A stretch of DNA of 64,000 nt from Pachyseris speciosa (taxonomy: Eukaryota > Cnidaria > Anthozoa > Scleractinia > Pachyseridae). Of the stretch, positions 1-64,000 are shown one piece after another (position 1 is the first letter of the stretch; the number at the start of each line of letters is the position of its first letter). The notes beneath the pieces were generated by a model. The model was not told the DNA's origin and did no database searches. It saw nothing but the letters and a program-made list of their open reading frames with translations. The stretch lies in contig JAEMWC010001107.1 in NCBI GenBank assembly GCA_016490735.1, positions 204,262 through 268,261 on the forward strand, given 5' to 3'. Position numbers and translations under genes: made by a program.

Positions 1-690
1 CGTAAGACGGAACGGATTCAGCGCCGGGCTACAAAATACATCCTCAACTTGCCTTTCCTCTGCGAGGAATCTTATAAAGACAGACTGATTAAACTGGGCT
101 TTCTTCCCGTGTCCTACTGGCACGAGTATCTAAATATGGTTTTCTTCTTTAAATCTGTGACTGGGCTAGTTAAGGTTAACCCTACTGTAATCCCCACTAG
201 ACGCGTCCTCTCAAGAGCAACTAGATCCAGTAGCAACACAAATGTAACTTTATTTGTTCCCAGATACTGCAAAACAACAACATATCAGAGGTATTTTTTC
301 ATCTGCACAGTGAGAATAATTATGGAACGTTCTAGCTGTCGACATTGGTCTTTCTGTAACCATTTCCCTCAATTCATTCAAAGCACACCTACTCAGTTAC
401 TATAAGCTCTGTAAATCATATGACCCTGAAGATCCTCGTTCATTCAAGACTATCTGTACAAGTTGCAACAAAGTCCGTAATTTGTCAAGAATCATTGACT
501 GCTGCTACTAACTACACATTAATTTTTATTGCAATTTTCAGTTCAATTTTATGTATTCCGGACCCGCAGTAATTGGCGCAAGCTGTTGCGGTGTCCCTGC
601 CTGTCTTGTACAATCTATATCTTTGTTTTGTTTGTGTATATTCAACATTAAGTTGGGGAAGCTAATAAAAAAATAAATAAATAAATAAAC
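1..690 (+). mobile_element. 3' end of a CR1/L2-like LINE (reverse transcriptase C-terminus and tail)
   Basis: An open frame running in from the left edge, ending at the stop at 403-405, encodes the far C-terminal part of a LINE reverse transcriptase. The segments IQRRATKYILNLPF and ESYKDRLIKLGFLPVSYWHEY match the thumb/C-terminal region common to CR1/L2-like elements (family knowledge). After the stop comes a 3' untranslated stretch ending in a short tandem AAATA tail near 668-690, the kind of microsatellite 3' end these elements carry. The element is truncated by the window edge and I see no target duplication. A non-functional remnant is likely; the exact clade is uncertain. Confidence 0.75.
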
Positions 691-1275
691 TAGACCAACG
701 GCCCGCCACCACATCAAAACACTTCAGTTTTTTTTGCAAACATTGTGAAATAAAACAACCGTATCTCGTTTGATTATGTACCGCTCCTCGTGGCATTAGG
801 AAACCGAGAGTAAAGACCGAACTCCGCGGGAGATCAAATAACATGCCAACACAAGGCATCTTTCGCACTTTGACAGTGGCTACCAATTGCTCGATAAACC
901 ATGCCAAATCACTGCACACAGTAGTTATAACACAAATTTCCTTCGTATTTGGCATCATTTACTGAGGTAATAATCGATGTTTCCATTGACAAAAAAAAAA
1001 TTAGCCAGGATAGTAAACTCTATTGCCACAGTAAAAAGCTCAAGTTTAAGGAATAATTATCCGGAACGTAACAGCCTTTCTCCTCTAATAATCACTAATA
1101 ACATTAAGAGAAAAAGAAAACAAACTGCGGATATAAACATGACAAACGAACCACGCATGTTTTAAGAATTTGAATTCATTGAATTTGAATTCACTTCTCA
1201 CAGGACATGAGATCGAGAGTCATTTTCATTTCATTTCCGCTCATGTTTTTGTTATGTCATTTTTGTTTTTAGATT
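691..1275. other. No gene recognised
   Basis: AT-rich sequence with only short chance reading frames. It lies directly upstream of the SAM-like exon and could contain its promoter, but I see no motif that I can defend. Confidence 0.4.
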
Positions 1276-1345
1276 TTACATACGGTCCCCGATCGCCGAT
1301 CCCCGATCCCCGATCTTCGATCCTCGATCCTCGATCCGCGATGCT
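1276..1345. repeat. Imperfect short tandem repeat of GATCCCCGATC / GATCCTCGATC type
   Basis: Seven or so imperfect 7-10-base units based on CGATCC. Similar CTCGATCC clusters recur at about 44365-44405 and 48005-48075, so this is a dispersed low-complexity motif. Here it lies about 90 bases upstream of the putative start codon at 1432. Confidence 0.7.
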
Positions 1346-1431
1346 AATTTTCCAGGAAACCAGATCTCTCTCGGTTCCACGGCATTGTGAGCGTTTCGGT
1401 GAGAATAGTTTGAGAGACACGCGGAAGGACT

Positions 1432-1703
1432 ATGGAAGGGCTTGATAGCTCTACAGTGGCGTACCGCACAGAAAGCGAAGGCAGCACAACTAGCGAAGAC
1501 AGAGACACCTCGCTTCGTGCCTTTTTGGAGAGAGAGTCCCTTGGACATTTGATCGCTTTGTTTCCAGAAGATGTATCTATCGGCTATTTTCAAGCACTCA
1601 CCGAGGTGATTTGGAACACGATTGCAATGTGAAAGATGACAAGGAAAGAGAACTCTTAGTGCACTCTATTATGAAATTACGGGAGGAATTTTCAGCCGAC
1701 GAG
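1432..1703 (+). pseudogene. Exon encoding an N-terminal SAM-like domain, frameshifted
   Basis: The exon opens with ATG at 1432 (A at -3, G at +4) and ends at a good donor (GACGAG|GTAAGC, GT at 1704). The first frame encodes an acidic leader and then LRAFLERESLGHLIALFPEDV, the start of a SAM-type helical bundle. At about 1605 the frame shifts: inserting one base in the GAGGTGATT stretch joins it to LEHDCNVKDDKERELLVHSIMKLREEF, which has the helix 3-5 pattern of SAM domains ('...LTE-x-DL...RELLLxSIxKL'). The lesion is therefore a one-base deletion in a G run; it could be a real mutation or a sequencing error. The exon ends in phase 0, compatible with the small exon at 9049. Whether it belongs to the MAST-like gene downstream is inference. 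SAM domains mediate protein-protein interaction. Confidence 0.5.
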
Positions 1704-1892
1704 GTAAGCAACATGTAAGCCCTCTGTAAGCTTAAATAATCCGGCGTTTTAAGCAATGTTCAAATGCCATGACCATAAACCGGGCGAAAGACGTTAACCT
1801 TGGTCAGGTGATTTTCTGAAGTGAAGAATTTGAGCTCCAACTGTTTATACAAATGCTTTCTATTTTTGAGAAGGTCTATTAGTTTTGGTTTT
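1704..1892 (+). other. Start of intron, up to the Merlin insertion
   Basis: Intron sequence following the GT donor at 1704. The last eight bases (TTGGTTTT, 1885-1892) are the left target-site duplication of the Merlin element. Confidence 0.6.
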
Positions 1893-1937
1893 GGCATAAC
1901 TACAGAATACAGGGCCAATTTTCTAGGTATATTTGTT

Positions 1938-2240
1938 GAGCCGGCTCGGTGGCTCGCCAGTCGCCTTGAATGTCTAAAGACCGAGTGGCTCGGTGGCTCG
2001 CCAGTCAGTAGTCTTTACGTATACGTTACGCTGGCTCGGCGGCTCGCCAGTCGTTTTGAACGTCAAAAGATCGAGTGGCCCGGCGGCTCGCCAGTCGCCT
2101 TGAATGTCTAAAGACCGAGTGGCTCGGTGGCTCGCCAGTCAGTAGTCTTTACGTATACGTTACGCTGGCCCGGCGGCTCGCCAGTCGTTTTGAATGTCGA
2201 AAGATCAAGCGGCTCGGCGGCTCGCCAGTTGTCTTCGCTC
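1938..2240 (+). repeat. Left subterminal repeat array of the Merlin element
   Basis: Seven copies of the core GGCTCGGYGGCTCGCCAGTC are arranged in a higher-order unit of 134 bp (compare 1961 with 2095). The right end has the same core inverted. Such arrays usually serve as transposase-binding sites; that role is inferred here. Confidence 0.85.
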
Positions 2241-2625
2241 TATTAAAATGCAAAATTCCGATTCCAAAGACCAAGTTAAGTTCCTTTCGCTTTGTTTACC
2301 CACCAACGATTTCCTTGCGAATTGCGAATTCTCGTGTCGCCATTTTGTTTATTTTACTAGTGCCAGACTCTCCCTGATCATTTTAGGAATTCGTGTCCAG
2401 GATTGCGCTTCTTTAGGGACCAGTTCCCCTTTGGGTCAAACATTTTTTACATTGACCAACTAATACATGATCAAAATTTTATTGATCCACTACACGCTGT
2501 CACAAGGAGACAGTTTCTCTTTACATAAGATAACGGTAACAGAACTAAAATAGATGGTTTTTATGACGAAATAAATACAATCCAACTATCATGAAACATG
2601 CAGCCGCTATTACTTTGTGATAACC
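2241..2625 (-). promoter_or_regulatory. 3' flank of the transposase gene with a poly(A) signal
   Basis: Non-coding stretch between the left array and the transposase stop. On the minus strand AATAAA occurs at about 2477-2482, roughly 145 bases past the stop codon, a plausible polyadenylation signal. Confidence 0.4.
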
Positions 2626-3582
2626 TTAGTTGGGATTATACAAACTTTTAACATCATTCAAAAATGTGACAAATAAGTCCTTGTCCTTATTAACATGCCG
2701 CCACATGAACTCGGCAAGATAAGAAGAGTATTTATCCTTTCGCGTACCGAATACAGGCAAACTCACTTTCATGTGCCGCCAGTGTCCTTCAATTTTGTTC
2801 GTATTGTATCCGTCTTCATTAACAAACTCCTTTGAATGGTTCACAGTTTGATGCAAGTATCCATTTTTCTCGAAGTTGTGATATGATTTCCAGCAGTCCG
2901 AAACGATTAATGTTCCCGGCTCAATCCATTTCTTTATGATAGGCAATAGTGTTGCCTCACTCCTATCTTCCACTGCGACAAAAAAGCATCTCCTCGAATC
3001 CTCTTCTATTCCTCCGAACACCCACTGTCCTTCTACTCTGTGTCCTCTGTGATATTTCCGCTTTCCTACTTTGCTCTCGTCTATTTGAACCACTTTGCCT
3101 CCACCGCCTATCTTTTCACTTCTTTGCTGAATTGTTACTTCGCATGTTTCTCGGCAAAACATATCCCAGTCCACGGCTGTGTTGGGATTAATGTGCAGTT
3201 GTTTCTTTATCTTCTCTTGCGTTAGTCCTTCTGTCCACCAGTACGTAAACTTTAGAACCTCTTCCACGGTCAGATTACTATGTTCAAACCAGCTTCCCTT
3301 TCGGATACTGACAGTACTTTTATGGCGTTTGCCATTCGCACGTTTCCTGCACTCCCATCTGTATCCGTCCGACCTGTCCGTACAGTGTACCAGCTCCATT
3401 TCTTCATTGCAAATCGGACATGTTCGCTTAGAGGCGATCAAACCTTCATCCATTAACCATCGGATTAAAATTTCTCTGTTACAGAGTACTTTGTCTTTCA
3501 GTTCATCGTAAGTCCAGTGAAGTGTTTCTGCACCCTTTTTTCGCTGATAGCTGCCGACTCCGCTTAGCACTGAGTTCCACAC
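2626..3582 (-). CDS. Merlin (ISXO2-like DDE) transposase
   Basis: An uninterrupted 318-residue protein that would cut the element out and paste it into 8-bp targets. An N-terminal region with a zinc-ribbon-like cluster (C55, C58, C67, C78 in CPIC...HC...WEC) is followed by a helical segment (KFTYWWTEGLTQEKIKKQL) and then the RNase H-fold catalytic domain. The catalytic residues are visible: D168 in VVQIDESKVGKRKYHRG, D229 in LIVSDCWKSY and E265 in TNKIEGHWRHMK. The GQWVFGGIE motif between them is typical of ISXO2/IS1595 transposases. Length is normal for Merlin. The first ATG of the open frame is used; no intron is needed. With intact ends, target duplication and catalytic triad, this copy may be young. 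The gene diverges from the ATPase gene across a 530-bp gap that probably holds both promoters. Confidence 0.9.
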   Translation of the reverse strand: MWNSVLSGVGSYQRKKGAETLHWTYDELKDKVLCNREILIRWLMDEGLIASKRTCPICNEEMELVHCTDRSDGYRWECRKRANGKRHKSTVSIRKGSWFEHSNLTVEEVLKFTYWWTEGLTQEKIKKQLHINPNTAVDWDMFCRETCEVTIQQRSEKIGGGGKVVQIDESKVGKRKYHRGHRVEGQWVFGGIEEDSRRCFFVAVEDRSEATLLPIIKKWIEPGTLIVSDCWKSYHNFEKNGYLHQTVNHSKEFVNEDGYNTNKIEGHWRHMKVSLPVFGTRKDKYSSYLAEFMWRHVNKDKDLFVTFLNDVKSLYNPN

Positions 3583-4112
3583 TCTTTCGTTTTCATACTA
3601 CAACCTGCCTGAAAGCCAATAGTTCGATACACTTTCCCATTGCGTCCACAGCTCAACATTTTCGTCTCAACGCTTCTGTAACTTCGAATTCGAGGGTAAA
3701 TTCAGTTAATTTACTCTGAGTAACTCGACGTGTCATCGAAAAACATTACTTTGACAACGCTTTAACATAACAAATGGCTCACCTTAACGTTTCGCTAATT
3801 ATTAATCACCACTTTGAAAACGCTTCATAGACAAATCAATGTCTCACCTTTGGATTGGGTAATTATAAGTAAACGTAAAACATGTATGTTGATTACACCT
3901 GCACAGAAACGCACCGCAAAATTATACCCGCGCGCCTTTTATTGATCGACAAAAACTATGCTTTTGTTTTATATAGAAAACCCCTTTGTGGCTTATGCCG
4001 CCTACATGCAATTAAAACATCCCAATGGACCGCCAATCATTTCTCCTTTCATTATCAACACTGCTATCCACTTTACTCGTTCATTCCATCGTCTGACTCG
4101 TGAACGAGCAAC
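3583..4112. promoter_or_regulatory. Divergent intergenic region of the Merlin element
   Basis: A 530-bp stretch between the transposase start (minus) and the ATPase start (plus). No convincing TATA box. The plus-strand frame of the ATPase is closed by TGA at 4101-4103 just before its ATG at 4113, which fixes that ATG as the likely start unless an upstream exon exists. Confidence 0.4.
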
Positions 4113-6062
4113 ATGTCGAATCCACTTCTACGTCTATCCCGCCAAAATGAAGTTACCTGGGCGTCCTTTCATCGCCGGATTGCAGGAATGACATTCGATT
4201 ACTCGAGAATGTTTTCTGAACCGGTCTTCAAGTTCCTTAAAGTGCACCTAACCCCAAAAAATTTTTTTCGCTTAAATAAATCTTTACACCTGTTCGAAAC
4301 ACACTGCGCCTCTTTGCGTCTTTTTAAACCAAATCTTGTCTTTTTATAGGCTGTAAAAGTTACGAATCATCTGTCCCACGACCGAGCTAATAAGAGGCAT
4401 GGGTCTATTCCTTACATGACGTCACAAACTGCTTTGCATGCATGTTTACAAAGACTTAATGCGATGGAAATCGGTTTGTGACGTCATGTAAGGAGTAGAC
4501 CCATGCCCCTTACTAGCTCGGTCGTGGGACAGATGATGACTAAATTTCGTAACTTTTGCAGCCTATAAAAAGTCAATATTTGGTTTTAAAAGACTCAAAA
4601 CGGCGCAATATGTTTCGTACAGATGCAAAGATTTATTTAAGCGAAAACAATTTTTTGGGGTTAGGTGCACTTTAACAAAAAGTCCCAAGAACTTGGAAGT
4701 TCCATTGGCTATGTAGTGCCCTCGCTGTTAACATCAACAGCGTACATCTTAGCCACTAACGACGCCACTTTCCAAATTGGCACACATTTGCAGCCACTTA
4801 ACCTGTACACCATGATGGTCGGACACCCGGGAACCGGCAAATCGCCAGCAATAGAATCCATCCTCCGCGCCCTCAAAGACATGGAGTGTATTCCAAAAGA
4901 AACCGTTGTCAGCGCTACAACATCGTCTGGGCTAGTGAAAAACCTGTCAAAGCAGGGAAAATCATTCATCGCATCCCCAGAACTGTTTGACGTGGTAAAC
5001 AAACTGCTAAAAAATGATGAAGAGAACGGGAGTGGTGACGTACAACTACTTTGTAAGCTGTGGAGTGGAGAAGCGGCCTCATATCATTTTGCCACTGAAT
5101 CCACCCGCGAGATAGATGGCAACACTCCATTCAGCATTTTGGGCGCCTCTCAAATTCAAAACGCCGCGTCGCTGTTCTATAGAATGGACAAAGGACATGG
5201 CCTCCTCGATAGATTTCTCATTTTAGTACCCTTTGCCCTCAAGCCAACACCTCAAAGTGAAGAAGAAGCCGCCACTTATTTGAGCCCGGCTCTGCCTTTC
5301 CGTGATTTTAAACCCTTCTTCAGTGCAGTCGCCGTCTCACACAAAAATCTGACCAGAACCTATTCATTGGGTCCACCGGCCGCGGAAAGTTACCGAAAAC
5401 TAAAAACCGACCACGTCAATGAAGTGAACAGAGCCATTGAAAACGGCGATGTGCCACCCAAGTCAAAGGGAGCAGACCTTGTAGTCAGAGTTGCAGTGGC
5501 CATCAGCACCATCGATCACTTCATTTCAGCGTTACTTGAAAATGAAGCACCAACCGATCCGCCAGAGAAAATTTCACAAGAGAGTTTTGACACGGCCGTC
5601 CTCTACGTCCAACACCTGCATGAACACAAAGAAATGTTTGCAGACTTTGTAAAGGAAATTACAACCCCGTCAACTGAACAGCCGAGGACTCAGCCAAGTA
5701 CCGCAGACATCAAGGCAGCCATTCTTCGTTTTCCAGGCCGCGTAGTCACCTTCCAAGCCTTCAAGAAATATTCACCACGGCGACTACGAAGTGTACAAAA
5801 ACAAGAATACGATCAATGCCTTCAAGCCATCACCGCCTTTGGAACTGTAGTCGAGTTAAGAGTTCCTCGATGCGCTCAAAAGTTGCGAATATTCATCAAA
5901 AAGCCAGTAGCAACCATTCAACCATGGCCTACCAATGCCCCATGCAGTCCAGAAGATTATGCCCAGAAAATAGCTGAACCAATGAACAGCCTTATTACTC
6001 CAAACATTCAAAATGCGCTAGTTAACGCTGGGCATATTACGCAGGAGGACATTACGGGCTAG
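4113..6062 (+). pseudogene. DUF3987-like P-loop ATPase cargo gene of the Merlin element, split by a MITE
   Basis: Two coding blocks, 4113-4240 and 4676-6062, flank a 431-bp MITE. Removing the MITE with one TTAA copy joins them in frame (...VFKFL-N-KKSQELGSS...), giving about 504 codons. The protein has a predicted P-loop at 4821-4844 (GHPGTGKS) preceded by the hydrophobic strand LNLYTMMV. Further on are a segment resembling a Walker B/sensor region (KLWSGEAASYHF, then FSILGASQIQ) and GLLDRFLILVPF. That order and spacing are typical of DUF3987 (YfjI-like) proteins known from phages and integrative elements, where they are presumed DNA-associated ATPases; the biochemical role is not established. 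C-terminal to this is a helical/winged-helix-like part. In the present copy, the MITE makes the N-terminal block run into a stop at about 4349. A start inside the MITE arm (ATG 4665) could still give a 465-residue protein with the P-loop. Confidence 0.72.
4241..4671. mobile_element. Foldback MITE with TTAA target duplication
   Basis: The two arms, about 190 bp each, are imperfect inverse complements: outer ends AGTGCACCTAACCCC and GGGGTTAGGTGCACT, inner ends near GACGTCACAAAC / GTTTGTGACGTC, with a spacer of about 45 bp. TTAA sits on both sides (4237-4240, 4672-4675). TTAA duplication points to piggyBac- or Kolobok-type mobilisation; the terminal bases are not diagnostic. No coding capacity. 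Confidence 0.88.
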
Positions 6063-6567
6063 AAAACTCATTTACGAACTGAACTGTGAACTTTTCTGCT
6101 TTATTCATTGAACTTTACTCCACACGAGTAAGATAATTGTAATTGACATTCACAATATTACACAGTACTGCCATTTGATATTTCAATTGTTTACAACATG
6201 CAACAAATCACTGAACAGTCAAAGCTTTAATAGTGGATCATCGATTTCATGTGAACGCAATCATCATAACATTAAGTGATCATTTTTGTAAGTTATAGTT
6301 GTCATTTAAGATCGAATGAGTATTTTCATGAAACAGAGTTTCATTTCATGTATAAAATGAATTTCGGAATCGGTCAAAACCATTAAATAATCACAGAAAG
6401 TAAACATTGGTGTATGTAACACAGCTGCTTTCTCTGGCCAAAATTTGACTCTGTAAATAAACAGTTTTAGTTAACAAAGTCAATTCTTCAATTATATTAA
6501 GATCTACTGGCACAGTTCCCAGAGAAAAGAAACGAAAGTTCAATAGCACGACCGATGGACTAAATTA
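6063..6567 (+). other. 3' flank of the ATPase gene
   Basis: AT-rich, no open frame. An AATAAA near 6454 could serve as poly(A) signal for the ATPase transcript. Confidence 0.4.
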
Positions 6568-6975
6568 TATACCTTACTCGTTCTTTAAACACTTCACGCG
6601 ACTTCCGAGCCGGCGAGCCGCCGAGCCACTAAAATGTATACCTTACTCGTTCTTTAAACACTTTACGCGACTGCCGAGCCGGCGAGCCGCCGAGCCACTA
6701 AAATATATACCTTACTCGTTCTTTAAACACTTCACGCGACTGCCGAGCCGGCGAGCCGCCGAGCCACTAAAATATATACCTTACTCGTTCTTTAAACACT
6801 TAACGCGACAGCCAGCCGGCGAGCCGCCGAGCCACTAAAATATATACCTTACTCGTTCTTTAAACACTTCACGCGACTGCCGAGCCGGCGAACCGCCGAG
6901 CCACTAAAATGTATACCCTACTCGTTCTTTAAACACTTTACGCGACTGCCGAGCCGGCGAGCCAGCCCAAATAAT
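6568..6975 (-). repeat. Right subterminal repeat array of the Merlin element
   Basis: Six units of about 69 bp. Each has the phrase CTTACTCGTTCTTTAAACAC followed by GCGACTGCCGAGCC and GGCGAGCCGCCGAGCC. The GC-rich core is the reverse complement of the core in the left array, so the two ends are functionally symmetrical although their spacer sequences differ. Confidence 0.87.
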
Positions 6976-7021
6976 AAACCGGAGAAATTGGCCCTGTATT
7001 CTGTAGTTGCTCCTTGGTTTT

Positions 7022-9048
7022 CTTGTTATAAATACATTGTCGTGTTTCCTGGGTAGACAACACGGAGGCGAATTTCGCTCGACCCAAAATAATATAATTT
7101 ATATCTTTCACGATGATTAAATAATTTGGTTTGCTTTTGACTGAAACTGGGCGTTTTGTTAAAGCCTGCAGGTTTCAGTTATATTTGACTTACCCCGCTG
7201 TATGTTTACACTACATTTACATCATCTACATAATTTATTTGCAAAATCCTACAAGCACATCTGGCAAATTCCAGTGCAAAGTGCAAAAATAAAAGCGAAT
7301 AAATAAACATGTGCAAGCAAGCAGCTTGTTTCACCTCTAAAGTCGTACATGTATAAAAAGTATTTACTGACGAGCCTGCTGATTTCCCGGCACATAAAGA
7401 TCAAACACGCTTTCTCGAAAATTCTTAAATTCGACCAAATAGTTTCACTGCACAGACCCATTCATTCCAAGCTACCAGGCTCGCCCTAATGTTGGCACAA
7501 AAGCGTGAAAGCACTTGTTTTTCACCAACATGTATCTCGTATGTTGTTTCGCCTATTTTAAAGCTTAAAAAACCTTTTTCCCCGCGTTGGCTGTGCAATG
7601 TATTAGCCCAAAATGCGTCTTTGTTTGTCAACTATTCATGGTTGACTTCAAGTCTAATGGTTATTTTAAGCACACATTTTTTTCAGAATATTTCAAACAA
7701 ATCTTTGTACATGTTACTGTGGATCTCACTATATTCAGGACCTAACTAATGGCTCGAAAACGTAATCGATGGATAAATAGTACTTGATAGTACTTGATAT
7801 TTGTCGATTGATTAGTCAATTCAATCGATTGAAATCGATAATCACAAATTTTTATCGCGTACTTAGATGAAAATCGATAATATAAAAACAAAACATGAGC
7901 CATACTCAACATACTTTAACGGCAATCTCTTAATACAGCTGCGTAAGGAAAATGGTGAAAGCTGTTCCTTAGTGGACTTCAAAACTTACCCTGGAGATTA
8001 TACATGTACAGTACCTTGGAATCAACTTTCTTCTTTCTCTAATACTAGCCAGTGTTAGCTACTTTTCGAATTTTGTTACTCCAGGATCACTGACAGGCAA
8101 TATTCCAGCCCAGCAGTCCTATGGCACTGTACTCTGTGCTGTAATCGCAACAATAGAATAGATCGCTAACTAATTATGTACAAAGCAAAGGAAAATTTTA
8201 GCGCATTGGTATTCGAGAATCATAGTAATAATATCAGGATCTACTGCCTAAATTAAAAGTAACAGAAAGCTGCAGAAATTCACAAATTTTCGCTGGTTGT
8301 CGAAGAAATTCAAGCATTTGTGGGTAGGCACGCATGATGGCGTGACTCGGATTGCTTGTTTAGATTGGTAAGCCACTGACTGCAAAAAAGACAACAACTC
8401 TTTCTCATTCATAAAACATGTTTAATCTCTACTATTCAGAGTTGCTACATTGTATATTGTCCGGGCATGTACGACCCCTCTTTCCTCTTCCTACGGTGGT
8501 TGTTTAGTCAAACTGTAACCTGTACAGAACTGCACTGTACGTCCTGACGACGGGATGGAGTATAAGTAATCCAAATTAAGGTTATTAAAAAAATAGGCCT
8601 GTAACAGACATTGTAACATAAAGCCTCTGCATGTACCTTATTCTTATTCTATAGTACGGTAATTTTTGCAAGTACACTGTACACTGTACCAGTACTAATT
8701 TTAGGGATTTTCCCAATTTCAAAAAACTGCAACTGATTTAACTTTAAAATTTGCTCATTAATAATGTAGAATGTGTGGAAATGAAAAAAATTGCAAAATA
8801 TAATACTACATATTATATTGATAAAACAGTATTTAAAGTGTCTATTAACTGGTTGTTTTTATGAGACTCAAACTACTAGACAAGTGTACAAATAAAGTGT
8901 AGTAAACTTTATGTGCCCTGCACACAGGAAATCTAATCAGTTTTTGTTAATTCAGTTATGTTGTTTGAAAATCGTAATTAATTCAGATAAGATATGACTT
9001 AATCAGTGGCAGTAATGTTGTTGACAAATAATTTTGTTTACTTTTCAG
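7022..9048 (+). other. Intron-like AT-rich sequence
   Basis: No recognisable gene. A cluster of ATCGAT-containing palindromes lies at 7755-7880 (for example CAATCGATTG). Otherwise only chance open frames. Confidence 0.5.
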
Positions 9049-9072
9049 ACTGACAATAACCCGGAGACCAAG
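9049..9072 (+). CDS. Candidate 24-nt microexon
   Basis: ACTGACAATAACCCGGAGAC and the next four bases are bordered by TTTTCAG and GTAGGA. In phase 0 it encodes TDNNPETK. It is phase-compatible with the SAM-like exon at 1432-1703. Assigned to the host gene only by phase and strand, so tentative. Confidence 0.35.
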
Positions 9073-10494
9073 GTAGGATCTCAATGGATGAATTGTCTTG
9101 CTAGTCATAAATTAACACATTTGCACAATGAAAGCTGTAGTAAATACTGTCACTTCCAGCAGTATCATTGAATTATTACATTTTTGTGACTACTGCGCTT
9201 GTGCAAGTAGTCTCCATTGCCATTGTCTGACTTTCCGAAAGTAAGTAAGTAACAATAGAATATGCTTTGGAGCCAATCAGCGCATATGTTGTGGTCTCTC
9301 GCGAACACTGCGTATTAACGATGATTTGGCGATGGTCCCCAATGACAAACGAAAATCTCGGCCGCCTCGTGAAGTGATTTTACTGCCATCATGATTGCGT
9401 TACGTGATGTTGGAAGGTTTCAAGTTTCTTTTGACATACATACATAAAAAAAATTATGTTTATAATTTACAGCCAAACTTCCAGCTTGGCAGTTCATCAA
9501 AAAAGCCGATCAAACTTGTTGGTATTCAGTGTCGGTGAAAGCTTGAAGCAAGTGGAATATTAAATAAAAACAAGACACCGTGGCAATAAAACAGCAATTA
9601 AATTGTAGTTGTAATCGCAGTTTCTTCGGTTGTTTTTCACGGGATTCATCTTTTTCCATTTTCGCAGTAAAGAGCAAAGTAAATAAGATCCACTGAAGAT
9701 GATCAAGAAAGAAAAGTTGATTTCTACAGCAAATCATCAAGTATAAAATAGTGATCTCTCCGTTGAATGTTCCGGCATTTTGAGGCTGGATTTTAAATAT
9801 TCAATTTTGTTGTGTGATCTGGTAACTTGTCTTTTGTTTTTCGGAACAATGAACTACATAGCAAAGGTATAAGCATGAATAACAAAAGTAAACACGTGCA
9901 TCAAATACGCATGTCGACACGTGCGTTTCAAGATGCGTATACGCAACAAACGTGCGTGTCCTTTGCATGTGCGTAGGAGACATTTCTGCACAGCACTGTA
10001 CATGTATGCAAATTTAATAGTGTACTGTTTTCAACACGGAAGATGAAAATTTGTCCTTCTTCCAGTGGTTTTTGCTGCTCTCACTAACATCTTCAATCAA
10101 TTTTAATTATACTAAAGACTTAAAAAAAAATAGCAGGAGTACATTCGGTAAAAGTTTCAGTGCAAAATATTACAATCGTATAGGCCATACTGGAATGTAA
10201 TTCAATATTCTGTTCTATGCGACTCCTTCCACTATACGCTGTATTTCTGTAAACAATGAAAGATTTTCATCCATTAAGGTTTTGAATACTGTAGTAAATA
10301 AATCAAAATTGCTCCAATCGGGCTATAAATTGAAAGCTTTACAAATATAGTGGATGGTAATTTGTAACTCTTGTTTATAAATCAATGCTCACACACACTC
10401 ACAACAGCAAAATGTTGAAAAGCATTAATTTTTTGTCCTAAATTCCTGAGGATTCCCGGGTTCCATGATATACATGCACAGTAATTTTTAAAGA

Positions 10495-10870
10495 GTTATT
10501 TTAACTCCAAAAGTGGAGTTAAAATTTTAGGTTAAATATAACCCCTTTTTGGGGGTTATTTTAACTCCCTTTTTTAACTCCTTTTTAAGGGTTATAATGA
10601 CTCCAGTGTGGGAGTCACTTTAACTCTGCAAAAGGAGTTATTTAAACTCCATAAGGGAGTTACTGTAACTCCAAATGTGGAGTTAAAATGTTAGGTTAAA
10701 TATAACTCTTTTTGGGGGGTCATTTTAACTCCCATTTTTAACTCCAATTCTGGAGTTGTATTAGCTCCAACAAGGGAGTCATTTTAACTCTGCCCCATAA
10801 AAGAGTAGAGTTATTTCAACTCCATAATCAGGGTTATAGTCACTCCAGCATTAGAGGTAAAGTAACTCCA
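10495..10870. repeat. Left subterminal TAACTCC/GGAGTTA array
   Basis: About twenty degenerate units in which the palindrome GGAGTTA-n-TAACTCC alternates with AAAATAACTCC-like spacers. The same design occurs at the other end of the element. Confidence 0.8.
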
Positions 10871-11734
10871 GCACAGTCACCCTATGTAGTTTTAAGATGA
10901 AAACAACAGATCACACAAATTGACTGTAACATGTTTAATTCAATCAGATTTCATTTTCTTATCTGAACACCAGTTTCTTGCATACTATGTATTATCATTG
11001 ACATTTGAAATGTAAATTTCTAATATGATTATATTGATAAATAAATAATGTGCAAGTATGCATGATTAAAACATTTGAACACGACAATCTTTCCAGGTAT
11101 GAAAGTCAAATTTGAAGAACATTTGAATTTAAAAGACTATACAACAAAATTCAATCTGTTTGTTTGAACACAACTCTATCTTTTCTGTAAAAAATATAAC
11201 TGGCTTATAATTTAATTTTAATAAGGTTCTATCAGGAACAAGATACACATGGTATGTGTACATTAAAAACATTTTAAACTTTGTTTTTGGCTGAAGCCTT
11301 AACAGAAAACTATCACATAAGCACATTTGCCAGTTACTCAAATTTAAACTTGAAAAATTCAGTTTGATGTGCCAAATTTAAATTGGCATGGACAAGTTGG
11401 CAATGGCTATAGTAAAAAGTTCAGAAACTCTGGGTAAACATGAATATTTGATTCCTTTAAGAGAGGACAAAAGAATTGTTAAATGTTTTGAAGTCAACTC
11501 ATGACAGTGGCCCCTTAAAAAAACATTGAAATTATGAGAGGGCAGAGGTGAACTTGTTCGCTGCCACTCTCTTTGTTGCTTCTTGGCGTCTGTCCTCACA
11601 AAATAGAAATACATTGCCACACTCGGTGGGGTATATATTTCAATATTTAACAAGCCACATGAAGCCCCACTACAATGCCACGTTGCTTGTCCCCAGAGAA
11701 ACCACTTCAACTCCCTCCAATGCAATACACAGCA

Positions 11735-11992
11735 GGGCCCAGTTGTTCAAAGCACGATTAAGCTATGTAATCACGGGTTAGAGCAAACTTTGAGTACAGT
11801 CTAAATTGAAAATACTGGTAATGTTCAACAAAAACATTTCAAAAAGACTTTCATCCTTAAGTTTTGATTGGAATTTAACTTTACTTTAAGCGTACAATTT
11901 GATTTACAAAACTTTCTCAACGAGTGAGATTAAGACTTCAGTTAACTCTTAATCCTGGGTTAGTATTAATCGTCTTTCGAACAACCGGGACC
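11735..11992. mobile_element. MITE with GGGCCCAGTTGTTCAAAG ends
   Basis: The left end GGGCCCAGTTGTTCAAAGCA and right end ending CTTTCGAACAACCGGGACC are inverse complements with few mismatches; the match extends into ACGATTAA on each side. I see no clear target duplication. It is nested within the 10477-15035 element. Confidence 0.65.
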
Positions 11993-12003
11993 AGGTCCTT
12001 AAG

Positions 12004-12073
12004 TCACCAATGCCTATAATCCTGGAGAGCTTTGGTGTTCCTTGTTTCCACATCAATGGACTCTACATACATC
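12004..12073 (-). CDS. Candidate terminal exon inside the 4.56 kb element
   Basis: On the minus strand, TTTTTGCAG precedes an exon that in one frame encodes MYVESIDVETRNTKALQ..., ending DYRHW and TGA. The open frame and good acceptor suggest the last exon of a gene carried by the element. No homology recognised. Confidence 0.3.
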
Positions 12074-12330
12074 CTGCAAAAAGAATGTATTCAGTACTTG
12101 AGTATCTAGACATCAGTTTCAGCATGATTATCTTTTTATGCAAATGTATGCATTGTAAACCCCAGATATGAAATTTAAAAGTTGTCATTATTCCCCACTG
12201 TTGCATGGTCTACCTGAGGCAGCCATTATTAGTGGTCGTCATGCAACAGTGCTCCCTTAGTGTTGTGTCAACCACTAATAATGGCTGTTTGGGAGACTGC
12301 ACTGTCAGAGTCACTGGTACGTAGATGTTA

Positions 12331-12643
12331 AGGTCGGCACACACGAGGGGACTAGTCCCTGCGACTAGTCCCTGCAACTAGTCCCCTGAAGAGTTTACAC
12401 GAAGGGACTGGTCGCAGGGACTAGTCCCACGAACAGTTCACACGCAGGGACCAGCATAATTTGAGGGGACAAGTCCCTGCGACTTGTCATGTTTGAATTC
12501 GTGGGACAAGTCGCAGGGACCAAATTTTGGTCCCTGCGACTAGATTTTCTAATTGAATGGGTAGTTCACACGAAGGGACTTGGTCCCCGGGACTAGTCGC
12601 GGGGACTAGTCGCAGGGACTAGTCCCTCTGTGTGTGCCGACCT
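12331..12643. mobile_element. PIF/Harbinger-like MITE made of GGGACTAGTCCC-type oligomers
   Basis: Terminal inverted repeats AGGTCGGCACACAC / GTGTGTGCCGACCT are flanked by TTA on both sides (12328-12330, 12644-12646), the usual TWA duplication of PIF/Harbinger. The interior consists of many direct and inverted copies of GGGACTAGTCCC and GTCCCTGCGACTAG, giving an extremely self-complementary sequence. Confidence 0.85.
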
Positions 12644-13398
12644 TTATGATGCAAACAAACAAAACTGCCATGTCCATTTCAGCGAAAAAGCAACTCAAAT
12701 ATATAATCTGCTTGAAGTTACAGTATATGATCACCCATGATTATTATTTTAGAGGAAACATTTACTGTTATCCTAAATAGTTGCCAAAGAACTGATCAAA
12801 CTCAGCCTTCATGTTAAAAGAAAGGAAATATACACATTTAACTACATGTATACAAGCTTCTGCCTCATATCAAAAAGACTACAACTTGTAGTTTGTTCTG
12901 TGTGATATGAATGAAGTTGCATGAGATTACAAGTACATCTTGAATGTGAGGTGCTACTAACATAAAAAACACCTAGTCAAACACTCAAATAAATAAATCT
13001 CACACAGCCAAATGGCCCTGAATAAAGTGAATAATAATAACAATAACAACAGCAACAACAACAACATTGCAATTAATTCACTTGTGGCTGTGTTTAACAG
13101 GGTTGACTGTCCAAATTTAGCAACACCCAAATAAAAATATTTCAATTCCTGCATCCTGAGAAATATTTCCTGCACAGCAAGAAACAAGGTATACAACATT
13201 TTCCTTCATTAATATTCTTTGGAACAAATAGCCATGTTTGCCATCTAACCAACAAGCACAGCATTTGTAGTTGAATAATGAAAGGTTCATTTCTTTGCCC
13301 TTTTGGATTTGTAGCAGACGTTCTTCAAATTAAGATGTATGCTTAAATACTTCGTACATGATCATGTAGCCAATAATTGCCACTGTCTCAAAACTTAC

Positions 13399-13488
13399 CT
13401 CGTCATTTATAAGATTATCAATGGACTCTTGCTTATATCAACTGCAGACTGTATTGAGAAATCTTGCTAACTCTTCATCCATGGTTAT
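13399..13488 (-). pseudogene. Candidate first coding exon inside the 4.56 kb element
   Basis: On the minus strand, TTGTCTTAG precedes an exon with ATG (plus-strand 13480-13482) and it ends at the donor GACGAG|GTAAGT. It encodes MDEELARFLNTVCS, then TGA, then YKQESIDNLINDE in the same frame. One nonsense codon thus interrupts an otherwise open exon. The pattern loosely resembles the beginning of SAM/death-fold domains in other cnidarian proteins, but I cannot name it. A leader exon with a good donor lies upstream at about 14008-14125. Confidence 0.4.
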
Positions 13489-14007
13489 CTAAGACAAATA
13501 ACACAAATAACAAGTTTATTTTCCTCCGTTAGCAATGCAACACTTTGATAAGTTCACAGACATTAACATACATGAAAACTTTTGAAAATAATTGTTCATT
13601 TCTTGTTCGGACGCCATACTATTATAAATTCAGTTAAACTTCAAACTATTTAGTTAAGTTGAGACTGAATAATCGTCTTTAGAACGGATAGAGATGGATT
13701 ACAACGTGAGCGCTTCGAAGTTTTGTGCTTGTATTTTGCTACAAAAATCACTCAATAACTCGTTGTGGTTTGCTGTTTCTGCGAAAATTCACTTGAATTA
13801 ATATATTTCTCTTGGCCTTCGATCGAGGAGCACTGAATGAATTTAATCGTGATTTTCGGAAAGGTTTACGGGAGCAAAATCACAACCGTTAAGCTAACAC
13901 GTTACATGCAGCATTCACCACCGCCTCCTTTGTCAGTATTCTTACAAATAAACTGTTAAAGCGAGACAAATCGACTAAAAAGAAACACAAGTCTCTAAAA
14001 CACTTAC

Positions 14008-14125
14008 CTGATAGAGTTTCTTGCGTACTTAAAGATCCAAAAATGAAGATAAATGCACGCCGATTCAATACAATTTTCAATACCAACCGCCACTGGCGCA
14101 AACCTTTGAACGCGAGATCGCTCAC
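14008..14125 (-). other. Candidate 5' leader exon inside the 4.56 kb element
   Basis: A minus-strand consensus donor (CTATCAG|GTAAGTG) ends a stretch that could be the untranslated first exon for the exons at 13399 and 12004. The 5' boundary is unknown. Confidence 0.3.
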
Positions 14126-14599
14126 GTGTTACATCACGTGTTCTTATCATTTTCTTGTAGGGTAGGGAGCGTGACCAGTGATAAGAGAGTGACCTTTCGT
14201 GATTACATTGTACTGCCAATATTTCATCCATTTATCCTTCGATCCGTGGGATTATTTTTCTCGAACTTTCCCTTCTTCTCAAACCTGTATTCCCTAGATA
14301 CAAGGGAAGGGAAGGAAAGCTTCAGAAGCTTACCGGGGTGGGGAAGGAAGAGATAAACAGCATGACCTTTGGGAAGCCGCTTTTTCCACCGAAAACGATG
14401 CATTACAAAAGCTCTTTTGTTTCAGCGAGCCAATAGTGAATTGCAAAAGGGGACGAATATGGCATACCACTGCAACGTTTTTGTCATGCGAGTGGTCCAA
14501 GCTTTCATGTTCTCTATCCTACGAGCCTTTGAACAGAGTTGAAAATAACAACAGTAAAGTAATGACTGTTTAGTTTCAGTTATGCCAGCTCCTATAAAT

Positions 14600-15025
14600 G
14601 CATTAATGACTCTAAACGAGGAGTTATATCCACTCCCTTTGCAGAGGTAAAGTAACTCTATGAAAATAATTCCCCAAATAGAGTTGTTTTAACTCTTCTT
14701 GGAGAGTTGCGATCACTCCATAATTACTCCCTAAGGGGAGTTATACTAACCCCTTAAAAATGACTCCACAAAAGGAGTTTATTTAACTCCACAAACGAGT
14801 TAATTTAACTCCACAGGGAGTTAACTTTAACTCCAATTCAGAGTTACAATAACTCCCACAATGTAACTCCAATTTTGGAGTTAAATTTACTCCCCAGTTG
14901 AAGAGAAAACTCTTTTGCTGGAGTTAAAATAACTCTTTTTGGAGTTAAAGTAACTCCGAACAAAAATAACTCCCCCTTGAGGAGTTAGTTTAACCCCACT
15001 TCAGGAGTTAAAATAACTCTTTGAA
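14600..15025. repeat. Right subterminal GGAGTTA/TAACTCC array
   Basis: Counterpart of the array at 10495-10870, with units such as GGAGTTAAAATAACTC. Probably binding sites for the mobilising transposase (inferred). Confidence 0.8.
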
Positions 15026-15035
15026 AATTACTGTG

Positions 15036-15671
15036 TGTACGTGTAATTTCCTAAAACCTTGTCAAGTTTGCATTACAAATTTGTATAGATAATTTAATTT
15101 CAATTGGTGTTTCTGCGTTCTTTGGTCCTTGCACGATTCTCGTCTCTCGATCCTCAATAGTCTCAGTACGCAAGTTCAAGACTTAAAGAAGCTCTCGTGT
15201 TCACTTCTCACGTAAACATGCACTTCTAATCCAAAGCGCTTTCAAGAAAAATTAACTTTCCTTTGATTTTCAGCATTATGCTCAAAATCGTTAAGCCAAT
15301 AGTTATTTGTGTTTTTGAGAGCATTCGAGCCAACCACTTGGAAAAAATCCTCTACCCTCTCCCCTTCTTGGAGCTTTGAACCCTCCAGAATTTCCAATTC
15401 CCTTGGTGGTGGGATAGCGATCTTCTCGAAACACACAATTCGACTTTTCGTATCTTTCACCTTCTAAGCAGTATGGTCACATGTGTCTGACTGTGTATGG
15501 TGCCTATTTTTCATTCATTTACCATGCTTAAAATTTACTACATGTACATGTACATTGTATCTCTCTTGACTCTCATTATGAATATGCCACCTATCGACAT
15601 TCAGATGCCAGCAGTTTACAGGACACTTGTCACTGCACATGAACCTAGTTAAATGGCTCAGCTCCCACAAG
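15036..15671. other. No gene recognised
   Basis: Non-coding sequence with only short frames on either strand. Confidence 0.4.
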
Positions 15672-15743
15672 TCTCCTGTAGCTCAGTGATATGGCATCCG
15701 AACTAGTGATCGGAATGTCATCGGTTCAACTGTTATTAGGAGA
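15672..15743 (+). repeat. tRNA-Thr-like degenerate sequence (tRNA-derived repeat)
   Basis: TCTCCTG pairs with the closing TTAGGAGA. The D arm is TAGCTCAGTGATATGGCA. The anticodon stem TCCGA/TCGGA encloses a loop with AGT and one extra base, and the GGTTCAA of the T loop is present. The T stem does not pair. It is therefore a tRNA pseudogene or SINE head rather than a working tRNA. Confidence 0.6.
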
Positions 15744-16498
15744 ACTCATATTTGTTTATCCAAGTATACGTTTAACAGTATGTGTTGATTGTCTTTCATT
15801 TGTTGACCACTATTCATAAAAAAGAGAAAAGAACCTTTTCACCTGATTTTTATAACCAGCATGTTCTTTAATCGGTGTCAAGTGTGCTACATTCATTTGA
15901 TTTAGCCCGGAGCTGCTTGTGTAAATTAAAATGGTTATGTTAAAACTGTTTTTAAGTTTTGGGTTGCAATTTAATGTAGAATGAAGGGCCCTAAGCTTTT
16001 CTCACAACCAAAATGTCACTAGAATGCCAAAAAAAAGATTTTGTGTTTTAGCTATAATTGCACTGCACAAGAGAAAAACCTGAAAACATTCGCCCAATTT
16101 GACAACCATTTTTTTTTCATTATTTCAATCCATGCCATCGGTAGCCAAAGAGGCTTAAGTGTCACCAAATGTGGATTTAATCGGAATTAAAAGTTGCAGT
16201 ATAATTTGCTTTCATTGCTCTTAAGGTGGCTGCCAATTTTGTATTATTTTAATGCTGACTTGTGCAACAGAAAGAACATGTTTAAACCTACAGTATAACA
16301 ATAAAAATAAAAACGCAATTTTCTTTGGTCACTGAGCATTGTGCACTATTTACTCTGACTTTGCCGTATTTACATGTACAATAAAACTTTGATTCAAAAT
16401 AGTTACTACAGAAAAAAGGGTTCGCCTTCTAAATATCATTTAATGAAATGTGTACATGCATGTACATGGCTGTACACTTACAGCTGTATACATCTGTA
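15744..16498. other. No gene recognised
   Basis: AT-rich sequence without supported exons. Confidence 0.4.
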
Positions 16499-16819
16499 CA
16501 GGGTTTGCATGCACCTTGAAAGTCCTTGAAAGTCCTTGAATTTGAAAATCAAATTTCAAGGCCTTGAAAGTCTGTGAAACGTACAATTGGGTCCTTGAAA
16601 AACCTTGAAATTTGCTGTTTGACTGTATCCACTTAGTGGAAGAACTAGAAAAGACTTAGACTTGAACAAATCTTGCAGTTATCCCTTAGACCCAATCATC
16701 TAGTATCACATTCTAATGGCATTTTTTACTGGATGGAGTGCTTGAAAAATTGGAATTGTGCCCTGGAATGTCCTTGAAAAGTCCTTGAATTTTTAGTTCA
16801 AAAAAGAGTACCAACCCTG
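16499..16819. mobile_element. MITE with CAGGGTT ends and internal CCTTGAAAGT repeats
   Basis: The left end CAGGGTTTGCATGCACC and the right end GGTACC-like...AACCCTG (16801-16819) are inverse complements at the tip. TCTGTA flanks it on both sides (16493-16498 and 16820-16825). The interior carries repeated TTGAAAGTCCTTGAA in both orientations. The CAG terminus suggests a hAT-like origin, though a 6-bp flank is shorter than the usual eight. Confidence 0.6.
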
Positions 16820-19800
16820 TCTGTAGATTCCAGTTTTTGTGTGTCGTAAAAATCATTTTGTTGTAAATAAATGTTATTTGGCAATGCATGAAAACTCAAT
16901 GTATTTCAACTGCATAATTTCTTTTTTTTCACATTATTTTTCACACATAATGTCATTTCAGTCCTTTGAAATGGTACTTTAATCAGTTTTCAGGTTTAGT
17001 GTTGTATGCTAATGTTAATCAAACTGAATATCAACATGATATTAAACTAACAGTACATGTGTACAAATTGTCTGCCCTAAGGAATATTCTTTTAGAGATT
17101 CTCAATAATCCTCTTTCTTCTGACAATGGTTTCTTATTTGGTCACAGTTCAGAAATGGCTTCACAAGCACCAGTGTTGTCCAGTGACAACAATGTCCAGA
17201 TTACTTTTCTTCGAAATTCAAATCCTGCTTCATCATGAAAAAATGTGTAAAAAGGTTTGTGGTAAATGTTATTTCTGGTTCAGTTGCAATTTATGCGCAG
17301 AAGCTTTGGAAATAATTATATTATTGTTTTCTAAGCATAGGATTGAAACAGCAGATTTTTGAGAGGGTAGCAAAGGGGGGGTCATGATCCCGTTTCACGC
17401 ACGAATTTTAAGAAAATTCCTGCATCTCATATACTTTTTACAACCTTTCACGAATCACGGATTGAAATGATCATAAACCCCAGCTTTCACCTTTTCTTGC
17501 GTCAGAAACAAGGAGGCCAGAGTCATATGTGGAAGTTGTTCATCGTGGCAGATGTAATAATAGTAACTAGTTTAGACTGTCACTGAGAGCATTTCATCAG
17601 GCAATGAGGCAGACTGGTTACGCAACACAATGGTATTGATTCTGTCATTAGGGTGAAATCCCATCCGTTGCTGACGATAGGCTTTTTCACGTTCTTTTCA
17701 GTACAGAGAGGTTTACTGAGACGACTGTGACTTGAAAAAGCAGGGGTGGATCTAGGACTTGGAAGCCGACTGGAATAAACTACTGCCGATGTGACAGTAT
17801 CTAGGGGGGTCCGGGGGCATGCTCCCCCGGGAAATTTTGAAATTTTAGTCCTTGGACTGATGCGATTGTCAGTATTCTGAGGGGCTAATCAAAGCCTACT
17901 TTGTGTTTTAATGGCTGTAAATTCAAGTCAACTTATGCTTATGCTCAGGCTCGCTTTGGCCTGTCTAGTTGGACTGGCAAAAGAACTGACAACAATTGGC
18001 AAGAATTAAGTGGATGGAAATGTTGCCAGACAGTGAGAATAACAAAATAAGTAATAATACCGAACCAAAATACAAAGTCACCGGCTCAAGCAGATGTGGT
18101 AATAAATGAGAAATTAATCCTAAAAGGTTTCAAGATCCGTTAATAAAATAAAGAAAACCAAAATTAAAAGCAACATCAATTATTAAAGGCATTTAATTTG
18201 AATTTGTTATAATACCTCACAACAGATGATCTTAAATAACCTCCCTACCATGTTGTGTAGGTTTAGTCATCTTTTATTTCTTGTCCTACAAGCCCCAAGG
18301 TTTTTATTAGGTTCCCTCGCCTTTTTTTTTTTCATTGTTTCTTCTTCTGGCCAAGTGGGCTACAGGTGACTGACGGACGAAACGACGTTAAAAAACAAAC
18401 GAGTAATACAAGAAGCAGCCTATCGCCTCAGTGATCGCCGCTTAATAACGTCTTCACTCCCTTGAGAAATTGTCTATCAGATGATGTTAAATTAGAGTCA
18501 AACTTGATCCAAAAAGAGCTGAATTCATATACATGTACTTGGACAGGTGCAGGACTCATCCTCCTGTCTCTGGGACTCACAAATTTAAGGCTGCGTGAGT
18601 CCTTGGACTCACTACTGTCTGCTTCTATATGGATCACTGACAATGTTATTTTGTTTTTAGGGAGAAGTCCAATGAACATGGTTCTACCCTTGTAACACTT
18701 TTATTGACGTACATGTACACATAACCTTATTAAGTCAATACCTACCTCCTATAAACATTTGAAAAGGCAAAATTTGCTCCTGCTGAGGTAGCGCGCATTT
18801 GATGGGGTGTAAAAACCAAGACTCCCAACTGGGCTGTCAGTACCTGGGGAAAACACAGTGTCAATATTTACACTACAAAATGTCATAATCATGTTTCATC
18901 CTATAAGGTTATGTCCTTGAAATAAAACTTGGTGCACAACATTTAAAGTGTATTATTTCAAAATGTGAATTATTGCACGGTGGTGGTAATCTCATGCAAT
19001 TGATGCATGGAATTGACCTTCAGATCCAGAGTAAAATGTTAAAGAATCTTTCAAGATTATTTTTATGGATCCTGCATAGGAATTCTAACAGAGTAGAGCC
19101 TTATTATCTTCACCTACATGTACAACCAGTCTCATGGAGTATCTCCTTATATGAATTTTGAAAGTACCTTCTCAGATAACCTACTACACAGATACATGTG
19201 TATTATCAAGACAGAAAGCATTGTTTGATTAAGCTGAATTATTATACAGAATATTACAACAGTACCTTCAGGCAATCGCAGAAACTATTCACACACCGAA
19301 AGAAAATGTAAAAATATCCCTTATTCTACTTTTTGTAAGCTGTTACAGCATAACTGTAAAACACTTTATACACAAGAAGCAACTCAAAGTTATACAGTAG
19401 TGTAGATCTGTAAACATTTTTGTTCACGTAATTAGTACCGCACATGTGTATTCAATGGAGAAAGACTATTAATAATCTTTTTTTTTTCTGTAGAAAGCCT
19501 ATTTCTGTAGCCATGCACCTTTTCAGTCAAAAACATTGTCTGAATCCAATTCTTCATGTCAGTAATTTTTGTTCATGTATTTCATTATCATTGCTAGCAA
19601 CTGTGGGTTTTCCCCTTTTTGTAATTTTCAGGCCTCAGAATGAATAGAACATGTAATAGTCGCTAAAGATAATAATACTCATTTCAGTAAAACTGAATTC
19701 TGATCACTTTTCCACATGGTCCTGGCATTTAAAACAGCACATTTTCACAAGAACAGCAATTTAAGCATTTATGGCAGCAGCTGTCAAATGAGGGTAGCAA

Positions 19801-20148
19801 AGGGCTCATATGTGACGCGTGATGAGGGCAAAAATTGGTGCGTGAAACGTGAAAGGAACTAAAAGAGATACGTGATTCGTGAATTTACAATGCACCTGAT
19901 GCGTGATTTGTCTCTGAGATATGCGGGACACATGAATTACATTTATTAGTTTCGTGAAAATGTCAAAATTTCCTATTGCATCGCTTCGAAAACCATCGGG
20001 GCCATCTGGAATTAACAGACTGAAAATAACAGACTTTCAGACGTACCCAACAGACAAGCATTGTGAAGCAATCTAGGTACCACACCCCCAAAAGGTCAAC
20101 ATCACAGAGTGACCGATAACAGGTTATTAATGAGCGTGTTTGTTTCAG
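16820..20148. other. Intron-like region with dispersed repeat fragments
   Basis: Contains a fragment typical of hAT-like ends at 17743-17850 (CAGGGGTGGATCTAGG near its left, GGGGGTCCGGGGGCATGC inside; a related stretch lies inverted at 43237-43290). GAGGGTAGCAAAGGG copies start at 17365 and 19791, followed by sequence containing TTTCACGCACG or its inverse. A possible plus-strand exon ending in a stop lies at about 17145-17238 (reading SEMASQAPVLSSDNNVQ...), unsupported by homology. Confidence 0.4.
18539..18636 (-). other. Candidate minus-strand exon
   Basis: Bounded by ATTGTCAG and GTACATG on the minus strand and open in one frame (IEADSSESKDSRSLKF...PRDRRMSPAPVQ). A second candidate lies at 18746-18843 (acceptor CCCCAG, donor GTAGGT; reading VLTAQLGVLVFTPHQMRATS...). 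The phases of the two do not agree, so a gene on this strand is only a possibility. Confidence 0.2.
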
Positions 20149-20181
20149 TCTTTGGCATCATCACAAGAGAAACTGCACCAG
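20149..20181 (+). CDS. MAST-like kinase gene, 33-nt exon
   Basis: TTTGTTTCAG and GTATGA bracket an exon that encodes SLASSQEKLHQ in phase 0. Vertebrate MAST kinases contain SSQEKLHQLPF just before the DUF1908 pre-kinase region (recalled family knowledge), and the next exons in the window continue that correspondence. No alignment was computed. Phase does not join directly to the next exon at 20848, so an exon between may be missed. Confidence 0.5.
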
Positions 20182-20455
20182 GTATGAACAGTTTTCCTGG
20201 AGGTTACCTAATAATAAACTTTTTGTGTGACTGCTAAGTCAGTAGATAATCTTCTTGTATGCTAATATTTAATGCAGTTTGCAAAGTGGCTTTCACTGAG
20301 GAGTAATAATTATAATTGCTTTCTGTCATTTCTTTATCATACTAAAAGGTAACTCACTACTACTGGTTACTTAAAAGTAGCTAGATAAATAAAATGTTGT
20401 TCCAAAATCAAAGGGATGGTAATAATGTGTCATTACTGCAAAACAGATAGTTTGT

Positions 20456-20654
20456 ATTAAATATGTGACTGATCATCGCAGTTATGAACACTACTTTTAA
20501 AAGCAGTAGTGAAAATAAAGCCTTGTGGCTTGTTAGCTCAGTCAGTAGAGCGCTGCACCGGTATCACAGAGGTTCGAATCCCAAACAAGCCTGAATTTTT
20601 TTTCAGGCTTATTTTCACTACTGCAAGTCCATCATGATCAGTCACATATTTAAT
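20456..20654. mobile_element. Hairpin element with a tRNA-like sequence at its centre
   Basis: The outer arms ATTAAATATGTGACTGATCA and the mirror at 20634-20654 are perfect 21-base inverted repeats. A second pair (AGCAGTAGTGAAAATAA and TTATTTTCACTACTGC) lies inside. Between them, 20527-20591 reads like a tRNA: acceptor GGCTTGT/ACAAGCC, D arm TAGCTCAGTCAGTAGAGCG, T loop GGTTCGAATCC. The T stem is shortened and the anticodon arm mismatched, so it is a tRNA-derived repeat. Confidence 0.75.
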
Positions 20655-20847
20655 CATTAATCCACAGTTCAAATATATGATTTTCATATATTTATTCTCA
20701 GATAATTTTTACTTACTGTATTTGGTGCAAGCAGTAACAGACTGAACCAAACTCTGGTGCACAGATTTGGGTCCTGTTATTACTGATCTAGCTCTAGCAG
20801 AGTTGGAGTATTACAGCTCTTCAATAAGTTGTTTGCATTCCTTGTAG

Positions 20848-20913
20848 TGCTGATAGTGATTATGATGATGATAGTGGAGGTCGCATGTCACCCGGAAGCC
20901 AAGACAGAGGTCA
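20848..20913 (+). CDS. MAST-like kinase gene, acidic serine-rich exon
   Basis: Acceptor TTCCTTGTAG and donor CA|GTAAGG. Read from the second base it encodes ADSDYDDDSGGRMSPGSQDRG plus two bases, which join the first base of the exon at 21135 in frame. The arrangement RMSPGS...PGRS just before the helical domain recalls the RSPRMR...SLSPGRSP stretch of MAST proteins. A nearer donor (GAG|GTCAGT) would break the frame, so GTAAGG is preferred. Confidence 0.5.
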
Positions 20914-21073
20914 GTAAGGCAAATGTAATCACATCCAGCAGTGAAACCATTGATTCTGACAATTCCTTCTACTGATGTTTTGGAAATGTTTGTTAAAATA
21001 ATTTATGACCAAAATGTTCTTTCTCTGGACTACGTTGGTGCGCATGCGTTAATTAACCAACTTGGAAGCCTTT

Positions 21074-21075
<2 letters not shown>

Positions 21076-21108
<33 letters not shown>
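21076..21108. repeat. AAT trinucleotide microsatellite
   Basis: About eleven uninterrupted AAT units in the intron between two MAST-like exons. Confidence 0.9.
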
Positions 21109-21109
<1 letters not shown>

Positions 21110-21134
21110 TGTAAAAAGCAATTTTGCATTACAG

Positions 21135-21210
21135 CCCTGGCAGATCTGTTCCTGTTCCAGAGGATGAGTTTCAGTTGCTAAAAAACCTCTACAGGGAAAG
21201 ATTTCTTAGA
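21135..21210 (+). CDS. MAST-like kinase gene, start of the DUF1908-like helical region
   Basis: Acceptor TTGCATTACAG, donor AGA|GTAAGA. Encodes PGRSVPVPEDEFQLLKNLYR then ERFLR. The segment LYRERFLR continuing into AITQMEE (next exon) matches the MAST pattern VYKERFPKATAQMEE. This is the beginning of the pre-kinase domain; it ends in phase 0, as the following exons require. Confidence 0.6.
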
Positions 21211-21708
21211 GTAAGAAATTTTAATTTTCTTAACTACATAACAGCTGTAGCTCTGTTAAATCATCAGCGTGTGCACCTGGCAGATGAACAAATTTACGAA
21301 AAAATGTTTTGACAGTCAGTTGATCCATTAGTCTTAAGAAAGTTTGAACAAGTTTTTTTTTCTCAACTGACTTTTAGCTCGTATTCTATTACTCACTCAC
21401 ACTGTTTTTGCCATCACCTAATTTGTAAATGTTAAAACCTCTCTGTTTTTCGAAATTTCAACTTTGCTCAAGTAGTGGTTTTTGTGTCTGCTGTTAGTGC
21501 TTTTCTGATTGTCCATGTTTGGACATAAGTTTCTAGCTGTACTTCATTAATTGTAAATACATGTATGTGTAGCCGACTACTCTGTGTTGACAGGACGATA
21601 GTCTTACAAATGGTATTCTTTTAACAAAAGCAATGCATCAATTGTTACTGTGAACAATGTTAAGTATTAATTAAGACCAGGTATTATAGAAAACAGAACC
21701 AGTACACT

Positions 21709-23236
21709 GTAAAAGCTCTATTAAGTAGCCTGCATGCAGACGTCTCTTATTTCCTTTGTTGCACGCGGAAAAGGGACGTCTGCAAAGCAGCGTCGCTAAT
21801 TGTGTCCCAGTATCCCACTGTTTGGTTTTAAATATCACATAAATAATGAAACATCTGCCGCAGTGGGTATCTGGCCATAATTATGTGCCCAGACAACATT
21901 GCTTTCCAATTTCAGCTCTTCAGTCAGCATGTTCACTATTCTTGTTCGACCACTGAACCTTAATTTGACTCTTCTTGACTCTTCAGCTACTCGCTCGTTG
22001 ATCGCAGGCCTAACAGGAGGAAAGTTGGGAATTACGCGTGTAGAATCCGCATGGAAGACCTTGACAGGCGTTGAAGTGGTAACAACCAGCAAGGAGCGAC
22101 GATCGTTCGGTGAAGAAGAAACTGGTTCCTGTAAGAAAATTCATTTCTCAGGAGAAGCCAATGCTTAACTACCTTGAAAGATTTACGGCGGTAATCTTCG
22201 AAAACCTACTCATTGATTTTTTGCAAGTTGTTGCGAGGTCCATGTATGCCATGTCACTTTTTTAGTTTTCTCAGACACTGTTTACAAAATTAATGTAAGC
22301 TGATGTGGGATGTACAATGAACTGAAGAGAAAGAATTTCTTTGTACAAATTAAATGCTCCATTTCTTTACAACAGATTTCTATCGCTCAACGTTTCGATC
22401 TGTTCCATGGCTGAAAAACACAGAAAACTTCGTATGTTTTCAGATCCGTTTTCATTGGAAAATGCCGCTAAATTTAGGTGGCATAACGCATGCATACAAT
22501 ATGAGACCTTTCTTTACAATAGCCAGGCAACAGAGAACTCATGCACTCCCAGTCGTTGCAGCAAGCATCACTGACCTCACTTCACATTATTGTTTTGAGA
22601 TAGCCGAAGTAAACGTAGAACAAATGCAGTAACTTTCCCGAAATAAACCACAAATAAATTTTTGGGTTAACTTCCCAACCTGCAGCATCTTTTAGGGATT
22701 TCCTGGCAACCCCTTGGAGCAATTTACCAACTGGAACACAGGAAATTACTTACGTCATGGCATTAACATAACCAATCAGAAATTTTCCCCAACATTCCGG
22801 GGAAACCACCCGTGGTTTGGAACACGATTAGCGTCGGTGTTACACAGACGTCTCTCCCCCCGATTTATTTGAGGGGAGGAGGCTGCTGTACACAGGCTAC
22901 TATTAAGCCCCCCGTCTCTATTACGCCCTCTGTTTGGAAGTTGGTTTTGTAACAAGCCCCCCTCCCCCTTTTTGGCACCTGAAGTTTTTTAATTAGTCCC
23001 CCATATTTCCTCTTGCAAAATCACCTTGATGTGGCCCAATTGGTTTGTTTTTAAGCAAATATACACTCAAACTCATAATACTGTTGGCTTGCTCTTTGTT
23101 AGAGAATAAAATTGCACTATAGTTGTTTGAGTTTTTTACCAAAACTGTTGTGAGATAAAAACAGGCTATTCAGCCCCCTGTTGATGAGACCAGTGAAATT
23201 AATTAAGCCCCAGTGGCTTAATAGAGCTTTTATGGT
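21709..23236. mobile_element. Outer MITE with GTAAAAGCTCTATTAAG ends, split by another element
   Basis: Left end CTGTAAAAGCTCTATTAAG, right end CTTAATAGAGCTTTTATGG. Without the nested element it is about 345 bp. TA flanks both tips. Its interior has runs of CCCCC and the phrase CTCTATTACG. It lies in the intron between the exons at 21135 and 23319. Confidence 0.7.
21726..22899. mobile_element. 1.17 kb element nested in the outer MITE
   Basis: Perfect 8-bp duplication CTATTAAG at 21718-21725 and 22900-22907. The ends TAGCCTGCATGCAG and its counterpart CTGTACACAGGCTA are inverted, and both ends carry GACGTCTC and AGCGTCG-type motifs. The interior has open frames of 85-92 codons on both strands that I do not recognise; no transposase. 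Confidence 0.8.
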
Positions 23237-23318
23237 AAGATCAAGAATTAATAAATTCAAGTGTTGCTACATGTATAATGATTTGTACTGATTTTACTAA
23301 TTATTATTCAATTGGCAG

Positions 23319-23348
23319 GCTATCACACAAATGGAGGAGAATTTGAAT
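23319..23348 (+). CDS. MAST-like kinase gene, 30-nt exon
   Basis: Acceptor ATTGGCAG, donor AAT|GTAAGT. Encodes AITQMEENLN in phase 0 on both sides. Corresponds to ATAQMEERL in MAST kinases. Confidence 0.6.
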
Positions 23349-23672
23349 GTAAGTAATGTAGTTAGAACAATAGCATTATTGTTAATATATTATATAATCA
23401 TGATCTCATGACAATAATGATTCAATGATCCTGATGATGATGATGAATGCTTAATTTCTCAATTGATTGACAATTTACAGTGTTGAATTTTAAATTCAAA
23501 AATCCATGTTTACGCATTTAAACAGAAAATAGAAGAACTTTAACATATCAATATCTTAAGCCTATCTGAGACTATCAGCCATGTGCTTGTAGGATTGTAA
23601 ACTGATTATTTCAAAACATCTTAGAAACAAACAGGCATTAAATATTAACATGTATTGTATGTGTATTCATAG

Positions 23673-23753
23673 GAGTTGATTCAAGAATTCTCTGAAGAAA
23701 AATCCCTTAGTCACATTCACTGTGATGGAGTTTTGAACCTTGTTTGGAATCAG
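23673..23753 (+). CDS. MAST-like kinase gene, 81-nt exon
   Basis: Acceptor TTCATAG, donor CAG|GTTTGT. Encodes ELIQEFSEEKSLSHIHCDGV then LNLVWNQ, phase 0 to phase 0. It corresponds to the LAEFI...ADGALSFIHHQ stretch of the MAST pre-kinase domain. The following MAST segment (about 45 residues of helix) was not found before the exon at 27499; a Penelope-like fragment begins only a few bases downstream of this donor. Confidence 0.55.
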
Positions 23754-23769
23754 GTTTGTATCATAGAGA

Positions 23770-24430
23770 CTCTTGTTCTTCGGCCATCGAAGTTTTATAA
23801 GAAAAACAACACATCATTGTGTTACCTTATTTAGGTTTAGAGAGCAACCAGATCGCGAAACGCCTTAAATCTTGTGTTTATAAGTTTTATTCATTCGTTA
23901 ATCTCAAGGTTATTTTTGTTAACAGTCGGCAGATCAAATCCTTCTTTCCCTACAAAGACCGCTTGAATCGTTCCCAAAGGTCAAGGGTTGTTTACAAAGC
24001 AAGTTGTTGGGACTGCGATGATTTCTACATCGGCAAAACGAAGCGACGACTGGTGGATAGAAAAACTGAACATCTTAAAGCGCTCTCCAAACTTGAACAC
24101 ACATCAGCTATTGCCAATCATGTTATGACTACTGGACATAATATGAAATGGGATCACTTTGAAATCCTCGCGTCAGGAAAAACTGATTACCATTGTAAGA
24201 TAAAAGAAACCTTGTTTATACAAGAACTGAACCCGGCGTTGAATGCTAATCTCACCAGTGACAAGCTGTCACTTTATTAACATGTCACTGCTATTTTTAG
24301 TGTTACCCAGATCACTCGCAATTTCTTTTTGAATATAGATAGTGTTTAATCTCATAACGGTTACTTTTGAAAATGTATGTTGGGACATACGAAACGTCAA
24401 GTCAGATTTCATAAAATGCATTGCTTCACC
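23770..24430 (+). mobile_element. 5'-truncated Penelope-like element with GIY-YIG endonuclease domain
   Basis: An open frame ending at 24280 encodes the linker and endonuclease end of a Penelope-like protein. LPYLGLESNQIAKRL and KSFFPYKDRL are typical of the region after the reverse transcriptase. CWDCDDFYIGKTKRRLVDRK then TEH carries the CxxC and the YIG...R...H core of the GIY-YIG nuclease, and the conserved E-x-x-x-I-x-x-L-x-P-x-L-N (ETLFIQELNPALN) closes it. The reverse transcriptase itself is missing. In the 3' tail, a hairpin GTATGT-TGGG-ACATAC is followed by GAAACGTC, which recalls the hammerhead ribozyme known from Penelope elements, in decayed form. Confidence 0.82.
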
Positions 24431-24738
24431 AGGTTTGTATCCTTTTTTCCTTGTTAACCAGTTAATTGGGTTAAATGCAATTTAACCTACATGTAGTTAA
24501 CGACTATGAGCAAGTTTTTGCTCAGTTACTGGCATGGCATTTGCATTTGCTTGTAGCCTTTCTGGCTTATGTCTGACGTCTTCAGGTAGTCCAGTGGTCA
24601 GCGGCGGTTCTGTTTATTTTATGCGTGCACATCCATGTGCTTGTAGTTTTTACTTGCTCTGCATGCGGGGTGTTGCAGCTCGTGTGTTTTAGAGTATTTC
24701 CCCTCCCTCCCCTCCCTTTAGTTTTCTTCTTCTTCTTC

Positions 24739-24776
<38 letters not shown>

Positions 24777-25171
24777 ATTGTTATATTATAATTGTTTATT
24801 CATTTATTTATTTATTGTTTCTTCCACTGAACTCCAAGTTCAGTGTGACGAGTGCTTGGTTTGGGGCTTGGTGTGGCGGGCAGGGCTCATGGCTGGGTTG
24901 CGGGTATAGCAGGCTTATAGGGTGTTCTACCGACCTGGGTGTGGATCAGCGGTACCAGCCCCCAGGTCACTGAGCACCCAACCTCCACTTGCGACGCAGA
25001 TGTTAATGAGAATAAATCCGTGCATTCCCTACACTTCAGTCAAGAGCTTGTTACATGTAGAGTGTAAAGCCAAAGGGCCATGACTTTTTTGTTGGTCATT
25101 TTAAGAACTTGCTACTGAAAAGATGTATAATAATTATTGGGATTCGGCCTGAAAATGAGTGATTCCAGAAA
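24431..25171. other. Non-coding, with ATT microsatellite
   Basis: Contains a TTC/TTA run at 24725-24775 and an ATTT run at 24795-24825. 24860-25000 looks like an old repeat tail. No exons seen. Confidence 0.4.
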
Positions 25172-26985
25172 ATATCCATGCCCTACCATGGAGGGCATCT
25201 CAGAAATTCTGAGGGGTGGGGGGGGGGGGAGGTGTCATTGTACACTTAGAAATGGAGAAGAAAGGCAAACAAAGCACTAGAGTGGCCAATGTTAATATAC
25301 TGCATGTTAGATTGATAATTTAGAAACTCTTCGTTTCTAGCCGCCTACATACACTTAGATAAATTTATAAAGCACAGTTTTCTTCCAATCATTTGGTACT
25401 CCCATCAGCTTTGCAAGCATTTTGAAAGCGACGCAAGCGAAAACTCTGGCCAGTCTCTCACTGCGATTATTAGATTAAAATAGATTCAATATTGCGCAGG
25501 CTTGCTGGGAGCGCGTTCCACAGTGTAGGCGCGGCTACACTGAAAGATCTGTTACCAAGAGATTTTTTCATTTTCCCTGCAGGATGTGATAAAATAGTGC
25601 CTGAATTAGAGCGCGGTAAATAGCGTGCGTGCTTTCTTACGTGACGTAAATTGCTAATATAAGCAGGTGTCCTACCATTCAGTGCTTTAAAAGTTAAAAG
25701 TAAAATTTTAAAATGTATTCTATATCTAACTGGCAAGCAGTGTAATTCTTTTAAAGCAGTGGCGTAATATGGTTATATTTGCGGCTTGAAGTTAGTAACC
25801 TAGCTGCTGCGTTCTGTACTCTCTGCAGTTTTGTTATCTCACAATCTGGAAGTCCATAAAGAGGTCCATTACAATAGTCTATTCTACTGAAGACGAAAGC
25901 ATGCAGAACCATCTTAATTTATCTCTTGCTAAAAATTTACTTATTTTGAAATATGGGTAGACATGGAGAGGTTAGGGTCAAACCAGGAGCCAATATCGTG
26001 CACTTCAGACATGGGCTTAATGTCTGTTGTGCCAACATGGACTGTACAAGGATTAATTTTCAACAGTTGCTGTCTAGATCCGATAATAAGAAATTCAGTC
26101 TTATCATCATTAATTTTTACTGGTAAGAATTTCTCTTTTCATCAACACCCGTAACATAAAGTTTTACTTCTTTTTGTCAGGAAAAACCATTGAATTGTGA
26201 TAAAAAAACAAAAAACTAAAAAATAATTCGAACTCAAAAGGGCATTACGGCTTTATAAATTGACACTATTGGGCGGGCAAAAATATATTCCTGTATCTGG
26301 TGGAATCACAAAGCGTAAGGCTGTCTCAAATTTGAATTTTATAGCTTTCATTTGTCACCAAATGCCAAGCTAAGAGTTATTGCACATAAACAGTCACTCT
26401 CTAAAAAGTGATCCTTACTGCTTGTTAACGCATGTGTGATGGTTCCAAACAGAAATAAAGTATATGTGCACGTTAATTATACAACCTCAAAACAGCAAAA
26501 AGCACTAAGACTGGTGGTCAAAGCTTACATCGAAGAAGTTGGAAGTGTATTGGAGTTATTTTTGGTGTTTTTACCCCCTGGTATAAAGGATTTGGCTTCT
26601 ACATACTTTCACATGTCATGGAGTTTGGCAGATTAATAAAGGAAGTCAAACAGCTTGCTCAATCAGGTCTTAATTTGCATTGATTATTCGCTGGGCTGAA
26701 AATATTGACACAAGTTTTTTTTTGAAGGGAGTGAAGGGATGAATTTCCCTGTAAGGTGTTTGGAAATTAGACAGGGCTTTTCAAAACAGCTGCAAGGCAA
26801 AAGCCGAAATTCCTGAGGGGAGTTTGAAAACTTATGGAAATCCGAAGGCATGGTGGGTGCGGCTAGAGCAGTTTGGAATTCCAAGGGCACGGGGGGCTTG
26901 AGCATTTTGGAATTTCCGATAGTAAGGGGGGAGGGGGGGGGGTATAGATGAAGATGCCTTCCGTGGTAGGGTATGGACCCAGATC
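25172..26985. mobile_element. Inverted-end element (CCATGCCCTACCATGGAGGG type) interrupted by a LINE
   Basis: CCATGCCCTACCATGGAGGG (with GCATCT following) at 25179-25204 reappears inverted with three mismatches at about 26958-26983. Both ends are followed inward by G-rich runs. This suggests the two ends of one old element, although two independent inverted insertions cannot be excluded. Confidence 0.45.
25360..26130 (-). mobile_element. CR1/jockey-like LINE reverse transcriptase fragment
   Basis: On the minus strand, successive frames encode TDIKPMSEVHDIGSWFDPNL, MVLHAFVFSRIDYCNGPLYG, LQRVQNAAARLL and the C-terminus MPVRYRIHFKILLLTFKALN ... FSVAAPTLWNALPASLR. These are the end of the RT palm, the thumb and the conserved LW-N-LP tail of CR1/jockey-group LINEs. 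Frameshifts and a missing 5' part make it non-functional. Confidence 0.8.
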
Positions 26986-27498
26986 TCTAAATTTGCTCTA
27001 CTTTGGCATAAAAACTGGTTGTCATGTCAGAATTGTAGCTCTGCACTTATTTTGTCATTTGAAATTCGAGGAACAGTAAATTAGGGTATGACTTAAGCCT
27101 AATGTTGAAACCAGTTTTTGGACATTCAAAAATCAAAGTACAAAATATGAGGTATAAACCACCAAAGTTGCTTGTGAGAGAAAGTGTAATAGACAAGCTA
27201 TATTTGATGCTTGCTAAATCGCTATGACAGACATTACTTTATGTTGGCACAGATTGTGGAAGCAGCAAGCTCCCTCCCCTGCAAATACCCTGCAGGTCAC
27301 ACACTTACAGAGCGAGCCACTGGCTGCATTGCCTAGAAATTACCTTTCCCTAAATTACATTCAACCACATTTTTGGTGGCGACTAAGTGAAATTGTGTGG
27401 CTGCTGATTTATTTTGCTAGGGCATCATTGGGAATCTGATGAATAGGGTCCCTTTTTACAGAGCACCTCTGTTCTTACTGACCATTTTTTGCTCGCAG

Positions 27499-27572
27499 GC
27501 TCACCTGTTAAAAGGCTTGTGGGGAAGTTGCTGATGATCGTGTCCAGGCCTGCATGACTCTTGGAGTGTCTT
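27499..27572 (+). pseudogene. MAST-like kinase gene, exon with premature TGA
   Basis: Acceptor GCTCGCAG, donor CTT|GTAAGT. In the frame starting at the third base it reads SPVKRLVGKLLMIVSRPA, TGA (27555-27557), LLECL. MAST kinases read KLLIIIARPARLLECLEF here, so the TGA replaces the conserved arginine, as a C-to-T change of a CGA codon would. Exon end phase matches the next exon. The start phase would need a preceding exon that I could not find. Confidence 0.6.
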
Positions 27573-27954
27573 GTAAGTGATCATTGTTTGGGTGTTAACA
27601 CTGGCTAGCTTACTGGAGTAACTTACTGACTTACAGGATGACTAATGAACATGTCATTGGCTTCCCTGTGGGGTCGACCATCGGGCTAATCAGGGAGTTG
27701 TAAAATCAGTAAATCAGGAATTTACCCCAGGGTCGGGGAATCTTGCAAAACAAAGTCCCATGGATGAAGTGTCTCTCGGCAGAAAATCTGTCTGGCATCC
27801 TTTACAAACTTGCGAATTCCCTTACCCCCTAATCTTTGATTGTAAAACAATGTCAAGATTTTCTCCTACCTCGGGCAAAGAATCCCAGCCACCTCCTTGT
27901 CTCCCCCCCACAAATCTCCCCAGTTGGCCTTGTCTGGCAATTCATAGACTAGCA

Positions 27955-29060
27955 GACCCTCTAACTGAGAGACAGACTCACTTGAGGCTGACTGATTGAC
28001 TGTAGGATGGTTGTGAGACTGGCTGAATGTGGGCTGGCTGGCAGACTGATGAACTGACCGCCTGGCTGGCTTGCTGACTGATGAAATGACTGGCGGCTGG
28101 CTGGCTGATGAATTGACTGGCTGGCTAACTGACTGATGAACTAGCTTGCTGGCTGACTGATGAACTGACTGACTGGCTGACTGACTGATGAGCTGACTGG
28201 CTGGCTGACTGACTCATTGAGGAACTGGCTGCTGGCTGACTGGTGAATTGACTGCTGGCTGGCTGGCTGGCTGACTGACTAAGGAACTGACTGGCTGGAT
28301 GGCTGACTGATGAACTGACTGGCTGATGAACTGGCTGCCTTGCTGGGTGACTCTCTGATGAACTGACTGGCTGGCTGACTGACCGATGAAGTGACTGCCT
28401 GACTGACTGACTGACTGACTGGCTGACTGATTGATGAACTGACTGGCTGGCTGGCTGGCTGACGGACTGATTAATTGATGAACTGACTGGCTGAGTGGCT
28501 GATGAACTGGCTGGCTGACTGACTGATGAACTGGTTGGCTGACTGACTGATGAACTGACTGGCTGAGTGGCTGATGAACTGGCTGGCTGACTGACTAATT
28601 GACTGGCCGGCTGGCTGACTCACTGATAAACGCACTAGTTGGCTGACTGACTGGTGAACTGACTGACTGGCTGGCTGGCTGGCTGACTGACTGACTCACT
28701 GGCTGAACTGGCTGGCTGACTGACTGATGAACTGGTTGGCTGACTGACTGATGAACTGACTGGCTGGCTGGCTGACTGACTGCCGGATGAACTGGCTGCC
28801 TGACTGACTGATGAACTGACTGGTTGGCTGGCAGACTGACTGATGAACTGGCTGACTGACTGATAAACTGGCTGACTGATGAACTGACTGGCTGGCTGAC
28901 TGACTCGCTGATGAACTGACTGGCTGGCTGACTTACTGACGAACTGACTGACTCACTGATGAACTGACTGGCTGACTGATGAACTGGCTGGCTGACTGAC
29001 TGATGAACTGACTGGTTTGTGGGCTGACTCAAGAGATGACTGGCTTCAGCTTTAGCCGAT
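27955..29060. repeat. 1.1 kb array of CTGA/CTGG tetramers
   Basis: Almost the whole stretch is built from GACTGACTG, GGCTGGCTG and GATGAACTGACTGGCTG. It is degenerate, with an intermediate period near 36-40. The minus strand is open for 145 codons (Ser/Gln/Pro/Val-rich) because the unit lacks stops on that strand; this does not imply a gene. A smaller relative lies at 33075-33285. Confidence 0.9.
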
Positions 29061-29198
29061 TAGTGTTATGACTGGCTGGCTGTGTGGTGACTCACAGTAC
29101 AGCATGCCAGAAATAGGAGTTCAATTAAACTAGAATGTGTTGCGCCGACTCAGGCTTATGGAGTTGAATTAAACTAGACTTCGTGTCGTGCCGGCGCG

Positions 29199-31832
29199 CC
29201 GCTAACCTGCGTAGCAAGTGTTTCCTAATGGTTTCCGAGCAAAGAAAGACTTAAGAAGTTTTGGCCGCGTGAAAAACGGGGCGAGAGCAAAAAAAATGGA
29301 AAAGGGGGGAGGGGGAGAGGAGGGAAGGTCTGATAGCCAGAATACAACATGGCGAAAGAAAGGAAAGACGCGTTCGAATCAAGTCTACACAAAGCTTTAA
29401 ATTTTCTAGCCTGCCTGGCAGGCTATAAACTTTCTCGCCGAAAGGGGATTTAGTCGCGAATTACAGAAAGAACGAGACATGCGACGAACCATCGAGAGCG
29501 AAAATACCGTCTGTTTTTTGGTTCCGCCGAGGAAGCAACCTCGTTCCCAGGGTCTCTCCTCTTCCCGCCCCCTGGAGCGAGAGAGAAAAGACCCTGGTTC
29601 AGGCTGGTCACATGTCTCCCAGAATCTTGGAGATTGCAAATAAACAAGTCGAGGGAGGGGCGGGTTAGTGTGAAAGTTGTCTTTACTGAGCCTAGGGGAG
29701 AACGGAAAAGTACCGAAAGCCAACGAAGCGTGTTATCCTCGTAGCACGGACCATGTCGAGTGGGATAAATCCTGATAAATCCTCAGCCGCCAAAACAAAA
29801 TTACAAGGCGATGGCTAGTGCGACGGCTGAAAGGCAAAACAAAAGTTGTGAACGGCTAGAGGGTAACTAGTCGGGATCAAGGCTTGAAGTGATACGTGAA
29901 TATGACTTTCGAAGAACACAAGTAAGCAATTGCACGCTAAATGTTAACATTTATAACGGCTTCAGATCACTATCCCTTCGTCAGAGCGAAGGGTTGTACA
30001 CAATTCCTCGATTCGCTTTGACACAGTGGTCAATTTTTCGTTGGGAAGCCAAACAGCACCACAGACGCCAAAATTTTGCATACCACGAAACAAAACAGCC
30101 ACTCGTTTGCCAGGAGGTTAACGCAACGAAGATTTTGTCAGCCGAAGTTTCTACGAAATTTATATTTTGCTCAAAGTGGCTCAGAAAGAAGAAGAAATAA
30201 ACGAGCTATATTTTTCAGAGGCTGTGGAATATCCAAAAGCTTTGACCGTGAAAATCATCGGAGGCGCGTTTCACAGGAAACGATTATCATTCGATCTTCT
30301 CAAAATATGTACCACACCACTTTCGGATGCGTCAATACTTTAACTGTAGCGAATGAAAACGAAACTTTTACACAGCAACCATGAAGAGTCCATGGGAATA
30401 TTAGGACTCTTATAACGGCTGTGCATGTCAAGATCTTTCTCATGCGGTCTCAACCGGGTCGGGAACACGCTATTCTTTATATCAGATAAAACACTAAATT
30501 GCGGTTGCGTTTCGCATCACTCTATGCTCGCCGCCTTTCGATACTAAAGCAGTGATCGTGATCGAAAGCTTTTTGAATGTCAGAGAAATAAAATTTTTAG
30601 TTCCAACGGATGAGAGTTGTCTTGAAACCGATGACTTTCCCAGATGACTGCATGAAATTGTCAGCGAGTAGAGAACACGATAGCCCTCACTTGGATTGTG
30701 ACAAAACAAACGGCAACAAAATATTGAAATATAAGGACCCCTCCCTAACGTCTTCAATTGTCTCAGACACACGTGACCAGCTTGAACCAGGGTCTTTTCT
30801 CTCTCGCTCCAGGGGGCGGGAAGAGGAAAGACCCTGGGAACGAGGTTGCTGAGGAAGAACACGCCAAGCTTCGTCAAAATCCCTCACAAAGGAAGGCAAC
30901 TCGCTTCATGATAATCTCATCGAGGGTAATGCTTACGAGAACTTTGACTTGGAGGCCGCCTTCAGGAAGATTATCTATATTCAGAAAATGGAGCGTAACT
31001 GAATGTCATTGAATAAGAATAGCGTGTATTGTGTTCTGCTTCGTTCTTCAAAGAACGCCGACCGAGGTAAACAACAGTGGCCGGGTATTCTACAGTACTA
31101 GTACACCAGGCGACAACACTCAAACCGATTTGCGGATCGCACTTCTTCCCTTTGGCGTGTCCAGCAAACGCTTCTTTACTGGTGTGACTTTGTCGGAGTT
31201 GACTTCGAATGAATACAGTAATCTAAGATTTCGAATCTTGCGAGCACAAGGATTACAAACGTGACCTGATTACTTTTCACATTCAGCTCTCACATTTTAC
31301 CACCTCAAGTCCAACTTCCTAGCAGATTAGTGCTAAAATGTCTTCGTCGCAGTCCTTCCTTTTCGACGGATCGAAAAGATTTTCTGTAGAAATAAAGCTT
31401 GTTTGGTTTAAATCACCAAATTTAACTTTGAAATTGCAAGTACAAAGCCTGCGTTGGTCGCTCGGATTCATTTGAGATTCCTCAATTCCCACACCACACG
31501 CGCGTTGCGAAATATTTTGTCAAGTCAAGTTTGTTTTGGACACGAGTACTCGAAAATTCACTTCTGTTATGGGAGGCGAAACATTTTATTGGTTTATTTA
31601 TGACAGCCGATGACAGCATGAAATTTCACTGAGTGCGCTCAGGCATGACAGGCCAAGTGGGTGGTTTTCAAGTTTGTCTGCAAGCGTTTCCTCCTCTCCT
31701 CTCACCCTCCCCACTCTTTAATTTTTTTTTACTCTCGCCCCATTTTTCGCGCGGGCAAAACATCGAAAAATCCCTTTGCTCGATCTATCTTTGCTAGAAA
31801 ACCACACGGAAACGCTTGCTACGCAGGCTAAC
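29199..31832. mobile_element. 2.6 kb foldback-type element with TAACCTGCGTAGCAAG ends
   Basis: The left segment 29203-29345 (CTAACCTGCGTAGCAAGTGT onward) is the inverse of 31660-31830 (...CTTGCTACGCAGGCTAAC) over about 140 bp, including a GGGCGAGAGYAAAAAAAA phrase. Inside, a second inverted pair of about 95 bp (29529-29632 and 30762-30852, with CCCAGGGTCT and GACCCTGG motifs) may be two copies of another MITE. Short open frames inside show no recognisable domain. No target duplication was found. Confidence 0.6.
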
Positions 31833-31959
31833 ACACCGCTTTCTTATGGCATTATTAATCCGTGTTAGGGCCCATGAGCTGAATGTTATCCTCATGAAAA
31901 CATGAAAATGCAAAAAGTCGTTTTGAGATTGCTTTGCTGTGAGTGAAGTTGTTGAGTGA

Positions 31960-32026
31960 TTGTGGTTTTGAATTGTTGTGAATGGATTTTTGTCGAGTAT
32001 TACGTTGTTACGGTATTACGGTATTG

Positions 32027-32057
<31 letters not shown>

Positions 32058-32930
32058 TCTATTTCACTTTCACCTAAAAATTACAATTTAATAGCAAATA
32101 AAATCTTAAGGAATGGTGTAAAGTGAGTGGAGTCCAAAGAAAGCATAGCTTGTAACAATATTGACCCCACCTAGTGGTACACAAATAATAAGTAAATAAT
32201 AAAGGCTGAGCAGATTTTACACAAAACAAAACAAAACACAATCAAAACGAATATATTCATCATAATAATTAATGCATGCAAAGATGCAAAATAAGATATA
32301 GTTTTGTAACAAGACGTAGAAGTGAAATAAAGAACAATCATCAAAGCCTTAGAATGAATATTGAGCGCAAATCAATCCAAAAAATTAGAATAATGGGATA
32401 ATTAATATAAAGAACTATACTATAAAAAAATTAATTGGCAGTCAAAAGAAAAACGATTTAAAAATGGCATTTTTAAAAGTCTGGACACTTGGTTTGCTTT
32501 TAATTTCGTTGCTCAGGCCGTTCCAAAGTTTTTTCCCTTTATAGGAAATTGCATTTTGGTAAATTTTAACATTGAATTTTACAAAGGAAAATGAAGATGA
32601 TCAGATTGACGAGTATTATGTGAATGAACTTGGTTGTTGGTAATCATAAGATGGTCAAATAGATCTGGAAGTAGAATGAATGAATTTTTGTCGAGTATTA
32701 CGTTGTTATGCTATTACGGGATTGTTTTGCCGGCTGTGAATCAATTTTTGTCGGACTGCTACGTTGTCACACTATTACTGGATTTTGCTGTGAATCAGTT
32801 TTTGTCGGACTACCACCTTGTTACGCTATTACTGCATACTACGTTGTTTTGGCAGTGAATATTTTAATTTTGTCGAACTACTACATAGTCACGCATGACA
32901 TCTTTTGTCTGTTATTCTAAAATCTGGAGA
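31960..32930. repeat. Minisatellite of about 55 bp, split by a LINE
   Basis: Units containing GTGAATSAATTTTTGTCG and ACGTTGTTACGCTATTACTG occur at 31975-32027 and again at 32680-32900. The intervening 32029-32670 is LINE sequence. Confidence 0.65.
32029..32670 (-). mobile_element. 3' end of a CR1/L2-like LINE with (GATT)n tail
   Basis: The minus strand reads YKGKKLWNGLSNEIKSKPSV, then QTFKNAIFKSF, the conserved C-terminal tail of such LINEs, at about 32440-32560. It ends in seven GATT repeats (plus strand AATC, 32029-32060). Confidence 0.7.
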
Positions 32931-33074
32931 GAACCAGTTAAAGACTAGAGCAGTGAAAAGAGAGGAAGAGAACCATTTAGCGCAAAAACGAGGGATAAGA
33001 TCGCTCTTATTACGTTTTTATGGGGAAAAAGCGGAACGGAAAATCGCAATCCTATAGCGGGCAGCATATGACTT

Positions 33075-33285
33075 TCATAGACAAGCTGACTGTTTGACAG
33101 AGACAAACTGACAGGCTGGCTAACTGGAGGCTGGTCTGAACAACTGACTGAATACATCATAATGGCATGATTGGGTAGCAGGCCATCTTGCTGACACAGC
33201 AAGCTGGCTGTCTGCCTGGTTGGCTCAGTGGTAGGCAGACATACTGGCTGATTGACTCACTGGTATGCTGACTTGTGAACTGATT
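33075..33285. repeat. Degenerate CTGA/CTGG repeat
   Basis: Same tetramer composition as 27955-29060 (GGCTGGCTAACTGG, GACTGACT and similar), much shorter and more diverged. Confidence 0.6.
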
Positions 33286-33337
33286 GCTTGATTTACCGCC
33301 GGTAAGTGCTAAATTGAACATTTTCGTGTATTCACAG

Positions 33338-33433
33338 GCATTTAGCCCTGAGGATTTCTATAATCAGTTAGAGGAAAAAGGAAGAGTGTTGGAGAAGATC
33401 CCTGACAAGGCAGACATCACCAACCATGTGAAA
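33338..33433 (+). CDS. MAST-like kinase gene, 96-nt exon
   Basis: Acceptor ATTCACAG, donor AAA|GTGAGT. Encodes [20 protein letters not shown] then [12 protein letters not shown], phase 0 to phase 0. Joined to the previous exon it gives [18 protein letters not shown], matching LLECLEFDPEEFYHLLEAAE of MAST kinases; KADI then corresponds to the DIPRYI segment. In MAST the kinase domain follows within about 60 residues, but it is not in the next exons here. Confidence 0.6.
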
Positions 33434-34060
33434 GTGAGTGTGCCAAGACATTCAACTTTCCAATATTAGTTCTCGGTGGAGAAGGTTACACAATCAAGAA
33501 TGTTGCACGATGCTGGTAAGCTATGGCACGCACATGATCTCCAAGTAGCGGGAGAGAAATGGCGCGCGAGTCAGTGCGGCACGGCCGAGGGTGGATACAC
33601 GCGAGGAGGAGAGAAGTCTCCAAATGGCGCGCGCTATGATGGCTTATCCTAAGGATCCAGCTACGCGTTTGTTGATCTATTTTTTGGATCATTACGTTTC
33701 ACTTAGGAGCAGAGACTGCCGTGTTAATTTTATTGGCGAGTAATTGCATCCAGTTTCACTACAATGAAGTCCTCAACGGCCTCAAATCTACCGGTGTTAC
33801 TGCGCAAACTTGCACAGGCGAGTGACTGTCGAGGGATTGGTACCAATGAAAATGCATAAAGAGTAGTAAAGGGAACTTAAAATCCACCATTCTCTCAAGG
33901 TTTGGTACAGCTCACAATTGAGATTGGTGGAGACGTCTCAGTGGAGTGGGGTGGGTGGGGGGATTGCTTGGTGATTGGTATAAGTTCATAACAAGTTCTT
34001 GTTCTTTTGAAGGGTACCCTTCGTAGATAATGTTTGACGTGTATTTTGTTTTCGTTACAG

Positions 34061-34117
34061 GGCGTACGACACATCTCCGCTAGTGGGCCAGGAAATCTCC
34101 AGTGAAATTCGTTACAG
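34061..34117 (+). CDS. Candidate exon downstream of the MAST-like exons
   Basis: Acceptor TTCGTTACAG, donor ACAG|GTACTA. The only open frame encodes AYDTSPLVGQEISSEIRY. It would need a preceding phase-2 boundary, but the exon at 33338 ends in phase 0, so an exon is missing or this belongs elsewhere. YDTSP weakly recalls the SSYDSPDTP of MAST. Confidence 0.35.
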
Positions 34118-34144
34118 GTACTAAGAGATACCTGACGTTTAATA

Positions 34145-34338
34145 ATCATAATAATAATTTTTTTTAATTGCTATGACACAACAACGAAGCGCAAGATATA
34201 CAAACACAATACACTACTTATAAGGTTTACAGTACAATGCTGAAAAAGTAACTTTGAAAAATAAAGAATAACTACTTACAATAGAGTATTTACAAATATG
34301 CAATATTGGGTCAGCAGTGAAAAAGAAGATTCGCACTG

Positions 34339-34397
<59 letters not shown>

Positions 34398-36416
34398 TAT
34401 CTAAATATATACAGGAACCTGCTTGACTTAGATGTATAGAAAGCAAGGAGCATGAAAAGGAGATATCGTTCAAGTTGTCGCAGTGACTGGAGTATTTTAT
34501 GCCACTTCTCTTTGAATTCTTTCTGCGTTCCTTTGTAGTTGAAATTTGTTTTTTCAATTTTTAAATTGCTTTTAACCTGATAAATATATTCTAATATAGA
34601 TGGTTTGGTATCCTTGTACTCGCAACTAAGAATATTGTATCTAGCCAGAAGTAGGCAATGATTTACTAGAATTTCTCCTTTTGTTCCCGCGAGACCTAAA
34701 CATTCAGTCTACTTTAAAACGTGAGAGGCCTGTATCAGATTAACTGAAATTAAGAAATACTGTATATACGAATACTATTCCAAAAAGCATTTGTTATCGG
34801 GCAATCCCAGAACAGGTGGATTAGCGTTTCCTGGGCGTTTTGGCAAAAGCAACAACGATCTGTGTCTGAAACTTGGATTTTAAACAGAAAAGAGTTTGTA
34901 GGAATTTTTCTGTGGAGGAACTTAAACTGGAAGTTCCTGAGTTTCACGCTTAACGTGCATTTCCTGGGTAATAAATAAATTGACTTCCAATCAAAATTCT
35001 CCACCTCTTCAGATCCACCGTCTCTAATCCATTTCGCTTGTCTTTTCTCAGGGCGGGTACATTTCTTATCAGTGAAGGTCTTGTATGCCAGTTGGCTCGG
35101 ATTTTTGGTTAAATATAGTTGTGCTAGCATCTTTTCTGATTTTTTGTCGTCTGGCAGCGTTAATTGTAGTGACTTAAAAGCACATTTAATGGCCGATGTC
35201 ACTCCATAATATTCAAGAAAGGAAACAACTAGACAGAATTTATTTCTAAAATAGCTATAAGTCTTTAATTTGGACTCGCATGTCAAAAGATCATTAATAT
35301 TCCGCACACCTGCATCAACCCAGTGCTTATAAAAAATAGTTTTGTCCGCAATTCTAATCATTGAATTTTTCCATATGGATTCTGCACCAAAATCAGCTTG
35401 TGAAGCAAAGGAGTCTCTGTAATTTAAATCTGACCACAGTTCAATAAGTTCCAGGAGGAAGTTACCATTTACATCGAGGCTTTTGACATCTTTTCGTGCT
35501 AAGTTACCAGTAAAAATTAGACAAATAGAAGTCGAAAAAGGATTCCCATTTAGATTGGCAATCATCAGAAATATACTTAAGTATCCATGTAATTTTCAAA
35601 GCCTTAAGGTATTAAATTCCACAATGTCCAGCCCATCTTGGTCATTAATCTGCTATCATTTCAGTTCGTTTAATTTTGTCACCGTTGTTATCCCAAAGGA
35701 ACTTAAAAATAAGGTCATTAATTTCTTTTAAGGATTTTAGGCCTGAAGGCACTGACGACATGACGTAAGCCATTTGAGATGCGGCTAAGGCCTTGACAAC
35801 TGCAATTTTACTAACCAACGTTAGCCTTTTATTGTGCCAATTGTTTAAAACATTCCCTACATTTCGAACCTTGTCCTCGTAATTCTTTTTCAGACTTTCT
35901 ACCTTATCGACACAGAACCAAACGCCCAAAGCCTTAACTTTACCGTTTGAGCAAGTAAAATTTTTATCGGAGCGCAAAATTTGGTTTGATCCCTTTAATG
36001 AACTTATCCAAAGAACTTCTGTTTTGTCACAATTAACTTTTAGCCCTAACATATGGAGAGAGCCCTGAAGCGATTTTTGAGAACCATTAAAAATCAAAGT
36101 AGTATCATCTGCAAACTGACTTAACTTACATTCAATACTACCTACTGATATCCCTTTGATTACAGCATCTTTACGGATCGCAGCAGCCAAAATCTCTGCA
36201 CAAAAGATAATCTCTGCGAAAGTGGGCAGCCCTGCGTAACACCCCGACCCAATTCAAAGAAAACACCCGACCAACCGTTATTCACAACACAGCTCTGGAT
36301 GTCAGAGTAGAACATATTGATCCAATTAATAAGAGACGACCCGAAACCGAAGCAAAGTAACGATTGCATTTTTACAAGACATACTTAGATGTTGTCGTTG
36401 TTTGATTGTTTTTAAT
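34145..36416 (-). mobile_element. 5'-truncated L1/Tx1-like LINE
   Basis: Minus-strand frames with frameshifts encode GRGVTQGCPLS (RT motif), CKLSQFADDTTLIFNG (the catalytic FADD box), LGLKVNCDKTEVLW, KALGVWFC, and a C-terminal domain with TDRCCFCQNAQETLIHLFWD then CP. The last is the CxxC...H...C zinc knuckle (zf-RVT) typical of L1/Tx1-type LINEs. The 3' end is a short A-rich tract near 34148-34170. It lies within the intron between 34117 and 36570. The ATG/TTA-rich run at 34337-34396 is a microsatellite in its 3' UTR. Confidence 0.85.
34337..34396. repeat. TTA trinucleotide microsatellite
   Basis: About twenty uninterrupted TTA/ATT units. Confidence 0.95.
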
Positions 36417-36569
36417 TTTACCCCCCCCCCCCCCTCCTTCAGCTGCATTCCGCGGGATAGTAAAGGTTTGGTCACATGGTGCATTACCATAGCAGCAGCA
36501 TGACCTGTTAGCTTTGGGGAAAAAAATACCACCCTCTGTCTAAAACCTAATCTTGTATTATATCCACAG

Positions 36570-36651
36570 CAGATACTTGGAGTATCTCGTCGCAGACTTC
36601 TCCTTGTATCCAGATATCGCGGCCAGGATTCAGAATCAAAATACCAAACAG
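36570..36651 (+). CDS. Candidate exon of the plus-strand gene
   Basis: Acceptor TATCCACAG, donor CAG|GTGAGA. Encodes RYLEYLVADFSLYPDIAARI then QNQNTKQ and joins the exon at 34061 in frame. No family recognised for this part. Confidence 0.4.
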
Positions 36652-37399
36652 GTGAGAATGTCACGGTCCCCGTGAAAATTGTTTGAAGTTCCTCTTTTCT
36701 TATTTGTGCTTCCTATTTGAAGCATGCTTCTATTTTACAGTCAATCGTTCTACTTAATCGGGTAAATCGGAAGGCCAAAGTGAGGCAAGCTAGCTTCCGA
36801 CTCGATCAGTTGAGTGGCATTTTCGTCGCATTAACAACTTCTGAATAAGATTATGAGAAAATTAGTCACAAACAACAAGAAACCTTTCTACCGCAAAAGC
36901 ATGTATTTTTGCTCAACGTCCTGTGGTCAAAGCGGTAAGTTGCATACCGGTGAGCGAAACAAGGCGGTTAATCGGTTACTTGATATTAAGACACACTAAG
37001 CGCGGAATCTAAACTTGTTAGCCTGGCCCTAGGTTCTCTGGGTCCGCATTTAAATTGTTGCTCTATAAAGGACAGTTTAGACGGTACGACTTTGTGGCAT
37101 GCAACAAGCTTACGACAAGACTGCGATACAAATTGTGGTGTGTAAATTCAACCTACAACTTGTCGCGGACGACACGTAAATTGTTGTAGGATTTCAAAGC
37201 ATGTTTTAAAACCATGCGACAGTCGTAGGTATGGCAATGTTGTATCGCGAGTGTTGTATACGATTTTTTGCATGGCGCGAACAGCGCGCGCTAGAGATAT
37301 TGCATACCACAGTTGTAGCAAAAGTTGCACTGAGTTTTGAAATCGGCACTAAAGATGCTGTGTTCTATTATAAGATTGTTACCTGCCATTTTTCATCAG

Positions 37400-37587
37400 T
37401 GACCGCTCTTGTGTCTTACCATGTCCAGTACCTTGATCACATCAAGCACACTGTGATAGAAAACGTCAAATGCCTGACAGGGGCCCCCAGTGTACAGATG
37501 CAGGAGGTGCTCCCGGATATCTTGTGCCTGGAGGCAATGGAAGATCAGGAGGAGCCGGACGGCAGGTACGAAGATGACTCAAGGTAA
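37400..37587 (+). CDS. Candidate exon of the plus-strand gene
   Basis: Acceptor TTTTCATCAG. The open frame reads TALVSYHVQYLDHIKHTVIE, NVKCLTGAPSVQMQEVLPDI, LCLEAMEDQEEPDGR. It either ends at the donor CAG|GTACGA after 37565 or runs to TAA at 37585-37587. The 3' part of the exon with its donor is tandemly repeated just downstream. No family recognised. Confidence 0.4.
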
Positions 37588-37682
37588 CAGGAGGGCGTAA
37601 GAGGGGGAGTGTAGGGAGGGGTGGGAGTTGAAGATCGGGGGGAACCGGACGGCAGACACGAAGATGACTCGATGTCATGGGA
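37537..37682. repeat. Tandem duplication of about 90 bp
   Basis: GAAGATCAGGAGGAGCCGGA at 37540 recurs as GAAGATCGGGGGGAACCGGA at 37631, each followed by CGGCAG and ACGAAGATGACTC. The second copy lost the splice donor (CAGACACG). Confidence 0.8.
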
Positions 37683-38430
37683 GGAGATGGGAGGGGAGAA
37701 TGTAAGGGAAGGACGGGGTTGGATTTAAGGATCGTTTATTATCTTACCCTTTCGCTTAAATATGTTAATTGTTGGAACGGACTCGTATTTTGACAAGCGA
37801 GTTTTTCAACATCATTTGTGGATGAACTTGTGCTGAATCATTCTGAATGTAAAAGTGCCAGGTGTGCCAAAGATTACAGACCGAGATTGCGGCTCATTCA
37901 GGTTAAGGACGGTACCTCTTAAGTTAATGCAGAAGCACTTTTCCGCGATTTAAGAGTTTGTGGGATAGCAGATATGAACAAGGACTATTGAGGTCTAAAA
38001 ACCGCGCATTGTCAAAGACATTTGAGCTCGATTAATTCAGAATATGTGACATTTTTTCCAGATTGAAGCTTTTAAATTATTCCTGAAAAAGGCGTGATTA
38101 CCCCCAATTTTCTTTTTAAGGTTCAGTAGCCGTTGCTAAGATCTGCTTTTCCTGCGCCGGTTTAAACAGCGCAAGACTGCCTTTGTATAGTATCGTCCTT
38201 TTCGTCATCAGTTTCCGCTGTTTTCTGTTGATGCAGGTTGGAAGAGTAGTTTTATGATGGCGAACATGACGTGGAGAAGGAGGACGCATATGTCGATGTG
38301 GAATAATACGACACAGAAAAAAAAAACAACTATGTTCGCAAGCAGATACAGCGAAACCGTGGCAATGGATAATATACACGAGTGGAAACCATAACCTCAC
38401 CAGGAAACAGCAAAGCTGTGCTTCAAGGAA
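37683..38430. other. No gene recognised
   Basis: AT-rich non-coding sequence without supported exons. Confidence 0.4.
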
Positions 38431-38438
38431 CATAAACG

Positions 38439-38853
38439 CCCGGGGGGGGGGGGGTACTGCCTTATATGGGCTATATAGGTATGTGCGGCCCCAAAGGGTA
38501 TGGTCTTTTAGTCGTTTTGGTCTGAAATAGGGTATCAATTTTGACCGTTTTGGTCTGAAATAGGGTACGGTTTGTGCACTCTTGTCTAGAATTCGGTATG
38601 CTTTTTAGAAGAAGCTACTTCTTCATCTTTAGCCAATAAGACCATCAACAAAAGCCCTTCTTTTTGTCTTTTAATTATGTTTAAGCCAACTGTGTACGTG
38701 AAACAGGTCTGAAATAGGGTATCAAATTTTTGGTCAGGTCTGAAATAGGGTAGGGAAAATCGCAGATTTTGGTCTGAAATAGGGTAAGGGTTTCAGGAAG
38801 CGGGCCGCACACCCCCACCCAATTTTTCTGTGAGTACCCCCCCCCCCCCCGGG
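38439..38853. mobile_element. MITE with CCCGGGGGG ends and GGTCTGAAATAGGGTA repeats
   Basis: Starts CCCGGGG and ends CCCCGGG, flanked by the perfect 8-bp duplication CATAAACG (38431-38438, 38854-38861). It contains five copies of TGGTCTGAAATAGGGTA. An 8-bp duplication fits hAT-type mobilisation (inference). Confidence 0.88.
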
Positions 38854-38861
38854 CATAAACG

Positions 38862-40389
38862 CCTCAAATCCGGCACTGATTGGAACGTTTCACTCCGTGT
38901 ATCGTTCATGCTGGCTTTCTGAGGTGTCCTCTAAAGGGGAACACATTACACGCGATGCATCCACTGCTGTTCGTAGTTCAGTTGGAGTTTATTTTAACTG
39001 CTTTCTTTGTAAATGAACTTATAGTTGTCATATCGACTCCGTTGATATTCGTCCCACTGAACTATTGTAAATAAAGTGGCGTTCTTAAAGGAGCCTTGCG
39101 AATTTTTTATCTTACTTAGCAACGATGAAAGACATTAGAAGCAAAGAAGACCAAATATAATGGTTCAGTTTTGTTTAATATTATTTCAGTTTTCCAGACC
39201 CATGAATAAGGCGCTTTGGGTGCCGATGGCAAGCATTGGCCGTTTTTATATATTAAAGTCGTCTCGAGACTACTTCATACTTTATACTAGGACTTATCGG
39301 AGATTAGGGGAGTGACGATATTTGACCCTCGTCTATTAATTTCTGAATTGCTAAATGTCAAAATGTTCACAGATAAAACGATAAGAGATAACCACAAATG
39401 TCACGCCAGGGATATTTAAAAAAACACGAGCTGAAAATTATTGTTTGTTTTGTTCATTCAAACTTGTCTTTCATAAATAGATAAATAAATAGGTAAACAA
39501 ACAAACAAAGAAGCAAATAAAAAAAGAAAGAAAGAATAAGTAAAGAAAGATGCAGGTCTGCCCAGCGTTGAAGTGAACTAAAACAGAAAAGTTGCATGCG
39601 TTCGCACGGCTAGGATGCCCTCTTTCAAACGAAAAAGAAAACCTGTGGCACCCAAACCAGGGTTTTCCATTGAAAAAATAACTTTTTTCTTTTGTATCTT
39701 GTGGCCTTTCTGGAATTGACTGAAATTCCCAGAAGTTAGTTCGCGTTTCCTCTCCGCAGCACTTTCTCACATTTTATCTCACCTGCGCGTGTTCCAGCGA
39801 GTATTTCACAGGGGAAAATTGTCTTGTAGCTTTCTACAGTTAAACCTACGATTTTATATACGGGAAAGAAACTAGAGAATTTAGAGTTTGAAGTAACATC
39901 CAATCCGCCTGGGGACTGGACTTCTTGGCTGTTTTAAAGAAAACGTTTCAAATGCCAAGTAACGCTTTCAGGACAAAGGGTACCCAGGCAAGTAATCTAA
40001 TAGAGACCCTCTTATCAGGAATAAAATTCACAGGAAGGGCAATAGCCCTTTATCCAAACAACAAAGAAAATATTAATCATGTAACCGTTACTTCGCCAGA
40101 TATTCAAACAACCACCTATTCTTTCAAATAAGAAAGGGAAATCATCTGCTCGTTAGAGCCAAAATACGAAAGGTTCCAAAAAAAGCTTTCACACCGGTAG
40201 GGAAGATTGCGGCTTGTCAACCTTTTGCGTTTTCACACTTTGACATCATTCATCATTCCGTATTTATCCATTACTTCTTGATTTCGAAGTGCCCTTCAAA
40301 AGTTTGTCAAAATCGCGACATGTGTACGTTCCTCCTCTGATTAAAGCACTGATTAAAGAGCGCTCAGTTCCAAGTTCAATAAACGTTTT
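38862..40389. other. No gene recognised
   Basis: Non-coding. A purine-rich AAAC/AAAG-rich run lies at 39478-39552. A frame of 68 codons at 39925-40131 has no supporting splice signals or homology. Confidence 0.4.
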
Positions 40390-40399
40390 ATAAAAAACA

Positions 40400-41600
40400 A
40401 ACACAAAATATTGGCTGGTGGTGGGCTGGAGCAATTAAAAAATTGTTGTTCAAGCATAGAAGATTTGTTTTGTTTCGTTTTTTTAACTTTATTGGTCTAA
40501 GTCTCTCTAAATAAATAATTACAGTAACGAGAAAAAAAAAGAAAAAAGAAACTAAACGACCAAAAGGAAAGGTGCAAACGGAACCTGGAGTCCTATGCAA
40601 GGCACCTCCCAACTAAATTAGTAAATGAAATGCTTATTAAACTATTGTTGTCAATGGCACCCACAATTGCGTGCAAGAACTCATGAACATGGTTTGTCGG
40701 GGTCAAAGACATTTGCTAATTCATCTTTGTAGAAGTTAGTTATACTATTCTTAAAAATCTTTATGTTTAGAAAGTCACTGGGCTGAATTAGTTTACATAT
40801 TAGGTTGCATAATTTAATACTGTGATTAAAAAAGGAGGACTGATAGGTAGCTGATTTACAGAGAGGCGTTTCCAAATACTTTATATCACTTGATTGAGAA
40901 CGTCGAGTATGGCCGTGACTAACGCTCTTAATAAAACTAATATCAATGTCAATATAGTCATGTAAGGCCTTATAAAGAAATACTAAATGGTTGACCTCGC
41001 GGTCATAGGTAAGCGGTAGCAGATATCCAGATGGATCAGTCTCTCTTTGTAAAACAGTTCACCTTGCTTCATTTGTAGAATCCATCGTGTAGCTCTACTC
41101 TGAACCCTTTCAGCTTTCCGCATTGAGGTTGAGTGGCTGGGAGACCACACTTCAGTTGCATACCTCATTTGGGACTTCACTAGTGCCAGGTACAATGATC
41201 TTCTAACCTTGACGTCGGTCAGCATAGGGCAGGTGCGGCGGAGAAGACCGAGCAGCTTATTCGCTTTAGCAGTAACCATGAGATTCCCACGTTAATTTGC
41301 TTGTTATCATGACACCGAGATCTTTCTCCTCGTTCACGCGTTGTAGGACAGCGTGGCCAAGGTGGTGATAGTCATGGCGCACTGGTTTTTTCTTCCGCGT
41401 CACTGTTAAGACCTTGCACTTTGATGCGTTGAAATTAATATTATTGTGAAGACTCCGGGATCTAGGTTTGTTAGTGCTTACTGCAATATATCCGCATCTG
41501 GATATAATAAGATACTTCTATACAGCTTGGTGTTGTCTGCGTAAGGGGATGCCAAGATCAAAAGAGTTTTAGAAGTTGCTTTTTCGAATTAAGTTGAATG
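40400..41600 (-). mobile_element. CR1/L2-like LINE reverse transcriptase fragment
   Basis: Minus-strand frames read RVNEEKDLGVMITSKLTW, AKANKLLGLLRRTCPMLTDV, YLALVKSQMRYATEVWSPSH, ERVQSRATRWILQ, then after a frameshift LPLTYDREVNHLVFLYKALH and the tail FFNHSIKLCNLICKLIQ...FKNSITNFYKDELANVFD. This order is the RT palm-to-thumb region and C-terminal tail of CR1/L2-like LINEs. At least one frameshift near 40990 and loss of the 5' half make it a remnant. Confidence 0.82.
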
Positions 41601-42039
41601 GTACTAAAAACGGCGTGTTTTTTAATCGTTACAGTTTCACTGGATCGGCCTGTCTTTTTAATTCGTTCTGCTAGGTTTCCCATGGCCAAAAAATCAATTC
41701 CAGATTATTACTTTGCCATAGACACCGACAAAATGACACAACAGAAAGAAGAGACTGGAGCAAACTGTTTAGTAGCGTGAAGAGGCTCAATACGGAGCTT
41801 ATGTCAGATGTGAGGTTGTCCTCGTTATCCGTGATACATCTTCATAAACATAGGAAATCGAATTTAATGAGGTCATTTCTGAGTTTATGGGAAAACGAAA
41901 GAAAGACAGAAGATAAGTCTCAGTTATATAAAGTTATATGGGCAGTTATATTTTACATAGCCTCAAGACTTGTTCTTGGAGATGGAGACATGTACGCATT
42001 GACTATTTTTTTTAAAATAGAGCTGTAATCAGGATAAGA

Positions 42040-42163
42040 CATATTGAAGTTAAAAACGTTCTCTGGTTAAAAAGATAAAAACATAAGCTTTCGGCTATCA
42101 ACCTATAGCCGAAAGCTTATGTTTTTATCTTTTTAACCAGAGAACGTTTTTAACTTCAATATG
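42040..42163. repeat. Perfect 59-bp hairpin
   Basis: 42040-42098 and 42105-42163 are exact inverse complements with a 6-base loop. GACTATTTTT lies on each side (42001 and 42163). The lack of any mismatch implies recent origin or gene conversion, or an assembly artefact. Confidence 0.9.
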
Positions 42164-42470
42164 ACTATTTTTTGTTTGTTTGTTTACATTTCTTAGAAAA
42201 GCCTGGTGGGGATCTAGGGGTGGTTGGGGGATTCGTCATATCCCCTAAAACTGAGGCGTTAACGTCTAAAAACATGCAGTTACCACAGAACTGTGGTGAC
42301 AAAATCAAAATAAGGTGTTACGAGTTCAATGTGGTTAGAGGAATGTGTTTGCAGTCCAAGCAGAACGCAGGGTTGTCGAAACAGCAACAAGAAGATTTAT
42401 TCACAATGAACGCAAAAAACTCCACAAGCCGCACGCTAAGCTTGTAAATTACACTTCGACCTCCGTCACA

Positions 42471-42960
42471 CGGCCTCCGCCAAATGTACACGCGACCTCT
42501 GTCACACTCGATTAAACACGGCCTCCGCCAAATGTACACGCGACCTCTGTCACACTCGATTAAACACGGCCTCCGCCAAATGTACACGCGACCTCTGTCA
42601 CACTCGATTAAACACGGCCTCTGCCAAATGTACACGCGACCTCTGTCACACTCGATTAAACACGGCCTCCGCCAAATGTACACGCGACCTCTGTCACACT
42701 CGATTAAACACGGCCTCCGCCAAATGTACACGCGACCTTTGTCACACTCGATTAAACACGGCCTCTGCCAAATGTACACGCGACCTCTGTCACACTCGAT
42801 TAAACACGGCCTCTGCCAAATGTACACGCGACCTCTGTCACACTCGATTAAACACGGCCTCTGCCAAATGTACACGCGACCTCTGTCACACTCGATTAAA
42901 CACGGCCTCCGCCAAATGTACACGCGACCTTTGTCACACTCGATTAAACACGGCCTCCGC
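42471..42960. repeat. 48-bp minisatellite, ten copies, open on both strands
   Basis: The unit contains CGGCCTCCGCCAAATGTACA and CACTCGATTAAACA. Variation is limited to C/T at two positions. As 48 is a multiple of three and the unit lacks stops in one frame of each strand, both strands are open throughout (16-residue repeats MYTRPLSHSIKHGLRQ and its antisense). Coding is not supported by anything else. Confidence 0.95.
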
Positions 42961-43870
42961 CTCACAGCTTGTAAATACTGCTAACTCAGAACTTTCTGAC
43001 GAAAGCTATGCCGATCGGTTTATATACTGTTCGGCCTGAACTCAATTGCTTATGTCAAATCAACGCAACTGAATATATATTTGTAAACAAAAAATATCAA
43101 TTCGAATACTCATCGATAAATGTCGATCGTTTTATCGTTTTATCGTTTTAACGCAAGAGTTGACTGAAATTTAAAGCTATCAAATCACTTTGATTTGCGC
43201 CTTAGAAAGCTGGAAATCGCATTTCCGAGGACTAAAATTTCAAAATTTCCCGGGGAAGCATGCCTCTGGACACCCCTAGAAGCTACCGCCTTCAGCGATC
43301 GTATATTCGAACCCCCGTCATATAAATACTAGATCCGGCCGAAAGATATAGACAGCTATATTTTACATAGCCTCAGGATTTCGGTCTATTGTTCATGGAG
43401 ATGTTGATTGTTTTTCAGTTGTAGATTCTTATGAAACGCTGACCTAAATGAAACTTAACTAGGGTTCAATTACGGCTCTCTAGGTGCTTTTACAAGGAAG
43501 CCAATGCCGAGCTAAAAACAATTTGGCACACAACGGAAAAAAAATCACCTATTTGTGAATAAAAGTCTGAGATACCACTCACTTATTAGTTCAATTAATG
43601 ATAAGCGAGCGAAGCGCTTCAATAAACTCCAAAAAGCAACACAGAATTTAACGACTAAGGTTATATTTCATAGGCAAGTAAGAACGCTTACGCTTACAAC
43701 ATAACCGCGGCATGCTGATCGGGTAAAAGAAAATTTAGTGAGGGCACGTGAAAAAGATATGAAAGTTGTAAGGTGGGGGAGGGGGGGGGGGGAGAGGAGA
43801 TTTGGAAAATTGTGCATATACTTGTGGAAAAATCCTGGTTACGCCCCTGCTTAGCCTCTTAGACGCTCTT

Positions 43871-44985
43871 TGGGCTCATCACACGTTCCTTACTTCAACT
43901 GCGCATGTCTAATACAGTAGTATTGACACTCATTCAAACATAATATTAGTGTACAAAAAAAAAAGTAAAAAAGAGAAACAAAGCTAGCTTACCTGTACAT
44001 TAGGCATTAACTTGGAATAGTGCGTAGTGGCCAAACGAGCAGAGCTTTTGAGTTGGCCACTACCACAGTGCAGTTACTATAGTGAAGGGCGGTTATTTAC
44101 AGAATATACATAGGTAATCACAATTAAGGCAGATAAATAGGACAGATACATTAATTAATTAATTAATTAATCAATTAATTAATAGAGAGAGCTAGTAACT
44201 AGTAGAACCTCAACTTCCACCATTTGTCCAGTAATAAGAAAATCTATGAAAGAGAGGGAAACGTGCCAGCTCACATCCGAGCATTTCTATCAATTTGAGA
44301 AAGGCGGGAAATCTTAAGACCACAAGATACAAACAAAAAAAATGAAAAATACCCTCAACATTCTACTTTTGGCCCTCGACATTTAACCCTCGACCCTCGA
44401 TGTCCAGGTTGAAATTTGACTGATGCGTGGCACAGAAACGCCTGAGTCAACAGTACGTTGCAAAACATGAAATTTACGAATCGCATCGAGCACTTATTCA
44501 AGCTTGCGTTTCTTGACAAGCATGTCAAGTTTTTCAAAGCGTTAACCCACGATTCGAGGACTTCTTCTCGCTGCTTTTCCAACAGGGTAAAAACAAGCGG
44601 AGGTGTCATTTTTTAAGGCCACGTTTTCGCTCGACGGCTGATCATCACAAAGCTCACGCTTTCACTCTTTGCTTGGCGGTATGGAATTACCTGAAACATT
44701 TTCGGCAGTTTCTTGGGAAATTGCATTTGGTACGCTTTCGTGGCGGATATTTGCAATATAATTCCGAAATCAAGACTCCTGAAAATTCCACTTGAGAAAG
44801 CCATACTGAATATTCAACAGCCGCAATTACACAATGTCATATTGGCACGCTCCCATGACTTCTAATGACGTCGTACTCGATAGCTGCGGACGTTCAGGGA
44901 AACCGACTTCCGTTTTGAAGGGCACCTAAAAATTCACATATCCCAGTCAACGCCCCTGCTTTCCGTCTGTCCCTCATTTCCTCTT
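43871..44985. other. No firm gene; possible minus-strand coding remnant
   Basis: Minus-strand frames at 44613-44804 and 44355-44609 (MAFSSGIFRSLDFGI..., then EKQREEVLESWVNALKNLT...) are adjacent in different frames and could be an old exon, but I do not recognise them. A CCTCGACCCTCGATG cluster lies at 44365-44405 and a TTAA run at 44153-44182. Confidence 0.3.
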
Positions 44986-45309
44986 GTTTCAAAACCGATG
45001 AAAACTGGCCGGATTACAAAACTATCAGATATAAAGTTAACTACAAAATTAAATCTGCCAAAGAATAATAATATAGTAATTACTTCAGAGGAAACTCAAA
45101 GAACATAAACCAGACATGGAAAGGGATTAATAATTTACTGGGTAATAATCTGAGTACAGCATCTATTGATGACATATAACAACACAAATTATAGTACCCG
45201 TGACGAAATAGGGTTATATTTTAAATTCCCATTTTACTGAAGTTGGGACGAAACTAGCTTCTCAGCTGCCATCCTCATCAAGGCAACAATCAGTCAACAA
45301 TCAGATCAT

Positions 45310-45576
45310 GCGTATATGTTAGCATTATGTAAACTTTATTATTTATTTATTTTTTATTTAATTTATTTTATTTTTGCAATAGTATGTAAGCCTCCTGTAA
45401 GTAATGTAAGTAAGTAACATGTGGTATGTAGGTATGGTATGCTAGTATCGTGATGTAAGTTGTAATATGATGTAAGTTGTAATATGTCGTGATGTAAGTA
45501 TCATGTAAATATTTATGTAAGTTATATAAGGATCTCAGTTAATATGTAATTAAATAAAATGCATTAATTAAAAAAA
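45310..45576 (+). mobile_element. Poly(A)-tailed retro-insertion with 14-bp target duplication
   Basis: AACAATCAGATCAT occurs at 45296-45309 and 45577-45590. The insert ends AATAAAATGCATTAATT and a short A run, so it was made by LINE-type reverse transcription. It consists of ATTT and TGTAAGT repeats and looks like a LINE 3' UTR. Confidence 0.88.
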
Positions 45577-46741
45577 AACAATCAGATCATATTTCCCCTA
45601 TTTAGCACTCCTTCGGTATTGAGGAAACGTCTGTCAGTGAGGTTCTTAACTTGTTAAGAGCGCTGCCTAAAAATAAAGCTTGCGGTCTAGGTGGCGTTTC
45701 TGCAAGGCTGTTAAAGGAGACCTATACAATAATAGCTCCATCCCTTACCAACCTATTCAACCTTTCTATTAGAACAGGGATTTTCCCAAGGGATTGAAAA
45801 TTAGCAAAAGTGATACCGATATACAAAGATGACAATAAATGCATTCCTGATAATTACAGACCAATTTCTGTATTACCAGCCGTTACTAAGCTGATAGAAT
45901 CATTTTTAATTAACTTTATACGGTTATCTGACTGAACTACTCTCTGACTCACAATCGGGCTTCAGACCTCTCCATTCCATTTTGACCACTTAATTAGACG
46001 TTACTAAAGACTGGTTTCTTGATAAGGATAAGGCCTATTAAATGGTGTCCTGTTCTTAGATCTTAAAAAGGCTTTCGACACCATGGATCACAGACTTTTG
46101 TTGGACAAATTGAAACTATATGGTATATGCCAAATAAGCCTAAACTGGTTTGCTTCATACCTTACAAATAGAGCACCCACAATAAACTTTTGCTCATGGT
46201 GCGCTGTCAGATAGCTGTACAATTAAATGCGGAATACCGCAGGGTTCTACTCTTGGACCGCTACTATTTATTGTTTACATATTAAATGATCTTCCATCAT
46301 ATAACCTCTACTCTAAAGTGCGGATGCATGCAGATGATACTTTAACTGTTGCACATTCTGATGTGTGCATCCTTGACCAACTAATGAATCATGATCTACA
46401 TGAAATACATACAAGGCTAATAGGAAATAAACTTAGACTAAATGTGATAAAGACAAAATATATGATCGTAGCTACTCAATACAGGATAAAACACTTAGAG
46501 CACCAATTTAATATTCATGTCGATTGCATGCCCCTATATCTTGGTGTTGAATTAAGTAGATTAATCATAAACTTGGAGTGCTCATGTGGACAAAATTGCT
46601 AAGAAAATTTCCGGTGGGATCGGAGTCTTGAGACGGGTAAGGCATCTCCTACCTAATCATACACTGATTACAATGTACAACTCCCTTGTTCTACCATATT
46701 TCGATTATTGTAGTATAGTATGGGGGAGTTGTGAGCAAAAA

Positions 46742-47892
46742 GAAGTATCGTAGCCAGGATTTTTCCACAGGTACGCACAATTTTGCAAATCTCCCTCCTA
46801 CCCAACCCCCAACCCCCCCCCCCCGTCAAGTCTCCAATCTTTTTCAAGTGCCTTCACTAAATTTTCTTTTATCATCAGCATGCTGAGGTTATGATGCAAA
46901 CGTAAGCGTTCTGACTTGATATGAAGTATCACCTAAGTCGTGAAATTCTTTTTTGCTTTTTAGAGTTTATTGAAGTGCTTCGGTCGCTTATCATTAATTG
47001 AGCTAACATGTTACAGGGAACTCACTTTTTTCTTTTCACCGATGTTTTTTGTTTTTTGCTTTATTTTGTTTTTGTTTTTTTACCAGCATTGTTTTCCTTG
47101 TAAAAGCAGCTACATCGACGTAATTGTGTCCTAATTGAGTTTCATTTAGGTTAGTACTTCATTGAAATCTATAAAAAATAATCAATAAGTACATGTTTGT
47201 CCATGAACTATACACTGAAATCCTGAGTCTATGTAAAATATAACTGCCCATAACTTTCACAGAAGTTATAACTGGTTTTCTGTTAAAATCACAGAGCTAA
47301 ACTTCTGTCTTTCTTTCCAACAAACTCAAAGATAACCGCAGTAAAGTAGATTTCCTTATGTTTATGAAAATATATCACGGATAGCAAAGACGACCTTGCA
47401 ACTGACGTATCGCTCCGAAGTGGCGTCTAAAGCCTCTTCATGCTACTAAAGCTTTGCTTCAATTTCTTAAGCCTGCTCTGTCGTTCTTTTAGTTCGATGG
47501 CAAAGTGATAATCTGTAATTAAGTTTTTGGCCACGGAAAGCCTTGAAGATCGAAGACAAGCCGACTCAAGGCTATAAAACGAGGTGCTGGCCCACAACGC
47601 GTTCACTCTTTACCATCCCATTGCTTTCCTGATCGTATTTTTCTTTCCTTGTTTGGACCATTCGGTCCACCAATGAGTCACGTCGCTTCTCTCTCGAAAC
47701 CGACATTTTGTGTGGAAAAACACCCTCTGTTATTTTATAACCAACACTTCAAATAAACAAGAAGAGTTTTTTTCGTTTTTATTCACTGTTTTTCTTTTGA
47801 TTTTATTTCATTATTTTTAATTTCGCTATTTTTAGGTGCGCACGTGCGTGTGTGCGCACGTGCGCACCTGCGTACGTGCTTACAGGCAGCTA
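46742..47892 (-). mobile_element. hAT-like element, copy B, inserted in a LINE
   Basis: Inverted relative to the copy at 41605-43870. The right end reads GCAGCTACGCCCCTG and the left end CGTAGCCAGGATTTTTCC, inverse complements at CGTAGC. It splits LINE codons (WGSCEQK / EGMCNRFQ). The target duplication is not preserved. It has an internal alternating GTGCGCACGTGCG tract at 47836-47878. Confidence 0.65.
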
Positions 47893-47970
47893 CGCCCCTG
47901 GGAAGGGATGTGTAACAGATTCCAGACCCTCCAGAACAGAGCTACCAGGGTAGCGTTGGCTCGAAGTCAG

Positions 47971-48242
47971 TCACAAGCATATCAGGAAAGCCGAAGAAGC
48001 AAACTTTATCCTCGACTCGATTCTCGATAGCTGAGCCTCGATCCTCGATGCTCGAAACTCGCAGGAATCGAGGAACGAGGATCAACTTACTTTTAACCGG
48101 TACTGTAGGTGAAAGTTGTGAACTCAAAGGCATGGTACGTTGTGTCGGTCATCATTTCACGGTAGCTGTAAATAATCACAGTGAATGGATACATGTAGAT
48201 GATTTGAGTGTCTCAGTCTCGTTGGCACTCTAACGATAGGTA
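47971..48242. other. Non-coding with CTCGATCC cluster
   Basis: 48005-48075 has repeated CTCGATYC units like those at 1276 and 44365. Nothing else recognised. Confidence 0.5.
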
Positions 48243-49470
48243 TACCTAGTTGATAGACAAAAAAGAATTCTTGTTAGGGGTTACCGTCACTTCGCAGACA
48301 CGCAGGAATGCATAGAAAGCACAAGAGCACATTGCCCGAAATAAGCACTGCTCGTAAGAGCTCAAAGAGAGATCCGATGCCAAAGCCAAAATTTTGTGGA
48401 GAATAGGGAGCGTAATAGGTAATCGACCGTCGACACTTGAGGCAAGCTTACCATAACCCTTGAGCATTTGAACAATAAAGAAAACTTTCGTAGGATCAGG
48501 AAGGCCAAATAACTTATGCGAATAGCTGAGCGCGGAAATATAGGTATTGGCGGTGGATGAAGCATAATGACGATCGAATAAATAGGCAATAAAAAGCGCT
48601 AAATGGGGCGCTGAAATAGGAAGGATGACGGGGGCCCCCGGAAACGTTGTGTGGAAATAACTTCCAAGCCCGCTTGTAAATGGGCAAAGAGGTAGATTGA
48701 AGGCTTGACTTAAGTAACTGCGTGACTATGGCGGCCAGTTCTGCGGCTGGAAAGGCAGAGGAATGTCCGTCGGCAATCGGACCATAGAGGATGGCGCCAG
48801 GCGTTGGAAAGACTGAACCTGTAAGCGAGATAAAGCGTCCGCTAAGCTATTGCGTGAACCGGGTACGTGCTTCGCTTTGAACAAAATGTTATTGCGCAAG
48901 CAAATCAAAACGAGTCAGGGGCACCCAACGAGCCAAATCAACCAAAAGTTGTAGAAAGGCATTTTTAAGTACCTTGTGGTGTTTGAAGTCTGTTTAAAGC
49001 GATGTTTTCATGAGCTAGAAGAAGTTCATCTGTTCGGATTCCCTAGCTGATATTTCAATTGCCCGAAAATGTTAGGGAATAAAATCTTCCTTTGAAAAGA
49101 TGCAAGCTGAAATGAACTTTCCACGAACTTTCTAGGGAAATGTTTTCTTTCCGAAAATGCTCGTTGACGTTTTTGACTGCCAAAAACAGCAATTATGACC
49201 CTTCCGAAAACCTCAGGGGCTATGATTTCCCAATTGCGAATCTTTTAGGCCACGTTTTAGCTACGAAAATCCGAGTGCACTCTTTAATCGACGCCGAAAG
49301 CACAAGGCGAACTACCCTCCATCGAACAGATATCTACCGAAACTTGTCGTTGGGTGCCCCTGACGAGTTGACGGACGAAAACCATTAATCTCTTATCTCG
49401 GCAAGACTGCTTATTTATGACGTGGACAAGAGCCTCATCGGTAAAAAATAAGATACATCGATTCCTCATC
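48243..49470 (-). mobile_element. DIRS/Ngaro-like tyrosine-recombinase retroelement fragment
   Basis: On the minus strand the RNase H end (RNRCILFFTD, EALVHVINKQSCRDKRLMVF, KHVPGSRNSLADALSRLQ) is followed by a recombinase: the core-binding region YLFDRHYASSTANTYISALS and YSHKLFGLPDPTK, then the start of the catalytic domain MLKGYGKLASSVDGRLPITL, LSSYEQCLFRAMCSCAFYAF, LRVCEVTV. RNase H followed by tyrosine recombinase is the diagnostic order of DIRS-like elements. It is frameshifted, lacks the reverse transcriptase and the recombinase C-terminus, and is interrupted by a MITE. Confidence 0.82.
48916..49362. mobile_element. MITE with CAGGGGCACCCAACGA ends
   Basis: Perfect 16-bp terminal inverted repeats, flanked by ACGAGT on both sides (48910-48915, 49363-49368). 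Removing it restores the RNase H frame of the host DIRS-like element (VRQLV-LICLRNN). A 5'-truncated relative lies at 62558-62847. Confidence 0.9.
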
Positions 49471-49484
49471 TCATGACCCTCAGA

Positions 49485-50110
49485 CCTAGAAAACTCAGAC
49501 CTCAGACCTCAGACCTCAGACCTACAAAACTCAGACCCCCCCAATCTGGAAAACTCAGACCCCCTCAAAACTATACAAATTTTCGAAGTCAAATAAACGT
49601 GGGCAAAATAAATTATCGCCGTTCAGTGCGCTGAAATGTTACACCCTCCGTTTATCGCAGATAACAAACACTTCAGCTTTGTCGTCCCATGTTATTATAA
49701 TCGGCTCCGGAGCACAAGACCTAGAAAACTCAGACCCCCCCAATCTGGAAAACTCAGACCCCCTCAAAACTATACAAATTTTCAAAGTCAAATAAACGTG
49801 GGCAGAATGAATTATCGCCGTTCAGTGCGCTGAAATGTTACACCCTCTATTTATCGCAGATAACAAACACTTCACCTTTGTCGTCCCATGTAATTATAAT
49901 CGGCTCCGGAGCACAAGACCTAGAAAACTCAGACCCCCCCAATCTGGAAAACTTAGACCCCTCACAACTATATACAAATTTTCAAAGTCAAATAAACGTG
50001 GGCAAAATGAATTATCGCCGTTCAGTGCGCTGATATGTTACACCCTCCGTTTATCGCAGATAACAAACACTTCAGCTTTAACGTCTCGGCTCTGTGATCA
50101 GAACACAAGA
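49485..50110. repeat. Satellite-like tandem repeat of about 198 bp
   Basis: Three units, beginning at about 49525, 49725 and 49923, each start with AAAACTCAGACCCCCCCAAT and contain ACAAACACTTCA and CGGCTCCGGAGCACAAGACC. A short CTCAGAC run precedes them. Confidence 0.88.
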
Positions 50111-51582
50111 CGGCTAGAAAAGTTAGAGCGCCCTCCCCCCACCCCCAACAAAAAAAGTTAAATAAATAAATATGTAAATAAAAGAAAGGAAAAAAACCCG
50201 GAAAACTCAGACCTCTCGCAAAACTGTATAATCTGGACAGAAAAAGAAACTTGAGTACATTAATTTTTGTTGTCCATTAAGGTGAAATGGCAGACAGACC
50301 CAACAACATAACAAAAACAACAACTTTATTGAATTCTTTTACATATGGTAATTGCCTAATAAAAAAAAAACGTTATATTTAATGCGGTTATTGATAACCT
50401 CTTTCTCGTAAGGCTTCGTATACAAAATAACCCAATTTCTTTCAGATAAAGGGGCTGTTAAAAACAAATAAGTATTTTGTTAATTAGTGTGATTTAGAAG
50501 ATCATACTTGTAACGCACCTTAATTGTATTTGGATTTGATTGTCGGAGTAGGTGGAGTGCAATTAGAAATAACATCAACGCCACTTTATTGTTTCAATAG
50601 AGCTATTTGAAACGATAATTTCGAATATGAGAATCAACCGAATGTGAGGTCAATGTTGACTAATTAATAGCTATAATCTATGCACCACTTATGAACTCCC
50701 AATGAACTCAATAAAAGTCGCGGGATTCTTGTCTCATCTCTTGCTTGAAGTGGATTTTAGTCCTTCTTATGTGGGTAACACATAATCGTTGTCGTTGTTG
50801 TCATCATAATCATTTCCAATGCAACGACTTACACAACAGCTGTTAATGGTAACTTCTTTGAACGCTTGATTTAAATGATCCAATCAATAAAACTATTTTA
50901 ATTGTGTTTTTGATGATTCAAGACCAATGACTTTGTCAACATCCCCCCATGCAGCCACCAATTCCTACAACAACGTATGGTCGTATTACTTCCCACTTTT
51001 GTTGTCAAAATCAACTATGTATCACTGGTTATTTTACAAAACTTTTAACTTGAACAATGCTTTTAAACAATGCTATTATCATATCACTGGTTATTTTTAA
51101 AAACCTTCAATTAACTTGAACAATGCTATTATTTCAAGCTATATCAGTCTACTTAATATGTTTTCATTAACATGTTGGTTCTGATGGAACTTAGTAATTA
51201 TTTGTTGGGCCTTTAAATTTTTTTAAAGGCGTTCCTAAGCTCGTTTTTTTCACGTCGCGATAATTAAGTACTTATTTGAAAGCAAAACGGGAAAGATAAC
51301 GCTGGACCTCTGCCGAGGTGGAAAAGACATGCTGAAATGACGAAATTGTTCGACACAATATGAAAACGATTTCGCATTAAGTTTACCGTATATGGAAAAG
51401 GAGAGGAACAACCAAGTTTTGCTGCTTGGTCTTTATCATTTCTTCTGAAACATGTAATCCACAGCCCGAAGGAGGATGTGCAGAGGCTATATCAACCATA
51501 ACCGAGAAAATGAATTCGGTATCAATCTCGCAACTAGAAAAATTCCTTTGTGCCAGCGATACGAGAATGGTATCACGTAAAT
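50111..51582. other. No gene recognised
   Basis: AT-rich sequence with no supported exon or repeat boundary. Confidence 0.5.
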
Positions 51583-51807
51583 AGGGAGTTTAATCGAAGC
51601 CGCTTTTGAGCGACGTACGTCAACCGGAAGTGCGCATTTCTCATAATTAAGCAGTGGTTGTGCACATATTTTCAAATAAATCGTCTCTATTAGAGTAAAG
51701 ACACTTGGTAATGCAAATCTGGTAGCACCAAGACGAGTAAAAAGAGAAAATACCTCACTTCCGGTTGACGTTGGTCGCTCAAAAACGGCTATGCTTAAAC
51801 TTCCTAA
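51583..51807. mobile_element. MITE downstream of the MULE-SWIM gene
   Basis: GGGAGTTTAATCGAAGCCG with GCTTTTGAGCGACGTACGTC at the left is mirrored at 51745-51807 (ends CTTAAACTTCC). TA lies on each side (51581-51582, 51808-51809), suggesting Tc1/mariner-type mobilisation. Confidence 0.7.
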
Positions 51808-51838
51808 TGTCAGTTGCTACACCTCGCTATGCCCAACT

Positions 51839-54534
51839 TCATCGATTGTATTGAAGTTCGTCTTCGAGGAGATCGAAGTGGGACTTCTGTAAACGTGAGT
51901 GAGCCTCAGTGTGAATCTGCAATAAGGATGGATCAAAGTATGGAAAACGGGTTTCTATGCAGGATTTCTTGACGCAGTAGAATTTTGTGGTCAGTCTTGC
52001 CGATGGAAGTTTGCAACAAGGATCATCGGGTGCTGGATACAACCACTTCTCTTCGTGCGATAGGACAATATCGAAGGGTGTTATCTTTTGCCTTCGCGGA
52101 AATTCGATGCGGCATTGCCTGCACTCCTGCGCTTTTGGCACATCGTCGAGAAAGCATACGACGAAAGGCCTGTTGTTGTGGTGTACTTCGGTAAAGGGAC
52201 GTCCACTGGTTGTCTGAGGCGTTTCCACCGTGGCCTGCCTGCTTGGTCGCCATGGGTTCCTGTGGCTGCCACCTTTCTTCCCTTGAGCTGCTTTTGCAGG
52301 CTCGAGAAGGTCACCTTTCAACGGAGCTTTGCGCCTTGGCGATTTTTTCAGGAAGTCCAAGTGTTCCTTCAAGACTCCTACCGTCTCTGCAACGCAGATA
52401 CTGTGCTTACAGAGGTTGTTGTATTTATAGCACGGACAGGAACAGCTTACGTGATCACTGTAGACTGAGCATTGGTACATTCCCTTTTGGCAATTCTTTG
52501 CAGCAACCAGATAGGTTTCCCTAGAGGGAGATGTCAGTGATGGCATCTTCTGTATGGCGTCTTTGACGTTTAACAGTGCTTCTGCTTCCTTCACAATAGT
52601 GGCTACCAGACCGTCTGTCCAGCTCTTCAAGGACCCTAACATCATTCCCACGTCAACAGAAAACACTTTGTACTCTACGTCTTCAACGTTAGGTACCCGA
52701 GTAGCCCTTATGGGCTTTCCCTTCAGGGCGTCATCGACAGACATTTTGTTGAACTCTTTAATGTAGGCTTGTCGTTCACCTACAGTCATGTCAAACCACT
52801 GGTCTGGGGTAACTTCCAAATGGGCAACGACGTCTGCCAGTTGATACTCGCCACTTAGTCCACAAATCGCCAACGTTAGCTCCTCTTGTTGATGGCTGTC
52901 AACTTCCTCCCAAACATCCTTCGTAAATTGTAACTTCGTCATATCCACTTTGCTCTTGTCATTCTTTGCTATAGCCTCTTTCTGTCGGGTCAACTTGTTG
53001 TTTATGCTTTCTGACTGGTTCGTGTAGCTCTTCAGGGGTTTCCCCGACTTGTCAGTAGGCATCCCCGCTTTCTTTCTTGCAGTTGCAATCATGCATTTCT
53101 TCATCATTTTCTTATGACTTTGCAGGTAGCTCCAAAATTCAGGCGTTTCTTTTCCGGTCAGCTTTACCTCCTCGGCGTCTAACGGTTCTTTCGCTGCCAT
53201 AAGGCATGCTTTAAGGTCAGATTTCTGATCTGCATCTAAAATACCTCGGGACGTTGCACTTCCAAAGATGGTTTCTATAAAGAATTTCTGTTCCGTAGGC
53301 TTTCTAATTCCAAGGTTGTGTAGCTTGTCACGACAATTCTGTTGGAAGTGTCGGAAACATCTTGAACCTGTGGCATGCCGCATTACCTCGCCTAGAGCAC
53401 TGTAAAGGGACTCTTCGCCATCTGTAATAAAACCCTTTCCTTCCTGGGCAAGATTGGGACTGGAATTGGCGACAGCATGAACGATCTTCTTGTATACACT
53501 CTTGTGTTTGCTGTAATGAATAGCTGTTGGTCCTAGAAATGATGGAGCACCACCAGTTCGTTTGCAGGTCAGGAACAGGTGTTTGTATGTGAATGGAGTG
53601 ACCTCAAATTTGCCGAAATTAAACGTTGGGTCCACACTCAGCGGGTAACTCAATTTTTCAGAGGTACAGAACCTGGATAAGTCCATTGTCATGTGGGGCT
53701 TAGCTAATACCCATAGGTCTTCTGGAACGTCGTGATGTTCGAGCACGACTGGTTCTTCGGCGTGCTTAGCGTATTGGAGCAGCTCGTCGACGTCATCAGT
53801 TTTCTTCAGTTAGCTTTTAAGATTGTACAATTGTTGTTTGGAGCGTGGCAACTCCCCTGGCTCTGTGGCACCCAAAGCTCCACCTGCAGATACTGACACG
53901 TTACGAAAGGCCACGGCAGATGAGTTAGAGTGCATTTCGTCTTTCATGGCTTGCAGAGTGCTCTTCTTTGTGGGGTAGAAAGGCTTTCGTTTTTGGCACT
54001 TGCTATTTCCATGCGATGGTACTTCAAAAACTACTTCATTACATCCTTCCTTCGCCATTGTATACTGAAGCAGGATAGTGGAATTTACAATTTCTCCATC
54101 TCGTCCTCTTAGCAAGAAGATTGAACGACACAAGCCCGCCTTATTCCGCATTGAATTTGTGTAAACATGGAATGCTCTATCGGTTTTCAATTCGGTCTTC
54201 TTCTTTTCGAGAGTCTCCACGTTATTTTCTTCGTCAACTACCACCGTCCACGTACAAATGCGCAACGTGTCAGAATAGACGCCATTCATGTCACTTTTGA
54301 CGTCTTGCCAGCATTTGTATTTTGTGACATCAACAAGAAAGGATAGGTTTTTCCTTGTTTTCAAGGGGATCTTGGTGCATTTCGATTCTTGTGGTTGTTC
54401 ACTCAAGAGAATTTTTATCGCTTCTCTGATGGTGTATCCTCCTTTTTTTGCACATTCAAAGATAGGCAGGTGTGTGTCATTATTATACAACAAAGGGGTG
54501 GACACTTGTGTCTTAGTCTCCAAGTATTTTTCTT
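51839..54534 (-). CDS. MULE-type transposase and SWIM zinc-finger protein, large 3' exon with one in-frame stop
   Basis: The exon begins after the acceptor CTCTTTTAG (minus) with KEKYLETKTQ and runs about 900 codons to TGA. An unrecognised N-terminal domain (FECAKKGGYTIREAIKILLS; CTWTVVVDEENN; FHVYTNSMRNKAGLCRSIFL) is followed at 53810-53812 by a single TAA, after which the same frame continues: LKKTDDVDELLQYAKHAEEP, then the transposase core. The core shows SVDPTFNFGKFEVT (first Asp) and GFITDGEESLYSALGEVMRH...CFRHFQQN (second Asp and the CFxHFxxN signature of MULE transposases). A SWIM finger follows at about 52390-52460 (VSCSCPCYKYNNLCKH, CxC-x-C-x-H) and a Cys-rich tail. It could be a Mutator-like element or a host gene derived from one; I see no terminal repeats. 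Apart from the TAA the frame is intact. Confidence 0.75.
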
Positions 54535-54654
54535 TCTAAAAGAGGAAAAAAAGCATCGTTATATTTGGCGTTTGCTCAGATATGTAGCAGGCTAACAATT
54601 TCAAAGTAATCAGGCAATAAGATTCGGTTTTTAGGCGGGCTTTTGTTTACTTGT

Positions 54655-54925
54655 TTATCGAATCGCACGGCAAAAGAATCAAATCAAAATCAAATCAATT
54701 CAGGATTTATTTAAGCTGGATAGCGTAGGGAGTGGTTGCCCAATCTCTCGAGCCGGGGCTCATGTATTGAACGTCCGAGCATTCCGGATCGAATGGGAAT
54801 TTAGAAGTGCTGGTTTTTGAGGAGAGGGAAAAATCGAAGAATCCGATGGAAAACCTTTCGGAGCAGAGAAGAGAACCAACAATAAACTCAACCCACATAT
54901 GACGTTGAGTCCGGGAATTTGTCTC
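54655..54925 (-). repeat. Dispersed repeat, LINE/SINE-type 3' region
   Basis: On the minus strand, TTTATTGTTGGTTCTCTTCT, CTGCTCCGAAAGGTTTTCC, CTCCTCAAAAACCAGCA and a GATTTGATTTT-type tail. A related copy lies at 60605-60700 on the plus strand (TTGTTCTTGTCCTTGCTCCG, GAGGTTTTTTCTCC). It sits in the intron before the large MULE-SWIM exon. Confidence 0.6.
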
Positions 54926-55065
54926 GGGTAGATCAGTACTTACCCATATGTGAACTAAATTAATGTCATTCGCTCAACGGAAGGTTATTTTTTTTAAACC
55001 TTGCCAGTATCTCTGAAAGAAAGACTCTACATCTAACCTAAAACTATATCATTCGTGCGACCTAC

Positions 55066-55143
55066 CTCAGTGGTTTCCTCTTCAGAGGAAGAAAGGTCGA
55101 TAGAATGCGTTGGTGAGCCAGGTTTTCTCTTGGTAGGCGTAAC
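55066..55143 (-). CDS. MULE-SWIM gene, SIM-like exon (C-proximal)
   Basis: 78 nt, acceptor TTATTTCTAG, donor GAG|GTAGGT. Encodes VTPTKRKPGSPTHSIDLSSS then EEETTE, phase 0 both sides. The basic KRKPG segment followed by SIDLSSSEEE is repeated in the next exon upstream. Confidence 0.7.
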
Positions 55144-55644
55144 CTAGAAATAACGATTTTGTTACAATGACATCATTTATACTAAAATACGAGCTTGCTC
55201 TTAATACGGGTGTTGTGTTAACTTTGCATTTGGCATATCACACACTTTCTGACGTTCTACAAAGCCAGTAAAAATTACTCAAACTTGGTATTGATACTGG
55301 TGCAGATTTTTCCTCCAAGTTATCAATAATGTCGGCTTGTCTTTTTTCACACCCATGCCCAGTTTAAGGTGTCTACTTAATTATAATCTTATTAGGTTCT
55401 TCATCACTCAGTAGCCACTTAATAATCACAAGGTCCTACTGACATGGAAACTGAAAACCTAACACGGGGCGATTTTTCGCCCGAAGCGAGGAAATGTAAG
55501 TTTTTTTTGGCGCACCTGCCCACTATAATGTGCCATTCCAGTAGCCACTACATCCAAAAAGTCTTGTACATGCCTGGATGTACAATTATTATCAAATCGT
55601 TGTTGTCGTTGTCGTTTTTTTTTTGTCAGTTATGTACGACTTAC

Positions 55645-55725
55645 CTGGGTGATTGGTTCTCCACAGGAAGAAAGGTCAATGGAATATTGTGGTGGGCCCG
55701 CTTTTCTCTTCGCGCTTGCTCTAGC
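55645..55725 (-). CDS. MULE-SWIM gene, SIM-like exon (middle)
   Basis: 81 nt, acceptor TCTTCCAG, donor CAG|GTAAGT. Encodes ARASAKRKAGPPQYSIDLSS then CGEPITQ, phase 0 both sides. Clear duplicate of the 55066-55143 exon: KRKxGxPxxSIDLSS is shared. Confidence 0.7.
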
Positions 55726-55828
55726 CTGGAAGAAAAAGCACTTTTTACACTGCTCATTTTCTACTCATGATCAAACCTCCATTTTAAATTCATCTGTTGC
55801 CTTTACAACAATTTGGCACATTATTCAC

Positions 55829-55897
55829 CTGAGCTGTCTGTTCTTCTTGAGAAAGATCAATAACAACTGGTGCGATTTGCCTCCTATTCGTTGTATC
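55829..55897 (-). CDS. MULE-SWIM gene, SIM-like exon (N-proximal)
   Basis: 69 nt, acceptor CTCTAAG, donor CAG|GTGAAT. Encodes DTTNRRQIAPVVIDLSQEEQ then TAQ, phase 0 both sides. VVIDLSQEE is an excellent match to the canonical SUMO-interacting motif (hydrophobic core followed by acidic residues, as in RNF4). Confidence 0.68.
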
Positions 55898-56390
55898 CTT
55901 AGAGATTAAAAACAGTTTAATTAGTTAACAATGCTGTAGTTCTTGCTTAAGTTGTCTTTTTTAACACGAAGTAACTCTCGTGATCTACGATTGCATGACG
56001 GTTAACTTGAAAATCATAGACCAATTAGAACTCACGGAAGTTTCCCAAAGGCTTTTCAGTGCTGAGCTCTCTCTGACTACGGAACGTTTGTAAGGTGAAG
56101 AATTTGTGATAGCTCGGGAGTGGCAAATCAGGCCTATTTCCACCTATGACAAGTGCAAGACTTACATACATACATGCATACTTTATTGAACCTCCCCAAA
56201 GGGGCTTTTCTTGATTCTAGATGAACATAACATCTTGGAAATATGTCCAAACGGTTTTCGCAACACCCCAAACTTAATTTTGCATCCAACGACTTTCTTG
56301 CTTTCACTCGTGTGCAAGCAAAAGCATCACGAAAACAACAACTTGTATTGAAAAGTAATTGAATGCATGGGGTTATAGATATGCGCATAC

Positions 56391-56477
56391 CTGGACAGAT
56401 ATGTGTCCCCCGTCATTTTCCTTGACATGAAGTGGGTCCATACCAAACGAAGCAGCTGCTCCAAAGTCGATTGCCTC
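56391..56477 (-). CDS. MULE-SWIM gene, upstream exon
   Basis: 87 nt, acceptor GGCTTTAG, donor CAG|GTATGC. Encodes EAIDFGAAASFGMDPLHVKE then NDGGHISVQ, phase 0 both sides. It shares the exon design but its EAIDFG is only weakly like the SIM motif. Confidence 0.55.
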
Positions 56478-56622
56478 CTAAAGCCAATTAAATCAAATTT
56501 AAAGGACAGCAACGTGTAGGGAATTTCTTTAGTAAATGCAACATTGGAAGCTCAGTTAACTATGATATATTAATTCCTAGCACGAAGTTTTCAGATAGAT
56601 AACAAAGTGGTTTGGGATCTAC

Positions 56623-56694
56623 CTGATCTATGTTCTCATCTTGAGACAAGTCGTTAGGAGGTGATTTTACAGTTTGTGTCTCGCCGCTTGCAGC
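56623..56694 (-). CDS. MULE-SWIM gene, most upstream exon found
   Basis: 72 nt, acceptor GCTTTCAG, donor CAG|GTAGAT. Encodes AASGETQTVKSPPNDLSQDE then NIDQ, phase 0 both sides. NDLSQDE resembles the VIDLSQEE exon with the hydrophobic core eroded. It begins with an acceptor, so the start-codon exon lies further right and was not identified. Confidence 0.55.
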
Positions 56695-56999
56695 CTGAAA
56701 GCAAAAGAATATAATAACGTTTTGCAGGCTAACGAGGTTGTTAATGCCACACTGCTAGAAATTTCAATTGGGTACATAACAAGTTCTTATTACTTCGATT
56801 TGAAACTGTGCAAGGGAAACATTTTTATACAAGTGTATTTCCAACGTAAATCGAGTACGATGTTCCATTGGAGGCGCCTTTGGTTCACGCGTCAAACAGA
56901 CTGAAACAGTTTCACCCTTCAAACATTTTACATCCTCTATTTTACTGCATGACCTTGGCTGGGATACACTTGAACAAAGCCGTACAAATCAGTTAGCGG

Positions 57000-57260
57000 T
57001 TGCCATGTACAAGGCAATAAATAGTATCTTTCCGGCACGCCTTCATGAGATTTTCATAAATACATCTCAAGTTCACTCCACAATTTAAGGGGCTCGTCTC
57101 ACAATTTGTTCATTGCCAGGCCCCTTTCTAAAGCAGGGAAACGTAATTTTCACTATCGTGATGCAAAACTCTGGAACAGCCTTCCTATTCATGCTAAAAA
57201 TCAAACAACTTTGGAGTCTTTTAAAGAATCCCTGCCGGCAAACTATTCATATTAGGAACA
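57000..57260 (+). mobile_element. LINE C-terminal remnant
   Basis: With one frameshift it reads YKAINSIFPARL, then NLFIARPLSKAGKRNFHYRD, AKLWNSLPIHAKNQTTLESF, KESL: the LW-N-LP...SFK tail of CR1/jockey-like LINEs. Confidence 0.75.
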
Positions 57261-57537
57261 ACAATCTGATGTTTTCAGAGTAATCGCTCCACATTGTAGT
57301 CTTAATTTATTATTTTACATGGCGATTCTTTTACTGTAGGATTTCACCTCTTCCTGGGAACGAGGTTAATCGCGAGAAAGCGCGTTTTTCGAAAAAGAAT
57401 GGCTACCAAGTCAAGATGGCGTGCCTAGTATACGTGACACAAAGTTTGAGTTAACATTGCGTGCAGTTAACAAACTCGCTCCCCATTATTTGATTGTGAA
57501 AGACCTAAAGATGACCTGCTAAGATTAACATCTCCCC

Positions 57538-57927
57538 ATGGATTTTGAAACAGATGTTCCTTTTCCCTCCAGATCATCGTCATGGCGAGGTGCTTGCACT
57601 TCGGTTGCCAAAAGACCAAGAAAGGATGACGACCAAAATCTCAACTCTGCTAACTCATGCGACAGATTCCCAGAGCAAAACACCAAGAATGGTTTATTCT
57701 TGAAGACGTCTAATCGACCAAAGAATTGTATTACCTCAACTCCGCTTTGTTGTCGAAGATTTTTCACTATTCACCCAAATGGACAAGTTTACGAGTCGGA
57801 ACGTTTTCGGCCGAAAGGCGAGACTTTGTATACTCCAATGCAAGAAGAAGTGCTAGTAAAGACGAGGAATATAGGTATCTTTCTTTATTGGCGACGGGTC
57901 ATCAAAATTCATCAGGACGGTTGAAGG
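57538..57927 (+). other. Open stretch, possible exon
   Basis: Two overlapping frames are open (128 codons from 57538; and from 57726, ...ARRSASKDEEYRYLSLLATG, HQNSSGRLK ending at the donor AAG|GTAAGC). A good donor supports the second frame, but I recognise neither. Confidence 0.25.
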
Positions 57928-58397
57928 TAAGCTCAGTCACAGGGAGCCCACACAAACTTACCCTGGCTCCAGAGGTCCGTTCTCAGAAAACCTAGGATAA
58001 AATAAAATGGTTTAAAAAAGCTCCCGAGACTGACCACTGGTCGCACAAGCAATCAACCTCATTTCCATGTGACAAATTAGTTCAGATTTTGAACTAGGTC
58101 GCTGATTGGTTACTACATTGTCCGCTGGGATTTGACCATGTAACAGCGACCTTGATTGGCTACATGAAACAACATCTCGCGTGAGATTGAAAAACCGGTT
58201 TTGGGGCTTACATCACAACATACCAACAAAAATGTAGTCTCCCTCGCAGCCTTTTTTTTGGGGGAGGGGAGGGGTTGTCATGCAACGCCCCCCCCCCCAA
58301 AAAAGAAGAGCGTTGCGTAACAGCCCTAAAAACAGCTGCGAAGAAGACTAACAAAAATGGCGAGCGTAGAGGGAGAGTTAAATTTCTTGACTTCTTA

Positions 58398-58849
58398 AGC
58401 CCTGGCCAAACATTCGCAACATTTCAACGCAACATCCTGCAACATTGTTGCATCATGTTGTGACGATGTTGTGAAGGGGCCGGCCAAACGCACGCAACAT
58501 TTCAACGCAACATTTTGCGGGTTGTCGATTTTTATGGCCAACACCATCCAACATGTTGCAACATATCGCAACAGGGTGGCCAAACGTGTGTTCTGGCGCT
58601 TTGAAATAGCAAATGAGCCTAGCGCGCATGCCCTAGTGCAACAATGTTGCGTGAATGTGGCCAAACGAATACAACATCATGCAACATCCAAAATGTTGCA
58701 CGAAAAATTTGACCGTTTTTCAAATTTGAGCCAACACCATCCAACATGTTGCAACATATTGCAACACGGTGGCCAAACGTGTGCAACATGTTGTGCCCAA
58801 CAATGTTGCAAGATATTGCGTTGAAATGTTGCGAGCGTTTGGCGGGGCT
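58398..58849. mobile_element. PIF/Harbinger-like MITE made of GCAACATGTTGC oligomers
   Basis: The ends AGCCCTGGCCAAACATTCGC and the inverse of GCGAGCGTTTGGCGGGGCT form terminal repeats of about 50 bp; TTA flanks both sides (58395-58397, 58850-58852). The interior is full of CAACATGTTGCAACAT and its inverse. Same target preference and architecture as the MITE at 12331-12643, with an unrelated oligomer. Confidence 0.88.
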
Positions 58850-58852
58850 TTA

Positions 58853-59335
58853 TAGAAATGCACTTGATTACGCTCTAAGTTCAAAAGTTTCGAACGTCGA
58901 ACAACTGAAGCCTGTTCAGGAAGAAGCTCTCTTCAAATTTGTCGAACCAAGAGACGTGTTTTGTGTCCTTCCGACCAGTTGTGGTAAATCGTCGATTTTC
59001 CAGTTGGTGCCATTGGTCTGTGCATATTTGCACAAAGAAGGGTTTGACTACCCAAAGAAGCCCATTCTGTCGGTAATATTCCCTCTCAGTTCCGTGGTCG
59101 AGTCGCACATTCAGGAGCTAGCTAATTACGGCATTTCTTCGTGCTATCTTGGTGGCAATGGTCTTGTCCAAGATGATGTCTTGTAGCAATCTGTTGTATT
59201 TACTAGTCCCGAACTCGCTGCTCGCGAGGAAAGGTGACGAAAATTTTTGCTGTCGCGAGAATTTCAAGATAACGTGTTTGGTTTGGTAACCGATGAAGCA
59301 CATCTGAAATTTTGTTCTTTGGCAGCGAAATAAGT
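58853..59335 (+). pseudogene. RecQ-like DNA helicase fragment
   Basis: The frame reads NVEQLKPVQEEALFKFVEPR, DVFCVLPTSCGKSSIFQLVP (Q motif and Walker A), ILSVIFPLSSVVESHIQEL (motif Ia), then beyond a TAG at 59184 QSVVFTSPELAARE and GLVTDEAHLKF (motif II, DEAH). This is the N-terminal ATPase half of a RecQ-type helicase. Three in-frame stops and loss of motifs III-VI make it a pseudogene. Its upstream edge abuts the MITE, which may have inserted just before or within it. Confidence 0.8.
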
Positions 59336-59499
59336 GGCGAGATCGATTAAGTTAAGCATTCTATTTTTACAGTCGAGTCAGGTCAAGCGTACCCCCCAAG
59401 ATTACATTAATGAGTTGATTATTTGAACATTGAACCCTATAGTCGCTTCGAATAGTGCGATCATTTTTGAAATATTCGAAACAAACTTCAATTACTGAT

Positions 59500-59760
59500 T
59501 GGACCATGGCCGTAGATGTGCAGAGATTCAAAACTTTCTGTCTCCCGTACCCTGATCTCCCTCCTCCCGTACGTTTTTCCCCTTACTCCAGTCCTGTTCC
59601 TGTTAAATTATTTCTCTGCTGCCTCCCACCCTTTTAGAACTTCCACTTCCTACCTCCCCCTCCACCACCTCCTTTACCCCTCTCTCCCTCCCCCACCCAC
59701 CCCCCATCACCTGGGCTTCCACCCCCTCCCCCATCTCCCACTAATTTAAATAGTATAAAT
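59500..59760. repeat. Pyrimidine-rich tract
   Basis: More than 80 percent C/T on the plus strand, with CCTCCCCC-type runs, no unit structure. Confidence 0.6.
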
Positions 59761-59982
59761 TTTACTTGCAACTACTACAGTACCATGAGACTGCTGTAGC
59801 AAGTACTCTTCACAAAATGTAAAATAATGATGCAACTCTGCCATTCAATAATGACTTTGCCTTTCATAACAAGGTTTTAAAACATGTTTTAAAATCCTAT
59901 GGGATCACTTTTGTTTGGCGCAACTATCATCAGTAAGTATAAGTATTGTAGGTTCGTTGTGAGACTTGTCGAATACAGTGGA

Positions 59983-60221
59983 GTCCTGGCAGTCATTTCT
60001 AATAAGGAGAAAGAATTCAAGAACAAATGGAAATTTTTTCTGTCTTTACAATATTGTATTTTTTCCTTTCTATTCTTGGCGTTTGTAAGTAGTGCAAGTA
60101 TAAGTGGTAGTGTAGTGTAAGTATGTACGTAAATATGATATAATACAGACAATATTGTATAATACACTTAATGAAAAGAGCATTGCAAGTTAAAATAATA
60201 GTAATAATAATAATAATAATA

Positions 60222-60252
<31 letters not shown>

Positions 60253-60450
60253 GTCAATTTATCAGTTAATCATGACTGGCGACCGACAGGCTTTCATTTT
60301 ATTTAGTTTTTTTCTCTTTTCTCCTTCTTCTTTTGTTGTGTAAACTTAGTCCAATGGGTGTAAAATATGATTTGTGACTTTTTATTGAATGTTGTAAATT
60401 AACGTTTAAAGGGTTATTTTGTTTACAATAAAGTTGTTAAAAAAAAAAAA
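59983..60450 (+). mobile_element. Poly(A)-tailed retro-insertion with 12-bp target duplication
   Basis: GAATACAGTGGA occurs at 59971-59982 and 60451-60462. The insert ends ACAATAAAGTTGTT followed by twelve A, so AATAAA lies about 15 bases upstream of the tail. It contains an AAT microsatellite (60196-60250). Origin unknown: LINE 3' UTR or processed transcript. Confidence 0.88.
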
Positions 60451-60604
60451 GAATACAGTGGATTTGTTCCATTTAAATCTAGATGTTCCTCATTACTGGA
60501 TCCTGAGTAGTATTCTACTGCACTGGGGAGAGGGGGTGGGGATGGAAGCAGGAATGGCGCAGTCGCCTCCATCAGTGTGGCCCAGGACCCATCATCATGT
60601 GGGT

Positions 60605-60700
60605 TAAGTTTGTTTGTTCTTGTCCTTGCTCCGAGAGAGGTTTTTTCTCCAGGTACTCCACTTTTTTCCCATCATTTCCAAATGAAAATTTGATCCAGAA
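60605..60700 (+). repeat. Dispersed repeat related to 54655-54925
   Basis: Shares TTCTTGTCCTTGCTCCGAGA and AGGTTTTTTCTCC with the other copy, opposite orientation. Confidence 0.5.
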
Positions 60701-61600
60701 TTCAAGTTCATGGGTTTGACTGTGAGGTGTAACCCCTCGTGAAACAAGGTCGATTTATTAATTTTTTTAGGGTTCTGCTATATTGCACACTGAACATTAG
60801 TTCGAGTGGTCTTCTTTTTCAGTAGGTGTGTCCTTGAATATGTGGAGATTTGATGAGGAAAAGAAGAAGCTTTATATTTCAGTAATCAGTACGAGGAAGC
60901 GGTACTGCTAGTTTGTTTTCCGTATTTCTCAGGTTATAGGACGTTTAAAGTGGCTATGTCACGAGTGTTTGGTATCAAGCCACAGGGGATGTGTGTACTA
61001 ATGAACTCAAAATAGCACTGCAGTTTTCTTCAAAACTACTTGACTAGTGCAGTCAAATAAAAAATAAGACTCCTTGGCTATGGATGGTCAGGATGGAAAC
61101 GGATTGCAATTTGAAAAAAAGTGGGCCGCTGTTTTTCAACTTTCAGCTCTCCTGTCTGGCAAGAACCATTATAAACTGATTATCAGCAGCCCATCACCAG
61201 GAGCGTACAACTGTCCTGTGTTACTGTCACGGCGTTTTCACAAACAAATTTATTTTTAGATTGAATTTCCCGCCAAAAGCAGACTCCCGCAGGAGTCCAA
61301 TGATCAATCACAAGTCGCTGCACGTGCCACAAGTATCTGCACGTACAGAGCCTTTGTTTTTGCTCATTAAAACTATTGTTTTGTGGCGCTCTCGTTACCG
61401 TTGCCGCCTTTGTTGCCCTTTTTCGCGGGAAAAGGTAGTCTAAAAATAGATCGGTCTGTAAAAAATGCTGTGACATAGGCTTAGTATGGGAGTTGTACGC
61501 TCCTAGTAATGGGCTCCTGCCGATTATATAATAAACAAATCAGTGCACGCGATCTGATTAGTCAATCAGCTATATGATTTCGCGCGTCTTCTGAATTATT
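60701..61600. other. No gene recognised
   Basis: Non-coding with only chance frames. Confidence 0.4.
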
Positions 61601-61607
61601 ATATAAA

Positions 61608-61790
61608 AGCAATATACCACAAGTTTCTATGGTTCATAGGAATTATAAACCACTTGGGATGTTGGAAGAGCACTCGAAGAATCCGCAAATCACTCGCCTG
61701 CGGTTCGTTATTTACGAATTCTTCGACTGTTCTTCCAACATCCCGCGTGGTTTATCAGCCTATAAACCATAGAAACGTGTAGTATATTGC
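61608..61790. repeat. Palindromic (foldback) MITE
   Basis: GCAATATACCACAAGTTTCT with ATGGTTCATAGG at the left is mirrored by CCTATAAACCATAGAAACGT with GTAGTATATTGC at the right. The inner arms GGGATGTTGGAAGA and TCTTCCAACATCCC continue the fold. Nearly the whole 183 bp can form one hairpin. Confidence 0.85.
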
Positions 61791-62100
61791 TTAATTATGC
61801 GTAGATCTTCTTTATAGACTTTCTGTTGGAGATCCAAGACTAAATGTTCTATTTAATGAATTTACCCGAATTTTGCCCCAAAGACCGACAAATTACCGTG
61901 ACATATGGCTCCTTTAAGTCCATTCGGTTGACTCTAGACCAAATTGTTCTAGTTTATGTCAATGATTAAGCGAATGGAAAAGATCTTCCAGATTTGAACC
62001 GTAATTGGACGAGGTGATTATTCGAGAAGAGCGGTTTTTTAATTTTTGAAGTTTCAAGGAAAGGCCTTTATTACAATTTCCTCAAACCGCGCTGCAATAA

Positions 62101-62322
62101 TTAAAGTAAGGCTGTACAAGAGCGCCATAAGTGGTAAGGAGAGTTCTCGCGAGGAACTAAGTTTCTGACACGGTTGATAGCGCAAATTCTGGAGGCAACT
62201 TGTTTGGAAATCGTCTGAACATGGTCACTCCAGTTCATATATATTAACACTTTACGTTTTCTCGAACTTCGCTTGGCTGAAGGTGACATTCCAACTACAT
62301 GTATTGACCCAGCAACCTCCAC
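62101..62322 (-). mobile_element. LINE reverse transcriptase fragment
   Basis: The minus strand reads VLIYMNWSDHVQTISKQVAS, RICAINRVRNLVPRE, the segment after the catalytic box (LTWxxHI...I...LRRVR) of CR1/jockey-like LINEs. Both ends are lost. Confidence 0.65.
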
Positions 62323-62364
62323 ATTGAAATACCTTTTTTCTTTTCTTCTGCTTTGCTTTTACAG

Positions 62365-62403
62365 GAAGCTCAGGGTATCAAGAGAATTGTGGAGTCCATG
62401 TAA
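62365..62403 (+). other. Candidate terminal exon
   Basis: A pyrimidine-rich acceptor (GCTTTTACAG) precedes EAQGIKRIVESM and TAA. No neighbouring exon to join it to was identified. Confidence 0.2.
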
Positions 62404-62557
62404 AGTGGAACAATAATTTGCAGGCCGTGATAAGGCAAGGAAGTGCTTGTGTGGACGAAGTTTATGACTCCGCGCGTTAAATTTTCAACTTCCGTCAACT
62501 GCCATAGGCGCGTTTAGGGCAACTAAACTAGATCAAATTGTAATAGCAGAATATGTT

Positions 62558-62847
62558 ACGGAACAAACTCTTCCTTTGAGAAAATGCTAGCTGATATTAA
62601 CCTTCCACGAACTTTCTAGGGCTATTGTCTTTCCGAAAATACTAGCTGACGTTTTTAAATGTCAAAAACAGCAAATGCGACCATTCCGAAAACCTCAGGG
62701 GCTATGATCTCCCCATTGTGAATCTTTAAGGCCACGTTTCAGTCACGAATTAAATGCGAGTGCACTCTTTAATCGATGCCGAAAGTCTAAGGCGAACTAC
62801 CCTCCACCGAGCAGATATCTACCAAAACATGTCATTGGGTGCCCCTG
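62558..62847 (+). mobile_element. 5'-truncated copy of the CAGGGGCACCC MITE
   Basis: Matches 49075-49362 in the same orientation over about 290 bp (shared AACTTTCTAGGG, CCGAAAACCTCAGGGGCTAT, GTGCACTCTTTAATCGA), ending GGGTGCCCCTG. The left terminus is missing. Confidence 0.85.
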
Positions 62848-63109
62848 ATATTTGAGCTTTCTTTAGTGATGCTAAAATATATTATAGCGAGGTTTGGAGA
62901 TCAAGTCGAAGGCGTGGTCCTAATCTCTTAATACCCGATATCCCTTGTCAACCAGCTTTTTTACAAAGAAGTTCAAGTCTGTCCTGTTTACTTAATGAAG
63001 TTGTCGCGTGCCTCAATCACCAATTTACACTGAATACATAATACTTGCGTTGCTAACGAGCGACTCTCCAAGTACGGCACTCCATTTAATTGCTCTTTTT
63101 GACTTAGAC

Positions 63110-63937
63110 ATGGCTTCGAGTTCGTACAGGATTCGTAGACTAACAACAAACCGACAGAAAACTTTCGCCGAAAACGATAACTTTTTCAGCGTAAACCGTA
63201 GTCCGGTAACGCCGAGGAAACGCGACGCTTCACAGTTTGAGGATTACAGACAAAGAGTGCTGATTGAAAGAATGAGGGATGCTTTTCGCACGATATCGTT
63301 TCGCTCGGAACCGACAATTGGAGAGGAACATCTCGTGCGAGAAAGCGATTCTCGAAGATCGAGGGAATGTAAAGTTCAAAACTCCGAACACGAACGGGTT
63401 ACCCTACGATGAACAAGAAAGGTGAAGAACTGGTTCAAAATCTTGTCCCAGAGTGCTTACGACATATTCAGAATTTCCATTCACTATCGAAGCGATATGG
63501 CAAGGCTGAACTCTGGCTTCAAGGTCGTTTACCTCTCAGGAAATGAAATGAAAGGAAACAGCGAGAAGGAGCTTCGACGAGTGTTACAGACAAAAGTCAG
63601 AAGTCCAACCTCGAGCGCTTTTTTGAAAGGACATTTTCAAAATACTACCAGGCTCTGTGCCTAAAAATTAGAATCAACAAGAAAGGCAAATATGGTTTCT
63701 AAGAAGGCTGTTGCAGCATCAGAAATATGTAGGCACAAGGGCACTGGGAACGCTGTCGGAAATAGCCAAGTAAACGTTAATTACTCCATGGGAAGGGTAT
63801 CTGGAAACGATCCACAGAGAACTGTTGCAAATCCCACTGAAACAAGTCTTAATATTCAGGATAAACAGCGATTAAGAAGTCAGTTGGATCAGAGTGAATT
63901 AAATGTAAACAATGCTAGCGAAATGCCTCATTTTTAA
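63110..63937 (+). pseudogene. Unrecognised intronless coding region with frameshifts
   Basis: ATG at 63110 (GACATGG context) opens a basic protein (MASSSYRIRRLTTNRQKTFA...FEDYRQRVLIERMRDAFRTI) that stops at 63412. A second frame continues protein-like sequence from 63408 (NKKGEELVQNLVPECLRHIQ, NFHSLSKRYGKAELWLQGRL, with a stop, then LERFFERTFSKYYQALCLKI), and a third from 63692 (MVSKKAVAASEICRHKGTGN...). The three blocks suggest one gene broken by two frameshifts and a stop, or a gene with introns I cannot place. No family recognised. Confidence 0.4.
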
Positions 63938-64000
63938 ACTGGAGAAAGCACCCGCAAACCCTGTAGAAAGCCAGCGAGTTCTCACAGCCTCGCAAGTGAT

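Follow-up and report, generated by a model that had tools for sequence, protein, structure and literature searches.

A Merlin-superfamily DNA transposon of 5121 bp was identified in the window, i.e. the whole stretch of 64,000 nucleotides of Pachyseris speciosa DNA analysed here. It belongs to a family in which two head-to-head genes, encoding a DDE transposase and a DUF3987 ATPase, travel jointly. The explanation that we favor overall, and hold to be rather likely, is a two-gene Merlin family with an MCM-like motor helping the transposase at repeat-bearing ends. The features of the window copy are as follows.

1893..7013: whole transposon, 5121 bp, with inverted ends and a flanking 8-bp duplication
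1885..1892: left target-site duplication TTGGTTTT, same 8 bp at 7014-7021
7014..7021: right target-site duplication TTGGTTTT, same 8 bp at 1885-1892
1893..1921, plus strand: left terminal inverted repeat GGCATAACTACAGAATACAGGGCCAATTT, 29 nt, core common to the genome copies
6985..7013, minus strand: right terminal inverted repeat GGAGCAACTACAGAATACAGGGCCAATTT, inward reading, 29 nt
1942..2229, plus strand: left subterminal array, 7 x 16-mer GGCTCGGCGGCTCGCC with 0-1 mismatch (TRF and motif scan)
6559..6963, minus strand: right subterminal array, 69-bp period, 16-mer GGCTCGGCGGCTCGCC on the opposite strand (TRF and motif scans)
2626..3582, minus strand: Merlin transposase ORF, DDE_Tnp_IS1595, 318 aa from GTG (PF12762, NF033547)
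3079-3081, minus strand: catalytic D168 of the transposase ORF
2896-2898, minus strand: catalytic D229 of the transposase ORF
2788-2790, minus strand: catalytic E265 of the transposase ORF
3583..3659, minus strand: former N-terminal part of the transposase, out of frame here (344 aa in C459, C301 and C92; P0080, P0081)
4113..4240, plus strand: 5' part of the ATPase gene (MSNPLLRLSRQNE...FKFL), from ATG 4113, upstream of the insertion
4241..4671: nested hairpin insertion, 431 bp, TTAA at 4237-4240 and 4672-4675
4672..6062, plus strand: main part of the DUF3987 ATPase gene (ORF 4665-6062, 465 aa listed; PF13148)
4821..4844, plus strand: Walker A motif GHPGTGKS
5700..5900, plus strand: predicted winged-helix-like C-terminal region (P0002 residues 384-450; secondary structure of the full P0002 model)

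The duplications and inverted ends had been reported in a preliminary description of this DNA, and both were found again: the 8-bp copies are exact, and the 29-nt repeats bound the element. GG is present at both termini (GGCATAACTACAG.. and GGAGCAACTACAG..). Terminal GG is a criterion for Merlin ends (PMC8101967, in part), and a target-site duplication of 8 or 9 bp was taken as the duplication criterion. The element thus shows the DDE_Tnp_IS1595 domain, the D-D-E triad, an 8-bp duplication and GG inverted ends, the features by which Merlin membership was judged; the transposase-only layout, usual in described members and non-defining, is not that of the window family.

Profile searches assigned both genes. 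The transposase matched PF12762 (DDE_Tnp_IS1595; E 1e-21, 78 bits, cut-off 27) and NF033547 (E 2.1e-28, 99.7 bits, cut-off 75). It had been called intact, with D168, D229 and E265; the triad and the domain match were confirmed, but the frame is broken near its start. Relatives continue upstream, and here that segment lies in another frame and is followed by a stop. The divergent P-loop protein, described before as DUF3987-like with GHPGTGKS, matched PF13148 above the curated cut-off of 27 (E 3e-17, 63.3 bits), and its relative P0002 reached 86 bits. The Walker A lysine is present in 55/55 rows of alignment A2 having a residue at that place. The same or a like start of the ATPase (MSNP...) was found in P0002-P0004, P0006 and the C459 copy. 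The 431-bp insertion splits the ATPase gene of the window; C459 and C301 are uninterrupted across the site. A protein search yielded 79 ATPase homologues. Corals and other anthozoans supply the best named relatives. Named relatives come from Desmophyllum, Stylophora, Actinia, Dendronephthya and Paramuricea, further ones from Porites, Exaiptasia, Actinostola and the sea cucumber Holothuria leucospilota. A phage origin of the ATPase was rejected, since just two weak matches to phage records were obtained at ~20% identity and a scan of viral contigs gave no relative.

Just inside each end, GC-rich arrays of the 16-mer GGCTCGGCGGCTCGCC are arranged in inverted orientation; these had been overlooked before. 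The left copies start at 1943, 1987, 2033, 2077, 2121, 2167 and 2211. The right array contains eight matches with ≤2 mismatches, two pairs of which overlap. Furthermore, gene-less derivatives were detected. One of 705 bp at C185 is flanked on both sides by the duplication GGAATTTT and has kept both ends and array motifs. Another of 386 bp consists of the left 263 bp and approximately the right 116 bp, array motifs included; its outer end is altered and the duplication is absent. It occurs on three contigs with identical flanks and therefore likely represents one event. The derivatives fit a need in cis for ends and arrays, and do not indicate which protein binds them.

Ten loci with an ATPase identity of about 93% or more were assigned to the family. 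Both ends and perfect 8-bp duplications were found in seven of these ten copies, at six sites (the window, C459, C92, C1818, C421, C309 and C844, with C309 and C844 being one site). C301 and C499 had no right end within the stretch read, and C1181 had no duplication. All seven copies with ends and duplication show the divergent two-gene order, with both genes or their remnants in place: of the ATPase, C421 (3579 bp) retains just the final third, and both genes are interrupted by stops in C309 and C844. Both frames are open in C459 and C301, encoding an ATPase of 503 aa and a transposase of 344 aa. An inverted-repeat pair around the ATPase alone was not detected in the four copies tested (C459, C92, C1818 and C301). 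Among the 25 longest inverted pairs listed for the window, the one that spans the ATPase, element ends excluded, begins within the transposase ORF. An independent ATPase element nested with its own ends, which the preliminary description had considered, was therefore rejected: copies that have both ends share one layout, and in the four copies tested the ATPase alone is not enclosed by an inverted pair. The other observation named there as refuting, a consistent lack of the ATPase in related Merlin copies, was not made either, since related copies with both ends carry both genes or their remnants.

The association of the two genes was analyzed across the 984-Mb assembly. Protein searches gave 128 transposase rows, merged into 102 loci, and 92 ATPase rows, merged into 65 loci; the best candidates were scored, and absences in the genome searches refer to the best-scoring candidates. 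An ATPase was located ≤6 kb from the transposase at 31/102 loci, all of them divergent, with ~0.08 expected by chance; these pairings comprise 30 distinct ATPase loci, C82 being counted twice. Pairing was found at 9/11 loci with a transposase identity of at least 90%, 0/5 at 70-90%, 20/49 at 55-70%, 2/9 at 48-55% and 0/28 below 48%, the clade split at 48% being picked after this table had been seen. A DUF3987 gene was found within 6 kb of 0/80 further PF12762 places (150 of 225 PF12762 candidates scored). For the more distant Merlin-type places in this genome the overall figure was 0/108. The ATPase is associated with a single clade of Merlin transposases. When the count was restricted to loci having a stop-free row within a 300-400 aa frame, an ATPase was present at 13/14 clade loci and at 0/4 outside (Fisher p 0.0016; loci counted by eye, some being near-identical copies). 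The exception, C194, lacks an ATPase; its one stop-free row covers 43 residues within a frame of 309 aa.

Several counts speak against the favored explanation. No ATPase was found ≤6 kb from 43 of the 74 clade transposase loci, of which 28 align over <700 nt; the same holds for 10 of the 25 clade loci with at least 900 aligned nt. Conversely, 32 of the 65 ATPase loci have no transposase within 12 kb, and 30 of these 32 align over <1000 nt. Many of the unpaired loci align partially, and some stretches consist of N. The genome additionally harbors another Merlin lineage, which is transposase-only over the stretches read: C279 and C1701 share 2.03 kb with inverted ends and one transposase ORF. 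Across the 4 kb read for each of C279, C1701 and C387, no ATPase match was obtained, and no duplication was detected at C279 or C1701. Moreover, of 35 PF13148 matches, 14 are absent from the P0001 list and have no Merlin transposase within 12 kb. C1256 and C41 belong to such other DUF3987 families; 10-11 kb of each was read, and the Merlin-type places listed include none closer than 12 kb to them. Comparison of the homologue lists of the ATPase (79) and the transposase (118; best 120 of 1729) gave one candidate shared contig of 1,000,656 nt, which can serve as a hint at most.

The two-gene layout recurs in elements with ATPases of about 40-65% likeness. It is also present in L001, a contig of 4876 bp that is assigned to a Lentisphaeria MAG. 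L001 has a GT-AG intron in the gene and was apparently misfiled in a bacterial MAG. Its transposase shows 63% identity and its ATPase 43% (second exon 30%); it carries a 75-bp tandem array, and its right end matches as well, the left end lying beyond the contig. A second family in the same genome, represented by C1614 and C2 (97% alike), repeats the layout with its own ends GGCTAGATTCTAGAATACC and GGAGCGATTCTAGAATACC. C2 is flanked by the 8-bp duplication CGACCGCA, with flank likeness extending a few bases further; no exact duplication was found at the ends of C1614. The array motif of this family, TGCTCCCGCAGTCCCGCAGTCA, has 22 bp and gave 3 matches on the left and 13 or 8 on the right at ≤4 mismatches, some overlapping. 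The motif of the window family was absent from C1614 and TGCTCCCGCAGTCCCGCAGTCA was absent from C459; 20 shuffles of each motif gave no match either. In both families, the inverted arrays lie inside both ends, and their 16- or 22-bp motif is specific to the family.

Amino-acid distances of ATPase and transposase were correlated over nine elements (r = 0.86, Mantel p 2e-4, 5000 permutations; 34/36 pairs with enough codons, the near-identical groups C1614/C2/C598 and C1016/C82 included). C228 is incongruent: its transposase is 84% identical to those of L001 and C1016, its ATPase 49-51%. When L001 was compared with C1016, synonymous change was saturated, and dN amounted to 0.17 over 239 ATPase codons and to 0.10 over 304 transposase codons, including one stop. 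Judged from these substitutions, both proteins look constrained over the older splits. In the young family, dN/dS against C459 ranged from 0.12 to 1.37 on few differences, and selection is therefore not shown there.

The fold of the ATPase was predicted and compared with known structures. All 50 matches listed in each of two fold comparisons were MCM-type. Foldseek TM-scores were low, at 0.27-0.40 by query length; five MCM alignments among the matches listed reach model residue 451-453. TnsC, IstB and MuB were absent among the 50 matches listed per comparison. The predicted model contains the AAA+ core of the MCM fold. A beta-hairpin (E177-179, E187-189) directly precedes the sensor-1-like strand (E194-202) in the model, and a pre-sensor-1 beta-hairpin is a mark of helicase-type AAA+ proteins. 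The strand at the Walker B place terminates in S-x-E, the usual Walker B ending being D-E. A DRF motif, which we take to be Arg-finger-like, would be a further likeness to MCM. The winged-helix-like call for the C-terminus comes from the full P0002 model; the domain modelled alone gave a pLDDT of 43.7. When the PDB sequences were searched with profile A2 (E≤10), five weak matches were obtained, none of them MCM. With no MCM found by sequence and low TM-scores, the helicase reading rests on the predicted fold. We predict from it that the DUF3987 product forms a ring and acts on DNA as an MCM-like AAA+ motor.

The preliminary description had suggested that the ATPase may assist transposition. 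This still has to be put conditionally, and co-divergence and purifying selection support it; in our view the ATPase is quite probably a dedicated transposition factor. According to the model, it would assemble as a hexamer. The arrays may recruit it through its winged-helix-like C-terminus or through the transposase, and ATP would power the opening or remodeling either of the element ends or of the complex between transposase and DNA, the outcome being efficient excision and insertion. By analogy, the scheme would resemble the transposase-plus-AAA+ pairs of Tn7, Mu and IS21, but built on an AAA+ fold of the helicase type. The fold prediction, the arrays and the co-divergence were obtained as results, whereas ring formation, binding to the arrays and the transposition step are inferred. 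The mechanism of a motor at the ends, as worded here, is evenly balanced between right and wrong.

Other roles of the ATPase have to be weighed against this. It could act in target capture, as a polymer on target DNA like IstB, TnsC or MuB that activates the transposase and does not act at the ends. The inverted terminal arrays recall the multiple transposase sites at Tn7 and Mu ends. On the other hand, the pre-sensor-1 hairpin of the model is a helicase-type feature, and the matches listed in the fold comparisons are MCM-type, a result in which the absence of IstB and TnsC does not amount to exclusion. In favor of target capture, a transposase and an AAA+ partner within a single element form the layout of IS21, Tn7 and Mu (PMC11208146, in part). 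Altogether, we consider target capture unlikely. The ATPase might instead drive copying of the element, as an excised circle or by replicative transposition, resulting in more copies. In bacterial mobile elements, DUF3987 domains occur as fusions with primases and are predicted replicative helicases (PMC5862659, in part), and the MCM-like predicted fold would suit this role as well. However, there is no third large ORF in the element, hence no primase, polymerase or Rep gene is apparent, and the family is small, with its ten ATPase loci at about 93% identity or more. Such a replication motor appears distinctly improbable.

A passenger gene, with a role such as host benefit or silencing escape outside the transposition machinery, would be in keeping with the many clade loci that lack the ATPase, with the Merlin lineage that manages without it, and with the DUF3987 families that occur far from Merlin transposases (the 14/35 PF13148 matches). 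The constant divergent layout, the co-divergence, the constraint over deep splits and the ATPase at 13/14 clade loci with a stop-free row argue against it, and we rate it slightly lower again than the replication motor. That an unrelated ATPase element was inserted by chance into a Merlin copy, which later multiplied, is already contradicted and hardly credible: the window copy does carry one nested insertion, the 431-bp TTAA element, but the layout recurs with ATPases about 40-65% alike and in L001, and in the four copies tested the ATPase alone is unflanked by an inverted-repeat pair. The two-gene Merlin family with an MCM-like motor thus remains the explanation that we favor.

Dedicated AAA+ partners of transposases are known in bacterial elements and phages. 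If our explanation is true, an MCM-like partner in an animal DDE family would be the same solution reached with another motor. It would give animal DUF3987 a concrete, testable function, and the DUF3987 genes that are annotated as hypothetical in corals and in a sea cucumber may actually come from transposons. Additionally, a two-protein transposition system with defined ends would be on offer.

Compared with known systems, the element resembles Merlin, the eukaryotic relatives of IS1016/IS1595, in its DDE_Tnp_IS1595 D-D-E transposase, GG ends and 8-bp duplications (PMC8101967, in part). It differs in being 5 kb long, in having an ATPase gene as a divergent second gene and in the long arrays inside its ends. 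The transposase-only Merlin lineage of the same genome measures about 2.0 kb. A term search of the main text of PMC8101967 gave no mention of an ATPase, helicase, accessory gene or second ORF. The preliminary description was aware of no Merlin lineage with such cargo; in agreement with this, no description of a Merlin element with a DUF3987 gene was found in the open full-text (PMC) literature searched. The ATPase shares with the DUF3987 proteins (PF13148) of phages and integrative elements a Pfam match above cut-off and the P-loop; unlike these, it resides inside a eukaryotic DDE transposon, lacks a primase fusion and has a winged-helix-like C-terminus. With MCM helicases it would share the predicted AAA+ fold, the pre-sensor-1 hairpin and the Arg-finger-like DRF; it differs from them by the lack of a detectable sequence match, low Foldseek TM-scores, S-x-E in the position of Walker B and a size of ~500 aa.

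Accessory enzyme genes beside a DDE/D transposase are also carried by Kolobok, Academ, Zisupton/KDZ and further DNA transposons of eukaryotes, which are not known to encode a DUF3987 or MCM-like motor. KolobokP is an example of such an element (PMC9587614, in part). Tn7, Mu and IS21 are similar in that an AAA+ partner gene lies beside the transposase within the same ends. The ends of Tn7 and Mu both carry repeated sites. These systems differ from the present element in transposase family, in apparent AAA+ type, in its divergent genes and in its eukaryotic host. It is conceivable, though we lean slightly against it, that an animal transposon lineage recruited a replicative-helicase-like AAA+ motor, of another AAA+ clade than those of the bacterial systems, as a fixed transposition subunit and that family-specific binding arrays at the two ends changed along with the proteins, which would make the family a eukaryotic counterpart of Tn7, Mu and IS21.

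The following features of the window lie within the ATPase gene of the Merlin element and outside the element, respectively:

4241-4671: hairpin MITE of 431 bp, inserted within the ATPase coding sequence, with TTAA on either side
10493-10793: tandem repeat with a period of 164 bp, containing nested 22-bp units which are palindromes like GAGTTACTGTAACTCC

The TTAA flanks of the MITE correspond to a piggyBac-type target.

Elsewhere in the genome, L067, L068, and L069 together with 24 pattern matches starting GGCTAAACTACAG constitute a group of ends belonging to a related, diverged kind. The only complete copy read in this group, located at C185 (L068), is gene-less; its mobilisation probably occurs in trans. 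At another place, C228 (L038), the transposase clusters with those of C1016 and of the two-gene contig L001; the ATPase does not, and this mismatch possibly reflects either an exchange of genes between elements or a merged locus.

L001 (DDLT01000139.1) is assigned to the MAG of a Lentisphaeria bacterium. It contains an intron, a Merlin gene, and a DUF3987 gene and thus looks like animal transposon DNA; therefore, contamination of the MAG is likely. The protein relative P0294, named after a Gammaproteobacteria MAG, may be a second such case.

The same genome harbors further DUF3987 families at C41 (L008, L058, L059), C1256 (L005, L056, L057), and C2199 (L004). Among the places listed, no Merlin-type place was found near these families. 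At C41, the main exon is separated by about 3.8 kb from an ORF which, from motifs judged by eye, we take to be OTU protease-like with a CXC-like cysteine region. Hence, a second kind of mobile element may use DUF3987.
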